From an uncultured Pelagibacteraceae bacterium (GTDB lineage: Bacteria > Pseudomonadota > Alphaproteobacteria > Pelagibacterales > Pelagibacteraceae), in assembly GCA_902614125.1 (NCBI GenBank), contig CACMJW010000001.1, forward strand, positions 1 through 64,000: DNA of 64,000 nt, given 5' to 3'. This document shows, piece after piece, positions 1 through 64,000 of the stretch (its first letter is position 1; the number at the start of each line of letters is the position of its first letter). Made by a program: the position numbers and the translations under genes. The notes below the pieces were generated by a model. That model did no database searches and had not been told where the DNA came from. It saw only the letters and a program-made list of their open reading frames with translations.

Positions 1-640
1 GCAAACTGAGAAAGAAATAATTACAGATACTCAAGATAAGAATGAAAATAAAGATGAAATCGAGGTTGATAATTTAACTAATTTAGATAAATCAAAAAAA
101 GAAAAAAAAACTGAAACAAATAAAATAGATCTAGAAAAATCTAAGGAAAAAATAGAAAAAAAAAATACAAAATCAAGCTCAAATAAAAATGATAATGATA
201 TATTTAATATTGTAAAAGATGTTGAGTACTTAACGGCGGATAAAAATGGTAATAAATATAAAATTCTAGCAACATCTGGTAGAACTAATCAGGACGATAA
301 AAATATCTTAGATCTTGATAATGTTAAGGGTGAGATTACCTCTGATGAAAGATCAACAATATACATAGTTTCTGACTTTGCTGAATATAATTCATCGACT
401 CTTGGTTCAAAATTTTACAAAAATGTGGTGATAAATTATGAAGATAAACAAATAACTTGTGAAAATTTTGATATAAATATGGATACAAATATTGCTATAG
501 CTTATAATAATGTTGTAGTAACTGATCCTAAATCAACTATGAAAGCAGGAAAAATAGCTTTAAATATAGAAACTAAAGAAATAGATATTAATCCTGAGAG
601 AAGTGAAAAAAGTAAAATACAAATAAATACTAAACAATAA
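1..640 (+). CDS. LptC-like lipopolysaccharide export protein, C-terminal part (5' end outside window)
   Basis: The frame is open from the left edge to TAA at 638-640, so the N terminus is missing. The last ~140 residues look like the periplasmic beta-jellyroll of LptC, which passes lipopolysaccharide from the inner-membrane LptBFG complex to LptA. Family-like stretches are YKILATSGR and a following NVKGEI, then a region ending NIETKEIDI. Before this lies a low-complexity stretch of about 65 residues rich in Lys, Glu, Asp and Asn, which is unusual for LptC. The stop overlaps the lptB start by one base (TAATG), which supports the assignment. No separate lptA lies between the two, so an LptA-like or fused identity cannot be excluded. 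Confidence 0.6.
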   Translation, partial: QTEKEIITDTQDKNENKDEIEVDNLTNLDKSKKEKKTETNKIDLEKSKEKIEKKNTKSSSNKNDNDIFNIVKDVEYLTADKNGNKYKILATSGRTNQDDKNILDLDNVKGEITSDERSTIYIVSDFAEYNSSTLGSKFYKNVVINYEDKQITCENFDINMDTNIAIAYNNVVVTDPKSTMKAGKIALNIETKEIDINPERSEKSKIQINTKQ

Positions 641-1416
641 TGGCAATTATAAAAAAATTTAGAATTAAAAGCTTTAAAGAACAGGAAACACTTGTTGAGT
701 TAAATAAAGTCTCGATGTTTTACAACAAATTACAAATATTAAATGATCTTAATCTAAAGATTAATAGAAACGAGGTATTGGGAATGCTTGGTCCAAATGG
801 CGTTGGGAAATCTACAATTTTTCACATAATTACAGGATTGAAAGATCCTAGCTATGGAAAAGTGTTAATAAATAATGTTGATTGTACAAACATCCCAATT
901 TACGAAAGAGCAACAAGATTTAAACTTGGATATGTTCCACAATATGGTGGCTTTATTCAAGATTTAACTTTACATGAAAATTTAAAACTTGTTGCTGAAA
1001 TTCATGTTAAAGAAAAAGATCTTAGACAAACAAAAATTGAGAAAATTGTTTCTCAGTTTGAGTTTGATTCACTTTTAAAAATTAAAGCAAAACATCTGTC
1101 AGGAGGTCAAAAGAAAAAATTAGTCATTGCAATGGCTTTAATAAATGATCCAAATATTTTATTACTAGATGAACCATTTGCAGCTTTAGATATATTGACG
1201 ATTAAGATGCTGCAAGAGATAATTGTAAATTTACAATCAATGGAGAGAATTACAGTAGTTGTGTGTGATCACCAGGCAAGAGATCTTTTAAGCTGTGTTG
1301 ATAGAGCAATAGTATTATCGAATGGAAAAATTATTGCATCTGGGAGTCCTAATGAAATAATCAATGATAAAAATGCAAGATTAGCTTATTTTGGTGATGA
1401 ATTTAAAATAAATTAA
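640..1416 (+). CDS. lptB: Lipopolysaccharide export ABC transporter ATP-binding protein LptB
   Basis: 258 residues. This is the cytoplasmic ATPase that drives LptFG extraction of lipopolysaccharide from the inner membrane. Walker A is GPNGVGKST (residues 51-59), the ABC signature is LSGGQ (153-157), Walker B is ILLLDEP (173-179), and the H-loop region reads VVVCDHQARD. The conserved C-terminal end (VLSNGKIIASG) is typical of LptB rather than of import ATPases. The ATG overlaps the stop of the LptC-like gene. In many alphaproteobacteria rpoN and hpf follow lptB; here aroA follows after 7 bases. Confidence 0.93.
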   Translation: MAIIKKFRIKSFKEQETLVELNKVSMFYNKLQILNDLNLKINRNEVLGMLGPNGVGKSTIFHIITGLKDPSYGKVLINNVDCTNIPIYERATRFKLGYVPQYGGFIQDLTLHENLKLVAEIHVKEKDLRQTKIEKIVSQFEFDSLLKIKAKHLSGGQKKKLVIAMALINDPNILLLDEPFAALDILTIKMLQEIIVNLQSMERITVVVCDHQARDLLSCVDRAIVLSNGKIIASGSPNEIINDKNARLAYFGDEFKIN

Positions 1417-1423
1417 TTCATAA

Positions 1424-2749
1424 ATGCCAAACCAAATAAAAATTTTTAACAAAATTAAATCATATAATAAAGTTATAGAAGTATCATCAGACAAAAGTCT
1501 ATCTATAAGGGTAATTTTATTAGCAAGCCAAGCTATTGGAGTCTCTACAATATCAAATTTATTGGAGTCTGAGGACGTGTTAAATTCAATTAGATGCATA
1601 AAAAAACTTGGTATCAAATGCAAGAAAATAAAAAATAAATATAAAATTCTTGGATATGGTTTAAACAGCTTTGATATAAAAAAAAAAATAACAATATATG
1701 CAGGAAACTCGGGAACACTTGCGAGGTTGATACTGGGTTTATTGGTTAAATCAGAAAAAACTGTAAAAATTATTGGAGATAAAAGTCTTTCAAAAAGGGA
1801 CTTTTCGAGAGTTACAGATCCACTAAAAAAATTTGGAACAAATATAAAATCACAAACAAGCTCTTTACCAATTGAAATATTAGGTACTAACTTTTTAAGA
1901 CCAATAAAATATTTTGAAACAAGAGGAAGCGCGCAATGTAAAAGTACTGTAATGCTCGCAGCCTTAAACACTCCTGGAACAACAATTATTAAAGCAAAAA
2001 AATCAAGAAATCATACTGAACTTTTATTTAAATATTTAAAATTACCTATTAAAATAAAATCAAATAAGGATTTTGATTTTATAGAAATTACTGGACTAAA
2101 ACAGTTTGATGCATTTAATTATGTTGTACCGGGAGATATTAGCTCATGTGCTTTTTTTATAGTTTTAACAGCTCTTTCAAAGAATTCAAAAATTAGAATT
2201 AAAAACGTTAATGTAAATAAAAGCAGAATAGGAATAATCACAATTTTAAAAAAAATGAATTGCAAAATTAGTTTAAAAAATAAAAAAATTTATAAAGGTG
2301 AAGAAACATCTGACATTGTTGTTAAAAGTTCAAAAAATATAAAAGGTATCAATTGTCCTTCGTATTTAAATAGTGCAGCAATAGATGAGTTCTTAGTAAT
2401 TTTTTTAATTGCAGCAAAAGCTAAGGGTATTTCTAGTTTTAAAAATTTGGGTGAGTTGAACAAAAAAGAAAGTCCAAGATTAGATATTGCTACTAGTTTT
2501 CTTAAGAATATTGGGGTTAGAGTTGAGAGAAAAAAGGATGATATTAAAATTTTTGGAAATCCTAATCTTGAGCTAAATAAGAATATTCACATTAAAAATT
2601 ATTTAAAAGATCATAGAGTTTTTATGATGTCTTGTATCGCTGCATTATCCTTTGGTGGCAAATGGAAAATAAATGACAAAGACTCAATTAATACATCATT
2701 TCCAATATTTCTTAAAATTTTAAAAAAATTGGGAGCAAGAATAAATTGA
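1424..2749 (+). CDS. aroA: 3-phosphoshikimate 1-carboxyvinyltransferase (EPSP synthase)
   Basis: 441 residues, normal length. It joins shikimate-3-phosphate and PEP in the sixth step of chorismate synthesis, in the cytoplasm. Family motifs are DKSLSIR near the N terminus (usually DKSISHR), GNSGTLARL for the usual GNSGT loop, and GDKSLSKRDFSRVTDPL matching the conserved GDxSLxxRPM block. The end includes KDHRVFMMSCIAA. The ATG is 7 bases after lptB, and the stop overlaps the TTG start of cmk (TTGA). The order aroA-cmk-rpsA is widely conserved in Alphaproteobacteria. The sequence is divergent but keeps the expected architecture. Confidence 0.93.
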   Translation: MPNQIKIFNKIKSYNKVIEVSSDKSLSIRVILLASQAIGVSTISNLLESEDVLNSIRCIKKLGIKCKKIKNKYKILGYGLNSFDIKKKITIYAGNSGTLARLILGLLVKSEKTVKIIGDKSLSKRDFSRVTDPLKKFGTNIKSQTSSLPIEILGTNFLRPIKYFETRGSAQCKSTVMLAALNTPGTTIIKAKKSRNHTELLFKYLKLPIKIKSNKDFDFIEITGLKQFDAFNYVVPGDISSCAFFIVLTALSKNSKIRIKNVNVNKSRIGIITILKKMNCKISLKNKKIYKGEETSDIVVKSSKNIKGINCPSYLNSAAIDEFLVIFLIAAKAKGISSFKNLGELNKKESPRLDIATSFLKNIGVRVERKKDDIKIFGNPNLELNKNIHIKNYLKDHRVFMMSCIAALSFGGKWKINDKDSINTSFPIFLKILKKLGARIN

Positions 2750-3411
2750 GAAATCTTGGTAGAAATATTGAATTTAAAATTGCAGCTGATGGAGGTAGTG
2801 CTTCTGGTAAGACGACAGGTGGAAAATTAATTGCAAAAAAATTACAAATGAAATTCCTTTCCAGCGGTAATCTATATAGATTTTGTGCACTTAAAATCCT
2901 AGATAATAAAAATAAATATGATGTAAGGTATATAAATAAAATCGCTAATTCCATTACTTTAAAAAAATTACGTAATAAAAAACTTTATAACCCTGAAGTT
3001 ACAAGATTATCTTCAATTATTGCAAAAAAATCCTATGTTAGGAAAGCTCTACGAAATTTTCAAAAAAATTTTATTAAAAAATCTAGATTAGTTGTTATTG
3101 AAGGACGAGATATAGGCTCAAAAATAATGCCAACCGCAGACCTAAAACTTTTCTTTACCTGTTCTACAAAAGAAAAAGCAAAAAGAAGACTTAAAGAGTT
3201 TCAAAGTCTGGATAAAAAGATAACTTTAAAACAAGTCGAAAAAGCCCTGATTCAAAGGGATAATGAGGACACTAAAAGAAAAATAAGTCCCTTGATTATG
3301 ACCAAAAATGCTGTATTAGTCGACACCACTAAATTAACAATAAAGCAAATGGAGGCAAAACTTATTAATTTAGTAAAGAATTCTATTAAAAAAAAATATG
3401 GAAATTTATAA
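2746..3411 (+). CDS. cmk: Cytidylate kinase
   Basis: 221 residues. It phosphorylates CMP and dCMP to the diphosphates. The P-loop is DGGSASGKTT (family DGPxGSGKS/T), followed by FLSSGNLYRF, which corresponds to the YLDTGAMYR motif of Cmk. IEGRDIGSKIMPTADLKLF matches the conserved VxGRDxGTVVFPxAxxKxF block. The start is TTG at 2746, inside the aroA stop; no ATG lies between it and the P-loop. The 3' end overlaps rpsA by 14 bases. Confidence 0.92.
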   Translation: MRNLGRNIEFKIAADGGSASGKTTGGKLIAKKLQMKFLSSGNLYRFCALKILDNKNKYDVRYINKIANSITLKKLRNKKLYNPEVTRLSSIIAKKSYVRKALRNFQKNFIKKSRLVVIEGRDIGSKIMPTADLKLFFTCSTKEKAKRRLKEFQSLDKKITLKQVEKALIQRDNEDTKRKISPLIMTKNAVLVDTTKLTIKQMEAKLINLVKNSIKKKYGNL

Positions 3412-5128
3412 AGATCTAAATTCACCAGCCACTAAACAATTTGAAAAATTATTAAACAGTCAATTATCAAAAAACAAAATTGAAGAGGGTAAGATCATTG
3501 AGGGAAAAATTACCAAAATTACTGATAAATATATATTTTTATTTATACCTGGACTTAAAAGTGAACCTGTTATTGATATCAATGAAATGAAAATGATTGG
3601 CATGCAAGATAAAGTTGTGGAAGGTGCAACAATATCTGTTCTTCTTGAAAAGATTGAGGACAAAAATGGTGACGTATTAGTTTCAGCACAGAAAGCTCAA
3701 AAAATAAAAGGTTGGTATGAGTTAGAAAAGGCTTATGAAGATAATGAAGCAATTAATGGGAAAATTACATCTAAATGTAAAGGTGGTGTTATAGTCGAAC
3801 ATTTAGAGACAGGATCATTAATGTTTTGTCCTGGATCACAAATTTCTGACAAACCAATGAAAAATATCGATCATTTAATCGGTGTAGAACAAAAATTTGC
3901 AATTATTAAATTAGATAAAATTAGAGGAAATGCATGTGTATCAAGAAGGCAAATTGTGTCTTCCCATAAAAAAGAGGACAAAGCTAAAATAATAGAAAAA
4001 TTTAAAGTAGGTGATATCATTAAAGATGCAATAGTAAAAGGATACTCATCTTTTGGATGTTTTTTTGAGGTTAACAACGAAATTGATGTATTAGTTCATC
4101 TTCAGGAAATTTCATATTCCAGAGTAAATCATCCTGATGAGATATTTAATATTGGCGAAAAACACGATTTGAAAGTAATTTCGATTGATATGGATAAACT
4201 TCAGATCGGTTGCTCTATTAAACAATTATCCCCAGATCCTTTTGAACATATTTCAAATTATGAAATTGGAAAACCATATAAAGTTAAAGTTGTTAAAATC
4301 ACAGATTATGGTTGTTTTTGTGAACTAGAACCAGGTTTAAGCACATTGTTACATAGTAGTGAAATTAGTTGGACAAAGAAAAATATACTGCCAAAAAAAC
4401 TTTTTAAAGTCGGTGATATGATCCAATGTATAATCACAGATATAGACAAAGACAAAAGAAGAGTTGCAATTTCACATAGGTTAACTACCGAAAATCCATA
4501 TACTACTCTAGAAAATAAATACCCTGTTGGCTCAGATATCGAGGGAATTGTAATGAGTGCAAATGAGTATGCTTTATATGTGAAACTTGGTGATTTCGAT
4601 ATTGATGGTTTCTTACATTCAAATGACCTCTCTTATTCTGGAAAACCTGAGGATGAATTAAAAAAACATAAAAAAGGGGATAAGCTAAAAGTTAAAGTTT
4701 TAGAAATAAAAAAAGAGGATCAAAAAGTTAGAGTCGGATTGAAACAGTTAGAGAAAGACCCATTTGATTTCTTTAAAGAAAAGAAAGTTAATGATATCAT
4801 AACTGTTAAAGTTGTATCATCCGATAACAAAGGTTTAATAGTTAAACCAGAAGGATGTGATTTAGAATTCCTAATAAAAAAATCTCAAATTGCAGTTAAC
4901 GCAGCAGATGCCCGGCCTTCGCGTTTTGTAGGTCAAGAGCGAATAGACTCGGCTATTTCGGAAATAAATTTTGAAAAAAGAAAAGTAAGCTTAAGTATTA
5001 AATTACTTGAAGAGCTTCAAAACAAAGAAGCAGTTGACAAATTCAGTTCACCCCTTTCAGGAAAAAACCTTCCATTTTCATCGCTTTCTGAGAAATTAGA
5101 TGATAAAAAGAAAAAGAAAACTGAATAA
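3398..5128 (+). CDS. rpsA: 30S ribosomal protein S1
   Basis: 576 residues, the usual size for proteobacterial S1. It binds mRNA leaders and helps them dock on the 30S subunit. Six successive S1 (OB-fold) repeats can be followed, starting near residues 30, 115, 200, 285, 372 and 459. Each has the pattern G-x-I/V-x-K-I-T-D-x-G-x-F followed by an LHxSE-like segment, clearest in TDYGCFCELEPGLSTLLH. The tail is short and Lys-rich. The ATG lies inside the cmk end (14-base overlap), and ihfB follows after 8 bases. Confidence 0.96.
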   Translation: MEIYKDLNSPATKQFEKLLNSQLSKNKIEEGKIIEGKITKITDKYIFLFIPGLKSEPVIDINEMKMIGMQDKVVEGATISVLLEKIEDKNGDVLVSAQKAQKIKGWYELEKAYEDNEAINGKITSKCKGGVIVEHLETGSLMFCPGSQISDKPMKNIDHLIGVEQKFAIIKLDKIRGNACVSRRQIVSSHKKEDKAKIIEKFKVGDIIKDAIVKGYSSFGCFFEVNNEIDVLVHLQEISYSRVNHPDEIFNIGEKHDLKVISIDMDKLQIGCSIKQLSPDPFEHISNYEIGKPYKVKVVKITDYGCFCELEPGLSTLLHSSEISWTKKNILPKKLFKVGDMIQCIITDIDKDKRRVAISHRLTTENPYTTLENKYPVGSDIEGIVMSANEYALYVKLGDFDIDGFLHSNDLSYSGKPEDELKKHKKGDKLKVKVLEIKKEDQKVRVGLKQLEKDPFDFFKEKKVNDIITVKVVSSDNKGLIVKPEGCDLEFLIKKSQIAVNAADARPSRFVGQERIDSAISEINFEKRKVSLSIKLLEELQNKEAVDKFSSPLSGKNLPFSSLSEKLDDKKKKKTE

Positions 5129-5136
5129 AAACTAAA

Positions 5137-5427
5137 TTGTCAGTAGTAAAATCAGACTTAATTAAAGAACTCTCAGATAATTATCCAGGAATGCTTCGTC
5201 GAGATTTATCAAAATTAATAGATATAATTCTTTACGAAATACAAAATTCATTAAAGCGTGGAGAAAGGGTTGAATTAAGAGATATTTTTACTTTAGATCC
5301 TAAGATTCAAAAAGAGAGCATAAGGCGAAATCCAAAAACTGGTGAAAAAGTATTCGTTAATGAAAAAAAGAGTATTTTGTTTAAAATGTCAAAAGAATGG
5401 GCCAACAAAATTAATGAAAAAGAATAA
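5137..5427 (+). CDS. ihfB: Integration host factor subunit beta (HU/IHF family)
   Basis: 96 residues. It is one half of the DNA-bending IHF heterodimer. The fold is clear: N-terminal helices, then GERVELRDIFTLDP and the beta-arm signature RRNPKTGEKV, whose RNPxTG turn intercalates into DNA. The start is TTG at 5137, 8 bases after rpsA, matching the family N terminus (SDLIKELSDNYPGML). It sits right behind rpsA, the usual place for ihfB (himD). The 3' end overlaps pyrF by 14 bases. Confidence 0.92.
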   Translation: MSVVKSDLIKELSDNYPGMLRRDLSKLIDIILYEIQNSLKRGERVELRDIFTLDPKIQKESIRRNPKTGEKVFVNEKKSILFKMSKEWANKINEKE

Positions 5428-6085
5428 GATATTCGTTGCTTGCGACACTACAAATATTAAAAAGATTAAAGAAATAATTAATAAAACTCAAATTTCTAAT
5501 TTAAAAGTTGGATATAAATTTGGTCTTGAGTTTTTAAATTCAAAAAACGGAAGAACTTTTGTTTCAAAAATAAAAAATAAAACTGTTTTTGCTGACCTAA
5601 AACTCCATGACATACCGAATACCTGCGCATCTACAATTAAAGCAATAAAAGATTTAAAAGTGGATTATTTAACAATGCATATAAGTTCTGGTTTAGATGC
5701 TCTTAGAGCTGCCAAAAAAGTATCAGGGAAAATTAAATTAATTGGTGTAACAATTTTAACTTCATTAGATAATAAAGCTTTGAAAGAAATTGGATTTAGT
5801 AAAGATCTAAAAAAAGTAGTTCTTTACAAAGCGAGATTAGCAAGTAAAGCTAAACTTGATGCAATAGTGTGTAGTGCCCAAGAAGTAAGAATAGTTAAAA
5901 AAGTATTTAAAAAAGAAATAATAACTCCTGGGATAAGATTTAGTTCAAATACAAATGATCAAAAAAGAACTTTAACTCCAAAACAAGCATTTAAAGATGG
6001 GAGTGATTGGCTAGTTATAGGAAGACCCATTACAAAAGGAAATATTAGAAAAAATATCCAAACATTAATAAAACACTTAAATTAA
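5414..6085 (+). CDS. pyrF: Orotidine 5'-phosphate decarboxylase
   Basis: 223 residues from the ATG at 5414. It decarboxylates OMP to UMP, the last step of de novo pyrimidine synthesis. The signature FADLKLHDIPNT contains the catalytic Asp-Lys pair (DxKxxD), and KVGYKFGLEFL and VTPGIR-like TPGIRF are also family blocks. A longer reading from 5342 would add 24 residues lying wholly inside ihfB; the shorter start gives the expected family N terminus (IFVACDTTN). It is co-directional with and overlaps ihfB by 14 bases. Confidence 0.93.
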   Translation: MKKNKIFVACDTTNIKKIKEIINKTQISNLKVGYKFGLEFLNSKNGRTFVSKIKNKTVFADLKLHDIPNTCASTIKAIKDLKVDYLTMHISSGLDALRAAKKVSGKIKLIGVTILTSLDNKALKEIGFSKDLKKVVLYKARLASKAKLDAIVCSAQEVRIVKKVFKKEIITPGIRFSSNTNDQKRTLTPKQAFKDGSDWLVIGRPITKGNIRKNIQTLIKHLN

Positions 6086-6086
6086 A

Positions 6087-6710
6087 ATGGATGCAAAGAT
6101 TTGTGGTGTCAAAGATCCAAAAACCTTAGACTACATAATTAATCATAATTACCCCCCAAAGTTTATTGGGTTTATTGCTAATTATCCAAAATCAAAAAGG
6201 TATTTAGAATTTAACAAACTCAAAAATATTTTAAATGTTGATAAAAAAAATATCAATTTTGTTTGTGTGTTAGTCGATCCTGATAATGAATTGCTTGAAA
6301 AAATAAATAAGTTAAGTTTTGATTATCTCCAACTCTATAAAGTTTCACCAAATAGGACAAAAAAAATAAAAGAAACATATAACATAAAAATAATAACTGC
6401 TCTTACAATCGAAGATATAAATGATGTTTTAATTTATAAACAATATGAGAAAATTTCAGATATAATTTTATTTGATAGTAAAGGTTATGAAAAATCTGTT
6501 GGCTTTAATCATGAACTGCTAAATGAGGTGCCCAAATCAATAAATAAAATGTTAGCTGGCAACATTAAGTATAATGATAAGCTTGATAAATATATTAAAA
6601 TAACAGATATTATTGATATTTCAGGAAGCTTGGAAACCTCTGGAGAAAAAGATATTTCTAAAATAAACATTTTTTTAAATAATATAAAAAAATTAAATAA
6701 TGAAACTTAA
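6087..6710 (+). CDS. trpF: Phosphoribosylanthranilate isomerase (divergent)
   Basis: 207 residues. It isomerises phosphoribosylanthranilate in tryptophan synthesis. The N-terminal KICGVKD carries the catalytic Cys (family KICGxT/xR), FIGFI and LVDP follow the TIM-barrel pattern, and ILFDSKG keeps the catalytic Asp. Several usual motifs are degraded: VQLHG is DYLQLYK, the GGTGxxFDW loop reads YEKSVGFNHE, and the phosphate site reads LAGNIKYND. Position directly before trpB and trpA supports the call. The 3' end overlaps trpB by 11 bases. Confidence 0.85.
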   Translation: MDAKICGVKDPKTLDYIINHNYPPKFIGFIANYPKSKRYLEFNKLKNILNVDKKNINFVCVLVDPDNELLEKINKLSFDYLQLYKVSPNRTKKIKETYNIKIITALTIEDINDVLIYKQYEKISDIILFDSKGYEKSVGFNHELLNEVPKSINKMLAGNIKYNDKLDKYIKITDIIDISGSLETSGEKDISKINIFLNNIKKLNNET

Positions 6711-7932
6711 AAAAAAAATTCCGCTTATTGATCAACATGATAAATTTGGTTTCTGGGGCGGTAAATTTGGCGGAAGTTATATCCCTGAAACATTAAAAAA
6801 ACCTATAGATGATCTTACAAAAGAATTCTCTAAATTAAGAAACAATAAAAGCTTTATAAAAAAAAGGGACTTTTATTTCAATAATTACATTGGTGCACCT
6901 ACTCGTTTTATTAAATTAGAAAATCTTTCTAAGCATTTAGGTGGTGCTCAAATTTGGGCTAAAGTAGTTTCTGACGCAAATGGTGGTGCTCACAAAATAT
7001 ATAATGCTACTGTTCATGCTTTGCTTTGTAAAAATATGGGAAAAAAATACATTGTTGGTGATACTGGAGCAGGATACGCGGGCAAGATGTTAAGCATGGC
7101 AGCAAAAAAGTTTGGACTTAAATGTAAAATATTTATGGGGGCTAAAGACATTAAACGTCAAAAGCCAAATTGTGATGCCATGAAAAAAAATGGTGCTGAG
7201 ATTGTTCCAGTTACAACTGGAAGTCAAACTTTAGTGGATGCAGTTAGTGAATGCATGAGATACTGGGTATCGAATTGTGATACTACTCATATGTGTGTAG
7301 GTTCTACAGTTGGTCCAAATATATTTGTTAAAATTTGTGGCTGGAGCACAGCACAAATTTCAAGAGAATTAAAAAGACAAATAAAAACTCAATTTAAAAA
7401 AATTCCAAAAAAAATTAAATTGATTAATTGTGTTGGTGGCGGGAGTTCAGCTTATGGCTTCTGGAGCGAATTTGTCGATTTTCCAAAGTCACAAATTGAA
7501 TTAATAGGGGTTGAAGCAGGAGGTCCAAAAAACTCAAAATTACATGCCGCCCCATTAAGCAGAGGTGCAAAATTAGGTGTGCTGCATGGAGCAGCTTCAT
7601 ACGTTTGTCAAAATAATGAAGGACAAATAAATGAGACTGAATCGATAAGTGCTGGATTGGATTATCCTGGGGTAAGTCCAATACATTGTTTTCTAAAAGA
7701 TACAAAAAGAGCAAGATACACATATGCAACAGATGAAGATGCATTGAATGCTTATAAACTTGTAACAAAATTCGAAAAACTTAATCCAAGTTTAGAACCC
7801 AGTCATGCATTTGCTGAGGCAATTAGAATTTGCCCGATGTTAAATAAAGATACAGTCATAATTGTAAATTCATGTGGGGACGCCAAGAAAGATAGAGATA
7901 TTTTAAAAAGAAGATTAGGCAAAAGAATATGA
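6700..7932 (+). CDS. trpB: Tryptophan synthase beta chain (highly divergent)
   Basis: 410 residues, normal length. It makes tryptophan from indole and serine with PLP. The PLP lysine is K99 in GGAHKIYNA, the phosphate loop reads VGGGSSAYG, and SAGLDYPGV is the typical TrpB block. Several near-invariant positions differ. The catalytic glutamate of ETGAGQHG is replaced by Asp (D121 in DTGAGYAG), LKREDLNHTGAHK reads KVVSDANGGAHK, GPHPFP reads GPNIFV, and the C-terminal SGRGDKD reads SCGDAKKD. Position between trpF and trpA makes the TrpB role likely. Confidence 0.85.
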   Translation: MKLKKKIPLIDQHDKFGFWGGKFGGSYIPETLKKPIDDLTKEFSKLRNNKSFIKKRDFYFNNYIGAPTRFIKLENLSKHLGGAQIWAKVVSDANGGAHKIYNATVHALLCKNMGKKYIVGDTGAGYAGKMLSMAAKKFGLKCKIFMGAKDIKRQKPNCDAMKKNGAEIVPVTTGSQTLVDAVSECMRYWVSNCDTTHMCVGSTVGPNIFVKICGWSTAQISRELKRQIKTQFKKIPKKIKLINCVGGGSSAYGFWSEFVDFPKSQIELIGVEAGGPKNSKLHAAPLSRGAKLGVLHGAASYVCQNNEGQINETESISAGLDYPGVSPIHCFLKDTKRARYTYATDEDALNAYKLVTKFEKLNPSLEPSHAFAEAIRICPMLNKDTVIIVNSCGDAKKDRDILKRRLGKRI

Positions 7933-8729
7933 TTAACCCAATTAACTTAGCGTTTAAAAATGCAAAAGAAAAAAAAAGACCAGCTTTATTAACCTATACA
8001 GTAGCAGGCGATAACACTAAAAAGAAATCTTTAGAAATATTAAAATCAATTTCTAAGGATGTTGATATTTGTGAAGTCGGATTTCCTCACAACACACCCA
8101 TAGCTGATGGAGGTCAAATTCAGACAAGTGCATATAGAGCACTGAAAAATGGATTAAAAATTTCCGATGTATTTCAAATAGTTAGAGACTTTAGAAAATC
8201 AAAAAATTCAAAACCAGTAATATTAATGGGTTATTACAATATGATTTATCAATATGGGGAAAATAATTTTATAAAAAAATGTAAAAGTTCTGGAGTAAAT
8301 GGATTAATTGTTGTTGATTTACCTTGGCCAGAAAATAAAGAATTTGCAAAAAAGTGTAAAGCAAAAACTATTAGCTTTGTACAATTACTATCTCCTACTA
8401 CATCTAAAGAAAGACTAAAAAATATAATAAAAGATTCTCATGATATGATTTACTATATAAGTATGTTATCAACTACAGGTGGGAAGCTTAAAGTATCTCC
8501 AAAACAAATTTTAAATAATTATAATAAAATAAAAAAAATTGATCCAAAAAAGAATTGTGTAATTGGCTTTGGAATAACCGAAAAAACTATTGCAAAGTTA
8601 AGATCTGCTGACGGATTGGTAGTTGGAAGTGCTATTTGCAATGAAATAACAAGGAGTTTAAACAATAGACAAAATCCTGTCACAAATGTAAGTAAATTGG
8701 TGGCTAAATTAAGAAATAAAATTTCATGA
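7929..8729 (+). CDS. trpA: Tryptophan synthase alpha chain (divergent)
   Basis: 266 residues. It cleaves indole-3-glycerol phosphate to indole, which is channelled to TrpB. The two catalytic acids sit at the canonical numbers: E49 in ICEVGFP and D60 in IADGGQIQ. The usual PFSDPxADG loop reads PHNTPIADG, and the phosphate-binding YYVSxxGVTG reads YYISMLSTTGG. So the catalytic acids are kept but the loops have drifted, in parallel with the partner TrpB. The ATG overlaps the trpB stop by 4 bases (ATGA). Confidence 0.88.
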   Translation: MINPINLAFKNAKEKKRPALLTYTVAGDNTKKKSLEILKSISKDVDICEVGFPHNTPIADGGQIQTSAYRALKNGLKISDVFQIVRDFRKSKNSKPVILMGYYNMIYQYGENNFIKKCKSSGVNGLIVVDLPWPENKEFAKKCKAKTISFVQLLSPTTSKERLKNIIKDSHDMIYYISMLSTTGGKLKVSPKQILNNYNKIKKIDPKKNCVIGFGITEKTIAKLRSADGLVVGSAICNEITRSLNNRQNPVTNVSKLVAKLRNKIS

Positions 8730-9658
8730 ACTGGTTAACAAAAGCAATTAAATTTGGTGAAAAAATAAAAAAGGTTTTAAAGAAAAGACCTTCAAAAGAA
8801 GATATTGAGAATTCAGATTGGACGAGTTGTTGCAAAGGTCCTGTTTTAAAAAAAGAACTTGAAGATAATTTATGGGTATGTGGTTCTTGTGGTAAACACC
8901 ATCGAATAAGTTGTAGACAAAGATTTGACATTTTATTTGGTAAGAATGCTTATGAAATTCTTGAAACGCCTATACCAGCTGAAGATCCTTTAAATTGGGT
9001 CGATACAAAATCTTATAAAGATAGGTTAAAGGCCGCTAGAAAGAAAACTAATCAGAACTGTGCTGTAATGATTGCAAGAGGAAAAGTTGATGGAATTGAA
9101 ATCACTGCAGGTGCAATTAATTTTGATTTTATTGGTGGATCAGTGGGAGCAGCGGAAGGAGAAGCTATTATTTACGGTGTTCAACATGCGATTGACAATC
9201 AAACTCCATATGTTTTCTTTCCTTGTGGGGGCGGCCAAAGAATGTTCGAGTCGCCTATTGCACTAGCAAATATGACTAGAACAACCTTGGCAATTAATGA
9301 ATTAAAGAAAAATAATTTACCTTACTTAGTTTGTTTTACTGATCCAACTGCAGGAGGTATCACAGCATCATTTGCAATGTTAGGTGATATTCATTTTGCT
9401 GAACCTGGATGCTTGATTGCATTTGCTGGTAAAAGAGTAATTCAAGCAACAGTTAAAGAGGAATTGAGCGCAGACTTTCAAACGTCAGAGTTCGTCGAAA
9501 AACATGGATTTGTTGACAGAGTTATTCAAAGGAAAGATATAAAAAAAGAAATCAGCACCCTTTTATCAATATTGCTTAAGAGAGAAACTGAGTTAAATTC
9601 AGAAAAATTAAATGACTCTTCAGACAATATTGAACCGCTTACAAAAGCTGCATCCTAA
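8726..9658 (+). CDS. accD: Acetyl-CoA carboxylase carboxyltransferase subunit beta
   Basis: 310 residues. With AccA it transfers CO2 from biotin to acetyl-CoA, committing carbon to fatty acids. The crotonase-like core is clear: GAINFDFIGGSVGAAEGEA, then FPCGGGQRMFES, then DPTAGGITASFAMLGD. The N-terminal zinc ribbon is altered. The second pair is normal (CGSCGKHHR) but the first CxxC reads SCCKGP, with one residue missing. The ATG overlaps the trpA stop by 4 bases. The order trpFBA-accD-folC is a conserved alphaproteobacterial cluster. Confidence 0.93.
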   Translation: MNWLTKAIKFGEKIKKVLKKRPSKEDIENSDWTSCCKGPVLKKELEDNLWVCGSCGKHHRISCRQRFDILFGKNAYEILETPIPAEDPLNWVDTKSYKDRLKAARKKTNQNCAVMIARGKVDGIEITAGAINFDFIGGSVGAAEGEAIIYGVQHAIDNQTPYVFFPCGGGQRMFESPIALANMTRTTLAINELKKNNLPYLVCFTDPTAGGITASFAMLGDIHFAEPGCLIAFAGKRVIQATVKEELSADFQTSEFVEKHGFVDRVIQRKDIKKEISTLLSILLKRETELNSEKLNDSSDNIEPLTKAAS

Positions 9659-10877
9659 AGAAATAGATTTAAGTTTAGATAGAGTTAAGAATCTTTGTAA
9701 AAAACTTGGTAATCCTCAAAAAGATTTAAAATATATTTCTGTTGTTGGAACAAACGGAAAGTATTCGACAATTCAGGCGCTAAGAGCAATTTTAAAAGAA
9801 GCCAACATTAAATGTAATATTTATACTAGCCCCCATATTCAAAGAATTAATGAAAGATTTATATTTAATGATGAGGAAATTTCAGACTCTGATCTTTCAG
9901 ATTTATTAGTAAAAGTTGAAGAAGTGAACAACGGGGAGGAAATTACTTATTTTGAAATTTTAACTGCAGCCTATTTTTTTCATGCAAGCAAATATAGTGA
10001 AAATATAAATATAATTGAAAGCGGATTATTTCACAGATTTGATGCAACTAATATAATTGATAAAAATATATTAAGTATTGTTACTGCTATAGGCTTAGAT
10101 CATTTAGATTGGCTTCCTAAAAGCGAACAAACCATTAAAAAAATTATTTACGAAAAAACATCAGCTTTATTAAATTCAAAAATTGTTGTCGCCAAACAAA
10201 GTAGTGATGATACACTAGAATTAATAAAACAATCTTTATCCTCAAATGAAGCAAAAAAGATCATATTTAATGATAATTTTAGTTATTCAATTAATGAAAA
10301 TGAATTTATTTATTTTGAAGATGAGTTCGGAGGAATAAAATTACCTCAACCAAATTTAATGGGACAATTTCAAATTGATAATTCAGCAACAGCAGTTGCA
10401 GCTGCTAGAAATCTAAATTTAAATATAACTGATGAAAATATTAAATCTGGAATTACAAAAATTAAAAGTATTGCAAGACTTCAAGAAATTAAATCAGGTA
10501 AATTAAAGAATTTATGTAAAAATAATCAACTATTTGTTGATGGATCTCATAATCCTTTGGGAGCAAAAGTATTAAATGATTATTTACAAACACTGAAATG
10601 TAAAAAACATATAATTTTAGGTATGATGGCTAATAAAGATCATGAAGAATACATAAGCAATTTTAAGAATATTTCTTCATTAACAACAATTGATATTCCA
10701 AATCAACCTAACTCAATTAAAGGTAAGGATCTGAAAAATAAGTTAGATAAATTTCCTAATCTAAATTATGAAAAATCGATTGAAGATGCTTTAAAGAAAA
10801 TTTCTACTGACAAAGATGACATCATACTTATCACAGGATCTCTTTATCTTGCTGGGGAAGTTTTAAATTTAAATTAG
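9612..10877 (+). CDS. folC: Folylpolyglutamate synthase / dihydrofolate synthase
   Basis: 421 residues. It adds glutamate to folates, and in bacteria often also makes dihydrofolate from dihydropteroate. The Mur-ligase fold is evident: P-loop GTNGKYST (46-53; usually GTNGKGS), then YTSPHIQRINERF, and FVDGSHNPLGA near the C terminus. The start at 9612 lies 47 bases inside accD. This long overlap is supported by the family N-terminal sequence LHPKEIDLSLDR being encoded there. It ends tail to tail with trxA (4-base overlap). Confidence 0.92.
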   Translation: MTLQTILNRLQKLHPKEIDLSLDRVKNLCKKLGNPQKDLKYISVVGTNGKYSTIQALRAILKEANIKCNIYTSPHIQRINERFIFNDEEISDSDLSDLLVKVEEVNNGEEITYFEILTAAYFFHASKYSENINIIESGLFHRFDATNIIDKNILSIVTAIGLDHLDWLPKSEQTIKKIIYEKTSALLNSKIVVAKQSSDDTLELIKQSLSSNEAKKIIFNDNFSYSINENEFIYFEDEFGGIKLPQPNLMGQFQIDNSATAVAAARNLNLNITDENIKSGITKIKSIARLQEIKSGKLKNLCKNNQLFVDGSHNPLGAKVLNDYLQTLKCKKHIILGMMANKDHEEYISNFKNISSLTTIDIPNQPNSIKGKDLKNKLDKFPNLNYEKSIEDALKKISTDKDDIILITGSLYLAGEVLNLN

Positions 10878-11194
10878 ATATTTTCTTTTATAAAAGAAAC
10901 AATATCTGATTTTGGCGTTGCACCAACTTTTGTTGCCTTCAGCTCTCCACCTTTAAACAAAAGCATGGTTGGAATTCCTCTGACACCATACTTTGTGGGT
11001 GCGTTCGGCTCAGAATCTATGTTATGTTTTGCAATTACAATATCGTTAGACATCTCATCTGAGATTTCCTCTAAAATCGGTCCTACCATCTTACATGGTC
11101 CGCACCATTCCGCCCAGAAATCTACGAGAACAGGTTTTTCATTTTTTAAAACTTGTTCATCAAATTTTTCATCAGTTGTATTTATGGTTGCCAT
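10874..11194 (-). CDS. trxA: Thioredoxin
   Basis: 106 residues. This small cytoplasmic disulfide reductase supplies ribonucleotide reductase, PAPS reductase and others. The active site is WAEWCGPCKMVGP, with the cis-Pro loop in GVRGIPTMLLF. Length and fold match the TrxA family throughout. It lies next to folC as in many alphaproteobacteria, but faces it on the other strand and overlaps its last 4 bases. recJ lies 65 bases upstream on the same strand. Confidence 0.97.
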   Translation of the reverse strand: MATINTTDEKFDEQVLKNEKPVLVDFWAEWCGPCKMVGPILEEISDEMSNDIVIAKHNIDSEPNAPTKYGVRGIPTMLLFKGGELKATKVGATPKSDIVSFIKENI

Positions 11195-11259
11195 AAAACT
11201 GATATAGATGATTCTGTTATTAATTCAATTATTAAAATTAAATTTTTCCACAATTGAAA

Positions 11260-12945
11260 TTAACAAATTATATCTTTTAAAATGAGTTGCAATTTCGTTT
11301 TATTTTTATAAGTGCTCTCTTTTACTTCTGAAACTATTGAAATTTCTCTTTTATTATACAAAAGTATATTCCCTATTTGACTGTCGACTGAGTTAAATGC
11401 CATCCCATCGCAAGATTTAGCACCTGATTTGGCAACAAAAAAAATATGTTTTTTGTTAATGATTTTGGTTTTTATTATTTTGATCTTATTAAATAAAAGT
11501 ATTGGAGAAGGATTTTTGCTTCCAAATGGAGCAATTTTTCTTAAATCTTTAAGCAATGAATTATTTAACAAACTAAGTGAATGTTTTGAAAGGTATGTAT
11601 AAATATTATTATTTTTATTATTTTTAATTTGTTTTTGAAGATATTCGTCTATTTTTTTTATGTTTTTTTTAAATAGGGAAAATCCTCCAGCCATTGCATG
11701 ACCTCCTCCTTTAATAAGGATATTTTTTTGTTTTAAATTTAATAGAATTTTCCCAATATCTATCTCCTCAATTGATCTTGCAGATCCTTTGATAATGGTT
11801 CCTGAATATGTAGCTAAAACAACCGGTCTATTATATTTTTCAGCTAGTCTTGCAGCTAAAATTCCTAAAATTCCTTCGCTAATACTTTCTTCAACATGAA
11901 AAATATAATTTTTATTTAAAACAATCTTTTTTTCAATTTTTTGTAGTGTTCTATCCTCAATAATTTTACGTTTTTCATTTGTATAGAGTAGATCTGTAGA
12001 TATTTTTTGAACTTCTTTTTTATCTTCAGATATGAGAAGTTTTGTTGCTAATTTTGATCTCCCTAATCTACCTCCTGAATTTAGCACAGGTCCAATTAAA
12101 TAACCAAGGTCATCTATTGTTAATTTTCTATTAATTTTTTTTATTTTAAGAATATAGGAAAATGGATTGTCTTCATTTAAGTCAAAACTGTTTATTGCCT
12201 CAATACTTAAATATCTATTTATACCTCTTAAAGGCATGACATCACATATTGTTCCTAATGCTGCATAGATTAAATATTTACTTAAATTAAATTTTATATT
12301 TTCTTTATTCTTAAAAAGAATAAACCTCAAAAGAAAAAAAACTAAGTTTGTTGAACAAAAAAAATTATATTTCTTATAATCTAAACTTTTAAAAGGATTT
12401 ATAAAGACTGATGGATTAATTTTGAAATTATCAATTTTATGATGGTCAATAATAATCGATTTAATATCATTTGAGTTTAAAAAATTTATTTCATCAAATG
12501 AATTAGTTCCACAATCTACAAATATAATTAAATTTATTTTTTCTTTAGAAAATTTTTTCATTAAAGATAAATTAGGCCCATAACCATCTTTAAATCGATC
12601 TGGAATAAAAAAATCGAAATTTGCTTTCCTAAATTTTAAGTATTTTGCAATTAGTGCAACTGAGCATCCTCCATCAACATCATAGTCACCAAATAAAAGT
12701 ATTTTTTTATTTTGTTCTATATGCTCATCAATTAATTTTTCTGCTAATTTAAAATCTTTAAGATTTTTATATGTATTATCAATCTCAGGTTTTTGATTTA
12801 AATAATAAATTTCATCTTCATCAAATTTATTATTAATTAATAATTTAGAGATAAAGTTTGATAGATTGTATTTTTGGGAATATTTTTCAACTTTTCTATC
12901 ATCAATTTTTATTTCTTGCCAATCTCTTCCTGAAACTGATAACAT
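11260..12945 (-). CDS. recJ: Single-stranded-DNA-specific 5'-3' exonuclease RecJ
   Basis: 561 residues, the usual RecJ size. It degrades ssDNA 5' to 3' in recombination, base-excision and mismatch repair. Phosphoesterase motifs are DYDVDGGCS (residues 87-95), FVDCGTNS (143-150) and IIDHHK (DHH at 167-169). The DHHA1 part contains IKGGGHAMAGGFS. The ATG is 11 bases after the stop of the DUF2130 gene on the same strand. It could therefore be co-transcribed with the nuclease-rich block upstream. Confidence 0.94.
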   Translation of the reverse strand: MLSVSGRDWQEIKIDDRKVEKYSQKYNLSNFISKLLINNKFDEDEIYYLNQKPEIDNTYKNLKDFKLAEKLIDEHIEQNKKILLFGDYDVDGGCSVALIAKYLKFRKANFDFFIPDRFKDGYGPNLSLMKKFSKEKINLIIFVDCGTNSFDEINFLNSNDIKSIIIDHHKIDNFKINPSVFINPFKSLDYKKYNFFCSTNLVFFLLRFILFKNKENIKFNLSKYLIYAALGTICDVMPLRGINRYLSIEAINSFDLNEDNPFSYILKIKKINRKLTIDDLGYLIGPVLNSGGRLGRSKLATKLLISEDKKEVQKISTDLLYTNEKRKIIEDRTLQKIEKKIVLNKNYIFHVEESISEGILGILAARLAEKYNRPVVLATYSGTIIKGSARSIEEIDIGKILLNLKQKNILIKGGGHAMAGGFSLFKKNIKKIDEYLQKQIKNNKNNNIYTYLSKHSLSLLNNSLLKDLRKIAPFGSKNPSPILLFNKIKIIKTKIINKKHIFFVAKSGAKSCDGMAFNSVDSQIGNILLYNKREISIVSEVKESTYKNKTKLQLILKDIIC

Positions 12946-12956
12946 CTATACAGAGA

Positions 12957-14081
12957 CTATTCCAACATCGGATCATCTCCGCCATCTAATAAATCATCTG
13001 ATAATTCACTATTAGATAGAATTGAAGTGATAATTGAATTTATATTTTTTTTATTGTCCTCAAAATTTAATTTTCTAGTCTTGATTTGGGTAGTGTATGA
13101 TCTTTCATCTTTATCAATCTGCAATCCTTCTTTTCGAAGTCCATTCATTGTTTTTCTATATTGAAGTTTAAATTCGTTGCCGTTTAAATAATTGTAAAGG
13201 TTTTGTAACTTTGAAGTTGCATCCCCTTTGGTTAGTTTATTTTGCTGTATCTGTTCTATTAGTTTTCTGTGTATAGAAACCATTTGTCTTAGTATTGGAA
13301 GTTCTGCACAAATAAGAATTCTTCCTCCTTCTCTCTCCTCAACTAAACCATTTGATTTTTTTGGCATTGCCTTGGTGTAAATAATACCAATTGTTGCATT
13401 CTCATTGGTCATATCATCTAGCAATTTACTTACCCACTTTTCATCAAAGTTTAAAACATCTTTACTTTCATGAAGTATTTTACCAACAGTTTCATTATTT
13501 TTATTTTGAACGAATTGGATTACATCTGCTCCCCTTTTCCCTTTTTTTACAGGTTCAAAATTGTCATAAGGAAACTCTTTCTTTAAATAATCCTCTAATA
13601 TATCTTCTTGGACCTCACCTTTTCTTTCAACAGGTGATTGGCTAGCTGCACGAGCAGCATCTTCTGCTTTAGTTCTTAGTCTCTCAATATCTTTTTGGTG
13701 AGCCAATTTTTGTTTAAGAAGTTGTTCTTTTAAATCAGCATTATCTTTTTGTGCTTTTCTCTCTACTTCTAGTTTTGCTTCTTTAGCTTTATCTTCAGCT
13801 TCTTTTTTAATTCTTTTTATATCTAGATCTGCTTGTTTTTTTGCTTCATCTTTTATCTTTTTTTCTTCCTCTAACTTTATTTTTTTAAGTTGTTTTTCAT
13901 GTTCTAACTGTTGTTTTTCAAGTTTAAGATTAAGTTTTCCCTCAAGCTCTTTTTCTCTTACCTTGGATTTTTCTTGCTCTTCCACTCTTAGTTTCTTTCT
14001 CAGTTCCTCAGTTTCTTGCTTTAAACTTTCTTCAAGAGGAAAGAATTTGTTGCAATGCGGACACTTAATTTGTTGTTTCAC
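12957..14081 (-). CDS. DUF2130 family protein (coiled coil plus RmuC-like nuclease fold)
   Basis: 374 residues. There is an N-terminal CPHC pair (residues 7-10), a long charged coiled coil (about 15-150), and then the DUF2130 core. The core starts GEVQEDILEDYLKKEFP and continues KKGKRGADVIQFV. Asp186 in GADVIQ and the E-x-K at 205-207 (HESKD) fit a PD-(D/E)XK nuclease arrangement, as proposed for this RmuC-related family. The biological role of the family is not established. The start overlaps the end of the large leucine-rich-repeat gene by 17 bases and recJ follows after 11 bases, so the genes look co-transcribed. Confidence 0.85.
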   Translation of the reverse strand: MKQQIKCPHCNKFFPLEESLKQETEELRKKLRVEEQEKSKVREKELEGKLNLKLEKQQLEHEKQLKKIKLEEEKKIKDEAKKQADLDIKRIKKEAEDKAKEAKLEVERKAQKDNADLKEQLLKQKLAHQKDIERLRTKAEDAARAASQSPVERKGEVQEDILEDYLKKEFPYDNFEPVKKGKRGADVIQFVQNKNNETVGKILHESKDVLNFDEKWVSKLLDDMTNENATIGIIYTKAMPKKSNGLVEEREGGRILICAELPILRQMVSIHRKLIEQIQQNKLTKGDATSKLQNLYNYLNGNEFKLQYRKTMNGLRKEGLQIDKDERSYTTQIKTRKLNFEDNKKNINSIITSILSNSELSDDLLDGGDDPMLE

Positions 14082-17000
14082 TTTTTTTCTTTTTTCTTTC
14101 TTTTAATATTTCGTCAATTGTATCACCTGACCAGCTCCATTCGGACCTATAAGGAGTATCAAATTTAATTTCTCTATTTAATTTATCATATTTTTGCTTA
14201 TCTTTTTCATTTAAATCATATTCACTTTTAATTGATTTATCTTTTTTCTGGCATTCTTTTAAAAACTTATCTCTAGGATTTAAAGTAATAGATCTTATAT
14301 ATTGTAAATCTTCAGTATTAATTTTTTTATTTTCTATATTTATTTTTTTTATATTTTTCATTTTTGTTATTGATCTTGGATTTTTAATTTCAAATCCCAT
14401 TTCATCTCTATAATTTTGACTAAAAGTAATATCTGTTAAATTTTTTAATTTACAGAAATGATTGAAATCCAATATAAATGGTCTTGGACTATTTCCTTCT
14501 TTCCATCTTTCTCCTGTTTTTCTAAAGTATATTAGCTTTTCTTTATCGCTAGATTCAAAGTTGTTATTTCTACTAAATCTTAAATTTATTTTTTTAAGAT
14601 TTTTAAACTTTTTGATGATTTTATTTATAGTTTGGTAAGCTAGATGAATTTCACCATCATCGTAATCAGCTCTTAAATTTAAAACTTCAATATTAGGATT
14701 AATATAGGAAATTAATTGCTCACCTTTTACACTCGAATGATCTAGTGGTAATTCAATTTTTAATGATTTTAAATTATTTAAATTTTTCAAAAACTCAAAG
14801 TCCTTATCTCTTACGTTATCATTAATTATTCCATCATCGGATCCCATATCACCAGTTATTATTTTAAAAGATAAATTTATGTGTTCCAGATTTTTTAGAG
14901 TTTTTAAGGGTGGTAAATACTCAGGGTTTAATTCATTCAATTTTAAGAATGTTAATTTAGATAATTTATAAATATCTGTGAAATCAAACTCTGTCGTACA
15001 CCATCTAGAGCTATCATCATTATAGTTAAATAAGCTTTTGAATTCTAAATGTTCTAGAGAAGGTAAATTTTTAAAATTAGAATAATTTTCTGCTTTTTCA
15101 CAATGTCTATCAGTTATGACTAGAGTCTTTAATTCTGGACAATATGGAAAGTCTCTAACCGATCCTACACAAGACTCTAAGATTATTTGTTTAATTTTTG
15201 TAAAATCTATTTTTTCAGATAACTTTTTTAAATCCACATCTCTACCACCTAAAATATTGATAGTTTCCAAGTTTTTAAAATTTATAGATTGAGGTAATGA
15301 AAATACTTCATTTTCTTTCCAAAATTTTTTGTAATGAACGTTGTCATAATCATCAAAGTGATAGTCAACTTTTGCAAAGTAAAAGTAGTGTTTAATGTTT
15401 TTAAAAATTGTTGTTTTTAATTTATCTAGATATTTTTGTTTAACCAAAATTATTGGTTTGTCATAGCTATTTCCCTCGATTTTATCATTTAGAAAGTGAT
15501 AAAATTTTTCATCTGAATAAGTCCAGAAGTCTTCGCTATCAAACATATCGTTTAAAAATTTGCTTTCTTTTATAAACGGCTTCTCTCCATCATAACTAAG
15601 TTTAATTGGTTTAGTGTTTATATTAATTTCAAATGGACTAGGGTCCTCAAACTGTATTCTGCTTAAATATTCAATATCTCTGACGTTTGTAGAGTCGTTC
15701 CATCCACAATTATCGTCAATTACAACTAAAGTATCTACTGCTTCTAATAAGTATTTATCAATTATTTGTTTAACTTCTTTATTTAGTAATTGCTTAAATA
15801 TTAACTTATTACGCGTCTCTTTTTTCTCACTTAAAATTGTAGAATACTCAAACAACAAAATATATTTTGAGATATTTTTAAGATCTTTTAATTCCTCATT
15901 AAGATTTGGAATATCTATAAAAATTTTTAATTTTTTACTTAATTGAAGTAAATCGTTTAAACATCGACAAAATCTTTTGCATTCCCATTCAGACCAAGAT
16001 CCAGCAAGGTCTCCCCAGTCTTCATCGACAATTTTGTTGTCAAATTTAAAAATAATTCTTTTTAATTTTTTGTTATTTGAAACATGTTTTTTAAACGGTT
16101 CTAGAGTATCTCCATACATCATTTCACTTCTAATAAATTGATAGGTTGGATTGATAATTATTTCCTCAGGATTTTGATTAAAAATTTTTTTTAGGTATTC
16201 TTTTTTTTCGTCTGCTAATATTGAAAAATAACCTACAGAAAGTTTATTTTTTTCAGATGAAATTATCTTAGGTCCAGAGTACTCAATTCTACTTATTAAC
16301 TCTAATGAATTAAGACCTTTAAAATTAATTTCTGATTTCTTTATTTTTTTTCCATTAATTAAGAGATTTTTTTTAACTGCTAATGAATTTAAACATTTTG
16401 AAATATAATCAGAATATTCATTTACATTGCCTTGAAATTTAAATCCATGCAAATAAACATCTTTACAATTTTTTGAGTTTTTTATTACTTTCCCAATCTT
16501 TTCAAATGTTCTTAGTCCATATCTATAGCTAAATAAATTCCCATTTGGTTCGTCTTCATCGAAAAGATTATAAAGGTTTATTCTTTCTAAACTTTTAAAT
16601 TTTTCAAAATTTGGAAAATCAAAAATATTTAAAAGATGATAATTTAAGAAATATAAATTTTCGTCGCCATACCCTTGGTGTTCTGGCTTTGCCTCACTAG
16701 TATTTTTTTTCCAATCTTTTCTGAAATCAATTTCAAATAATTTTAGTTTCTTAAAATATAAATTATTAGTTAATTTCTTTTTAGGTAATGACAAGGAACA
16801 GCTATCATCAATTGAAAATTTTATTATATTCTTTAAAGAGTAAAGATTCTTGAAAAAATTTTCACTTTGATCCCTATGGATATCACATGAAATCAATTTT
16901 AAAGTTCTAAGATTTTTTAACTTAGATAGACCATTCCAGTTTTTAATATTTTTTAATCCATGCAATTCTAATTCTTCTACAAAATCAATTTTGCTTAATT

Positions 17001-18363
17001 CGTCTAAATTTTCTGAATTTCGAAGAACGATTTGGTCTAATGATATAGTTTTTGATTTATTTTTTATATGTTCTTTAATAAGAGAGCTCTCTTTTTGTCT
17101 TTTATTAAAAACCAATTTTCCTTTTTGATCCCTGCTTAAATAACAACCTTCAATTCCCTCGACTACAATTTTTACATAATTAAAATCATATTCATCATCA
17201 CTTTTATCTGGATATGTATGTACATAGCAGGGATAATTTCCGTTTTTAATTGGAATTGTAACTGAGTTATCTAAATTTGGTTCTTCTTTAAGTTTAAAAC
17301 CATCGTAAAGAGTTTCTTGAATGTAAGGTAGACCACCTGTTTCAACAGTTAGTTTATTTTCAATCTTTTTCTCTTTTTTTTTTAACTTTTTCCTACCAAA
17401 AGTTGGTAGTTCTAATTCCTGAGGTTCAATATCTCTTATTATTGAAAATATTAGATTTTCAAATTGAGTTTTTCTAATATCGTAAACTTCTTTGAAGTTT
17501 TCTTTAAATAATATTTTTGTTTGTTTTCTTAAAATTTGTAATGCCTTTGGAAGCCTATCTGATAAATAGTTTGCTGAAATTTTTTTATCATTTACTTTTA
17601 CCTCAACAATATCTCTATATCCCAATTCTTCTTCAAGATAGTCTTCGAAAATGTATTTAGTAGGATAGCAAGTATCATCTAATAGATTGCTTAAAAACTC
17701 TACATAAGTTCTATTTCTGTATTCACTTAAATGTACAACTTTATCATCATGAATAGATGAAGTTGCAAACGATGAGGTTTCTGATTTAGCTTCAGCACCA
17801 TATTTAAATTTAAATAATCCAATAGGATAATTATTTTGAAAAATATTTTCTTTTTTAAAATATTTATCATCTAAAGACTCTTTTAAAATATCATGATGTT
17901 CAAATCTGAAATTTCCACCATGGTCAGCAACTGCTATTGCGCCTGAAGTTACTTTCATATCAAAAAGCTTTTCTCTTTTGCTTTTTTTATCAATCTTTCC
18001 TTTAGTGAAAAATTGATCATTCATATCTTCTTTGTTCCAACTCCAGGAAACAAGAGTTTTATGTTTTTCACCCCATGCAAAACTTCCGCCAGATGTTTCA
18101 GCAAATATTTTTCTTACTTTATTATTTTTATCAACTCCTAACCAAACAGGATATGCACCATCTGCACCATTTGAAACTGAAATGGAATTAAATTTTTTTG
18201 AATTCTTTTTTTTTATATCGCTTATAATCTCCTCACAGTAAGTATCAATATGATTTGAAAGGTTATCACAAAGATCAGTTACAACTACTGTAGCACCATC
18301 TACTAAAGTATCTGTGACATGGTAAACGTCCGTGATAGGATATGGATCTTTATTTTTTTTCAT
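14065..18363 (-). CDS. Giant leucine-rich-repeat protein of unknown function
   Basis: 1432 residues, the largest protein in the window. Roughly residues 430-1400 contain irregular leucine-rich repeats, for example LSKLKNLRTLKLISC, LPSLEHLEFKSL, LKTLKNLEHINLSF and LNNLKSLKIELPL. They are separated by longer linkers. The first ~330 residues form a separate globular region with motifs such as SNGADGAYPVWLGVD and SGAIAVADHGG. These faintly recall DUF4241-type proteins; that is a guess. No signal peptide or membrane segment is seen, so it is probably cytoplasmic. LRRs usually bind proteins, which suggests a sensor or scaffold. It is packed between the small membrane protein (3-base gap) and the DUF2130 gene (17-base overlap). 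Confidence 0.85.
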   Translation of the reverse strand: MKKNKDPYPITDVYHVTDTLVDGATVVVTDLCDNLSNHIDTYCEEIISDIKKKNSKKFNSISVSNGADGAYPVWLGVDKNNKVRKIFAETSGGSFAWGEKHKTLVSWSWNKEDMNDQFFTKGKIDKKSKREKLFDMKVTSGAIAVADHGGNFRFEHHDILKESLDDKYFKKENIFQNNYPIGLFKFKYGAEAKSETSSFATSSIHDDKVVHLSEYRNRTYVEFLSNLLDDTCYPTKYIFEDYLEEELGYRDIVEVKVNDKKISANYLSDRLPKALQILRKQTKILFKENFKEVYDIRKTQFENLIFSIIRDIEPQELELPTFGRKKLKKKEKKIENKLTVETGGLPYIQETLYDGFKLKEEPNLDNSVTIPIKNGNYPCYVHTYPDKSDDEYDFNYVKIVVEGIEGCYLSRDQKGKLVFNKRQKESSLIKEHIKNKSKTISLDQIVLRNSENLDELSKIDFVEELELHGLKNIKNWNGLSKLKNLRTLKLISCDIHRDQSENFFKNLYSLKNIIKFSIDDSCSLSLPKKKLTNNLYFKKLKLFEIDFRKDWKKNTSEAKPEHQGYGDENLYFLNYHLLNIFDFPNFEKFKSLERINLYNLFDEDEPNGNLFSYRYGLRTFEKIGKVIKNSKNCKDVYLHGFKFQGNVNEYSDYISKCLNSLAVKKNLLINGKKIKKSEINFKGLNSLELISRIEYSGPKIISSEKNKLSVGYFSILADEKKEYLKKIFNQNPEEIIINPTYQFIRSEMMYGDTLEPFKKHVSNNKKLKRIIFKFDNKIVDEDWGDLAGSWSEWECKRFCRCLNDLLQLSKKLKIFIDIPNLNEELKDLKNISKYILLFEYSTILSEKKETRNKLIFKQLLNKEVKQIIDKYLLEAVDTLVVIDDNCGWNDSTNVRDIEYLSRIQFEDPSPFEININTKPIKLSYDGEKPFIKESKFLNDMFDSEDFWTYSDEKFYHFLNDKIEGNSYDKPIILVKQKYLDKLKTTIFKNIKHYFYFAKVDYHFDDYDNVHYKKFWKENEVFSLPQSINFKNLETINILGGRDVDLKKLSEKIDFTKIKQIILESCVGSVRDFPYCPELKTLVITDRHCEKAENYSNFKNLPSLEHLEFKSLFNYNDDSSRWCTTEFDFTDIYKLSKLTFLKLNELNPEYLPPLKTLKNLEHINLSFKIITGDMGSDDGIINDNVRDKDFEFLKNLNNLKSLKIELPLDHSSVKGEQLISYINPNIEVLNLRADYDDGEIHLAYQTINKIIKKFKNLKKINLRFSRNNNFESSDKEKLIYFRKTGERWKEGNSPRPFILDFNHFCKLKNLTDITFSQNYRDEMGFEIKNPRSITKMKNIKKINIENKKINTEDLQYIRSITLNPRDKFLKECQKKDKSIKSEYDLNEKDKQKYDKLNREIKFDTPYRSEWSWSGDTIDEILKERKKKKSETTN

Positions 18364-18366
18364 ATT

Positions 18367-18813
18367 TTAATGTAAAGTATCATTGTCACTATCTTTTTTT
18401 TTCTCTCCAATAAGATTACCCTCTGTAGGTGCTTGATCCCATTCTTCAAACTCATGAAGCCATTCTTTGTGATTGTTTAAAATTTCTTTAGAAGTTGATT
18501 TTAGGTAGTGTCTGTAAACTGGGTAACTAAATTGAAAAATCATTCTTTGTAAAACCCTGAATAAAAATAAGTAAAAACAGTATCCCATATCTAAAAAGCT
18601 TTTTCTAGAAGCTCGTAAGTAGTTTTCTACCAATTCTTTAGCAAGATTATCCATTTTCCTCGCTTCATCAGCACTTGTTTGAATTTTGTTATTTCTTTTA
18701 GACTTATTAATAAAATTAATTACTTCAGCTTTGTTATTTTTTTTAATTTCTTTTGCAGCTTTTGTTTTAGATTTTTTTCTATTTTTAAATAATTTTAAAA
18801 TCTTTTTAATCAT
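18367..18813 (-). CDS. Small protein with one hydrophobic segment, unknown function
   Basis: 148 residues. The N terminus (about 1-45) is strongly basic, rich in Lys and Asn. There is one hydrophobic stretch near the middle (MGYCFYLFLFRVLQRMIFQF), and an acidic, Trp-containing C terminus (WLHEFEEWDQAP). No family is recognised. It has 2- to 3-base gaps to sbcB upstream and to the giant LRR gene downstream, which argues that it is a real gene translated with them. A membrane anchor or effector is possible but not shown. Confidence 0.7.
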   Translation of the reverse strand: MIKKILKLFKNRKKSKTKAAKEIKKNNKAEVINFINKSKRNNKIQTSADEARKMDNLAKELVENYLRASRKSFLDMGYCFYLFLFRVLQRMIFQFSYPVYRHYLKSTSKEILNNHKEWLHEFEEWDQAPTEGNLIGEKKKDSDNDTLH

Positions 18814-18815
18814 AT

Positions 18816-20255
18816 TTAAGCACTCTCATATTTATCTCTTAAAAATTTATAGTATTTATCTACATCTTCTAAAAAATTTAATTTTTCACCTTCTGACTTA
18901 AATGAAAATAATTCTTTTTTTTCTCTCAAATTATCGATTTCATTTTCTGCTGCTGGAAGTGTAAGCCATTTCTCTTTATTCATAGAAAACAATCTATCTT
19001 TAATTTGTTTTTTTATTTTTTTCTGTGTGGTATCAGGAAGAATTTCTGGAGCTTCATTAAATATTAATTTTTCACCAAAATATTTCATTCTTTGATCTTC
19101 AAATTTCTCCAGCATTGAAAATTTTTCTTTCCAATCTGCTGCATGAAATTTTGGAAATAAAAATTTATCATTATCAGTCGCAAATCCAGTATAGATGCTC
19201 TCCTCTGGTTCTATGTCTTCTTGAGATGATGTTTGCATTTTTTCCTCTGCATTTTCTTTTAAAATATTGCAAACATCCTGAGCAAACTTAGCATTTGATT
19301 TTACCATTTCCGCCCTCTTTCTTAATAATTCAGGACCAATTGCACTATAAGGTTCAACTTTCATTCCATAACTTGCATCAATTATAATTGGCGCTTTGTT
19401 GGATCGGATCGTCCTCAAAAATTTTGGCGTCTTTTGCATTTCTTTTTTAAGTTCTTGATAAGAAAGTTTAAATAATGGTTCCACGTCTATTCTAATGTCT
19501 ACACCCTGGCCCCATTTATAAACTGGATGTATGCAATTGCTTGGATGAAGTGGTGCAATTAAATAAAGTCTGCTACGTGAATAGAAGTATTCATTGATTG
19601 TTAAAATTGTTTCGTTTTTGATTATTTCTTCAACAGATTGCTTGCTGCTCGTTCTTAAGTACTCGTCCCAAAGATTAGTTTGCTTTTCTTTAATCTCTGA
19701 AAGTATTTTACCACAAAGCTCACTATCAAATAAGGCTGAGTGGGCTGCCTCTGTATCATATCCATTCATTCTTCCAAGAGACTCTAATTTCATTGATACA
19801 TTTCCTTTTGCATTTAATTCAGTTTTTAAAATTTCTGGATTAACAGCAAAGGCAGCTCTAACAATATTTAAGGCATCATGTCTGACATTTCCTTTTGTAT
19901 TTGTAATATATGGTTCTCTCAATGTTTTGAAAAATTCTTTCCTGATCACTTCATCGTCAAAATTAATTGAACTGTAGCCTAGGAAAGTTGCAGGAGACCA
20001 TTCTTTGAATTTAGCCTCAATTTGATTAAGCATTTGGTAGTGGCTAAGATTTTGTTTTGTAAGTAAATCAATACTTGAACGGTTTACACATAATGCCGTT
20101 GCTGAAGGAACTCGATCCTGAGGTAGTCTACATCTTGCGCTAAATCTTTCTTTTTCTTTAAAGTTTTCGTCTAAAAGTAATGCACCAATTTCAATTATAG
20201 TTGCATAATTAGTATCAGCACTATCTGTTTCTACGTCCCATATTACATAATTCAT
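18816..20255 (-). CDS. sbcB: Exodeoxyribonuclease I (3'-5' ssDNA exonuclease)
   Basis: 479 residues, the usual length of ExoI. It degrades ssDNA 3' to 5' in mismatch repair and recombination. The DEDDh catalytic set is complete: D7 and E9 in WDVETD, D100 in INFDDE, and H172 and D177 in AHSALFD. The spacing is nearly identical to E. coli ExoI. The SH3-like and C-terminal helical parts follow. The ATG overlaps the rmuC stop by one base (TAATG). Placement between RmuC and an unknown membrane protein in an accessory block is unusual. Confidence 0.92.
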   Translation of the reverse strand: MNYVIWDVETDSADTNYATIIEIGALLLDENFKEKERFSARCRLPQDRVPSATALCVNRSSIDLLTKQNLSHYQMLNQIEAKFKEWSPATFLGYSSINFDDEVIRKEFFKTLREPYITNTKGNVRHDALNIVRAAFAVNPEILKTELNAKGNVSMKLESLGRMNGYDTEAAHSALFDSELCGKILSEIKEKQTNLWDEYLRTSSKQSVEEIIKNETILTINEYFYSRSRLYLIAPLHPSNCIHPVYKWGQGVDIRIDVEPLFKLSYQELKKEMQKTPKFLRTIRSNKAPIIIDASYGMKVEPYSAIGPELLRKRAEMVKSNAKFAQDVCNILKENAEEKMQTSSQEDIEPEESIYTGFATDNDKFLFPKFHAADWKEKFSMLEKFEDQRMKYFGEKLIFNEAPEILPDTTQKKIKKQIKDRLFSMNKEKWLTLPAAENEIDNLREKKELFSFKSEGEKLNFLEDVDKYYKFLRDKYESA

Positions 20256-21151
20256 TATTTCTGCTCTCCTATTTTTTTATTTTCTAAATCAAGATTTTGT
20301 ATTTTCTGTGAAGTATTTGTAATTTTACTTACTGAATTTTTTATATCTAAGATTGTTTCAGAATTTTTATTGTGTCTATTTTCTAAATCTTTAAAACCTT
20401 TTTCAAAAGCATCAATGACTTTTGATAACTCTGAAACTTCTTTTTGTATAACGTGGGTTTGCTCATACATTTCTCTATTTTGAATAAGTAATTTGTAAGT
20501 TCTTAAAAAAGCCCATAGTGTATTTGGTGAAGTAATAATGACATTTTTCTTACGTGCCTCCTTAATAAAATCTTCAGATATATCTTCAATAGCTCTAAAA
20601 ACACCTTCAGAACCAATAAACATAATTGCTAATTGAGCAGTTTCTCCTGTTATAATGTACTTTTCTGATATTGCTTTAATATGATTATTTAAATCTTTTT
20701 GAAATTCTTTAAGATGTTGGTGTTTTTTATCCTCGTCAGTTTCTTTAAAATATTTTTCATAATTATCCCAAACAAACTTAGAATCGATACAAATTTTTTC
20801 ATTTGTTGAATCAAAAGTTAATAAACAGTCTACTCGTTTATTATTTGATAAAGTGTGTTGAAATGAATAGTGCTTTGCAGCTAATGTATCTTTAACAATT
20901 TCTTCTAAATACTCCTCTCCAAGTTTACCTCTTTTAGTCTTATTGTTAAAAATATTTTCAAAATCTATGATTTTTTCGTTTAATTTCTCGATTGCTTGTT
21001 GAGCATTTTCAATATTACCTAGTCTTTCTTTGATATCGCTAAGACCAATTTCATCAGTATTTTCCTTGTTTTTTGAGCCTATTTTTTGATAAATCAAAAA
21101 AGCAAAGATCGCTACAACAGCTAAACCACCAATTATTAAATATTCAAACAT
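20255..21151 (-). CDS. rmuC: RmuC family DNA recombination protein
   Basis: 298 residues, shorter than many RmuC proteins because the coiled coil is brief. An N-terminal membrane anchor (LIIGGLAVVAIFAFLIY) is followed by a short coiled coil. The nuclease-like core begins RGKLGEEYLEEIV, with RVDCLL and ICIDSKF giving the D...DxK pattern of the PD-(D/E)XK superfamily. RmuC limits DNA rearrangements and is thought to be a nuclease. It is the first gene of the block, with a GAGG-type ribosome site just upstream and a structured leader at 21171-21326. Confidence 0.9.
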   Translation of the reverse strand: MFEYLIIGGLAVVAIFAFLIYQKIGSKNKENTDEIGLSDIKERLGNIENAQQAIEKLNEKIIDFENIFNNKTKRGKLGEEYLEEIVKDTLAAKHYSFQHTLSNNKRVDCLLTFDSTNEKICIDSKFVWDNYEKYFKETDEDKKHQHLKEFQKDLNNHIKAISEKYIITGETAQLAIMFIGSEGVFRAIEDISEDFIKEARKKNVIITSPNTLWAFLRTYKLLIQNREMYEQTHVIQKEVSELSKVIDAFEKGFKDLENRHNKNSETILDIKNSVSKITNTSQKIQNLDLENKKIGEQK

Positions 21152-21170
21152 CTTTTCCTCTTTTTTAGTT

Positions 21171-21326
21171 AACGAAGACTAGTTTAAATATGAGCTTAGA
21201 AAGCGAGTAGAAAGGATTAACTCAGGATCTAAACTAGTACCTTCGTTTTAAATAAATCAGGTTGTTTAGATTGAATGAAAAGAAAGGACTAAATCTCACT
21301 AGATCTAAACAAGTACTAATTTATTT
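21171..21326 (-). ncRNA. Candidate structured leader: two tandem related hairpins upstream of rmuC
   Basis: Two long inverted repeats stand side by side. Element 1 has arms 21171-21186 and 21230-21247, with outer stem AACGAAG/CTTCGTT and inner stem ACTAGTTTA/TAAACTAGT. Element 2 has arms 21250-21271 and 21303-21326, with outer stem AAATAAAT/ATTTATTT and inner stem GTTTAGAT/ATCTAAAC. The outer stems differ in sequence yet stay paired, while the loop-side parts are shared: AGAAAGGAyTAA (21209-21220 and 21281-21292) and GATCTAAACwAGTAC (21226-21240 and 21302-21316). Different stems with preserved pairing point to selection on structure. A promoter-like sequence lies just upstream on the minus strand, so the strand is assigned as minus. 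The class is not recognised. Confidence 0.6.
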
Positions 21327-21335
21327 AGTAAAAAA

Positions 21336-21364
21336 ACAATATATTAGTTAGTTTTTAAAGTCAA
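21336..21364 (-). promoter_or_regulatory. Possible sigma70 promoter for the rmuC block
   Basis: On the minus strand TTGACT (21359-21364) is followed after 17 bases by TATTGT (21336-21341). An alternative -10, TATATT, lies two bases closer. Transcription would start near 21329, right before the first hairpin of the leader. The AT-rich background makes chance matches common. Confidence 0.4.
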
Positions 21365-21372
21365 TAAAAAAT

Positions 21373-22056
21373 TTAAATTTTTTTTTGTGAGTAATATTGT
21401 TCAACTCTTTCTAAGAACTTATTTTGATATTCTTTAAGCTCATCACCATAAATTACGAATCTTTGAAAAGTATTATCTTTAGTGCAAACTAATATAACTC
21501 CTTGATTTATATTGGTTCCATAAACAGTATTATGAGCAAGAGAATAAGCCCCCAATTGCATATAATAAGTAGTATTCCATTCATGTTTTCGAGGTTTGTT
21601 TGATTGTTTGAAGTCAATTAGGGTTTCATAATTTTCATAAACACCAATACAATCTGCAGCTCCAGCATATTTTCCTGGATAATATAAGGTTGATTCGCAC
21701 CCCCATATTTCTTGAAGTCTATTTCTCAAACCATTCTCAATTATCTGATCTGCCATCATTCTTTCTCTTGTGTTATCACCTAATAAATCAAGATTAAGTT
21801 TTCCTAACAAGAATTTTTCAATGTAATCATGCATGCTAGACCCACGCTCAGTTGCTTCTCTTGAAATTATATCAGCTTGTTTATGGCCTACTTTATCGCG
21901 CCATCTATTTAAAGAATCTATTTCTTCTTGTGGCTTTGTGGCTGCAAGTATAGTTGTGACAGATGGTAATTTTTCATTATTAACATCATAAAGACGTTTA
22001 CCATTGTAAAGAGCCCTAGTTGAGGTTGGATAATTAAATTTTCTATTCCACTCCAT
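21373..22056 (-). CDS. Phage-type PD-(D/E)XK exonuclease (MGME1/Cas4-like fold)
   Basis: 227 residues. It has the layout of small RecB-like exonucleases found in marine phages: PSVTTILAATKP near the N terminus, RGSSMHDYIE (RGxxxH, His76), then AGAADCIG (D135) and TLIDFKQSNK (D148, K150). A motif QLGAYSLA corresponds to the QxxxY element. Such enzymes process DNA ends in replication and recombination. It stands outside the rmuC block but on the same strand, with a 31-base gap to the unknown gene upstream. This suggests phage or integrated-element origin. The start ATG gives a complete family N terminus. Confidence 0.82.
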   Translation of the reverse strand: MEWNRKFNYPTSTRALYNGKRLYDVNNEKLPSVTTILAATKPQEEIDSLNRWRDKVGHKQADIISREATERGSSMHDYIEKFLLGKLNLDLLGDNTRERMMADQIIENGLRNRLQEIWGCESTLYYPGKYAGAADCIGVYENYETLIDFKQSNKPRKHEWNTTYYMQLGAYSLAHNTVYGTNINQGVILVCTKDNTFQRFVIYGDELKEYQNKFLERVEQYYSQKKI

Positions 22057-22087
22057 ATTTGTTTAATATTTGAGACACTTGATTAAA

Positions 22088-22525
22088 TCAATAATATTCG
22101 TATTTCTTTTCTTTTCTCCAAGCTTGAGATGAACCGAGTTTATTTTTATTAATCGGCTCATGTGGATTGACCCATCGAATATATATACTTTCATTAATCA
22201 TTCTCTTCTTAGGTTTTTTTATTAAGTTATTGTTATTTGCTTTATTATCACTCGTAGGTTTATTAGGTAAAAAGGCATTTACTGGTTGTAAATTTTTTAC
22301 ACTCTTTTTTTGATATTTTTTTGGAAGTTTACTATTTTTCATAGAGTAATAAATTTCAGGTGTATTTTTTTTCATTTCCTCTCCATGAGTATCAAGATGT
22401 TCATGCACAACTCTATTAATTTCTCTCATAAAATAACGATGATTTGGCTTCGTTTTTCCAAGATTGGTACTTCTCCACTTACAGGTATAATTGGTAAAGT
22501 GATCTCTTTTACTTCTCCAACTCAT
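22088..22525 (-). CDS. Hypothetical basic protein
   Basis: 145 residues, very rich in Lys, Asn and Arg. No domain is recognised. The N terminus (MSWRSKRDHFTNYTCKW) and the C terminus (SIYIRWVNPHEPI) contain several Trp and His residues, and the centre is low-complexity. The start overlaps the stop of the 176-residue gene by 4 bases, a good sign of translational coupling. Context suggests a phage-derived small protein. Function is unknown. Confidence 0.65.
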   Translation of the reverse strand: MSWRSKRDHFTNYTCKWRSTNLGKTKPNHRYFMREINRVVHEHLDTHGEEMKKNTPEIYYSMKNSKLPKKYQKKSVKNLQPVNAFLPNKPTSDNKANNNNLIKKPKKRMINESIYIRWVNPHEPINKNKLGSSQAWRKEKKYEYY

Positions 22526-23052
22526 CTTGTCCCCTGCATCATTTTTAAAATATCTAATAATCTGTAATATTTATTCATAAGCTTATCCTCAATCGTATTA
22601 AGCTTTAAAATAGCACTTCCATACTTACTGTCTCTACAGAAGGCTAAACCCTTTAAATTAGTTGGTTTATCTGAAGTCTGAACCAATTCCCCTTCCTCTT
22701 TGAATTCAATTTTTTCAGCTATTTTATGTTTATATTCATCTGCCTCGTGGTGGAGAATCTCCTGATTATAAATACCAGCCTCGATTCCACCTATTCTTTG
22801 AAGTCGAAAACCTACATCAATGATCTTAAATGCTACTTGTTCTTCTAAGATCCCCTCTGGTTTTAAAGCATCTATCATTTGATCTCTGTATTTTTCAAAT
22901 TCCTTTAAATTTTCACCAATAACTAATTGCTTAGCGGTTAGACCATGTTTTAATGAATTTTTAGATGAATTGAGCTTTCCTAGTTTAGACGTTGGTCCTC
23001 TAGATAATAATGCATTTTTTCTATTAGCATTGATCTGTTTAATTGTTGCCAT
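22522..23052 (-). CDS. Mobile-element-associated protein with NRxNAxxSxGPxTxxGK motif
   Basis: 176 residues. The N terminus NRKNALLSRGPTSKLGKLNS, then SLKHGLTAK, matches a short motif (NRxNAxxSTGPxTxxGK...NAxKHGLT) that I know from small proteins near phage and transposon genes; their function is not established. The rest is mostly helical and acidic/basic with no clear fold. An AAGGAG ribosome site precedes the ATG. An 8-bp inverted repeat at 23071-23092 lies directly before that site, and three AAGGC units at 23111-23141 lie further upstream. Confidence 0.72.
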   Translation of the reverse strand: MATIKQINANRKNALLSRGPTSKLGKLNSSKNSLKHGLTAKQLVIGENLKEFEKYRDQMIDALKPEGILEEQVAFKIIDVGFRLQRIGGIEAGIYNQEILHHEADEYKHKIAEKIEFKEEGELVQTSDKPTNLKGLAFCRDSKYGSAILKLNTIEDKLMNKYYRLLDILKMMQGTR

Positions 23053-23070
23053 AAGGTCTCCTTTAAATTG

Positions 23071-23092
23071 TTTGTAGAATTATCTCTACAAA
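23071..23092. repeat. Perfect 8-bp inverted repeat upstream of the 176-residue gene
   Basis: TTTGTAGA (23071-23078) and TCTACAAA (23085-23092) are exact complements separated by 6 bases. The repeat sits just upstream of the ribosome site of the gene starting at 23052. It could be an operator or a leader hairpin. Confidence 0.55.
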
Positions 23093-23110
23093 ATTTGATT
23101 TATTGATTTT

Positions 23111-23141
23111 AAAGGCTCACCTAAAAGGCATTATTTAAGGC
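23111..23141. repeat. Three AAGGC units at 13-base spacing
   Basis: AAAGGC occurs at 23111-23116 and 23124-23129, and AAGGC at 23137-23141, each 13 bases apart. This is a G/C-richer patch in an otherwise AT-rich 206-base gap (23053-23258). No known site is recognised. The rest of the gap, 23150-23258, shows nothing clear. Confidence 0.4.
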
Positions 23142-23258
23142 CGCATGAAACTTACCATGAATAGATACTCTTAACGAAATAAAATATCTTGTAAATAGAA
23201 CAATTCTAGAACCAAAAATTATTTGAACACTATGTTATAGGCACATTTGCAAGAATAA

Positions 23259-25691
23259 CTAATTAGACCAAACTTTACTTATAGTTTCTTGTATTTTTGA
23301 ATTGTAAGTTTTAACTAAATTTTTATTTAGTTCAATAATATTTAATTCTTCGTTTATTTTTTTTACAATTTCATTCTGTAAGTTCATATCAATTTTAGGA
23401 AAAGGTATTTTTTTTAATACTTGCACCGAGGAAACATTTTGTATTACTGAACCACTCTGGTCAGTAAAAAATCTATTTTGAATAGGTGGAGATTGTAAAT
23501 AATATTTTAAAAAATAAGGGTCAACTAGTTTATTATTTGGGGTTAATTTTAGTAATGCTTGATTAATTATTCCTTTTTTAAAATTTTTTGGAATTATAGA
23601 AATCTTACCCATTGTACCTGAACAACTTATAATCAGATCATTTTCTTTTACTGCAAATCCTTTCATTTCTTCAAATTTATTTTCATCAATAAAATATCTT
23701 TCTTTTGAATAATCATCATTTATTGCGTGATATTGTTCATAAACTAAATAACCTTTCGTTTTAAATATTTCTTTTTTTAAAGAACCACCAAATGGACCTC
23801 TTTTAAAATTAGCAACTTGATTTAATTCAACCATCTCCCAATTTTGGTCAATATCTATTGAAGGTTTGTGGTTTTCTATAACTTGTCTACATCCTTCAAT
23901 AATTTTTTGATAACCATCTAATTCTCCTGCTATTTGATTCTGCTTTTCGATAGATGGAAATGGAATTTTAATTTTTGAAATTTGTTTTGCTGAAATATGT
24001 TTTACGGTTATTGCGAAAGTATCTTTTTCAATATCTTTAAGGGGTTTTTGAATTAAGTAATAAAGGTACTTTAAATTTAGATTGTCATTTTGTGTTTTGA
24101 TATTACAAACTCTTTGATTTAAAAGCGCTTCTCCACCAGTCCAGATACATCTATTAAATTCACCATCCATTCCGATAAGAAGGCATCCATTATTTACAAT
24201 ATAATCTTTATTGTAATCACCGTTATATTTTGTTTTGGTATTATTTTTTTTAATATCTCTTATTCTAATTAAAGGAAAACCATCTTCTTCATTGAATTTT
24301 TTGGAGTCAAATGCAAAACCCGATTGAATTTTAATATAATTTCCAATTTCTTTAATTTCAAAATTTGAATTATATTCTACTTCATCTAACAAAGGTTTTA
24401 GTTCAAAGTTTTTGTTCCTAAGTAAATCTTTTTTATTAATAGTATTAATTAGATTTTTTTTATCATTAAAAAAACAATTAATTCCCTCTAAGGCGTTTGG
24501 TAAATCATTTTTGGATATTTCTTTTCTATTTGAACCTAAATCAAAACCATCATGTTTGACTTCATAATAAAAAATACTTTTACTTAATTTTGAATTCTCT
24601 TTATCTAAGATTAGTATTGATGTTTTTACACCAGAATAAGGATTAAACACACCTGCCGGTAAAGAGACAACACCAACAAGAGATGTTTCAATAAGTTTTT
24701 TTCTTAATTGTTTATAAGCATTTCCAGTTTGAAATATAATTCCTTCAGGAACAATGATGCCTGCACGACCTTTGGGTTTTAAATGTTCATTAATGTAATC
24801 AATAAACAAAACTTCTGCTTTTGTCGATTTAACTCCAAATCTGTTGTGAGGAGTTATTCCTCCTTTAGGAGAAAAGAACGGTGGATTTGCAAGTATTACA
24901 TCATAGTATTCATTCCACCTTTCTTCACTTGAAAGTGTATCGTACTCATTAATTTTTGGATTAGTAAATTTGTGTAAGTACATATTTACCAAAGACATTT
25001 TCACCATATCGGGAGAAATGTCATAACCATTTAAGTTTTCACCAATTTTTTTTCTATCTGACGCATTAAGACCATCACCTAAATTTTTCTTAGTATTTTG
25101 TTTTAAGATATGTTTGTAAGAACTAATTAAAAATCCTGCAGTACCGCAAGCAGGGTCTAATACAGTCTCATTTTTTTGTGGATTTACTATTTCAGTTATA
25201 AAATCAATAATGTGTCTTGGTGTTCTGAATTGACCTGCATCACCTTGTGAACCCATAAAAGACAATAAGTATTCAAATGCATCACCTAGTTTTTCAGAAT
25301 TCGAATAATGAAATTCATTAATTTCTTTTAAAAACATATTAAGTGTTGATGGGTCTTTAAATGGTAGAAATGAGTTTTTAAATATCTCTCTAAATAACTC
25401 AGGTAGATTTTCATTAGTATACATTTGTTCAACCGCATCTTCGTAAAGTTTAACTTTTTCAACACCACTTGTTTTAGTGTCCATTAAATTCCTCCAAGAG
25501 TACTTTTGAAATTTACCTGAGAAGTAAGTTGATTTGCCGCCCATTGATACAGATTGTTCATCCATATCATTCATAAACTTATAAATTAGACCATTTGTGA
25601 TTTGTTCAACTTGTGCTTTTGGGTCTGGCAACTTTCCAACTAATATTTGTCTTAAAGTATTAATTCTTTTTTTGGTTACATCATCAAGCAT
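23259..25691 (-). CDS. Type I restriction-modification HsdM-HsdS fusion (N6-adenine methyltransferase plus specificity)
   Basis: 810 residues. Residues about 1-430 are HsdM: an N-terminal helical domain, SAM motif I VLDPACGTAGF (177-187) and the N6-adenine motif ANPPF (268-272). About 445-800 resembles HsdS, with two target-recognition domains. The first begins IKIQSGFAFDSKKF and ends SIEKQNQIAGELDGYQ; the second begins ANFKRGPFGGSL and ends MNLQNEIVKKINEE, each followed by a helical spacer. So methylation and sequence recognition are in one chain. Its start overlaps the hsdR end by 8 bases. Confidence 0.92.
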   Translation of the reverse strand: MLDDVTKKRINTLRQILVGKLPDPKAQVEQITNGLIYKFMNDMDEQSVSMGGKSTYFSGKFQKYSWRNLMDTKTSGVEKVKLYEDAVEQMYTNENLPELFREIFKNSFLPFKDPSTLNMFLKEINEFHYSNSEKLGDAFEYLLSFMGSQGDAGQFRTPRHIIDFITEIVNPQKNETVLDPACGTAGFLISSYKHILKQNTKKNLGDGLNASDRKKIGENLNGYDISPDMVKMSLVNMYLHKFTNPKINEYDTLSSEERWNEYYDVILANPPFFSPKGGITPHNRFGVKSTKAEVLFIDYINEHLKPKGRAGIIVPEGIIFQTGNAYKQLRKKLIETSLVGVVSLPAGVFNPYSGVKTSILILDKENSKLSKSIFYYEVKHDGFDLGSNRKEISKNDLPNALEGINCFFNDKKNLINTINKKDLLRNKNFELKPLLDEVEYNSNFEIKEIGNYIKIQSGFAFDSKKFNEEDGFPLIRIRDIKKNNTKTKYNGDYNKDYIVNNGCLLIGMDGEFNRCIWTGGEALLNQRVCNIKTQNDNLNLKYLYYLIQKPLKDIEKDTFAITVKHISAKQISKIKIPFPSIEKQNQIAGELDGYQKIIEGCRQVIENHKPSIDIDQNWEMVELNQVANFKRGPFGGSLKKEIFKTKGYLVYEQYHAINDDYSKERYFIDENKFEEMKGFAVKENDLIISCSGTMGKISIIPKNFKKGIINQALLKLTPNNKLVDPYFLKYYLQSPPIQNRFFTDQSGSVIQNVSSVQVLKKIPFPKIDMNLQNEIVKKINEELNIIELNKNLVKTYNSKIQETISKVWSN

Positions 25692-28170
25692 TAATAAATC
25701 TTTCTAAATTAATATTTTCTTTAATATAGGTTGGTATCTTATTTCTTAAATCTTCTGGCAATTTAAAGAAGTAATCTCCTGATGGATGAACATTTAGTTC
25801 TGCATATTTGCCACTATCAACTTTATCTCTAAAATCTTTATCAGTCGCATATGCTTCAAAGACTTGTTTAACTGCATTAAATGAACTTTCATCTGGTTTA
25901 AATTTATCATCAAATTTCTCAAACTCTTCTTCTAGTATTTCATCTTTTCTCTTTAAGTTTGAAATGTAACCAAAAGTATATAAAAGAAGTTCTTTAATTG
26001 TGATATTAACATCAAGTCCTAACGCTTCTCTTAATCTTTCAAGTGAATATGATTTTTTAAGATACTTTTCTTTAAAGTATTCTTCTGCATCATTAAAATT
26101 CTGATTTTCAATCATTTGTTTGAGAGAATTAAATGATTGTTTATCTTTAAAAAATTCTTCTTTAAAAGATTTATATAAATCTCTATCAATTCTCATACCT
26201 ACCTGAGGAATGTTTATTTCTTCTGTCTTTTGAACAGGGTCAACTTTTTTATTAAAAACTTCATCTACTTTTTTTGGATCAATAGGGGGGTTACCATCAG
26301 AACCTTCAGAAGGTAATTTTAATTTCTGGTCATAATCAAATTCTTCTTCGAAATATTGATAGTTTTTAAAGTAATCAAAAAGTTTAAATGAGGACTTAAT
26401 AGAATTAACTGTCTTTGGTATTTCTTTCTGATCTATCCAACATTCTTTAAAATCAAATAATCTTGTTCCTCTTCCTTTCATCTGAATAAATTCTGTTGGT
26501 GAAAACACTGGTCTGAATAAACAAATATTTAATAAGTCTTTACAATCATACCCTGTAGTCATCATTCCAACTGTTACACACACTCTTGCTTTTGATGTTT
26601 TGTAAAGTTCATTTAATGGTGAATTTCCATTTAAATTATTGTTTTTAAAATCAATGGTCATTTGTTGTGGGTCAGGACTAGTAACACTTGATGTAACTTG
26701 AATTGCAAAGTCTGATTGATATTGATTAGGAAAGTATTTCTCAGCAAGTTCATTTAAAATTGTTGTAATCTTAACTGCGTGTTTTTGTGAAACACAAAAT
26801 ACTAAAGTCTTTCCAATTTCATTTGTGTATGGGTCTCTTAAAGCATTTTGAATAAATGCATTACAAAATGATAAATTTGTTTCATCAGATTTAAATTTTC
26901 TTTCAAAATCTTTTTTAAAGAATGTTTGTTCATCTACATCTTTACCTTCTGCATCTACTCCCTTGAAAGTTAAACCTTCTTTACTCATAATGTCTGCTGA
27001 CAGACCTGTTTCTACATCAACAACAGTAGGATTAATTAAGAAACCATCTTCAACACCGTTGAGTAATGAATATCTGAATGTTGGTTCACCATCATCACAT
27101 CCAAAAATAGAATAAGTATCTAACATCAATCTTCTTTCAAGTTCTTTAGGGTCAGTCATAGACATATCGTCTTCATTAACTGACTTTAAAAAATCTCTTG
27201 GTGTTGCTGTAAGACCTAACTTAAATCCAATAAAGTATTCAAAAACATTTCTACTACTTGCACCTAAACTTCTATGTGCTTCATCTGATATTACTAAATC
27301 AAAACTATTGGGTTTAAATATTCTTTTATACTTGTTATTTTTTGTAAATGATTGAACAGTAGAGATTACGATATTTGCCCTTCTCCAGTCGTCTTTATTT
27401 TCTTTCCAAATTGCTGTTTCAAAATCATTTGAAAGAATGTCATTTATTTCCTTCTTTGCCTGCGTTTCTAATTCAAGTCTATCTACTAAAAATAAAACTC
27501 TATTTACTTTATATAATCTTAAAAACATTTTGATGATAGCAGCAGAGGTTGTTGTTTTACCTGTACCTGTTGCCATCTCTAGTAAAAATCTATCACCGCC
27601 TTTTTTTATTTTTGATTGAATTGCTTTGATTGCATCTAATTGATATTTTCTCAAAAATCTTAAATTATTCTTTTTAAGAAACTCTTTTCTTTTATCCTCA
27701 TTTTTAAAATCAGGACTATCTTTGAATTGTGGAAATTGAGTTAGTGCTAAATAATCTTCATCAATTCCATTATCTTCATCTTCATCTCTTGGTGGATTAA
27801 ATGTAGTTTTCATCTCTAAATCTTCTTGAGATGGAAACTTCTCAATTTTTACAGGATTACCTTGTTCTAAATCCCAGAGATAATGAAGAAGACCATTTGA
27901 TAAAATTATAAATCTACAATTTAATGATTTTGCATAACCTCTTGCTTGTTCTTTACCAACAAGAGGTGAGAGTAAAGTTTTCTTCGCTTCAACTGTACAA
28001 AGATGATTTTCTTTTGAACTTAATAAAACATAATCTGCTTCACCAGACTTATTATCTATTTCTGTTTTGACATTGATTTCTTCATCTTTAGACCAACCTG
28101 GCAGTTTCCAACCTGCCTCAATTAGCATTTTATCTATTCGTATTCTTGCATCAGGTTCTTTTGAAGACAT
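25684..28170 (-). CDS. hsdR: Type I restriction enzyme R subunit (HsdR)
   Basis: 828 residues. An N-terminal nuclease domain contains GEADYVLL and CTVEAKK (the D...ExK set). A superfamily 2 motor follows, with Walker A MATGTGKTTTSA, the helicase box SDEAHRS and FIQMKGRGTRL (motif VI). The C-terminal part is of the EcoEI R type. It translocates DNA and cuts unmodified DNA when joined to the M/S protein. The opening MSSKEPDARIRIDKMLIEAG fits the family N terminus. Directly upstream lies an inverted repeat (28172-28189) and no obvious ribosome site. Confidence 0.94.
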   Translation of the reverse strand: MSSKEPDARIRIDKMLIEAGWKLPGWSKDEEINVKTEIDNKSGEADYVLLSSKENHLCTVEAKKTLLSPLVGKEQARGYAKSLNCRFIILSNGLLHYLWDLEQGNPVKIEKFPSQEDLEMKTTFNPPRDEDEDNGIDEDYLALTQFPQFKDSPDFKNEDKRKEFLKKNNLRFLRKYQLDAIKAIQSKIKKGGDRFLLEMATGTGKTTTSAAIIKMFLRLYKVNRVLFLVDRLELETQAKKEINDILSNDFETAIWKENKDDWRRANIVISTVQSFTKNNKYKRIFKPNSFDLVISDEAHRSLGASSRNVFEYFIGFKLGLTATPRDFLKSVNEDDMSMTDPKELERRLMLDTYSIFGCDDGEPTFRYSLLNGVEDGFLINPTVVDVETGLSADIMSKEGLTFKGVDAEGKDVDEQTFFKKDFERKFKSDETNLSFCNAFIQNALRDPYTNEIGKTLVFCVSQKHAVKITTILNELAEKYFPNQYQSDFAIQVTSSVTSPDPQQMTIDFKNNNLNGNSPLNELYKTSKARVCVTVGMMTTGYDCKDLLNICLFRPVFSPTEFIQMKGRGTRLFDFKECWIDQKEIPKTVNSIKSSFKLFDYFKNYQYFEEEFDYDQKLKLPSEGSDGNPPIDPKKVDEVFNKKVDPVQKTEEINIPQVGMRIDRDLYKSFKEEFFKDKQSFNSLKQMIENQNFNDAEEYFKEKYLKKSYSLERLREALGLDVNITIKELLLYTFGYISNLKRKDEILEEEFEKFDDKFKPDESSFNAVKQVFEAYATDKDFRDKVDSGKYAELNVHPSGDYFFKLPEDLRNKIPTYIKENINLERFINA

Positions 28171-28171
28171 T

Positions 28172-28189
28172 GTGCTATAAGAATAGCAC
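28172..28189 (-). promoter_or_regulatory. Inverted repeat abutting the hsdR start codon
   Basis: GTGCTAT (28172-28178) and ATAGCAC (28183-28189) are exact complements, separated by 4 bases and ending one base before the hsdR ATG. On the minus strand TTGTTG-17-TATTCT could form a promoter overlapping the repeat. That would make a nearly leaderless mRNA, with the repeat as an operator. This is inferred. Confidence 0.4.
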
Positions 28190-28300
28190 CAATAGTTGGA
28201 TTCAACAATTTAGAATTAAATCTTACTCTGCACATATCTACGAATACTGCCTTCCACTATATTTGAATATTTTGCATAAGCTTTTTTTAATTATAAAATT

Positions 28301-28594
28301 TTAAATATTTTTATACACTAGGTAAGCATCTATCTGTCTTGTACTGGAGTCTATTAGTATTGAATAATTGTCATCTAGTTCTGATTTTAAATATTCAACA
28401 ACATCGTCGAATTTATCTGGATCATATTTAGAATTTAAATTCTCTTTGTCTAATTCTGGTTCATCGGTATGACTTGTGCCTACGAAGACTAAATGATCAC
28501 AAATATCTTTAATACCATTTTCATCAATATTTATTAAAAAACATTTTGGACATTTTATTAAATTATTATTTGATTCAACATTAATTATTTTCAT
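28301..28594 (-). CDS. Hypothetical small acidic protein with CPKC motif
   Basis: 97 residues, acidic. KCPKC near the N terminus and a later Cys (DICDHL) could bind metal. The C-terminal half is rich in Asp/Glu and ends in SSTRQIDAYLVYKNI. No family is recognised. The start is covered by the last 14 bases of a 51-residue open frame upstream on the same strand, suggesting a small two-gene unit. Confidence 0.6.
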   Translation of the reverse strand: MKIINVESNNNLIKCPKCFLINIDENGIKDICDHLVFVGTSHTDEPELDKENLNSKYDPDKFDDVVEYLKSELDDNYSILIDSSTRQIDAYLVYKNI

Positions 28595-28736
28595 CTTCTT
28601 GATTTAACTCTCTCTTATTTTGATCTTTAAAACTTTTCATTTCTTTATAAAGTTTAACAAAATCTTTACGTAAACCCTTTTTCTTACCTAGTTCTCTAAA
28701 TTTTTTTGTCCATTTATTACGATCTTTTTTTTCCAT
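28581..28736 (-). CDS. Hypothetical 51-residue basic protein
   Basis: ATG at 28734-28736 reads through to TAA at 28581-28583. The product starts MEKKDRNKWTKKFRELGKK and is Lys-rich and probably helical, with an acidic tail. It overlaps the 97-residue gene by 14 bases. No family is recognised. The overlap and the complete, biased reading frame support a real gene, but it is short. Confidence 0.5.
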   Translation of the reverse strand: MEKKDRNKWTKKFRELGKKKGLRKDFVKLYKEMKSFKDQNKRELNQEDENN

Positions 28737-28810
28737 AATTAATAATTATAATTCAATTAAATGACCAAACAAGACAATACAGTATAACCTTTGGAAATTG
28801 TAAAAAAAAG

Positions 28811-29305
28811 ATGAAAGATAAAAACTTATATCAAAGACGTACGGATGGTGACTATAAAGGATATACAGAAGATAGCTTTTATTTCAACTCAACTGAACAA
28901 TTATGGTGCTGGAAACAAACATCTACGGAGAAAATTTTTAAAGCAAAAACTATAAATGAGCTTAAACAAATAAAAGAGAATAATTTTATTGGTAAAGGAA
29001 ATTACGAACATAAAAATGATGCCTCTCTTCAAAAAGGTCATACAAGCACAGAACAATTTGCAACACTAACCAATATTGGGAGTAAAGAGTATGTGAGTAT
29101 GCTCTTAAAGAGAGCTCGTGAACCATTAAAAAATTATGATAAAAGAGCTGAAGGTAGAAAAAAAAAGGGATTATTTTTTATTAAATGTTTAAATCAGTCG
29201 AAAATTGAATTTGAACAAATAATTTATAAAAGAAAAGTTTGGGTATTTAAAAGTATAACAAATGAAAAAATAAAAGTATTTCAATCTTTATGGCAAAAAA
29301 ACTAA
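28811..29305 (+). CDS. Hypothetical protein
   Basis: 164 residues, no recognised domain. It has aromatic motifs in the N-terminal part (YTEDSFYFNSTEQLWCW) and a basic C-terminal half. The 3' end overlaps the following gene by 16 bases. It starts a short plus-strand pair between the restriction system and hisG, and faces the 51-residue gene across a 74-base gap. Confidence 0.62.
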   Translation: MKDKNLYQRRTDGDYKGYTEDSFYFNSTEQLWCWKQTSTEKIFKAKTINELKQIKENNFIGKGNYEHKNDASLQKGHTSTEQFATLTNIGSKEYVSMLLKRAREPLKNYDKRAEGRKKKGLFFIKCLNQSKIEFEQIIYKRKVWVFKSITNEKIKVFQSLWQKN

Positions 29306-29805
29306 AAAAAAGAAAAATACTAAACGAAATAAGAGAAGTATCAGTTTATGATTTTGCAGATGACCCAAGAAGAAAAAAAGCACCCAAAGATGCAAAATAT
29401 AAAATTGTTTTCTATAAACCAAAACCTAACGAAAATTCTAATATACCTAAAAAATTTCAAGGTGTTCAGTATTATACTACAAAATCTGAGGCTGATTTAG
29501 CTTTAAAGGATAGATTAGAATTATCAGAAAAACTTAAATTAAAAAAATCTAAAGATATGATTGGTAATAACAGAAACCCTAATTTAGGAAGTATTGGAGT
29601 AAGATTTGGTGAAGATCATGAAGTTACAATTAATCAAAAAAAAGAATTTAATAAAAAAGTTAAAACTGCGAAACAACTTTTAAAATCAGGACATACTAAA
29701 ATGGAAACACAGAGAATTATTAATAAAAAATTTAAATTAAATAGAGCTGAAAACGCGAGTACTGGTAGATACGTAAGAGTGGCATCTAATTTACTTGATA
29801 AGTAA
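29290..29805 (+). CDS. Hypothetical basic protein with possible helix-turn-helix C terminus
   Basis: 171 residues, strongly basic. The last ~45 residues (AKQLLKSGHTKMETQRIINK then NASTGRYVRVASN) have the look of a DNA-binding helix-turn-helix, but no family can be named. It overlaps the upstream gene by 16 bases. It ends tail to tail with hisG, overlapping by 15 bases. It marks the right border of the accessory region. Confidence 0.62.
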   Translation: MAKKLKKRKILNEIREVSVYDFADDPRRKKAPKDAKYKIVFYKPKPNENSNIPKKFQGVQYYTTKSEADLALKDRLELSEKLKLKKSKDMIGNNRNPNLGSIGVRFGEDHEVTINQKKEFNKKVKTAKQLLKSGHTKMETQRIINKKFKLNRAENASTGRYVRVASNLLDK

Positions 29806-30480
29806 ATTAATTAGTTTCTTTAAACCTTTTTTCTTCAAATTTTTTCTAGAACTAAAAATACAAGCTTGAGATTTTAATATTTCTCCATCATTTAATATTC
29901 TAAGGTTATTTTGTTTAAGTGTTGTGCCTGTACTTGTTATGTCAGATATGAGCTGAGCAGTATTCATAGCACACATCAGTTCTGTACTGCCTAATGATTT
30001 CACTATTGTAAAGTTGGTTACCCCTCTTGAATACAGGAATTCTCTTGTAAGATTTGGATATTTGGTCCCAATTTTTAATAATGATTTGTTCTTTTTTTTA
30101 TATTCATCTGCAACTTCATCTAAATCCAATGTTGTAAACAAATCTATAAATTCATTTCTGCATGCCAAAATTAAAGTTGCATGGCCAAAATTGAGTTTCT
30201 TTTCTAATTTAATATTTTTTTGAATATTTACTTCAGACTCTTTTAAAAGATCCAACCCACTGATCCCAACATCTAAATTTCCAATTGATAATTGTTCTAA
30301 AACTTCTCTTGCATGTAAAAATAGAATTGAAATATCAGGTCTACCTTTAACTTTGCCTATTAATTCTCTTTCACCTCTATCAAAGAAAATCTTAAGCTTC
30401 TTTTTAAGGAATACTTTTTCAGATTGTTCTTTCAATCTACCCTTAGATACAATTCCTATGTTTATCTTTTCTTTACTCAT
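29791..30480 (-). CDS. hisG: ATP phosphoribosyltransferase, short form
   Basis: 229 residues from the ATG at 30480. It condenses ATP and PRPP in the first, feedback-controlled step of histidine synthesis. The short HisG form lacks the C-terminal regulatory domain and needs HisZ, which is encoded just upstream. Motifs: INIGIVSKGRLKEQS at the N terminus, DVGISGLDLLKE, and ISDITSTGTTLKQNN for the PRPP site (family DxxxxGxTL). The ATG lies 8 bases inside hisZ. A longer reading from 30672 would sit wholly within hisZ and is not favoured. Confidence 0.93.
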   Translation of the reverse strand: MSKEKINIGIVSKGRLKEQSEKVFLKKKLKIFFDRGERELIGKVKGRPDISILFLHAREVLEQLSIGNLDVGISGLDLLKESEVNIQKNIKLEKKLNFGHATLILACRNEFIDLFTTLDLDEVADEYKKKNKSLLKIGTKYPNLTREFLYSRGVTNFTIVKSLGSTELMCAMNTAQLISDITSTGTTLKQNNLRILNDGEILKSQACIFSSRKNLKKKGLKKLINLLIK

Positions 30481-31531
30481 AAACTCCAAGATTAATTGCA
30501 CAACCAACTGCAGGTATTTTACGTAAACCGAGATTTTTTGATGTAAGATCATTAAATCTTCCGCCTGATATAAAAGTCTTTTGTTTATTTTTAATTTTAA
30601 TATCAATTGAAAATATAAATGAGCTGTAATACTCAATTTCTCTTCCTCTGCCATTGTCTGTAGAAAATTCAAACTTTAAATTTTTTTGTTTAAAATTTGT
30701 TATTGGAAAAAATTCTTTACCAACCGAAATATTCAAATTATATTTTTTATAAAATTTATTTAATTTTTCTGGTGCACTTTTAAGAGGACATTTAATCTTC
30801 AAAAATTCTTTAATAATTTTACAACTTTGTTTTCCTGTTCTGGTAATACGTGGATCGTTTATTTTCTTCTCATATCTATCAAGTATTTCTTTATAGCTTC
30901 TTCCAGCAATAATTTTATTTGGGTTTTGTTTTTTCATTTTAAGATAGGTTTTATGATCTCCTGCAACGACAAATGGATCTATATCTAAGTTGCTCTCAAG
31001 TCTCTTAAGTAGTTCTGAAAAATAGTTACTATTCCAGTAAAATTTAATTAACCTTTTTTTCCATCTTTCAGGTATTGAGAGTTTTTGGATCAATAATTCG
31101 AATAATTTAAAATTACCTATTTTAACTTTTGCACTTTTTATTCCAGCATTTTTAAGAATAGTTATTGAAGTATCAATGATTTCTTTATCATCTTTATTTT
31201 CATTTTGAGATGAGAAAATCTCTAATCCTAATTGTCTAATTACAACTTTATTTTTATTATAAGATTTTCTGAATGCACTTCCTGTATAAAAAACTTTTTC
31301 TTTAGAATTTTTTTTGCTTTGTGCATATCTTAAAATACTTGAGATCGATAGATCGGGTATTAAGGTTAGCTCTTGTGCATCTGAGTTATAGAATGAAAAT
31401 AAATATTTTCTGAAATTTTCACCTGATCTTTGTAATATAAATTTAGACTCTAAAACTGGGTCTAGTTCTATTTTCTTAAAACCTTTTGTTTTCAAGGTTT
31501 TAATTATTTTATTGTAATTTTGAGATTTCAT
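30473..31531 (-). CDS. hisZ: ATP phosphoribosyltransferase regulatory subunit
   Basis: 352 residues from the ATG at 31531. HisZ is a catalytically inactive relative of histidyl-tRNA synthetase that activates short HisG and gives histidine feedback. Class II synthetase-like sequence includes ELTLIPDLSISSILRYA and SGGRFNDLTS. It lies between hisS and hisG, as in other alphaproteobacteria (hisS-hisZ-hisG). It overlaps the end of hisS by 23 bases and hisG by 8 bases. A TTG two codons upstream is an alternative start. Confidence 0.88.
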   Translation of the reverse strand: MKSQNYNKIIKTLKTKGFKKIELDPVLESKFILQRSGENFRKYLFSFYNSDAQELTLIPDLSISSILRYAQSKKNSKEKVFYTGSAFRKSYNKNKVVIRQLGLEIFSSQNENKDDKEIIDTSITILKNAGIKSAKVKIGNFKLFELLIQKLSIPERWKKRLIKFYWNSNYFSELLKRLESNLDIDPFVVAGDHKTYLKMKKQNPNKIIAGRSYKEILDRYEKKINDPRITRTGKQSCKIIKEFLKIKCPLKSAPEKLNKFYKKYNLNISVGKEFFPITNFKQKNLKFEFSTDNGRGREIEYYSSFIFSIDIKIKNKQKTFISGGRFNDLTSKNLGLRKIPAVGCAINLGVYE

Positions 31532-32897
31532 TAACAAGATCTTTTCTATTAATCACTAATTGATCATTTTCTTTAGATGAGTTTAGTTTTTTAATAGTTA
31601 ATTTTTCTTCTTTAAATTCATTTTCACCACAAATGATTGCAAGATTTAATTTCTTTCTATCTGCGTATTGGAGTTGTTTTTTTAAATTTTTATTTTGGTC
31701 TAGATATATTTCAGATGCTATATTATTTGCTCTAAGTTCATTAACTATTTCATAATATTTTTGAATAAAGCTTTTATCTAAAATACAAACTAAAACTGGT
31801 TTATTTTTATTTACTTTAATCTGACCTAGTTGGTTTACAGCATATAATAGTCTATCTACACCTATAGACATTCCTGTACCTTTGTAGTCAGCACCTTTAA
31901 ACCTTGCAATTAGGTTATCATAACGACCCCCCGATGCGACGCTGCCAATATTTATTTCTTTACCTTTTGCATTTGTAACTTTGAAATTAAGGTTAGTTTC
32001 AACTAAGAACCCTGTGTAATAACTGAGTCCTCTTATTTTAGTAACATCAATTTTTACAGAGTCTTGATTATTTCCATATGATAATACTTCAAATAATTCT
32101 TCTAACTCATTTATTCCTTCTAAAGATAATGGGTTTTTTAAATTAGCCTTTAAATCGTTAATTCCTTTTAAATTTAGAAAATTTATTATCTCAGATGCTT
32201 GATTATCTGATAGTTCGCATCCTTGAGTGAATGCTCCTGACTGATCTTTTCTACCCTGTTTTAATAATTCCTCTACGCCCTTCGTTCCTAGTCTATCTAA
32301 CTTGTCAATTGATTTGAGTACTTTATATTGTCTATCTTCCTCAATTTTCAATTCATTAATTAAACCTTGTAGAATTTTTTTGTTTGAAACATTTATTGTA
32401 AACTGGTCTTTGGTTAGACCAATTTTTTTAAAAGACTCTCCAATTATATTGCATATTTCTGCATCTGCTTGAGATTGATTTGCATCACCAATTATATCTG
32501 CATCAAGCTGCCCGAAGGCACGGTACCTTGCAGAATCCGCCTTTTCCTGCCTGAACACATTACCATAAGCAAATCTTTTATATGGAAAAACTAAATCTCT
32601 AAAATTCTCTGCACAAAAACGAGCAAGCGGGGCACTTAAATCATATCTTAAAGTTAAAGATTCTTTTTCATTTACGAATGAAAATACATCGCTCATAGGA
32701 TTACTTTCATCCTCAGCTAGAAATGAACCTATGTTTTCACTTTTTTCAAATTCTGGAGTTTCTAATTGCTCAAAACTATACTTAATAAATACTTCTTTTA
32801 TAGTATCTACTAATTTATTCTTAAGAGCTAATTCATCACCCCATCTATCTTTGAAACCCTTAGGTAAAGAGGCTTGAAGTTTTTTTTCTTTATTCAT
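31509..32897 (-). CDS. hisS: Histidyl-tRNA synthetase
   Basis: 462 residues from the ATG at 32897. It charges tRNA-His. Class II motifs are visible: motif 2 RYRAFGQLDADIIG after FRQEKADS, the HisRS signature LSYYTGF, and SVASGGRYDNLI. A longer frame extends into the tRNA-His gene (to 32963) and is rejected because it would overlap that gene. It is paired with tRNA-His only 4 bases upstream on the same strand. The enzyme probably follows the alphaproteobacterial mode of recognising tRNA-His without G-1. Confidence 0.94.
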   Translation of the reverse strand: MNKEKKLQASLPKGFKDRWGDELALKNKLVDTIKEVFIKYSFEQLETPEFEKSENIGSFLAEDESNPMSDVFSFVNEKESLTLRYDLSAPLARFCAENFRDLVFPYKRFAYGNVFRQEKADSARYRAFGQLDADIIGDANQSQADAEICNIIGESFKKIGLTKDQFTINVSNKKILQGLINELKIEEDRQYKVLKSIDKLDRLGTKGVEELLKQGRKDQSGAFTQGCELSDNQASEIINFLNLKGINDLKANLKNPLSLEGINELEELFEVLSYGNNQDSVKIDVTKIRGLSYYTGFLVETNLNFKVTNAKGKEINIGSVASGGRYDNLIARFKGADYKGTGMSIGVDRLLYAVNQLGQIKVNKNKPVLVCILDKSFIQKYYEIVNELRANNIASEIYLDQNKNLKKQLQYADRKKLNLAIICGENEFKEEKLTIKKLNSSKENDQLVINRKDLVNEISKLQ

Positions 32898-32901
32898 TTT
32901 T

Positions 32902-32978
32902 TGGTACTCGGGGCGCGACTCGAACGCGCGACCTTCGGTTCCACAAACCGCTGCTCTAACCAACTGAGCTACCCGAGC
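32902..32978 (-). tRNA. tRNA-His (GTG)
   Basis: A 77-base cloverleaf on the minus strand with CCA encoded. Acceptor GCTCGGG pairs with CCCGAGT (first pair G-U), and the anticodon loop TTGTGGA gives GTG. The discriminator base is A73, and there is no encoded G-1 opposite a C73. That pattern is known for alphaproteobacterial tRNA-His. Confidence 0.95.
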
Positions 32979-33038
32979 TTCCTAGTGTTGTTTTATACTA
33001 ATTGTGGAAAAAATTAAATTTATAAAAATTAAATAATA

Positions 33039-33053
33039 GCAAGCTTAGCTTGC
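33039..33053 (-). terminator. Probable Rho-independent terminator
   Basis: A 6-bp stem GCAAGC/GCTTGC with a 3-base loop is followed on the minus strand by TATTATTTAATTTTT. It could end the cold-shock transcript or a small RNA between it and tRNA-His. Confidence 0.5.
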
Positions 33054-33165
33054 ATGAATATGTAGTCTATGTGTCGATCTAGATGTTTCAAATTTATAAA
33101 TCATGCTGCCTTGTAGCACTTTTTAATGTGAATGCAAGTTTTGTGTAGGGATAAATACTTGAAAC
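33039..33165 (-). ncRNA. Candidate structured RNA or long 3' UTR downstream of the cold-shock gene
   Basis: In the 241-base gap between tRNA-His and the cold-shock gene, GTTTCAAATTTAT (33085-33097) pairs with ATAAATACTTGAAAC (33151-33165), with a small bulge. It encloses a hairpin TGCT-GCCTTGT-AGCA (33104-33118). Downstream on the minus strand GCAAGC-TAA-GCTTGC (33039-33053) followed by a T-rich run resembles a terminator. It could be an independent small RNA or the processed 3' end of the cold-shock mRNA. The class is not recognised. Confidence 0.4.
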
Positions 33166-33219
33166 TTATACTTATCGTTAAGTGGTAAATACCCCTAAAC
33201 AAAAAAGGTTATGGTAAAT

Positions 33220-33432
33220 TTAAGATATTTTTTTTAAATTTACTGCGCTAGGACCTTTGTCGCCATCTTGAATCTCAAATTCAATAGCGTCATTTTCGTT
33301 AAGGAATCTTAGACCAGCTTCACGTACCGCTGATGCATGCACGAAACAGTCCTTTTCACCGTCTTCTCTTTCAATGAAACCATAGCCTTTTTTTCCATTG
33401 AACCACTTAACTTTTCCTTTTAATGTACTCAT
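33220..33432 (-). CDS. Cold-shock domain protein
   Basis: 70 residues, a single cold-shock OB fold. RNA-binding motifs are both present: KGYGFIE (RNP1, usually KGFGFI) and DCFVHASAV (RNP2, usually DVFVHxSA), after [11 protein letters not shown]. Such proteins melt RNA secondary structure. It forms its own transcription unit, 143 bases from tRNA-Phe. It is one of the CspA paralogues; which one cannot be said. Confidence 0.93.
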
Positions 33433-33563
33433 ACTTATTTACTCTTTCTTATTGTTAGTTATTCTCTAAATAGATTTATGCTTAGATCAATTTAGAACGG
33501 ACTGAGTATAAGAATTTTTTAGATATAGCAAGATGATAAATAATGCAAAAACAGTTAAATAAA

Positions 33564-33580
33564 CCACCAGGAAGTGGTGG
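33564..33580 (-). terminator. Terminator overlapping the 3' end of tRNA-Phe
   Basis: CCACCA and TGGTGG form a perfect 6-bp stem with a 5-base loop. On the minus strand it is followed by TTTATTT. The tRNA-Phe discriminator and CCA are part of the stem, so the tRNA end and terminator share sequence. Confidence 0.6.
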
Positions 33581-33650
33581 CTTCGGCGGGACTCGAACCA
33601 GCGACACAAGCCTTTTCAGGGCTCTGCTCTACCACCTGAGCTACGAAGCC
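33575..33650 (-). tRNA. tRNA-Phe (GAA)
   Basis: A 76-base cloverleaf on the minus strand with CCA encoded. Acceptor GGCTTCG pairs with CGAAGCC, and anticodon loop CTGAAAA gives GAA. It lies 4 bases downstream of infA on the same strand, so the two may be co-transcribed. Confidence 0.95.
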
Positions 33651-33654
33651 AACA

Positions 33655-33870
33655 TTAAGATCTAAATATAATTCGTCCTTTTGATAAATCGTAGGGACTT
33701 ACCTCGAGTTTAACCCGATCTCCTTGTAATACACGGATACGATTTTTTCTAAGTTTACCTGCAGTATGAGCGGTTACGTTGTGCCCATTGTCTAGCTTTA
33801 CTCTAAACATTGCATTTGGAAGCAGGTCAGTTACGACGCCTTCAAATTCTAACGTATCTTGTTTTCCCAA
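33655..33870 (-). CDS. infA: Translation initiation factor IF-1
   Basis: 71 residues, standard length. It binds the 30S A site during initiation. The S1/OB fold is almost canonical: [43 protein letters not shown]. The start is TTG at 33870, which gives the normal N terminus ([11 protein letters not shown]). It immediately follows the hisD stop with no gap. In many alphaproteobacteria other genes separate hisD and infA; here they are missing. Confidence 0.96.
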
Positions 33871-35136
33871 TTATTTACCTTTCATTCTAGATCTAATACT
33901 TTGAGCATGATTATCTAGATCTTCATACTCAGCGAGATGTGTAGCGGATTCTCCTAATTTCTCAATACCTTTTTTTGTAAGAGTTATATGGCTAATTTTT
34001 TTATAAAACTCACTTGAGTTTAATCCAGATGAAAACTTTGCAGAGCCTAAAGTTGGTAAAACATGGTTAGTACCAACATTATAATCTGAAACAGCCATTG
34101 GAGAATATTTTCCAATCATAATACTTCCTGCATTATAAATTTGATTTAAATACTTTTTATAATTAGACACGTTAATTTCTAAGTGTTCGGGAGCTACTTC
34201 GTTAATTGCTTCTATTATTTGCTTATCAGTTTGAGCAAATACAATTAAGCCATTATTTTTCAAACTTTTTAAAACAACACTATTTCTCTGAACTTTTTGT
34301 ATCCTTCCTTTAATTTCAATATTAAATTTATTTACTAATTTTTTATCTTTTGTAATTAAAATACATTGTGAGTTAACGTCATGCTCTGCTTGACCAAGCA
34401 TAGATGTTATAACTTGATTTAGATCAGTTTTTCCATCTGCTAATACACAAATCTCACTAGGCCCAGCTACCATTCCCTCTGTACCAACATCACCAAAAAC
34501 TTCACGTTTGCTTCTTGCAACATATATATTTCCAGGCCCAACAATTTTATTCACTTTTTGAATGTATGCTAAGCTTGCTATAGCTTGTGCTCCACCCATT
34601 GAATAAATTTCCTTAATTCCAACTTTTTTAGCAGCATAAAGAACAGCGGAGTTAAGTTTTCCATCAAGTTTTGGATTAGCTAATACAATTCTCTTAACAC
34701 CTGAAATTTTTGCAGGCACTGCATTCATTAATAATGTAGATGGTAAATTAGCTGGAACATAAATTCCCACTGACTGTAAAGGCACATGCTTATATTCAAG
34801 TTTATTTTTTAAATTATCTACATACTTAATGTCTTTTGGTTTTTGTAGTGAATGAAACGTAAAAATTCTATTATAGGCTAAATCGATACTTTTTTTAATC
34901 TTTGGGTTTAATGCCCTTATTGCTTTGTTTACTTTATCCTTTGAAGGTACAATCTCTGTATTTTTACTAAATTTTTTCTCATACTTTAAAAGAGCCTTTT
35001 TCCCATTTTTTCTTATGTCTTTTATAATTTTCGGTACTATTGAAGTATCTACCTCTTTTCCAGATCTTCTTTTATCTAAAAAAGATATTAATTCTCGTTT
35101 ATAATTTTTTTTCTTACAATTAATTATTTTTATCAT
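33871..35136 (-). CDS. hisD: Histidinol dehydrogenase
   Basis: 421 residues. It performs the last two oxidations to histidine using NAD and zinc. Motifs: YVPANLPSTLLMNAVPAK, VGPGNIYVARSK, GTEGMVAGPSEI, AEHDVNSQ, and the catalytic Glu-His in VAPEHLEI. The zinc-region PEAxGDY is altered to PMAVSDY while NHVLPT is intact. The order murA-DUF2948-hisD is conserved in Alphaproteobacteria. Its start overlaps the end of the DUF2948 gene by 17 bases. Confidence 0.93.
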   Translation of the reverse strand: MIKIINCKKKNYKRELISFLDKRRSGKEVDTSIVPKIIKDIRKNGKKALLKYEKKFSKNTEIVPSKDKVNKAIRALNPKIKKSIDLAYNRIFTFHSLQKPKDIKYVDNLKNKLEYKHVPLQSVGIYVPANLPSTLLMNAVPAKISGVKRIVLANPKLDGKLNSAVLYAAKKVGIKEIYSMGGAQAIASLAYIQKVNKIVGPGNIYVARSKREVFGDVGTEGMVAGPSEICVLADGKTDLNQVITSMLGQAEHDVNSQCILITKDKKLVNKFNIEIKGRIQKVQRNSVVLKSLKNNGLIVFAQTDKQIIEAINEVAPEHLEINVSNYKKYLNQIYNAGSIMIGKYSPMAVSDYNVGTNHVLPTLGSAKFSSGLNSSEFYKKISHITLTKKGIEKLGESATHLAEYEDLDNHAQSIRSRMKGK

Positions 35137-35527
35137 TCTCTATTTTTTGATCTTCCAATACTGCTTCTATAATTTCAGAAGTGAGTGTTATAAATCTATT
35201 TTTTGAAAATAATAGGGTTATTTCAAAATTATGTTCTCTTTTAAATAAATCTATTGCTAACAATTCAAGTTCTGTTTCTGGTTCATTTTTATCAATGTTT
35301 TTTGATTTAGCGGATTGAACAAATTCAAACTTTATAATGCTATTTATTATTTTGTTGTCATCTTCATTTTCTCTATCTTTTCTTAAAATTGAAATTAGAA
35401 ATATTTTATTTGAAGGAAGGTATTTAATATCTGATATTTTAACTTTACCTTCTGAGCAACACGCAGATATCATTTGAAGGTCTTCTGGAGATTGAGCAAT
35501 AATTTTTTTTAAAAACTTTTTATCCAT
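35120..35527 (-). CDS. DUF2948 family protein
   Basis: 135 residues. The sequence fits the alphaproteobacterial DUF2948 pattern: SPEDLQMISACCSEGKVKI, then YLPSNKIFLISILRKDR, and a final ELLAIDLF and SEIIEAVLED. The family has no known function. It is always seen between murA and hisD in this class, and it is here too (1-base overlap with murA, 17 bases with hisD). Location supports the family call more than any single motif. Confidence 0.8.
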   Translation of the reverse strand: MDKKFLKKIIAQSPEDLQMISACCSEGKVKISDIKYLPSNKIFLISILRKDRENEDDNKIINSIIKFEFVQSAKSKNIDKNEPETELELLAIDLFKREHNFEITLLFSKNRFITLTSEIIEAVLEDQKIENDKNN

Positions 35528-36789
35528 TAAGATAGTCTTTTGATTTTAACTCCAATTTTTTTCAGTTTATTTTCAATCTTTTCATACCCTCTATCTAAAT
35601 GATATATTCTATTAATTACTGACCGCCCCTTTGAAATAATTGCAGCTAAAACTAAAGCAACTGAAGCTCTTAAGTCGCTAGACATTAGTTCTGCTCCTAT
35701 TAATTCTGTATTACCCTCAATAGTAGCTTTATTATCTTTTATAACTATTTTTGCGCCTAATCTTCTTAACTCAGCAACATGCATAAATCTATTTTCGAAA
35801 ATACTTTCTGTGATCGTACTCCTTCCATTTGCTTTACACATCAAAACCATGAACTGTGCTTGTAAATCAGTTGGAAAATTTGGATATTCTTTTGTAACAA
35901 TACTTTTTATACTTTTAATTTTTTGTGGCCCTTTAATCTTTATTTCGTTTTTATTCATCTTTATTTTTGCACCAGATCTTTTTAATAAATTTAATTCTGT
36001 CTGGATTAATTTTGGATTAAAGTTTTTAATTGTCAGATCACCTTTTGTTAAAGTTGCTGCAACACAAAAAGTTCCTGTTTCTATTCTATCTCCCATTACA
36101 GAATAAGTGGTTGGCTTCAAAGAATTTACACCAATTATTTGACAAGTCCTTTTTCCAATCCATTTTATATTTGCACCTGCTGATTTAAGAAAATTTGTTA
36201 GGTCCTTTATTTCAGGTTCGATCGCACAATTTTTTAAGGTAGTTTTTCCTTGTGCTAGGGTGGCTGCAATAATTGAATTTTCTGTTGCTCCAACACTAAT
36301 TTTCGAAAATTTAATCATAGTACCCTTTAGTTTTCCTTTTGAGCTTGCATGAATATACCCTTTTTTAATTTCATATTTCATTCCAAGTTTTTTAAGTGCA
36401 TTTAGATGATAATTAACTGGTCTTGCCCCGATCAGACAACCGCCTGGGAGTGATGTTATGGATTTATGATATTTTGAAATTAAAGGTCCCAAAACCAGTA
36501 TCCCTGCTCGCATTGTTTTGACTAGTGAGTAAGAAGCAAAATAATTTTGTTTTTTTGTTTTGTAAATTTTTACAGTTTTTTTATTTTTTGAAAATTTAAT
36601 TTTTGAGCCAAGAGACTTTATAAGATTTAACATTGTATCTATATCTCTAACCCTTGGAAGATTTTCTATAACCACTGGTTTATCAAATAATAATGTTGAA
36701 GCTAAAATTGGTAATGCTGCATTTTTTGAACCACTGATTGAGACTTGTCCCTTGACTTTACAAGGGCCCGTAATCAAAAACTTGTCCAT
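35527..36789 (-). CDS. murA: UDP-N-acetylglucosamine 1-carboxyvinyltransferase
   Basis: 420 residues, normal length. It commits UDP-GlcNAc to peptidoglycan by adding enolpyruvate; it is the target of fosfomycin. Motifs: GSKNAALPILASTLL near the N terminus, and LPGGCLIGARPVNYHL with the Cys that fosfomycin alkylates. C-terminal LRASVALVLAA and IYHLDRGYE are also typical. The Cys (not Asp) predicts fosfomycin sensitivity by this criterion. It overlaps the DUF2948 gene by one base, and dcd lies one base upstream. Confidence 0.96.
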   Translation of the reverse strand: MDKFLITGPCKVKGQVSISGSKNAALPILASTLLFDKPVVIENLPRVRDIDTMLNLIKSLGSKIKFSKNKKTVKIYKTKKQNYFASYSLVKTMRAGILVLGPLISKYHKSITSLPGGCLIGARPVNYHLNALKKLGMKYEIKKGYIHASSKGKLKGTMIKFSKISVGATENSIIAATLAQGKTTLKNCAIEPEIKDLTNFLKSAGANIKWIGKRTCQIIGVNSLKPTTYSVMGDRIETGTFCVAATLTKGDLTIKNFNPKLIQTELNLLKRSGAKIKMNKNEIKIKGPQKIKSIKSIVTKEYPNFPTDLQAQFMVLMCKANGRSTITESIFENRFMHVAELRRLGAKIVIKDNKATIEGNTELIGAELMSSDLRASVALVLAAIISKGRSVINRIYHLDRGYEKIENKLKKIGVKIKRLS

Positions 36790-36790
36790 T

Positions 36791-37348
36791 TTATTTTATT
36801 TTTGCGACCTGAATGGTTGTTTGACCCTGATATTTTCCGTTCTTAGATTTATATGTAGTTTCTGGTTCTGTCTCTGATTTAAAAAATAAAAACTGAGCTA
36901 TTCCTTCATTAGAATAAATTTTCGCAGGATTAGGTGTTGTATTACTTAGCTCTATGACAATATTGCCTTCAAACTCATTTTCAATTGGAGTTACATTGCA
37001 AATAATGCCAGTCCTAGCGTAAGTACTTTTTCCAACACAAATACAAAGGACATCTTTTGGAATTCTAAAATATTCAACTGTTTTTGCCAAAACAAAAGAA
37101 TTAGGTGGAATTATGCAGTAAGGGCCTTTTCTTTCAATAAAATTATCATCAGAAAAGTTTTTAGGGTCTACTAAAGAACTATTTACATTTGTAAAAATTC
37201 TATATTCATCTGAAATTCTAACATCATAACCCATGCTACTTAATCCATAAGATATTTTTCCCTCAGAAACTTGATGATCTAAAAACGGTTCGATCATATT
37301 GTGTTCTTTACACATTTTCTTAATCCAAGTATCGGGTTGAATGGACAT
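36791..37348 (-). CDS. dcd: dCTP deaminase
   Basis: 185 residues. It converts dCTP to dUTP, a source of dTMP. The trimeric dUTPase-like fold is shown by [28 protein letters not shown] and the catalytic-Glu region [16 protein letters not shown]. The final GKYQGQ segment is typical. It is 1 base from murA and 2 bases from a 34-residue gene on the same strand, so it probably belongs to one operon with murA-hisD-infA. Confidence 0.95.
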
Positions 37349-37350
37349 AT

Positions 37351-37455
37351 CTATTTATTATTTTTCTTTTGTTTCTTTTGAAAAATTTTTCTCTTTTTTA
37401 AATTCTTTTTTAATGCAATTTCAAGTTTACTAAGCTTATCCTTCTTAGAATTCAT
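37351..37455 (-). CDS. Small basic protein (34 residues)
   Basis: ATG at 37453-37455 runs to TAG at 37351-37353. The product (start [18 protein letters not shown]) is Lys-rich and helical. It resembles very short basic proteins of the LxxALxxNLxRRKxQ type that I recall from alphaproteobacterial genomes; this is from memory and weak. It is packed between the 65-residue gene (4-base gap) and dcd (2-base gap). Confidence 0.55.
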
Positions 37456-37459
37456 TGAA

Positions 37460-37657
37460 TTACTTTTTATCAGGATTTGTAAGATGATCTAAAGTTATAA
37501 CTTGATCTATAGGAATTGTTTTATCTTCTTCTTTTTTTACTTCTCCATGCTTTGCTTGTTTTTTAGCTCTTTTTTCAGCAAGCTTCTTTTCTCTTTTAGC
37601 TTGCTTCTCCATAGCTTTTGCTCCTCGAGTAGATTTATAGTCGTAGTGAATTCCCAT
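37460..37657 (-). CDS. Hypothetical Lys-rich protein
   Basis: 65 residues, with a basic N-terminal half (REKKLAEKRAKKQAKHGE) and a C-terminal tail IPIDQVITLDHLTNP that looks ordered. It has a plausible AAGGAA ribosome site 5 bases before ATG. It is the first gene of the block that continues with the 34-residue gene, dcd and murA. No family is known. Low-complexity sequence makes the call moderate. Confidence 0.55.
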   Translation of the reverse strand: MGIHYDYKSTRGAKAMEKQAKREKKLAEKRAKKQAKHGEVKKEEDKTIPIDQVITLDHLTNPDKK

Positions 37658-37754
37658 AGCATTTCCTTAAAAGTAGGTATAACTCATTTTCGGAAAAAAT
37701 TAAGGCAATAATTTGAAAAAATTAATTTTATACACTAAATTTAAAATAGAATTA

Positions 37755-37828
37755 GCCCCTATAGTTAAATGGTATAACACATCCATGGTAAGGATGAGTT
37801 TCCAGTTCAATTCTGGGTGGGGGCACCA
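37755..37828 (+). tRNA. tRNA-Thr (GGT)
   Basis: A 74-base cloverleaf with CCA encoded. Acceptor GCCCCTA pairs with TGGGGGC (one G-U), and the anticodon loop ATGGTAA gives GGT. It ends 4 bases before the stop of the convergent VTT-family gene. Confidence 0.94.
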
Positions 37829-37831
37829 GAA

Positions 37832-38551
37832 TTATTTTGAGTAAAATTTTTTTCTTAAAAGAAATCCAATCAAAACTAAAGTTATAATTCCTATAATTGG
37901 TAAATAGATATCTGGTGTCAAAAGTAATTGTAAAAGACTAGGTGCCTCAGAATTTTCCTCCAAAATTTTATTTAGGCCAGCGCCTAGAGAAGCTCCTACA
38001 AACAATTGGGGCGTCATTCCAATTACTGAACCTAGAAAGAAATTTCTTATCTTAACATTAAAAATTGTAGGTAAAATATTTGATATGAAAAAAGGTATAC
38101 CACCTATAAATCTATAAATTAAAAAAAATGTAAATTCATTCTCTTTAAATTTTTCAGTTAAATTATTAAAACGAGATGAAAACTTTTCTTCAATTAAATC
38201 TTTTAAAAAATAATTAGCAAACATATACAAAAATGTTGCACCAATTGATAATCCAAAAACAATTATTAAAGTACCTAGCCATTTACCAAAGATAAAACCC
38301 CCTACCAAAAAAACTGGAGATCCAAATCCTAATAATAAGACCCAAATAATTGTTCCTAATAGAAATAAAATACTTGATATAAAAATATTACTATTTTTAA
38401 CTTGCTCTAATGTATCTCTATTGTCTCTGATTAATTCGTAACTTGAGAAATCCTGAAATGAAAATTTGCTAAAAAAGAACCATAAAAAAATAGATACAAT
38501 CAAAATATAAGCAGAACCTAAAAATAATTTAATTTTTTTTTCCTTATTCAT
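37832..38551 (-). CDS. VTT (TVP38/TMEM64, DedA-like) inner-membrane protein
   Basis: 239 residues with about five to six hydrophobic segments. The VTT domain is shown by FGSPVFLVGGFIFGKW (a re-entrant loop with GxxFG) and by RFIGGIPFFISN, the counterpart of RxxPxxPFxxxN. Family members are membrane proteins linked to lipid scrambling or transport; the bacterial TVP38 substrate is unknown. It is divergent from rpmH, sharing an 83-base intergenic region, and converges on tRNA-Thr. Confidence 0.87.
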   Translation of the reverse strand: MNKEKKIKLFLGSAYILIVSIFLWFFFSKFSFQDFSSYELIRDNRDTLEQVKNSNIFISSILFLLGTIIWVLLLGFGSPVFLVGGFIFGKWLGTLIIVFGLSIGATFLYMFANYFLKDLIEEKFSSRFNNLTEKFKENEFTFFLIYRFIGGIPFFISNILPTIFNVKIRNFFLGSVIGMTPQLFVGASLGAGLNKILEENSEAPSLLQLLLTPDIYLPIIGIITLVLIGFLLRKKFYSK

Positions 38552-38577
38552 TGAGCTCTAATTTATTAAAAATCGCT

Positions 38578-38607
38578 GTACTTATATATATTTATTTGTA
38601 TAAGTAC
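38578..38607. promoter_or_regulatory. Perfect 9-bp inverted repeat in the rpmH upstream region
   Basis: GTACTTATA (38578-38586) and TATAAGTAC (38599-38607) are exact complements around a 12-base AT spacer. They lie 27 bases before the rpmH start and 26 bases before the start of the divergent membrane gene. It could be an operator or leader hairpin. Confidence 0.4.
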
Positions 38608-38634
38608 GTGAATTTAACAATAAATTGACTAACC

Positions 38635-38772
38635 ATGAAACGTACATATCAACCAAGTAATCGAGTTCGTAAAAAATCTGTGGGGTTCAGGGCTAAAATG
38701 AAAACCAAAGGTGGAAGAAAAGTTCTTAAAAGAAGAAGAGCTAAAGGTAGAAAAAAGTTAACTAATGCTTAA
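38635..38772 (+). CDS. rpmH: 50S ribosomal protein L34
   Basis: 45 residues, read from ATG at 38635 to TAA at 38772. The product begins [20 protein letters not shown] and has the Arg/Lys-rich core [17 protein letters not shown] typical of L34. It heads the classic rpmH-rnpA-yidD-yidC operon and overlaps the rnpA start by one base (TAATG). It is an assembly protein of the large subunit. Confidence 0.97.
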
Positions 38773-39113
38773 TGAAAAGCAAAATAGTAAGCCTTTCTAA
38801 AAACGAAGAATTTAAATCAATCCTTAGTGGAAAAAAAATATCCAATAAATATTTAACAATTTTTTTTAAGAGATTATCTGGTAAGAACAACAAAAAATTA
38901 AATATTAGCTTTGTAACTAAAAAGAAAATTGGTAACGCTGTTAGTAGAAACAAAATAAAAAGAAGACTTAAAAATATTATGAATGATGCTGTGAAATCAA
39001 TTAATATAAACTTTAATTATTCATATCTTTTGATCTCTCGAAAATCTGTTTTGGATGACAATTATAAAATTATAAAAGAGAAAGTTTTTCAAGATTTTGA
39101 AAAAATAAAATAA
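38772..39113 (+). CDS. rnpA: Ribonuclease P protein component
   Basis: 113 residues. It assists the RNase P RNA in trimming tRNA 5' leaders. The RNR signature is present as AVSRNKIKRRLKN (RNxxKRR), preceded by a basic FVTKKKIGN segment. Divergent overall, as is usual for the family. It sits between rpmH and yidD, with 1-base overlaps on both sides (TAATG at 39111-39115). Confidence 0.93.
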   Translation: MKSKIVSLSKNEEFKSILSGKKISNKYLTIFFKRLSGKNNKKLNISFVTKKKIGNAVSRNKIKRRLKNIMNDAVKSININFNYSYLLISRKSVLDDNYKIIKEKVFQDFEKIK

Positions 39114-39361
39114 TGAGAGTTATTAATTATATTTTTATTTTTCTAATTAAGGCTTACAAATTTTTATTAAGTCCCTTTTTTTATAATTCATGTAAATTCC
39201 ATCCAACTTGTAGCAGTTATTGTTTAGAATGTTTTGAAAAATACAATTTTATTAAAGCAATATATAAGTCGTTTCTAAGAATTTTAAGATGCAATCCATG
39301 GTTTGGTCATGGAGGGCATGATCCTGTTGAAAAGATAAGAGGTAAAAAAATTGGACTCTAA
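39113..39361 (+). CDS. yidD: Membrane protein insertion efficiency factor YidD
   Basis: 82 residues. The short membrane-associated family is marked by Cys-containing blocks KFHPTCSSYCLE and RCNPWFGHGGHDPV (usual RCxPxxxGGxDPV). An N-terminal amphipathic/hydrophobic helix fits inner-membrane association. YidD supports YidC-mediated insertion. Its end overlaps the TTG start of yidC by 11 bases. Confidence 0.95.
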   Translation: MRVINYIFIFLIKAYKFLLSPFFYNSCKFHPTCSSYCLECFEKYNFIKAIYKSFLRILRCNPWFGHGGHDPVEKIRGKKIGL

Positions 39362-41033
39362 AAATGTCATATCAGCAATTTCATTGAGTGCAGCAGTAAT
39401 AATAATTTATGGATTATTTTTTGCTCCCCCACCTCCGGATCCAAAAAAAATCAATAATGAAAAAAATAATATTGTTGAATCGACAAGTGAAGCACCATCA
39501 TTAGATCAAAATGTCGAGGTTTCAAAAATTTCTCGAAATGAGGCTATTGAAAATGAAGATAGAGTTCAATTTGAAAATAGTACAGTAATTGGATCAATTT
39601 CTTTAGTTGGTGGATCAATAGATGATTTAACATTTAAAAAGTACACTAATACTCTAAATGGTGATGATAACGTTATTTTGTTAAATCCAAAAAAGGTAGA
39701 GGATGGTTATTATATTGAAACCGGGTGGGCAACAGCAAACAAAAATATTAATCTTCCTAATTCTAAAACAATTTGGACAATTGAAGGAAATAATAAATTA
39801 ACCCCTAATTCTCCAATAAAGCTCTCATGGACAAATGATCAAAATATTAAATTTATAAAAGATATTAGTATTGATGATCAATATTTATTTAAAGTAAACC
39901 AAACAATAATTAATAATTCAGAAAAAACTTATAATTTTTACCCCTATGGCCAAATTATAAGAAACCTAGCACCGGAAATAATTGATTTTTTTATTCTACA
40001 TGAAGGTCTTATAGGAGTGTTTGATGATCAATTAGTGGAGGAAGACTATGATGATATAGAAGAAAAAAAATTTTCAATTAATGCTGATAAAGGATGGTTG
40101 GGAATTACTGACAAGTACTGGATTACAAGTTTAATACCACAAGAAAATAGAAAATTTAGAACTGACTTTGATTATAAAAATAAGTTTAGAGCAAACTTTA
40201 TTGAGACAAGTGCAACAGAAATTGGAGCGAATGAAACAAAATCTAATGAAATTAAGATTATAATAGCAGCAAAAGAGGTTGATATTATTGATGGATACGC
40301 TGAAAATCTCAATATAAGCAAATATGACCTAGCGATTGATTGGGGTTGGTTTTATTTCTTAGTTAAACCACTTTTCTTCTTAATAGACTATTTTTTCAAA
40401 CTAACTGGTAATTTTGGTATAGCAATCATTCTAATAACTATTTGTATTAGAATAGTATTTTTTCCACTTGCAAATTACTCATTTAAATCAATGGCAAAAA
40501 TGAAAGTTCTACAACCTGAAATGACACGACTAAAAGAACTTCATAAGGAAGATAAAATGAAACTCCAGCAAGAAATGATGGCATTGTATAAAAAGGAAAA
40601 AGTAAATCCTGTGAGTGGATGCCTTCCAATTTTTATACAGATACCTTTCTTCTTTGCAATTTATAAAGTTTTGTTTGTAACTTTAGAAATGAGACATCAG
40701 CCATTTTATGGATGGATAAAAGACTTAAGCGAACGTGATCCAACTTCAATATTTAATTTATTTGGACTTATCCCATGGGACCCACCATCATTTTTACTTA
40801 TTGGTGTATGGCCGTGTTTAATGGGTCTGAGTATGTATCTTCAACAAAAACTAAATCCAACTCCTCCTGATCCAATTCAGGCAAAAATATTTGCATTCTT
40901 TCCTTTGTTTCTTACAGTTATTTTAGCACCTTTCCCGTCAGGCTTGGTAATTTATTGGACAATTAACAACATACTTACTATGGCACAGCAGTACGTCATA
41001 ATAAAAAGAACTACTGTAAAAACTGCTCAATAG
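39351..41033 (+). CDS. yidC: Membrane protein insertase YidC
   Basis: 560 residues. It inserts and folds inner-membrane proteins, alone or with SecYEG. An N-terminal signal anchor is followed by a large periplasmic beta domain (about 60-340) and then the five-helix core. The core includes LQPEMTRLKELHKEDKMKL, NPVSGCLPIFIQIPFFFAIY and FPSGLVIYWTINN. The start is TTG at 39351, which gives the family N terminus (MDSKNVISAISLS). argB follows immediately. The GTPase gene engB, often placed here, is absent. Confidence 0.95.
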   Translation: MDSKNVISAISLSAAVIIIYGLFFAPPPPDPKKINNEKNNIVESTSEAPSLDQNVEVSKISRNEAIENEDRVQFENSTVIGSISLVGGSIDDLTFKKYTNTLNGDDNVILLNPKKVEDGYYIETGWATANKNINLPNSKTIWTIEGNNKLTPNSPIKLSWTNDQNIKFIKDISIDDQYLFKVNQTIINNSEKTYNFYPYGQIIRNLAPEIIDFFILHEGLIGVFDDQLVEEDYDDIEEKKFSINADKGWLGITDKYWITSLIPQENRKFRTDFDYKNKFRANFIETSATEIGANETKSNEIKIIIAAKEVDIIDGYAENLNISKYDLAIDWGWFYFLVKPLFFLIDYFFKLTGNFGIAIILITICIRIVFFPLANYSFKSMAKMKVLQPEMTRLKELHKEDKMKLQQEMMALYKKEKVNPVSGCLPIFIQIPFFFAIYKVLFVTLEMRHQPFYGWIKDLSERDPTSIFNLFGLIPWDPPSFLLIGVWPCLMGLSMYLQQKLNPTPPDPIQAKIFAFFPLFLTVILAPFPSGLVIYWTINNILTMAQQYVIIKRTTVKTAQ

Positions 41034-41882
41034 ATGGAATTAGAAAAAATTCTACCTAACAATGGACCTTCCATTGATGAAGTAAAAAAATATACAACTA
41101 AATACTCAAACGACATCATTGTTATAAAATGTGGGGGATCTGTACTTTTAGAGAAGAATTTATTTAATCAATTCATTGAAGATATCTCGGTAATTAATAA
41201 ATTAGGTCTTTCTGTGGTTGTAGTTCATGGTGGTGGAAAAAATATTCAAAAAAAACTTGATGAGCATAATTTAAAATCTGTATTTATCGATGGATTGAGA
41301 GTAACTGATGAAAAAACTATTAAAATTGTAGAAGAAGCTTTGCTGGAACTTAATTTTGAAATTTTAAGTGAGATAAGCAATCACCACGCTAATTCTGTAT
41401 CAATCAGTCCAAAAAAAAACAATGTCATAAGAGTAATACCTGAGAGAAAAGAACTTGGTTTTGTAGGAACGCCTAGTGAAATCAAGAAAAATACAATTCT
41501 AGAAATTATAAATGAAAAGAAAATTCCTTTAATTGTTCCGATGGGAATTGGTGAAGACAACAATATTTATAATATCAATGCAGATGTAGCAGCTGGCGCA
41601 ATTGCAAAGGAGTTAAATGCCAGAAGGTTATTATTAATGACCGATGTTGAAGGTGTATTAGACAAAAGCAAAAATCTAATTTCTGAAATAAATTCTTCAA
41701 TGGCAAATGAAATGCTTGAAAATAAAACGATCGAAGGTGGAATGATACCTAAGATAAAAACATGTTTAGACGCTGTAAATAATGGTGTTACTGGTGTTGT
41801 CATTGTCGATGGCAGAAAACAACATTCTATATTATTTGAAATCTTCTCAGATAAAGGAGCTGGCACTTTAATAAGAAAATGA
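41034..41882 (+). CDS. argB: Acetylglutamate kinase
   Basis: 282 residues. It phosphorylates N-acetylglutamate in arginine synthesis. Amino-acid-kinase motifs: KCGGSVL, VVVHGGGKNIQ, FIDGLRVTDEKT, and the C-terminal NGVTGVVIVDGR. Arginine feedback is typical for this long form. It abuts yidC with no gap. The order argB, HAD phosphatase, dapD, dapE is conserved in Alphaproteobacteria. Its stop overlaps the next gene by 4 bases (ATGA). Confidence 0.95.
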   Translation: MELEKILPNNGPSIDEVKKYTTKYSNDIIVIKCGGSVLLEKNLFNQFIEDISVINKLGLSVVVVHGGGKNIQKKLDEHNLKSVFIDGLRVTDEKTIKIVEEALLELNFEILSEISNHHANSVSISPKKNNVIRVIPERKELGFVGTPSEIKKNTILEIINEKKIPLIVPMGIGEDNNIYNINADVAAGAIAKELNARRLLLMTDVEGVLDKSKNLISEINSSMANEMLENKTIEGGMIPKIKTCLDAVNNGVTGVVIVDGRKQHSILFEIFSDKGAGTLIRK

Positions 41883-42550
41883 AAAATTTAGCTAATATTA
41901 AAAATATATTATTTGATTGTGATGGTGTTTTATACCAAGATTTAGAGGCAGTTTTTGGTCAAGTCAGCAAAAAAATGACAGAGTATATTTCTAAAAAATT
42001 AAATATTGATTTAATAAAAGCAAAAGAACTTCAAACGAATTATTTTCATAAATACAATACAAGTCTAAATGGCCTGATGATACATCATGATATTCCCCCT
42101 AGAGAATTTTTAGATTATGTTCATGATATAGATCTGTCGTTTTTAGAAAAAGATAAAACTTTAAGGTATGAATTAGAAAATATAAAATTAAATAAATTTG
42201 TTTTTACAAATGGAAGTAAAGAGCATGTTAAAAATATAACCACACATCTTGGAATAGATGACCAATTCGACGGAGTATTTGATATAGTGGATGCAGAATA
42301 CCATCCAAAGCCAGAAGCAAAAGCATTTGATCTTATGGTTCAAAAATTCAAAATTGATCCAAATGAAACTCTGTATATAGAAGATATTGCAAAAAATTTG
42401 TCCATTGGAAAAGAAAGAGGAACAATTACAGCATGGTTAATCAACGATGAATACTGGGGTAAAAAAGAGTCTGAAAAAGATTATATTGATTACAAAATTG
42501 AAAATCTCTCTTTATTTTTAAAAGAAATAAGGTTATTAAAAAACTCATAA
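41879..42550 (+). CDS. HAD-family pyrimidine 5'-nucleotidase-like phosphatase
   Basis: 223 residues. The HAD nucleophile motif is FDCDGVLYQD (DxD), FTNGSKEH is motif II (usually TN), and YIEDIAKNL is motif IV. The cap domain and length match the pyrimidine 5'-nucleotidase group that is regularly found between argB and dapD in alphaproteobacteria. It may clear non-canonical nucleotides; the true substrate is not shown. It overlaps argB by 4 bases and dapD follows 4 bases on. Confidence 0.88.
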   Translation: MKNLANIKNILFDCDGVLYQDLEAVFGQVSKKMTEYISKKLNIDLIKAKELQTNYFHKYNTSLNGLMIHHDIPPREFLDYVHDIDLSFLEKDKTLRYELENIKLNKFVFTNGSKEHVKNITTHLGIDDQFDGVFDIVDAEYHPKPEAKAFDLMVQKFKIDPNETLYIEDIAKNLSIGKERGTITAWLINDEYWGKKESEKDYIDYKIENLSLFLKEIRLLKNS

Positions 42551-42554
42551 AATT

Positions 42555-43382
42555 ATGAGTATAGAAAACATTATAAATGAAGCTTGGGAGAAAAGAGATC
42601 AAGTAAATCAAGACTCTGATCAAAATTTAAAAGATACGGTTAATCAAATTATTGATGATCTAGATAGTGGAAAAGTAAGAGTAGCTGAAAAAATAAATGG
42701 TGAATGGGTTACACATCAACATATTAAAAAAGCTATTATGCTAAGTTTCAGAATGTATCCAATGGAAAACTTAAATGGCCCATACAGTAGTTGGTATGAT
42801 AAAGCCCACTTATTAAAAGGAAAGACAGCTGGCTGGACAAAAGAAGATCATGAGAAAGCTGGATTTAGAATGGTACCTAATTCTCCAGTAAGAAAAGGTT
42901 CTTTTGTTGGAAAGAATGCAGTTTTGATGCCATGCTATGTTAACATTGGAGCTTATATTGATGAAGGCACAATGATAGATACTTTTGCAAGAGCTGGAAG
43001 CTGTTGTCAGATAGGAAAAAATTGTCATATCTCAGCAGGTAGTGGCGTTGGTGGTGTACTAGAACCAGCACAAGCATTACCAACAATTATTGAGGATAAT
43101 GTTTTCTTAGGTGCAATGTCAGAAGTGGTCGAAGGAGTTATTGTAGGTGAGGGTTCAGTTTTAAGTATGGGGATGTATATAGGTCAATCTACTAAAATAG
43201 TGAATAGAAAAACTGGTGAAATAACATATGGAAAAATTCCACCTTATTCAGTAGTTGTCCCGGGCTCATTACCAGATAAAAATAATGCTTCAGCACCCTC
43301 ATTATATTGTGCGGTGATAATTAAACAGGTTGATGAAAAAACAAGATCAAAAACATCTATCAACGATCTTTTAAGAGAATAA
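42555..43382 (+). CDS. dapD: 2,3,4,5-Tetrahydropyridine-2,6-dicarboxylate N-succinyltransferase
   Basis: 275 residues. It succinylates tetrahydrodipicolinate in the lysine/diaminopimelate pathway. The left-handed beta helix shows hexapeptide repeats, and family blocks include VGKNAVLMPCYVNIGAYID, GTMIDTFARAGSCCQIG and SAGSGVGGVLEPAQALP. The C-terminal PPYSVVVPGSLP is also typical. It is paired with dapE (1-base gap), so the succinylase branch is encoded together. Confidence 0.96.
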   Translation: MSIENIINEAWEKRDQVNQDSDQNLKDTVNQIIDDLDSGKVRVAEKINGEWVTHQHIKKAIMLSFRMYPMENLNGPYSSWYDKAHLLKGKTAGWTKEDHEKAGFRMVPNSPVRKGSFVGKNAVLMPCYVNIGAYIDEGTMIDTFARAGSCCQIGKNCHISAGSGVGGVLEPAQALPTIIEDNVFLGAMSEVVEGVIVGEGSVLSMGMYIGQSTKIVNRKTGEITYGKIPPYSVVVPGSLPDKNNASAPSLYCAVIIKQVDEKTRSKTSINDLLRE

Positions 43383-43383
43383 A

Positions 43384-44541
43384 ATGTTAAGACTAAATGA
43401 ACTTCAATTAGCTAAGGAGCTAATTAGATTTCCTTCTGTAACGCCAGTTGATGCAGGTGTAATGAGTTTTCTTGAAAAAAAATTAAAAAAACTTGGATTT
43501 AAAACAAAAATACTTGAATTTAAGGAAAAAAATACAAAACCTGTAAAAAATCTTTACGCAAGACTTGGAAACAAAAGTCCAAATTTTTGCTATGCAGGCC
43601 ATTTGGATGTGGTTCCAGCTGGAAATTTAAATGATTGGACGGTAAATCCGTTCAAACCATCTATTAAAAACGGTCATTTAATCGGTAGAGGTGCCAATGA
43701 TATGAAAAGCTCTATTGCAGCATTTGTTACAGCTGTAAGTAAATTTATTCAAAAAAATAAAAAATTTAATGGCTCCATTAGTCTGCTGATTACTGGAGAT
43801 GAAGAAGGTGTTGCAATTAATGGAACTAAAAAAGTTGTAGAATATTTAAAAAAGAAAAAAGAAAAAATAAATTTTTGTTTAGTTGGCGAGCCAACTAATC
43901 CAAATAAACTTGGAGAGATGATTAAAATCGGTCGAAGAGGTAGTATAACTGGGAAACTAACTGTCATTGGGATACAAGGTCATGTCGCTTATCCAAACAG
44001 AGCAAATAATCCATCAACAGCTCTAGTTCAAATTCTTAAAGAATTAAAAGGAATTAAATTTGATAAAGGAACAAAAGATTTTCAACCTACAAACTTAGAA
44101 ATAACTAAAATTAATATTGATAATTTGGCTGACAATGTAATTCCTGGTTTAGCATACGCTAGCTTCAATATTAGATTTAATAATAAACATTCATCTAATA
44201 CGTTGAAGAGTAAAATTAATAAAATTGTTAAAAAAATTTGTAATAAAAATAAATCAAAATATAAAATTGAATATAATGTTTCTGGTGAAGCTTTTTTAAC
44301 CAGTCCAAATGAGACTACCTATATGATTCAAAATACAATAAAAAAAATAACAAAAATTAAACCTAAGCTATCAACAACTGGTGGTACATCTGATGCAAGA
44401 TTTATTCGAAAGATTTCTCCATGCTTAGAATTTGGTTTAGTGGGAAAAACAATGCACAAAGTGGATGAAGTTGTTGCGCTAAAAGATTTAAAAAAATTAA
44501 CTTTAATATACTCAAATATTTTAGAAAATTATTTTAAGTGA
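43384..44541 (+). CDS. dapE: Succinyl-diaminopimelate desuccinylase
   Basis: 385 residues. It removes succinate from N-succinyl-LL-DAP using zinc. The M20 metallopeptidase motifs are YAGHLDVVPAG (His and Asp ligands), RGANDMKSSIAAFV, TGDEEG and CLVGEPTN. C-terminal TGGTSDARF and KTMHKVDE carry the remaining ligands. Length is normal. It follows dapD by one base, and the GTG start of the next gene overlaps its stop by 4 bases. Confidence 0.95.
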   Translation: MLRLNELQLAKELIRFPSVTPVDAGVMSFLEKKLKKLGFKTKILEFKEKNTKPVKNLYARLGNKSPNFCYAGHLDVVPAGNLNDWTVNPFKPSIKNGHLIGRGANDMKSSIAAFVTAVSKFIQKNKKFNGSISLLITGDEEGVAINGTKKVVEYLKKKKEKINFCLVGEPTNPNKLGEMIKIGRRGSITGKLTVIGIQGHVAYPNRANNPSTALVQILKELKGIKFDKGTKDFQPTNLEITKINIDNLADNVIPGLAYASFNIRFNNKHSSNTLKSKINKIVKKICNKNKSKYKIEYNVSGEAFLTSPNETTYMIQNTIKKITKIKPKLSTTGGTSDARFIRKISPCLEFGLVGKTMHKVDEVVALKDLKKLTLIYSNILENYFK

Positions 44542-45467
44542 AAACTGGTCTAATTACTTCAGATACTTATCAAAATCATAACACTGGAGAAGGACATCCA
44601 GAAAAAATAGATCGTGTTACGGGTGTAATAGAAAATTTTAAAAAATTAAATAACAAAAACCTTGTTTGGAAAAAACCATCAAATTTTGATCAGTCCATTT
44701 TAATTAAAACTCATACAAAGGATTATATTAAACAAGTTAACTTATCTTTTCCTCAAAGTGGTTTAAAATTTCTTGACGGTGATACAGTTGTCTCTCCAGG
44801 TAGTAAAGATGCAACAAAAGATGCGGTAGGATCAATCATATCAGCAATAGATGGTGTTGAAAGAAAAGAATTTAAAAACGCTTTTTGCTGTGTAAGGCCT
44901 CCTGGACATCATGCTGAAAAAGAGAAAGCCATGGGATTTTGTATATTTAATAATGTTGCAGTTGGAGCAAATTACTTAATAGAGAAATACAAATATAAAA
45001 AAATTGCTATCATTGATTTTGATGTACATCATGGAAACGGTACTCAAGATATTTTTTATAATGACAAAAATGTTTTATATATATCCACCCATCAGTATCC
45101 CTACTATCCAGGTTCTGGCTCAGAGAAAGAAAATGGAAAATATAATAATGTTCTTAATATTCCTCTAGAAGCGGGCACTACTGGGAATGAGTATCTTAAT
45201 GCTTACGAAAAAGTTTTAGATAAATTAAAAGAGTTTAAACCAGAATTTTTACTATTTTCAGCAGGATTTGATGCACATATTGATGATCCACTTGCTCAAT
45301 TAAGATTAAGTTCAGAGGACTTTTATAAGATTACAAAAAGAACATTGGAAGTTTCAAAACCTTTTTGTAACGGAAATATTGTATCTATACTCGAAGGTGG
45401 ATATGACCTTAGGGCCCTTCAAAAAAGTACTCAACGTCATGTAGATGCACTTATCGAATTTAATTGA
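44538..45467 (+). CDS. Histone deacetylase-like amidohydrolase (class II/AcuC-like)
   Basis: 309 residues. Zinc amidohydrolase motifs are RPPGHHAEKEKAMGFC with the His pair, IDFDVHHGNGTQ with zinc-binding Asp and His, and SAGFDAHIDDP with the third ligand. Bacterial members act on acetyl-lysine in proteins or on acetylpolyamines; the substrate here is unknown. The start is GTG at 44538, overlapping the dapE stop. A SET-domain gene follows after 32 bases, an unusual pairing. Confidence 0.92.
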   Translation: MKTGLITSDTYQNHNTGEGHPEKIDRVTGVIENFKKLNNKNLVWKKPSNFDQSILIKTHTKDYIKQVNLSFPQSGLKFLDGDTVVSPGSKDATKDAVGSIISAIDGVERKEFKNAFCCVRPPGHHAEKEKAMGFCIFNNVAVGANYLIEKYKYKKIAIIDFDVHHGNGTQDIFYNDKNVLYISTHQYPYYPGSGSEKENGKYNNVLNIPLEAGTTGNEYLNAYEKVLDKLKEFKPEFLLFSAGFDAHIDDPLAQLRLSSEDFYKITKRTLEVSKPFCNGNIVSILEGGYDLRALQKSTQRHVDALIEFN

Positions 45468-45499
45468 TTAATTAATTCATATATCTAAATAGAAACTTA

Positions 45500-45979
45500 A
45501 TGAAATTGTACAAAATTAAAAAATCTGACATCGATAAAAAAGGTAAAGGTCTTTATGCATCAAAGAATATTAAAGCTGGAACAAAAATAATAGATTACAT
45601 AGGAAAAATAGTTACCAATAAACAAATCGATGAGTCAGATAAATATGATAATTCAAAGCCCATTTATCTTTTCACTCTAAACAAGAGATATACTCTGGAT
45701 GGAGATTTCTCTTGGAACATTGCAGGATTAATAAATCATTCATGTGAAAATAATTGTGAATATGAGGGAAAAGGTTTGAAAATATGGGTTACCGCTATCA
45801 AAGATATTAAAAAAGGTGAAGAGCTGACTTGTGACTATGGGTTCGGATATGACAAAGATTACAGGCAGTTTCCTTGTAAATGTAGATCAAAAAATTGTTG
45901 TGGTTACATAGTTAGAGCAGAGTCAAGATGGAGAATAAATAAAAAATTTGCAATGAGTAATAAAAAAGTTAATAGCTAA
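45500..45979 (+). CDS. SET-domain protein-lysine methyltransferase-like protein
   Basis: 159 residues, nearly all SET domain. Conserved pieces are GLYASKNIKAGTKIIDYIG, INHSCENNCEY (NHSCxPN-like, AdoMet and catalytic region) and GEELTCDYGF. A post-SET zinc cluster CKCRSKNCCG follows. Such enzymes transfer methyl groups to lysine side chains; the target here is unknown. Small stand-alone SET proteins occur in scattered bacteria. The end overlaps truA by 11 bases in convergent orientation. Confidence 0.92.
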   Translation: MKLYKIKKSDIDKKGKGLYASKNIKAGTKIIDYIGKIVTNKQIDESDKYDNSKPIYLFTLNKRYTLDGDFSWNIAGLINHSCENNCEYEGKGLKIWVTAIKDIKKGEELTCDYGFGYDKDYRQFPCKCRSKNCCGYIVRAESRWRINKKFAMSNKKVNS

Positions 45980-46709
45980 CCTTCTCTAAATAAAGCCCAT
46001 GTGCTGGGGCTAGTGGTGCACAATTTTTTCTATCTTTTGAATTAAAGACATCTTCAAATTTTTTTAAATTCCATTTATTTTCAGATAAATATTTTAATGA
46101 CCCTACCATTGATCTTACCTGGCTTTTTAAAAAGGACTGGGATTTTATTCTTATTTTAATTTGTTTTTTTGATTTTAAAATTTGTATTTTTTTTATAGTT
46201 CTTATAGGACTTTTCGCACCACAGTTTGCAGCTCTGAAGGTAGAGAAATTGTGTGTTCCAACTAATTTTTTAGCACCTTTTTTCATCAAATTAAGATCTA
46301 ATTTATTTCGGATATTCCATTCTCTATTATAATTTATTGTTGACGGAGATTGATCATTTCTAATTATATATAAATAAGTTCTCTCTTTTGCAGAAAATCT
46401 TGAATGAAAATTATTTTTTTTTAAATTAATTTTAAGAATTGAAATATTTTTTTTATTTAGAAAAAAATTAAGAGATTTAACTAATTTATTAATATCTTTT
46501 AATTTATTTTGACAGTCAAAGTGGGCTGATTGTTCTAAAGCATGAACACCCTTATCGGTTCTTCCAGATCCGTGAAGTTTAATATTTTCCTTTAATAGTT
46601 TTGAAATAACATTTTGAATTGTTTTTTGAATTGAATTTCCCTTTTTCTGGGTTTGCCAACCAATATATGAGGTACCAACGTATTCTATGAGTATTTGATA
46701 TCTATTCAT
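45969..46709 (-). CDS. truA: tRNA pseudouridine(38-40) synthase TruA
   Basis: 246 residues. It makes pseudouridine in the anticodon stem-loop of many tRNAs. The catalytic Asp lies in GSGRTDKGVHALEQ, and an Arg-rich RSMVGSL block and FEDVF-type C terminus match the family. It overlaps fmt by 8 bases and is followed tail to tail by the SET gene. The truA-fmt-def run is read in the order def, fmt, truA on the minus strand. Confidence 0.95.
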   Translation of the reverse strand: MNRYQILIEYVGTSYIGWQTQKKGNSIQKTIQNVISKLLKENIKLHGSGRTDKGVHALEQSAHFDCQNKLKDINKLVKSLNFFLNKKNISILKINLKKNNFHSRFSAKERTYLYIIRNDQSPSTINYNREWNIRNKLDLNLMKKGAKKLVGTHNFSTFRAANCGAKSPIRTIKKIQILKSKKQIKIRIKSQSFLKSQVRSMVGSLKYLSENKWNLKKFEDVFNSKDRKNCAPLAPAHGLYLEKVSY

Positions 46710-47622
46710 TTTTTAAGATGATCCCTTTTTTTAGTTTGCTACCTAAAAGAAAATCTCCAGTTTTTTGTGGCTTTTTTCCTTCTCTCTGAATTTCAGTTAC
46801 TTTAATTGATTTATTCCCACAAGAGATCGTTAGTTCATCGTCAATTATTAATCCAGGTCTCATAGTAGTTTTTGATAAAGTAGCTCTTAATATTTTGTGC
46901 CTATTATTATCGAAACTAAACCAAGCACCAGGTTTTGGATACAATCCATTTATCTTTGCCAAAATTTCATCAGCTCCATTATTCCAGTTGATTTTACCTT
47001 CGATTTTTTGAATTTTTTTTGCATATGTAGCCATTGAAGAATCTTGCTCTTCAAAATTAGCTTTTTGTTGTAAAATATTTTCAATATTAGTTAATATTTT
47101 TTCGGCAGCCAAATTTGAAAGCCTATCAGCCAAACCCTTAGCATTTTCATTTTCCAATATATCTAAAGGATATTTGTTACAAACTGGACCCTCATCCAAC
47201 TTTGGATTTATTTTCATAATACTTAAGCCTGTAATTTTGTCCATATTGATTAACGATCTTTGTATGGGTGCTGCTCCCCTCCACTTAGGTAGCAAAGATG
47301 CATGAATATTTATAAAACCATTTTTGCTTAAACTTAAAATATCCTTTGAAAGAATTTGTCCATAAGCAACTACAATTGCTAAATCTAAATTTAAAGATTT
47401 TATGTAATCAATTTCTTTTTCAATATTTTCAGGTGTTTTTATTTCAATGCCTAATTCTTCAGATAATAGATGTATAGGAGATTTATTTAATTTATGTCCT
47501 CTATTAGACTTTCTTGGAGGTTGACTGAATACGCAAGATATTTTGAAATTACTTTGATGAATAGATTTTAAGATAGGAACTGCAAAATTAGGGGTCCCTA
47601 AGAAAGCTATTTTTTTATCCAT
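46702..47622 (-). CDS. fmt: Methionyl-tRNA formyltransferase
   Basis: 306 residues. It formylates initiator Met-tRNA. Motifs: AFLGTPNFAVPIL at the start, HASLLPKWRGAAPIQRSLI with the catalytic Asn/His region, and a smaller C-terminal domain (about 205-306) with NGLYPKPGAWF. It lies between def and truA with overlaps of 8 bases (truA) and a 3-base gap (def), a normal def-fmt arrangement. Confidence 0.96.
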   Translation of the reverse strand: MDKKIAFLGTPNFAVPILKSIHQSNFKISCVFSQPPRKSNRGHKLNKSPIHLLSEELGIEIKTPENIEKEIDYIKSLNLDLAIVVAYGQILSKDILSLSKNGFINIHASLLPKWRGAAPIQRSLINMDKITGLSIMKINPKLDEGPVCNKYPLDILENENAKGLADRLSNLAAEKILTNIENILQQKANFEEQDSSMATYAKKIQKIEGKINWNNGADEILAKINGLYPKPGAWFSFDNNRHKILRATLSKTTMRPGLIIDDELTISCGNKSIKVTEIQREGKKPQKTGDFLLGSKLKKGIILKNE

Positions 47623-47625
47623 TTA

Positions 47626-48150
47626 TCAAACAATAATTCTATCGGGCTTCTCTTTATGTTTTGAAAGCTTTTTGATAATCATTGTTTTTTTTAATTTTGA
47701 TAAATAATCTATAAATAGTATTCCCTCTAAATGATCCATTTCATGTTGGATACATGTTGCCAACAAACCCTCTGCATTCAAAACTTTTTTTTTACCGTTA
47801 TAATCTAAATATTCAACATCACATTTTTTTGGGCGATCAATTTCTGCAAAATAATTTGGAACTGATAAGCAACCTTCTTCATATGTTGAAAGTTCAGTAT
47901 TTTTATTTTTGATAACTGGATTTACAAAGTACAAAGGATTTTTTTTTTCTTCACCTTTAGAAATATCCATAACAATAATCCTCTTTGGTATACCTATTTG
48001 AATTGCGGCTAACCCTATTCCATTTGCAGCGTACATTGTGTCTAGCATATCATCCATCAATTTCTGTTCATCTCTACCAACCGAAATTACATCTTTGGAT
48101 TTTTGCCTTAATATTTTATTAGGTTCTGTGATTATCGTTTTAATTGACAT
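47626..48150 (-). CDS. def: Peptide deformylase
   Basis: 174 residues. It removes the formyl group from new proteins using iron or zinc. The three motifs are GIGLAAIQIGI (GxGxAAxQ), EEGCLSVP (EGCLS, Cys ligand) and CIQHEMDHLEG (HExxH, catalytic Glu). Length is typical. It partners fmt immediately downstream. Confidence 0.96.
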   Translation of the reverse strand: MSIKTIITEPNKILRQKSKDVISVGRDEQKLMDDMLDTMYAANGIGLAAIQIGIPKRIIVMDISKGEEKKNPLYFVNPVIKNKNTELSTYEEGCLSVPNYFAEIDRPKKCDVEYLDYNGKKKVLNAEGLLATCIQHEMDHLEGILFIDYLSKLKKTMIIKKLSKHKEKPDRIIV

Positions 48151-48170
48151 AACTAATTTTATAACAAATT

Positions 48171-49907
48171 TTAGACTTTTAAAGGCAGAACTTTTAGTAA
48201 AATTTCATTCCTCAAATCTACCAGTTTTAATTCATTCAAAATACTTACAATGTAATCTACAGATTCTATGCCAAGATCTTCTAAATTATCTTCTCCAATA
48301 ATTTCAGAAATTTTTAAAAGTACTAATCCAGTTTCTCCATTTACAATCATGGTATTTATTTCAGATGGTAAATTATTGTTGTAATCATACAACTTTTGAT
48401 ATTTTCTCAATATTTGAACTCCGTCTGATTTTAGTGACTCTACTGCAATTATATCCTTTAAAGAAAAAACATATTTTTTGTTTTTTTTTATTTTTTTGAG
48501 TAAATCATTGGTCTCCTTTTCTACCTGGGGAAGGCTTGTTTTATTTTGAAAATAGTTCAAAACTTTTGATTGATGAAAAACTTTATTATTCAATTTAATT
48601 TTGAGCTCAGCAAGTTTCTCTGGCTCTTTATTTTTCATAAAAAAAGTTGTGTAATTTGAGGGTATTTCATCCTCTGGGATATTTTTTAAAAGACTTGCAA
48701 GTTTTTCATCAAAAGCATTAGGTAGATTTGATTGATCAAATGATTTTTTTATTAAAGAAAGCAAATTTAATTTCTTAGGGATTTCGCTGGTCAATAATAA
48801 TCTTTGATATAATAATGCTCTTGCTTCGTAATCTTCAAGCAGTTTATATGCATTTCTATAATTTAGTAGTTGATTGATATCAAATTGAAATCTCATATAT
48901 AATTTAAACAAATCTTCTTCTTTGTAAACTTCATCGTTAGTTGCTATCTCAATTAATTTAATTTGTTCTTCATTATCTATATCAACAAACTCTGCATTTT
49001 TAAGTAAATTGGATGTCGCTAAATAGTTCCATATGAATTTAGGAGTTTCAATTTTGGGTTCATACTCAAAATTCTTGATAGTTTTGTGGGATAAATGAAA
49101 ATAAAGAATATTTTTTTCTGATAGTTCTTCATTTGATTTTTTATAACCCATTAAAATATTAAATTTATTTACGAAAAATTTATCTAGATCTCCAAGTTCA
49201 GTTTTAAGATCGAACAATAATTGTGCTTCGTCTCTCCTATCTTGATGTATTAAACAATACATTTTAAAATTTGTGAGGTAATCGCTAGAAATTAAATTTG
49301 TTATCTCAAATATTTCACATGATTTATCTAACTGAGAGTTTGACAAATAATGGTCCGTATAAAATTTAATTAATTTTTCACCCTCAATTAAATTTGGGTT
49401 TTTAATTAAAAATTCTTTTATTAAATCGAAATTTTCTTTTTTAATTAAATAATCAAACTTAAAGTCCAAAAATTCTTTTGAGGAAATATTTGTATTTGGA
49501 ATGTAAGAGTTTGTTAATAATGCAATATCAAGAATCTTTTCTGAAAATTTTGACAAATCCTTTGAAGTTAAATTTTTTAAAATGCTTTTGATATCTTCTC
49601 CATTGCTATTTGACCACATATCTATTGATAGTCCATTTTCTTCAGGATCATATAAACCAGCTAGTTTAATGTCTGATACACTTAAGGAGTTGTTTACTAA
49701 TATTTTTTCGTTTTGTTGTTCAATTTTTATTCCTTGAATAACATTAGTACTATCTTCATTTTTATTTTGAATTATAGATTGATCTTCGGGGATTTCCTTT
49801 TTTTCAATATTCCAAATGTCTACTGGCTCATTGGCTTTTATATTATTTATTGGATTACAAACTAAAAATACAAAAAAGAAACTACTTAATTGTTTTAAAA
49901 TTTTCAT
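48171..49907 (-). CDS. Secreted helical (TPR-like) protein of unknown function
   Basis: 578 residues. An N-terminal signal sequence (ILKQLSSFFFVFLVCNPINN then a likely cleavage near KANEP) is followed by an acidic region and then mostly alpha-helical sequence resembling an irregular helical-repeat solenoid. No enzyme motif is seen. It probably lives in the periplasm. The gene lies 20 bases before def and its start overlaps the small membrane protein by 26 bases. I recognise no named family. Confidence 0.8.
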   Translation of the reverse strand: MKILKQLSSFFFVFLVCNPINNIKANEPVDIWNIEKKEIPEDQSIIQNKNEDSTNVIQGIKIEQQNEKILVNNSLSVSDIKLAGLYDPEENGLSIDMWSNSNGEDIKSILKNLTSKDLSKFSEKILDIALLTNSYIPNTNISSKEFLDFKFDYLIKKENFDLIKEFLIKNPNLIEGEKLIKFYTDHYLSNSQLDKSCEIFEITNLISSDYLTNFKMYCLIHQDRRDEAQLLFDLKTELGDLDKFFVNKFNILMGYKKSNEELSEKNILYFHLSHKTIKNFEYEPKIETPKFIWNYLATSNLLKNAEFVDIDNEEQIKLIEIATNDEVYKEEDLFKLYMRFQFDINQLLNYRNAYKLLEDYEARALLYQRLLLTSEIPKKLNLLSLIKKSFDQSNLPNAFDEKLASLLKNIPEDEIPSNYTTFFMKNKEPEKLAELKIKLNNKVFHQSKVLNYFQNKTSLPQVEKETNDLLKKIKKNKKYVFSLKDIIAVESLKSDGVQILRKYQKLYDYNNNLPSEINTMIVNGETGLVLLKISEIIGEDNLEDLGIESVDYIVSILNELKLVDLRNEILLKVLPLKV

Positions 49908-50067
49908 TAGGTATTACTTTTTCAATTTTTTTATTTGGTGCTGGAAAATCAACTTTGGCAATAAGAACAATTCCAATAAAAAGAACAATTACTACTAAAA
50001 TAAGTTTAATTAAAAATTTACCTATTGCAAATATTCCACCTGTGCTTGTTTTTTTTGTGAATTGCAT
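49882..50067 (-). CDS. Small single-pass membrane protein
   Basis: 61 residues. One hydrophobic segment (FLIKLILVVIVLFIGIVLIA) is followed by a short outer tail VDFPAPNKKIEKVIPNE. The pattern (short N terminus, one helix, Pro-containing tail ending in charged residues) recalls small alphaproteobacterial membrane proteins of unknown role. Its end overlaps the secreted protein's start by 26 bases, which suggests co-translation. The other strand carries aroK 56 bases away. Confidence 0.62.
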   Translation of the reverse strand: MQFTKKTSTGGIFAIGKFLIKLILVVIVLFIGIVLIAKVDFPAPNKKIEKVIPNENFKTIK

Positions 50068-50123
50068 ATAGTTTAAGTAATTTCAGAATAAGACATATTT
50101 GTGTTTTTTCAATATAGAAACCT

Positions 50124-50636
50124 ATGAAATCAAAAAAAAACATCGTTTTAGTCGGTATGATGGGAGCTGGAAAATCCTCAATTGGAAAATTATTATCCAA
50201 GAAAATTGGATTTGATTTTGTTGATATCGATAAATTGATAGAAGAAAAAGAAGAAAAAACTATTGTAGAAATATTTAGAATAAATGGTGAAAAGTATTTT
50301 AGAGATTTAGAGGAAAAGATTTCAATAGAAAAATTAAAAAATACTAATCAAGTGATTGCCTTAGGTGGAGGTGCATATTTAAATAGAAATATCAGAAAAC
50401 AAACTTTAGCTAAATCAACTAGTTTTTGGTTAAACTGGAACTCATCTACACTAATAAAAAGAATTAAAGATAATAAAAAAAGACCTTTAGTTTTAAATTT
50501 AAAAATAAATGAGATAAAGAAATTAATAGATGAAAGATCAAAAATATATATTTCGTCTGATTATAAAATTAATTGTGATAAGCTTGATAAATTTGAAATT
50601 GTAAAAAAAATAAAAGATATATATGAAGGCTCATAA
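50124..50636 (+). CDS. aroK: Shikimate kinase
   Basis: 170 residues. It phosphorylates shikimate in aromatic amino acid synthesis. The P-loop is LVGMMGAGKSSIGK, followed by FVDIDKLIEE (shikimate-binding Asp) and IALGGGAYLN (GGGxxL). It overlaps aroB by 14 bases. Together with aroA at the left, the chorismate genes are split over two loci. Confidence 0.95.
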   Translation: MKSKKNIVLVGMMGAGKSSIGKLLSKKIGFDFVDIDKLIEEKEEKTIVEIFRINGEKYFRDLEEKISIEKLKNTNQVIALGGGAYLNRNIRKQTLAKSTSFWLNWNSSTLIKRIKDNKKRPLVLNLKINEIKKLIDERSKIYISSDYKINCDKLDKFEIVKKIKDIYEGS

Positions 50637-51729
50637 TCTAAGTATTAATACTAAAACAAAAAAATATTCTATTTTTATTGGTTCAAATTTAATCTCAAAT
50701 ATAAACAGAATTTTTACATCACAAAAATTATCATTTTCTAAAATTTTAATTGTAGTGGACAAGAATGTTCCTATTAAATTTAAAAAAAAATTAATCAGTA
50801 ATATAAAAACTGACCTGAAAAAGATTCATGTATTTAACCCTAGTGAAAAGAACAAAAGTCAAAAAACTGTAGAAATTATTCAAAACATTCTTTTTAAGAA
50901 TAGATTTAATAGGGATGATTGTTTAATTGCATTTGGAGGGGGTATCACTGGAGATGTTGCTGCATATTCTGCAAGCACATATAAAAGAGGTATTAAATTT
51001 GTTAACATTCCCACAACTCTGTTGGCTCAAGTAGATTCCTCTGTAGGTGGAAAAACAGGTATTAATAATTCATATGGCAAAAACCTAATTGGAAGTTTCT
51101 ATCAACCTGACGCTGTGGTATCAGATATAAATTTACTAAAATCATTAAATACCAGGGAAATTATTTGTGGATATGCTGAAATATTAAAAAGTAGTCTATT
51201 AGACAGCTATCAAAGTTTTAACTACTTAGACAAAAATATTAAAGATATTTTAAAGCTTAAAGAGCCATTTATAAACAGTGCTATTCTCAAAAGTTGTAAT
51301 TTAAAAAAAAAAATAGTTCAAAGGGATGAGACAGAGAAAAATTTAAGAAAAGTTTTAAATCTAGGACATACATTTGCACATGCTTATGAAAGTTGTCTAG
51401 GATTTTCAAAAAAACTAAATCATGGTGAGGCAGTTATAATTGGAATTAAGAATTCAATCGAATTTAGTAAAAAGCAAAGTTTAATAAATAACAAATCTTA
51501 TAAGTTTATAAAAAATCATATAAATAAAATACCATTAAATAAAAGTTTTAAATCATTATTTAAGAAAAAAGATATAAATAAAATTATATCCTTTATGAAA
51601 TCTGACAAAAAAAATAGTTCAAAAAAAATTAATTTAATACTATTTAAAAATTTTGGGAAAATAAAAACCGATTTTCAAATCACTGAATTTTCTTTAAAAA
51701 AATTTTTAAATTCGCAGCTAAGTAATTAA
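50623..51729 (+). CDS. aroB: 3-Dehydroquinate synthase
   Basis: 368 residues. It cyclises DAHP to dehydroquinate with NAD and a divalent metal. Motifs: AFGGGITGDVAAYSASTYKR, TLLAQVDSSVGGKTGIN and LNLGHTFAHAYES (zinc-binding His region). Length fits the family. It begins inside aroK (14-base overlap) and ends tail to tail with bolA, overlapping by 12 bases. Confidence 0.96.
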   Translation: MKAHNLSINTKTKKYSIFIGSNLISNINRIFTSQKLSFSKILIVVDKNVPIKFKKKLISNIKTDLKKIHVFNPSEKNKSQKTVEIIQNILFKNRFNRDDCLIAFGGGITGDVAAYSASTYKRGIKFVNIPTTLLAQVDSSVGGKTGINNSYGKNLIGSFYQPDAVVSDINLLKSLNTREIICGYAEILKSSLLDSYQSFNYLDKNIKDILKLKEPFINSAILKSCNLKKKIVQRDETEKNLRKVLNLGHTFAHAYESCLGFSKKLNHGEAVIIGIKNSIEFSKKQSLINNKSYKFIKNHINKIPLNKSFKSLFKKKDINKIISFMKSDKKNSSKKINLILFKNFGKIKTDFQITEFSLKKFLNSQLSN

Positions 51730-51978
51730 AATCTGTAACGAATGTATATATTCTCTCATTTCATTCTCTAATATTTTAAAAATTAGTCTATTAGATTGCA
51801 CTTTATTCATTTTTTTTAGTTTTTCTGACTTAATTTTTAATTTTATATGAAATTTTTTAGGATCATTATTTTTATGATTTTTATGTAAGAAGGATTTATC
51901 TTCTAGATAAATTTCTTCGACTGATTGATTTTCTAAGATTTTTTTTTTTACTATTTCTGAAAGTTGATTAATATCCAT
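51718..51978 (-). CDS. bolA: BolA family protein
   Basis: 86 residues. Divergent, but the class-II KH-like BolA pattern is visible: EDKSFLHKNHKNNDPKKF for the DxSxxH region, HIKLKI for the core strand, and a final EYIHSLQI for IHALxL. BolA proteins work with monothiol glutaredoxins in iron-sulfur trafficking. The order aroB, bolA, J-protein, cobS, cobT is typical in alphaproteobacteria. The gene symbol is used loosely for the family. Confidence 0.82.
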   Translation of the reverse strand: MDINQLSEIVKKKILENQSVEEIYLEDKSFLHKNHKNNDPKKFHIKLKIKSEKLKKMNKVQSNRLIFKILENEMREYIHSLQILIT

Positions 51979-51998
51979 TTAAATAAATATTATACTAC

Positions 51999-52526
51999 AT
52001 GAAAAATATCTGTGATTGGAACAATTGTTTTGAGGAAGGGTTGTATAAAGCACCCAAAGAAAGAGATAATAGTAAAAATTTTAGATTACTATGTTTAGAA
52101 CATGTAAAAGAATTCAATAAAAATTGGAATTATTTCTCTGGTATGAATGATCAGCAGATAATGGATTTTTTGAGATCAGATTTAACCTGGCACAAACCGA
52201 CGCAGAGCTTTAGTTCATCAGATAATTTTTTTAAAGTTTTATGGAATAACGCACTAAAAGATGAAATGGATAAAATGAAATTTGATAATGAATTTAACCA
52301 TATGAACAAATTTAAGTTTAATAGTAATGATATTAAAGCATTTGGAATACTTGGAGTATCGGTAGGACTAAAATGGGAAAAAATTCAGGAAAAATTTAAA
52401 AAACTTGTTAAAAAATTTCACCCTGATATGAATTCTGGAAATAAAAAATTTGAAGATAAACTTAAAGTAATAACTTTAGCTTATACTCAACTTAAAAATA
52501 CTTATAAGGATAGAATTGACACCTAA
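51999..52526 (+). CDS. J-domain protein (alphaproteobacterial type)
   Basis: 175 residues. A Cys-rich N terminus (CDWNNCFEEGLYKAPKE, then LLCLEHVKEFN) is followed by a linker and a C-terminal J domain. The J domain has FGILGVSVG, then KKLVKKFHPDMNSG with the essential HPD. Such proteins stimulate Hsp70 ATPase. It overlaps cobS by 11 bases and lies directly downstream of the divergent bolA. The DNA-binding-like Cys layout is family-specific, but its target is unknown. Confidence 0.87.
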   Translation: MKNICDWNNCFEEGLYKAPKERDNSKNFRLLCLEHVKEFNKNWNYFSGMNDQQIMDFLRSDLTWHKPTQSFSSSDNFFKVLWNNALKDEMDKMKFDNEFNHMNKFKFNSNDIKAFGILGVSVGLKWEKIQEKFKKLVKKFHPDMNSGNKKFEDKLKVITLAYTQLKNTYKDRIDT

Positions 52527-53490
52527 TATTGAAAAAACTCCAGATATAAAATTATCAGTTAACCAAACTTTTGGCTTTGAAAGCGATATGGAAGTTGATG
52601 CATTTTCTGAAAAGTCAGAATATGTGCCTGAAATAGATAAAAGCTATAAATTTGATAAAGAAACAACTTTAGCAGTCTTAAGTGGTTTTGCTTTTAATAA
52701 AAGAGTTTTGGTTCAAGGCTATCATGGTACTGGAAAATCCACACATATTGAGCAAATAGCTGCGAGATTAAATTGGCCATGTATTAGAATTAATTTAGAT
52801 AGTCATGTTAGTAGGATAGATTTAATTGGTAAAGATTCAATTGTAATTAAAGACGGGAAGCAAGTCACAGAGTTTAAAGAAGGAATCCTTCCTTGGTCTA
52901 TTCAAAATCCAGTTGCTCTTGTTTTTGATGAGTATGATGCTGGTAGACCAGATGTAATGTTTGTAATTCAAAGAGTGTTAGAAGCAGAAGGTAATTTTAC
53001 ATTATTAGATAAAAATAAAGTAATAAAGCAAAATAAATTTTTTAGATTATTTGCAACGTCAAATACTGTTGGTTTGGGCGATACAACTGGATTATATCAT
53101 GGAACACAACAGATAAATCAAGGCCAAATGGATAGATGGAATATAGTTACCACACTAAACTATCTAGGTTTAGAGAAGGAAATGGAAATCATTTTAAGCA
53201 AAAACAAAAATCTTAATAATGCTAAAGGTAAAGAAAAAGTCTCTAATATGATTAAAGTAGCAACACTTACGAGAAAAGGTTTTATGGCTGGTGATATTTC
53301 AACCGTTATGAGCCCACGTACTGTTTTGCATTGGGCAGAAAATTCAGAAATATTTAAAGATACTGGATATGCATTTAGGGTTACATTTTTAAATAAATGT
53401 GATGATGTAGAAAAAAATATTATTGCTGAATACTATCAAAGATGTTTTGGAGAAGATTTACCCGAGTCAATGATAAATGTTCAAGTTTAA
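52516..53490 (+). CDS. cobS: Aerobic cobaltochelatase subunit CobS (AAA+ ATPase)
   Basis: 324 residues. It is the MoxR-like AAA+ subunit of the aerobic chelatase complex. Walker A is GYHGTGKST, Walker B is LVFDEYDAG, and sensor/arginine regions follow (RLFATSNTVG). The N-terminal TFGFESDMEVDAFSE is the family start. The start is TTG at 52516, 11 bases inside the J-protein gene. cobT follows immediately. No cobN lies in the window, so the partner or alternative role is open. Confidence 0.93.
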   Translation: MTPNIEKTPDIKLSVNQTFGFESDMEVDAFSEKSEYVPEIDKSYKFDKETTLAVLSGFAFNKRVLVQGYHGTGKSTHIEQIAARLNWPCIRINLDSHVSRIDLIGKDSIVIKDGKQVTEFKEGILPWSIQNPVALVFDEYDAGRPDVMFVIQRVLEAEGNFTLLDKNKVIKQNKFFRLFATSNTVGLGDTTGLYHGTQQINQGQMDRWNIVTTLNYLGLEKEMEIILSKNKNLNNAKGKEKVSNMIKVATLTRKGFMAGDISTVMSPRTVLHWAENSEIFKDTGYAFRVTFLNKCDDVEKNIIAEYYQRCFGEDLPESMINVQV

Positions 53491-55293
53491 ATGAACAAAG
53501 AAGATAGTTTCAAAGAAAAATTTAAGCAGGCAATATTATCAACCGTAAAAGTAATCTCTGAGGATGACTTTTCAAATTCCAAAAATAAGAAACAATTAAA
53601 TGAGGAAAACTTTAAGGTAAATAACATTGAAAATATCAAAGATAAAAACGAATTTATAAAGATAAGAGCAGAAAATGATTCTGAAGCTTTAAAAAGAAAA
53701 TTTTCAAATAAATCAATCTTTGAAAAAAATATGCCATCCAATCATGGTTGCCAATCGTTATATAAATTGTCTGAAAAAATTAGATATGAAATGTTAGGAT
53801 CGGAAATGTTAATGGGAATTTCAAAGAATTTCCAAAATAACTATTCAAATAAATTAAAAAAAATTGATCTTACAAAAATTAAAAAAAAAGACGATGTAAA
53901 TATTTCAGATGCATTTGAAATTTATATGTTAGACAAATTTTTAAAAGTACAAATTCAGCCAGAGGCTCAAAAAATTTTAAGTTTTTGGGAGAAAGAGTTG
54001 ATGGATACTTTTGATAAACATATTACTTATTTAAATAAAAACTTAGAAAATCAAGAGATCTACAATTCAAAATTTTCAGAAATATTAGAGAATATGGAAA
54101 TTTTTGATAATGAGGAAAATGATGAAAAAAAAGAGACTCAAGAAGATAATAACCAAGATAACTCAAGCTCTAATAATCAAGATGATAACGATTCAGATAG
54201 TTCTGAAGATAAAAAAGAAGATGACTCTTTAAATGAAGGAGTAGATGGTTTAGACGACATAAATGAATTTAGACTTGATGAACAGACAACCAGTGAAGAA
54301 AATGAAAACCAACAATCTGAAAGTGTTGTTCAGAAGAAAAATTTAGGTGTTGGAGATAAAGATTATAAAGTATTTACAACCGAATTTGATGAAGTTGCAA
54401 AAGCTGAAAGCCTTGAAAGCCCCGAAGAAATTTCTAAACTCAGAAAAAATTTGGACCAACAGCTAACAAGTTTTCAAGATATTATAACTAAACTTGCAAA
54501 TAAGTTACAACGTCAATTATTAGCAAAACAAAACAGAGCATGGGAATTTGATTTAGAGGAAGGTTTATTGGATAGCTCTAAATTACCTAGAATTATTATT
54601 GATCCGTATAATTCCTTATCATTCAAAAAAGAGAAAGACTTAGATTTTAAAGATACCGTTGTAACATTATTGATTGATAATTCTGGATCAATGAGAGGTA
54701 GACCAATTACAATTGCCGCTCTATGTGCTGATATTTTATCTAGAACTTTGGAAAGATGCTCAGTGAAAGTTGAGATTCTTGGATTTACAACAAAAAACTG
54801 GAAAGGTGGATTGTCTAGAGAGGAATGGAATAAATCCGGTAAAACAAAAAATCCTGGAAGATTAAATGATTTAAGGCACATAATTTATAAATCAGCAGAT
54901 ACACATTGGAGACAATCAAAGAAGAATTTAGGACTTATGCTTAAAGAAGGTCTTCTAAAAGAAAATATTGATGGAGAGGCTATTACCTGGGCATTTAACA
55001 GACTTAAAAAAAGAAAAGAGGAAAGAAAAATTATGATGGTAATTTCTGATGGTGCACCAGTAGACGATTCAACTTTATCAGTAAATTCTGGAGATTTTCT
55101 TGAGAAACATTTAAAGAAAATTGTTAAGTTTATTGAGAACAAAAGTGATATTGAAATTTTAGCAATCGGTATTGGACACGATGTTTCTAGATATTATCAA
55201 AAAGCAATAAAAATAACTGATGTTCAAGAATTAGGAGATGTGATGATTGGACAATTAAGTGGATTATTCGAGAATAAAAAAAAATTACATTAA
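53491..55293 (+). CDS. cobT: Aerobic cobaltochelatase subunit CobT (VWA domain)
   Basis: 600 residues. An N-terminal helical part, a long acidic Asp/Glu/Asn/Ser-rich linker (about 210-290) and a C-terminal von Willebrand A domain. The VWA metal-site motif is [13 protein letters not shown] (DxSxS), with [12 protein letters not shown] as a later site. CobT pairs with CobS in cobalt insertion into hydrogenobyrinate diamide. It follows cobS with no gap. The 3' end overlaps the sensor-kinase gene by 4 bases (convergent). Confidence 0.93.
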
Positions 55294-56567
55294 ATATTTG
55301 CTAAATTTTTATTCAACCATTCTATTTTAATTTCTGCACCACCTCTTGTCTCTGAATTTCTAAATATTAGTTTAGCTTCATTTTTCTCAAGTAGAGTTTT
55401 ACCAATAAATATCCCTAAACCTAAGCCAGACTTACTTTTATCCTTTGATTTTATTGATTTAATATAGGGTTCACCAATTTTACTAAGAACATCTTTTGGA
55501 AATCCTGGTCCATCATCTTCGATTGTTATTTCAGAGACCTCACTATCACTTTTAATTGCAATATAGATGTTATTTTTAGCAAATTTATTCGCATTACCAA
55601 TAAAGTTTCTAATCCCATACACAATCTCAATTGATTTTGTAACATTGAATGAGTTAGCATTTTGTTCGATATCAATATCGAAATTTTTATCGGAAATTTC
55701 TTGGAATGATGTAACTATTTCTTTGACGTAATCGTGCAAACTCAAGTCTTTATCAATAAACTCATCCTCTACGATTGGATTTAATGTTAATCTTTTTAAT
55801 ATCTCATTACACCTATCTACTTGGCTTACAAGAAGGTCGATATCCTTTTTTACATCCTTATCATTTTTAAATTGTTCAAATAATTCTTGTGATATTATCT
55901 TAATTGTTGAAAGAGGTGTTCCTAATGAGTGTGCTGCTGCTGCAGCTTGACCTCCTAAAGATATTAGCTCATGTTCTTTAGAAATTTCCTCTTGTATCTT
56001 ATCTAAAGCTTCTTTTCTAAGATTAGACACTTTTCCAAATGATAAAGCAAAATAATTTAGAAATAATAAAGCTATAATTAATGCTAAAGGAATTGAATAA
56101 TAAATATAAATGTTCGTGATTGATTGATCTAACGGTGCTGGTAAATGCTCATGGTAAAAAGTTAGTAAAATTATACATAAAATAGTAAAACCTATAAGAA
56201 TAATATTTGTTTTAATATCTAAACTGGATGAGGCAAACACACTTGGTATTAATAAAAATATAGCAAATGGATTTAATATTCCGCCTGATAAGTACAATAA
56301 AGCCGCTAATTGAATAATATCAATTAATAAATAATTAAAAGCTGATCTATTTGATAAGTGTGTTTTCTTGTAAAAAAAAATTAAAAATAAATTACTTATG
56401 GCACCAATCAAAATAATTAGATTGGCAAAAATATAATTGAATTCAAAATCAAAAATAAATCTAACACTATTGATCGTTATAAATTGACCAATGATCCCTA
56501 TCCATCTTAAATTTATATAAGTAGACTTATTCAAGGAGTAAAGTTGTGAAGTTTTTCCAAACTCCAT
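55290..56567 (-). CDS. regB: RegB/PrrB-like redox sensor histidine kinase
   Basis: 425 residues with about six membrane helices in the first 175 residues. The ubiquinone-binding motif GGILNPF (95-101) and the redox Cys C253 in DRCNEIL are both conserved. The H-box is [14 protein letters not shown] with His213; the residue after His is Ser, where RegB normally has Glu. The ATPase domain carries NANKFAKNN (N box) and EDDGPGF. RegB signals redox state to RegA; no regA is adjacent. The start is one base from the gyrB stop. Confidence 0.88.
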
Positions 56568-56568
56568 T

Positions 56569-58647
<2,079 letters not shown>

Positions 58648-58792
58648 TTATACCATTTTTGGAATTTTTAATAAAATTCAGAAGGTATTTAACAGTCAAA
58701 AACTGTTGATAATCATAGCTTTTTTGACGTTTTTTAGTTTTTTTTTCTTCTTTTTAAATTTAGTGAAATAATCAGCATTTTTGACTCTAATA

Positions 58793-58882
58793 TGGCGGAG
58801 AGAATGGGATTCGAACCCATGAAAGAGTTTCCCCTTTACACGCTTTCCAAGCGTGCGCCTTCAACCGCTCGGCCACCTCTCC
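58793..58882 (-). tRNA. tRNA-Ser (GGA)
   Basis: A 90-base type II tRNA on the minus strand with CCA encoded. Acceptor GGAGAGG is paired near the end by CTCTCC, the anticodon loop TTGGAAA gives GGA, and a long variable arm is present. It lies 6 bases from lepA, on the same strand. Confidence 0.95.
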
Positions 58883-58888
58883 AAAAAA

Positions 58889-60700
58889 TCAACTTTCTTT
58901 TGAAATTTTTAATACACCTATAAATGCCTCTTGTGGTATTTCAACTTTTCCGAATTGTTTAGCTCTTGCTTTTCCTTTTTTTTGTTTTTCAAGAAGTTTT
59001 CTTTTTCTATCTAGTGCTCCTCCACCATGTATCTTTGTCAATACATCTTTTTTAAAGCCTTTTATGGTTTCCCTTGCAATAATTTTACCTCCAATAGCAG
59101 CCTGTATAGGTATCATAAAGTTATGTCTTGGAATTAAATCTTTTAATTTTTCACAAACTTCTCTTCCAGTTGATTGAGCAAAGTCTGTATGTATCATCAT
59201 TGCAAGCGCGTCTACTGGTTCTGAATTTACTAAAATACTCATTTTTACTAAATCACCTTCTCTGTGTCCTATTATTTCATAATCAAAACTTGCGTATCCG
59301 CTTGTCATTGATTTTAATCTATCATTAAAATCAAAAACAACTTCATTTAAAGGTAGTTCATAGTTTACAACTGCTCTATTTCCTGAATAGCTTAAATTTG
59401 TTTGTATTCCTCTTTTGTCTTGGCATATTTTTATAATTGAACCAAGATATTGATCAGGTGTGATAATAGTCGCTTTAATCCATGGCTCCTCGATAAAATT
59501 GATTAGTGTAGGATCTGGTAAGCTTGATGGATTCTGTAAATCATTTACATCGCCATTGTTCATGTGAATTTTATAAACAACACCAGGAGTTGTTGTAAGA
59601 AGATTAATATCAAATTCTCTTTCTAATCTTTCGGTAACAATTTCTAAATGAAGAAGACCTAGAAACCCACATCTAAAACCTAATCCTAAAGCAGAAGAAG
59701 ACTCTGGCTCATAAGAAAAACTTGCATCATTTAATTGTAACTTGGCTAAACCGTCTTTTAATTTTTGATATTCTGAACTATCTACTGGAAACAAACCACA
59801 AAATACAACTGGTTTACTTGGTTTAAAACCGGGTAAAGCTTCTTTAAGTGGATAATTTGCATCACATATAGTGTCCCCAACTTTTGTATCAGATAAAACT
59901 TTTATGCCAGTTGTTATAAAACCAATTTCACCTGCGTTTAACTCATTTATGTCTTTAGGTTTGGGTGTGAAAACACCAACTTTTTCTATAAAATAATCTT
60001 GGTTTGTAGACATCATTTTAATTTTCATATTTTTTGATATTTTTCCATCTATAACTCTAACCAAAATTACCACTCCAAGGTAAGTATCATACCAACTGTC
60101 AACTAACAGACATTTTAATTTACTATTTGCCTCTCCTTTTGGACCAGGAAGTGCATTAATTATTTGCTCTAATATATCTTCTATACCTTCTCCTGTTTTT
60201 CCTGAGCAGGGAACTGCTCCTGTGGTATCAATCCCTATAACATCTTCAATTTGTTTGTTTGTTCTTTCAATATCAGATGCGGGTAAATCAATTTTATTTA
60301 AGACAGGTATTATTTCATGATTTATATCAAGTGCTTGATAAACATTTGCAAGTGTTTGTGCTTCAACACCTTGAGTACTGTCAACGATTAAAATTGATCC
60401 TTCACATGCATATAATGACCTGCTAACTTCATAACTAAAATCAACATGTCCTGGTGTATCAATTATATTTAAAACATAATTTTTTCCGTCTTTTGCTTTA
60501 TAGTTTAATTTTACAGTTTGTGCTTTAATTGTAATTCCTCTTTCCCTTTCAATATCCATAGAGTCTAAAACTTGTGCCTTCATTTCTCTATCCGTAAGCC
60601 CACCACATTTGTGAATTATTCTGTCAGCTATAGTTGATTTACCGTGATCTATATGCGCAATAATAGCAAAATTTCTTATATTATTAATTGTAGTTGTCAT
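58889..60700 (-). CDS. lepA: Elongation factor 4 (LepA GTPase)
   Basis: 603 residues, standard length. It is a ribosome-associated GTPase, related to EF-G, with a role in initiation and stress. G motifs are [13 protein letters not shown] (G1), RERGITI (G2), [14 protein letters not shown] (G3) and LNKIDLP (G4). The C-terminal LepA-specific domain is present ([12 protein letters not shown]). It is 3 bases from pheT, and tRNA-Ser follows on the same strand. Confidence 0.97.
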
Positions 60701-60702
60701 TA

Positions 60703-63108
60703 TTAGGATCTAATTTTAGCGCCAGACTTACTCTCAACTGAAGAAATAATTAAATTATTTATTTTTTCTAAATCTTTTTCGTCTAAAGTTTTTTCACATG
60801 ATTGTACTGTAACATTAAGTGCGATTGATTTTTTATCTTTTGGAATATTTTCGCCTTCAAAAACATCAAAAACCTTAACATTTTTAATTAAATCTTTATC
60901 TATTGATACAATTATATCTATCAAATCTTGTGCTTTAATTTTTTTATCAATTACAAACGCAAAATCTCTCTCAGATTTTTGATAATCTGAATATTCAAAT
61001 TGAGATTTTTGATCTTTAAGTTTTTTCTTAGTTTCTTTAAAAAAATCTAAATATATTTCAAATCCTATTAAAGCCTCAGTTTTAATATCTAGTTTTTTTA
61101 CAATATTTGGATGTATTTCACCAAAAAAAGCAATTGGCTTATCTTCTTCTGTGCTTAAAAAAACTGATCCTGATTTGCCTGGATGATAATAAGATGGGGC
61201 TTGATCTTTTATTATTAGTTTATTTTTGCTAAATCCTGCCTCTACTATAGTTTGAACAGTATCTCTCTTTGCATCAAATACATCAACATTTCTCTCTGTT
61301 TCTTGCCAATTTAGTCTAAAATATTTTCCAGCTTGTAAAGCACCTATTACTGTTAGTTGCTCACCTGGCTTAGTACCTGAAAAAACTGGCCCTATCTCAA
61401 AAAAAGATAAATCTTTAAATCCTCTATCTATATTTTTTTTCAAATAAAAAACTAAATTTGGAAATATAGAATTTCTTAAAACATTTAACTCTGAACTTAT
61501 TGGGTTAACAATTTTTATTTCATTATATTTTTCTCTAAATAAATTATTAATTTTGGAGTCTGTAAATGACCAAGTAACTGTCTCGAAAAAACCTTTGGAC
61601 GCCACCGAACGTTGCAAGAAATGGAATAATTTTTGCTGCCTATTTAAAGTTGGTTTAAGTCTAGATTTTTCTGGTATTAATGTTTGAATATGTTCATAAC
61701 CTTTGATACGAACGATTTCTTCAACAATGTCTATTGGTTGAGTAATATCTGGTCTCCATGAGGGAATTTCTAAATCTAAATTTTCGTTATTCTCATTGAT
61801 TTTAAAGCCAAGATTGGAAATTATTTTAATTATTTCTTTTTTTTCAATTTTAAATCCTGTTATTTTTTCAAACAAAGAAATTTCAAATTTTACTTTATTT
61901 GTTTTTTCTTCTTCCAATCTTTGAATATCAAATTTACTTACTTCGCCTCCACATACTTCTTTAATTAGATCAGCTGCTTTGATTAGCCCAGCTTCAATTG
62001 ATTTTGGATCAATTCCTCTTTCAAATCTAAATTTTGCGTCTGTATCTATATTTAGTAATTTTGAAGTTTTTCTAATTGATCTTGGTAAAAAATACGCTGA
62101 TTCTAGTAATATATTTTTTGTCTCTAGTTCAGTTCCTGAACGTGTTCCACCTATGATTCCACCTAGTCCTAACACTCCTGATTGGTCAGAAATTACACAC
62201 ATATCATCATCTAGGGAGTATTTTTTATTGTCTAATGCTTCAAAAGTTTCACCTTTTTTTGAATTTCTCACTATAATTTCTTTACTTACTTTATCAGCAT
62301 CATATGCGTGAAGTGGCCTATTTAAATCAATCATCACATAGTTTGTTATATCTACAATTGCAGAAATCGGTTTTTGACCTAACGAAATAATTTTATCTTT
62401 TAACCACTGAGGACTTTCTTTATTTGAAACCCCCTTTATTAAACAACTACCAAAAATTGTGCAGCCTTGTTTTTTTTCTTTTTTAATAGTTACTTTTAAA
62501 CCCTGATCAAAATTTTGATTTAATTTACTATCTTTTATTTTTTTTAAAGTACCAACTCCAGCTGCAGCAAGATCTCTTGCAATACCTCTAACACCAAGGC
62601 AATCCGGTCGATTTGGTGTTATAGATAAATCTACAACTTTAGGAGTTGTGGTATCAAAATATTTTTTCCCAATTTTTTCCTTATACTTTTCTGATAACTC
62701 TGTAATTCCCTCGCTTTCATTTGATAATTTAAGCTCAGCTTCAGAACACAACATTCCATAAGAAGTAACACCTCTTATTTTACTGATTGATAGTTTCATT
62801 TGATTTTTTGGTATTATTGCACCTGGTCCTGCATATACAGTGAATAAACCTTTTTTTGCATTGGGAGCTCCGCACACAACTTTAACAGTTTCACTTTTAC
62901 CAATGTCAACGTCACAAACTCTTAATCTATCTGCATTAGGGTGTTGTTGCGTATTTAGTATTTTTGCAACAATAAAATCATCTAATTCGGAAGGTGCATT
63001 TTCAAAACTCTCAACCTCAAGACCAATGTTCGTTAAATTATTAATTATTTCTTTATCATTAAGATCTGTATCTAAATGTTGTTTAAGCCAATCAAGTGTA
63101 AATTTCAT
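60703..63108 (-). CDS. pheT: Phenylalanyl-tRNA synthetase beta subunit
   Basis: 801 residues, standard length. It is the large subunit of the (alpha-beta)2 enzyme, with the editing and anticodon-binding domains. It starts [19 protein letters not shown] tRNA-binding EMAP-like region ([15 protein letters not shown]), the B3/B4 editing domain ([19 protein letters not shown]) and the C-terminal FDX-ACB fold ([18 protein letters not shown]) are present. It overlaps pheS by 4 bases. Confidence 0.96.
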
Positions 63109-64000
63109 CTACTCAATCCTCTGTAGCTTGATGGTACATCTAAAGGATCGAACCCAAAATGGCTAAGCCATCTATAATCTGTTTCAAAAAAAGCTCTTAA
63201 ATCATTAATCCCATATTTGAGCATACCCAGTCTATCTATTCCAATTCCAAAGGCGTAACCCTGAAATTTCGATGGATCAACATTTACATTTTTTAGGACG
63301 TTTGGATGAACCATTCCGCATCCTAAAATTTCTAACCATTTGTCTCCTTCACCTATGATTATTTTTCCATCTTTAATTTCATAACCTATATCAACCTCAG
63401 CTGACGGCTCTGTAAATGGAAAGTGACTTGGTCTAAATCTCATCTTCAATTGATCCACTTCAAAGAACTCTTTTATGAAATAATTTAGACAACCTTTAAG
63501 GTGTCCCATATTTATATCTTTATCTATATGTAGTCCTTCTACTTGATGAAACATAGGCGCATGTGTTTGGTCACTGTCAGATCTGTAAGTTCTTCCAGGT
63601 GCGATTATTTTGAATGGAGGTTTGCCTTTTAACATAGTCCGAACTTGTACAGGAGAGGTATGTGTCCTTAATAACAATTCTTTTTTTTCATCTAAGTAAA
63701 ATGTGTCATGCATATCTCTTGCTGGATGATTGTCAGGCGTATTAAGTGCTGTAAAATTATTATATTCATTTTCTACATCTGGACCCTCTTCAACGCTAAA
63801 ACCTATTTCAGAAAAAATAGATGAAATTTCATCAATTACTTGTGAAACTGGATGAATCTTTCCTTGTTTAAAATCTCTTTCAGGTAAAGTGACATCTACT
63901 TTTTCATTTTCTAACTTTAGGTTTATCTCTTTTGTTTCGATTTCCTCAATTTTGCTTGTAATTTTATTTTGTAGCTCTTCTTTTATAAAATTTAAGTCTG
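63105..64000 (-). CDS. pheS: Phenylalanyl-tRNA synthetase alpha subunit (5' end outside window)
   Basis: The minus-strand frame is open to the right edge, giving the C-terminal ~298 residues; about 50 N-terminal residues lie outside. The class II core is clear: [32 protein letters not shown], then motif 2 [18 protein letters not shown] and motif 3 [14 protein letters not shown]. It overlaps pheT by 4 bases, the usual pheST arrangement. It catalyses Phe activation. Confidence 0.96.

Follow-up and report, generated by a model that had tools for sequence, protein, structure and literature searches.

The pair of adjacent hairpins on the minus strand of the window, by which we mean the whole stretch of 64,000 nucleotides analyzed from an uncultured Pelagibacteraceae bacterium (source genome of 1.18 Mb, 81% complete), is, as judged by sequence comparison, the doubled form of an element of sbcB, and the doubling is a feature of the clade of the window. 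The element belongs mainly to sbcB, the gene for exonuclease I, where it occurs mostly in single copy. What matters most in it is not the loop but the 5' strand of the hairpin, 17 nt in length, and comparison with viral sequences identifies this strand as a hairpin motif shared with phages. On balance, we favor the interpretation that the element is a two-state cis-regulatory RNA with a recognizable tip, which would be read by a putative factor and which was doubled in the window's clade. SAR11 cells have few regulators and little spacer DNA, and a conserved hairpin before a DNA repair exonuclease gene therefore likely earns its place.

Tandem hairpins in the window and in related genomes

The features of the window that bear on the element are the following, in the order in which they are read on the minus strand.

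21373..22056, minus strand: PD-(D/E)XK exonuclease gene, which ends just before the element (phrog_298 exonuclease, 4.5e-49)
21336..21364, minus strand: promoter-like sequence TTGACT-17-TATTGT, with the same spacing in 12/12 tandem loci
21249..21327, minus strand: hairpin 1, the long hairpin (state B), supported by its fold and by strand swaps (1/40,320 as good)
21301..21317, minus strand: copy 1 of the 17-nt motif, AGUACUUGUUUAGAUCU, which forms the motif hairpin (state A)
21281..21288, minus strand: UCCUUUCU in hairpin 1, found in 2/12 tandem loci
21171..21247, minus strand: hairpin 2, the long hairpin (state B), supported by its fold and by strand swaps (56/40,320 as good)
21225..21241, minus strand: copy 2 of the 17-nt motif, GGUACUAGUUUAGAUCC
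21209..21216, minus strand: UCCUUUCU in hairpin 2, a potential pairing partner of the ribosome site of rmuC; 4/12 tandem loci
21156..21160, minus strand: likely ribosome site of rmuC, GAGGA, predicted from the sequence
20255..21151, minus strand: rmuC, the first gene after the element (Pfam RmuC, 5.6e-48)
18816..20255, minus strand: gene for an sbcB-like exonuclease I, the gene normally preceded by the element (Pfam Exonuc_X-T_C, 5.9e-17)

The sbcB-like protein also matched the NCBIfam exodeoxyribonuclease I model (1e-44), under the cut-off of that model. Both adjacent inverted repeats that had been proposed by the initial annotation are present. Hairpin 1 (minus strand, 21327-21249) folds with -25.0 kcal/mol (z of -7.8) and hairpin 2 (minus strand, 21247-21171) with -22.6 kcal/mol (z of -4.8), and 0 of 200 shuffles were as good in either case. 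The corresponding plus-strand folds were weaker (z of -3.0 for hairpin 1 and -2.4 for hairpin 2), and for the whole spacer z was -5.1 on the minus strand versus -1.2 on the plus strand. The two blocks that had been seen in both copies were recovered, namely, GATCTAAACwAGTAC at 21302-21316 and 21226-21240 and AGAAAGGAyTAA at 21281-21292 and 21209-21220, and the asymmetric bulge on the GUAC side appears in both folds. The promoter-like sequence TTGACT-17-TATTGT lies at 21364-21336 as annotated, and its geometry is kept in all 12 tandem loci, but its frequency in the window corresponds to chance (5 such sites found versus 4.0 expected). No terminator-like site was found in 20900-21700. A search of the window against Rfam 15 returned 4 tRNAs only at the gathering score, and lax thresholds gave nothing credible.

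When 201 genomes of the genus were searched at the DNA level, clear copies turned up in G118, G071, G059, G012, and G053, whereas G135 gave a shorter match; further scans brought the total to 12 tandem loci. In these loci, the two copies of the 17-nt motif are 72 to 79 nt apart, and a sequence of the form TTGA[CT][AT]-N17-TA ends 17 to 19 nt ahead of the first motif in every case. The gene directly downstream is rmuC in 4 loci, sbcB in 5, and an ORF of ~102 amino acids in 3. Since MAFFT did not align all of the 3' strands, pairing was assessed by strand swaps, which need no alignment: each 5' half was paired with the 3' halves of other groups, defined by 80% identity for the single-copy leaders and by hand for the tandem loci. 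The 8 groups of tandem loci allow 40,320 arrangements, and those as good as the native one numbered 1 in the case of hairpin 1 and 56 in that of hairpin 2. The claim that the stems change in sequence and yet remain paired thus holds beyond chance across the 12 tandem loci, and the relatives of the window keep the pairing. Tests on parts of the hairpins were weaker and gave no clear win (864/40,320 swaps as good for the motif of hairpin 1 alone against the downstream strand; 2,582/40,320 for the flank of hairpin 2 alone). The z value of the sense strand was lower than that of the antisense strand in 12/12 tandem loci for hairpin 2 and in 8/12 for hairpin 1. The outer stem of hairpin 2 is lost in L167, L312, and L363; inspection by eye indicates that the second hairpin of these three loci could instead form an H-type pseudoknot (GUUUAG/CUAAAU and GAGUU/AACUC).

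In a tree of the neighboring protein (115 columns), which assumes that the leader shares the history of that protein, the 9 of 12 tandem loci that could be placed form one group (support of 100/99). In one genome, G073 (locus L167), an operon of ORF, rmuC, and PD-(D/E)XK gene is preceded by the tandem form and sbcB by the single form; this locus carries three motif copies, at 6407, 6479, and 8647.

The loop fared differently from the stems. Although UCCUUUCU is shared by both hairpins of the window, it is not general, being found in 4/12 tandem loci for hairpin 2 and in 2/12 for hairpin 1. The pairing of TCCTTTCT with the ribosome site of rmuC, which had been suggested as a function, is possible in 4/12 tandem loci but cannot be the general function of the element. 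TCCTTTCT is present in hairpin 2 of exactly those 4 of the 12 loci that have rmuC directly downstream, and in these loci the ribosome site, GAGGA or AAGGA, is able to pair with the first five bases of UCCUUUCU; this agreement is suggestive only, as the four loci form two related pairs.

A number of observations were made on the genes around the element. (i) A 148-amino-acid protein at 18367-18813 of the window has no Pfam match, and its relatives follow sbcB in 6 of 10 loci compared. (ii) A 1,432-amino-acid protein at 14065-18363 of the window has a weak leucine-rich-repeat match, and its cluster comprises 5 ORFs of the loci compared. (iii) The defense genes beside the PD-(D/E)XK gene differ among tandem loci: type I restriction genes in the window (23259-28170), DrmA/DrmB and a methyl-directed restriction enzyme in L173 (9698-16349), matches to PbeA/PbeC in L172 (11978-16216), and a type II methyltransferase and a helicase in L171 (2189-8475).

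The single-copy element before sbcB

The most constant part of the element is the 5' strand of each hairpin, which reads GCUACUUGUUUAGAUGC in most relatives and AGUACUUGUUUAGAUCU or GGUACUAGUUUAGAUCC in the window. An exact scan of GTDB genomes with GCTACTYGTTTAGAYGC gave at least 120 stretches. Among the matches listed, 107 were at the PD-(D/E)XK/sbcB locus, all 107 of them titled Pelagibacterales. Of these listed matches, 91 were directly before sbcB (88 by ORF scan and 3 by tblastn), 8 were before rmuC, 3 were before the ~102-amino-acid ORF, and 5 were cut by contig ends. The PD-(D/E)XK gene was upstream in 100 of the 107, and in these 100 listed SAR11 loci the distance from its stop codon to the hairpin had a median of 42 nt (quartiles, 42 and 42; range, 39 to 226). 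The 13 listed matches outside the locus were taken as chance: none was titled SAR11, none had a relative of the seven marker proteins, and their flanks paired over 0 to 3 bases. A same-strand position just before one gene or operon (107 of at least 120 at the locus, 91 before sbcB) is what is expected of a leader. The initial annotation had proposed a structured leader of the nuclease block; the minus-strand structure and the promoter-like box ahead of it agree with this proposal, but the element is mainly that of sbcB and not of rmuC.

The gene sbcB was present in 131 of 151 genomes of the genus and in 22/22 of those of high quality. The sequence upstream of it was covered for 110 of the 131 genomes (30 loci and 80 regions fetched; the other 21 were left out). 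The 80 regions, which were fetched blind to the motif, fell into two classes, 31 with at most 3 mismatches and 49 with at least 6, with none in between. In the motif-free regions that were read, the PD-(D/E)XK gene or another upstream gene stops within a few bases of sbcB. Motif copies were collected from 97 upstream regions, namely, the 80 fetched and 17 chosen from earlier loci, of which 46 had the motif (45 distinct); the collecting pattern let paired positions vary independently, and the blind check of the 80 regions repeats the result without the pattern. A sample of the family was scanned for common forms of the motif with a pattern that misses the window-type motif; 11 of 27 genomes of the window's genus carried such a form, compared with 1 of 120 genomes of other genera.

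In the single-copy leaders, the motif together with 6 flanking bases pairs with a downstream strand that stops shortly before the ribosome site, and only 4 of 20,000 swaps were as good (14 groups). The same test with the motif alone was uninformative because the motif hardly varies (2,819 of 20,000 swaps as good). RNAalifold of 26 single leaders returned the same pairs (-2.97 kcal/mol), and of these 11 pairs, 1 had changes on both sides. The preservation of structure by compensatory change, a further mark of a leader, is seen in the strand swaps, in hairpin A, and in the phage copies; it is weak in this alignment. The mean z of the single leaders was modest (-2.16 in sense versus -1.60 in antisense; 60 of 117 sampled), and two single-copy SAR11 leaders folded whole were no better than shuffles (z of -0.8 and -0.1). 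An outer helix around the motif, ACUAA/UUAGU, was discarded, as 5,548 of 20,000 strand swaps were as good.

By eye, the box upstream of single leaders reads CTTGACTTT and is followed ~16 nt on by TAAAAG or TAGAAG, with no TATAAT-like box. In these leaders, the TTGAC box and the stop codon of the PD-(D/E)XK gene frequently overlap, which confounds the conservation of the box. A short frame starts at an AUG within the motif in 112 of 117 single leaders, L220 being one example, and in L288 and L314 it is the frame of sbcB.

The motif hairpin and its phage copies

The 17-nt motif can form a small hairpin of its own, with the shape stem, UA/AU internal loop, CU/AG, and UGUUU loop. Several lines of evidence argue for this hairpin A. 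(i) Its four nested pairs (positions 0-16, 1-15, 4-12, and 5-11) hold in 60/60 cells of 15 motif variants, and 3 of the 4 pairs are changed on both sides. (ii) Its covariation score is 0.467, compared with 0.000 to 0.124 when the partners are slid; of the five measures set against 500 column shuffles, two were less decisive, with 34 and 194 shuffles doing as well. (iii) The paired change from C-G to A-U at positions 4/12 amounts to 3 changes on the tree of the neighboring gene, of which at least 2 are forced by well-supported branches, either as two gains or as a gain and a paired reversal. Invariant among the 15 variants are U2, A3, U5, G7-U10, A11, and A13. The SAR11 form consists of just two 2-bp stems without G-U pairs. 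Hairpin A and the long hairpin B share bases and are therefore mutually exclusive. Mimicry of a tRNA anticodon arm (17 nt with a 7-nt loop) was dropped under the rules for such arms, which call for U33: the equivalent position is U, C, or A.

The exact motif was found in 36 viral stretches. In 17 of these, it lies inside reading frames of 181 to 933 codons; 4 of the 17 have 5 flank pairs and are copies of one gene. The other 19 matches are outside long frames and in hairpins, their flanks pairing over 4 to 13 further bases that are mostly GC-rich, such as TGGCGG/CCGCCA, GTGGCG/CGCCAC, CTGGGG/CCCCAG, and GGTCGGTT/AGCCGACT. At least 4 flank pairs were present in 23 of the 36 viral matches versus 726 of 30,400 sites drawn at random from these contigs. 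These phage hairpins share with the SAR11 motif a tip of 13 nt. For a comparative analysis we used 15 loci (11 distinct rows), comprising 14 distinct loci of the 19 and L114, which came from a scan with a 14-base pattern (at least 120 stretches) and in which C-G replaces G-C at 0/16. In this set, 8 of 12 pairs are changed on both sides, 93.2% of the cells are paired, and the covariation score is 0.480, compared with at most 0.112 when slid. Nine phage pieces folded without guidance all gave the same succession of stem, UA/AU, CU/AG, and UGUUU. Since the phage hairpins were gathered by the exact 13-nt core, the constancy of the core in this set is by selection; when positions 4, 6, and 12 were freed and one position was allowed to be C or T, 10/10 matches, all already collected, still had the common bases C, U, and G; these matches came from two stem contexts. 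A stem that varies beneath 13 constant top bases is the mark of something recognized.

A short ORF on the same strand stops 16 to 25 nt before the core in 13 of the 15 phage loci, and the other two stretches begin too near for it to be seen. In 8 of these 13 (L437, L432, L106, L114, L420, L428, L150, and L425), its product ends in [DE][MIL]PF, which resembles the tail of Escherichia coli SSB, the part of that protein that recruits and docks exonuclease I. The short protein of L106, whose stretch also encodes a large terminase, had no PHROG or Pfam match. The L437 stretch also encodes a relative of the window's PD-(D/E)XK protein with 52% identity. Rfam gave 0 matches for 12 phage loci, and BLAST searches with the phage hairpins in annotated phages returned short, weak matches only (best listed E value, 0.08), so that no named phage is known to carry the hairpin. 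The window-type form was also searched in viruses: a 15-mer occurred in 100 stretches, of which 60 distinct contexts were read and taken as chance (at most 4 flank pairs), and a 20-mer had 0 matches.

Possible functions and known systems

The position and strand of the element, its conservation, the pairing of A and B under sequence change, and the phage copies of A all come from sequence comparison, which is consistent with the following scheme. The element is preceded by a promoter-like box and followed by the start of sbcB or of the operon with rmuC/sbcB. In state A, the small motif hairpin would form, its tip presumably held by an RNA-binding protein or a small ligand; in state B, the motif would pair with the downstream strand, the end of which is a short way ahead of the ribosome site. 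State B would repress, and binding to A would free the downstream strand and permit translation, so that nuclease output would track a cellular signal. We infer the transcription start and the switching, and we guess at the direction of control and the factor. Two copies may sharpen or steepen the response, as doubling does in tandem riboswitches. A riboswitch would have a binding domain and a mutually exclusive alternative structure; A and B use the same nucleotides, no terminator-like site was found, and sequestration of the ribosome site is not clear. We count against the two-state interpretation that the phage hairpin follows a gene and does not clearly lead one.

The first rival is a transcription element of the put or boxB antitermination type, because the hairpin closely follows a stop codon both in SAR11 and in phages (median of 42 nt in SAR11; 16 to 25 nt in 13/15 phage loci). 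The target of the tip would then be RNA polymerase or a step that takes place between genes (termination, pausing, or processing), and the tandem hairpins with constant tips do resemble HK022 put. Yet the upstream gene and sbcB abut in the motif-free genomes that were read, leaving no obvious termination problem, and window-type loci place a promoter box just before the element; we regard this explanation as fairly unlikely.

Alternatively, the 17-bp motif might be a DNA operator, its imperfect dyad serving as the binding site of a repressor that acts as a dimer on the nuclease block. The changes in hairpin A are symmetric and Watson-Crick in 60/60 cells, as a dyad would have them; both copies changed together at positions 1/15 in the window's clade, and the motif begins 17 to 19 nt past the -10 box. 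Such an operator does not explain why none of the 15 variants departs from the center GUUU or from the asymmetric UA/A positions or why the downstream strand covaries. Moreover, in phages the core tops covarying stems that continue for as many as 13 pairs; since a 17-bp operator needs no such stems, we consider this explanation unlikely.

A stand-alone small RNA or RNA sponge, the other role that the initial annotation had envisaged, would account for the element's own promoter-like box and its tandem hairpins. It is very unlikely, as no terminator-like site lies in 20900-21700, the hairpins stop ~15 to 31 nt before the start codon, and the element is just before a gene start in all 102 of the 107 listed matches whose downstream gene is resolved. 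A sponge of the CsrA type was rejected: the GGA loops are on the plus strand only, which folds worse, and no CsrA was found in the genome (81% complete).

Attenuation by an upstream ORF that starts at the AUG within the motif is highly improbable. The AUG is at motif positions 13 to 15 in 112/117 single leaders, with frames of 17 codons in 36 and of 4 codons in 37, but neither length nor frame is conserved, and the triplet is AUC in both copies of four window-type loci and ACG in 5/117 single leaders. The differing defense genes beside the cassette and the three motif copies in one locus might point to a site at which a mobile island recombines or integrates; this explanation is barely credible, given that the element also occurs in the island-free loci L170 and L174 and has the same orientation before a gene start wherever resolved.

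The element, a two-state cis-regulatory RNA in our preferred interpretation, has known counterparts in kind. The phage elements lambda boxB and HK022 put are small hairpins that have constant tips and lie in non-coding phage RNA near gene starts, those of put being in tandem; the element is like them in these respects but appears to differ in sequence and tip, any antitermination protein for it is putative, and Rfam gave no match for the phage loci. In autogenous control of the T4 gp32 type, the mRNA leader of a DNA metabolism gene carries a structured binding site, a situation similar to that of the element, for which the partner is putative. The alphaproteobacterial cuckoo/CcsR RNAs have two stem-loops with pyrimidine-rich CCUCCUCCC loops and act in trans; both they and the element are double stem-loops with pyrimidine-rich loops, but here the loop is not conserved (4/12 tandem loci). 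Tandem riboswitches such as SAM-II/SAM-V resemble the element in having two domains in one leader and differ in that any ligand of the element is putative.

The RNA element is apparently without an earlier description: the kind of hairpin is known, and what the sequences suggest is a cis-acting form in a bacterium with a tip shared with phages. Structured elements in Pelagibacter spacers, several of them cis-regulatory, were found by comparison in Meyer et al. 2009 (PMC2704228); the elements in its main text belong to genes other than those studied here, and sbcB and rmuC are absent from that text. A table in the same article (PMC2704228) has an exonuclease gene, SAR11_1165, without a motif, which may or may not be the present sbcB. 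Candidate leaders found only in SAR11, upstream ORFs, and protein-binding sites are described for strain HIMB5 in Stav et al. 2019 (PMC6429828); its main text mentions no sbcB, rmuC, nuclease, or exonuclease, and its additional lists may hold the element. A literature search pairing Pelagibacter with sbcB found nothing, and wider searches gave no relevant title.

That phages have the identical 13-nt tip on unrelated stems argues for a single factor that both host and phage read. We give a small chance to the idea that phages tap the host factor that would read the tip to control exonuclease I, the protein tail holding the nuclease and the RNA acting as a decoy for its control. If this idea is true, the element in the bacterium would be a switch RNA of a new type for DNA exonucleases, doubled in the window's clade. 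One shared factor would amount to a testable host-phage control over DNA-degrading enzymes. In L437 (6150-6511, minus strand), L420, L425, and L417, the phage hairpin is followed by 200 to 300 non-coding bases that have no Rfam match and look like a larger structured phage RNA. These stretches contain further long inverted repeats, CTGATCCCTG...CTGGGATCAG, and some of them have a TTGACA-like box before the next gene.
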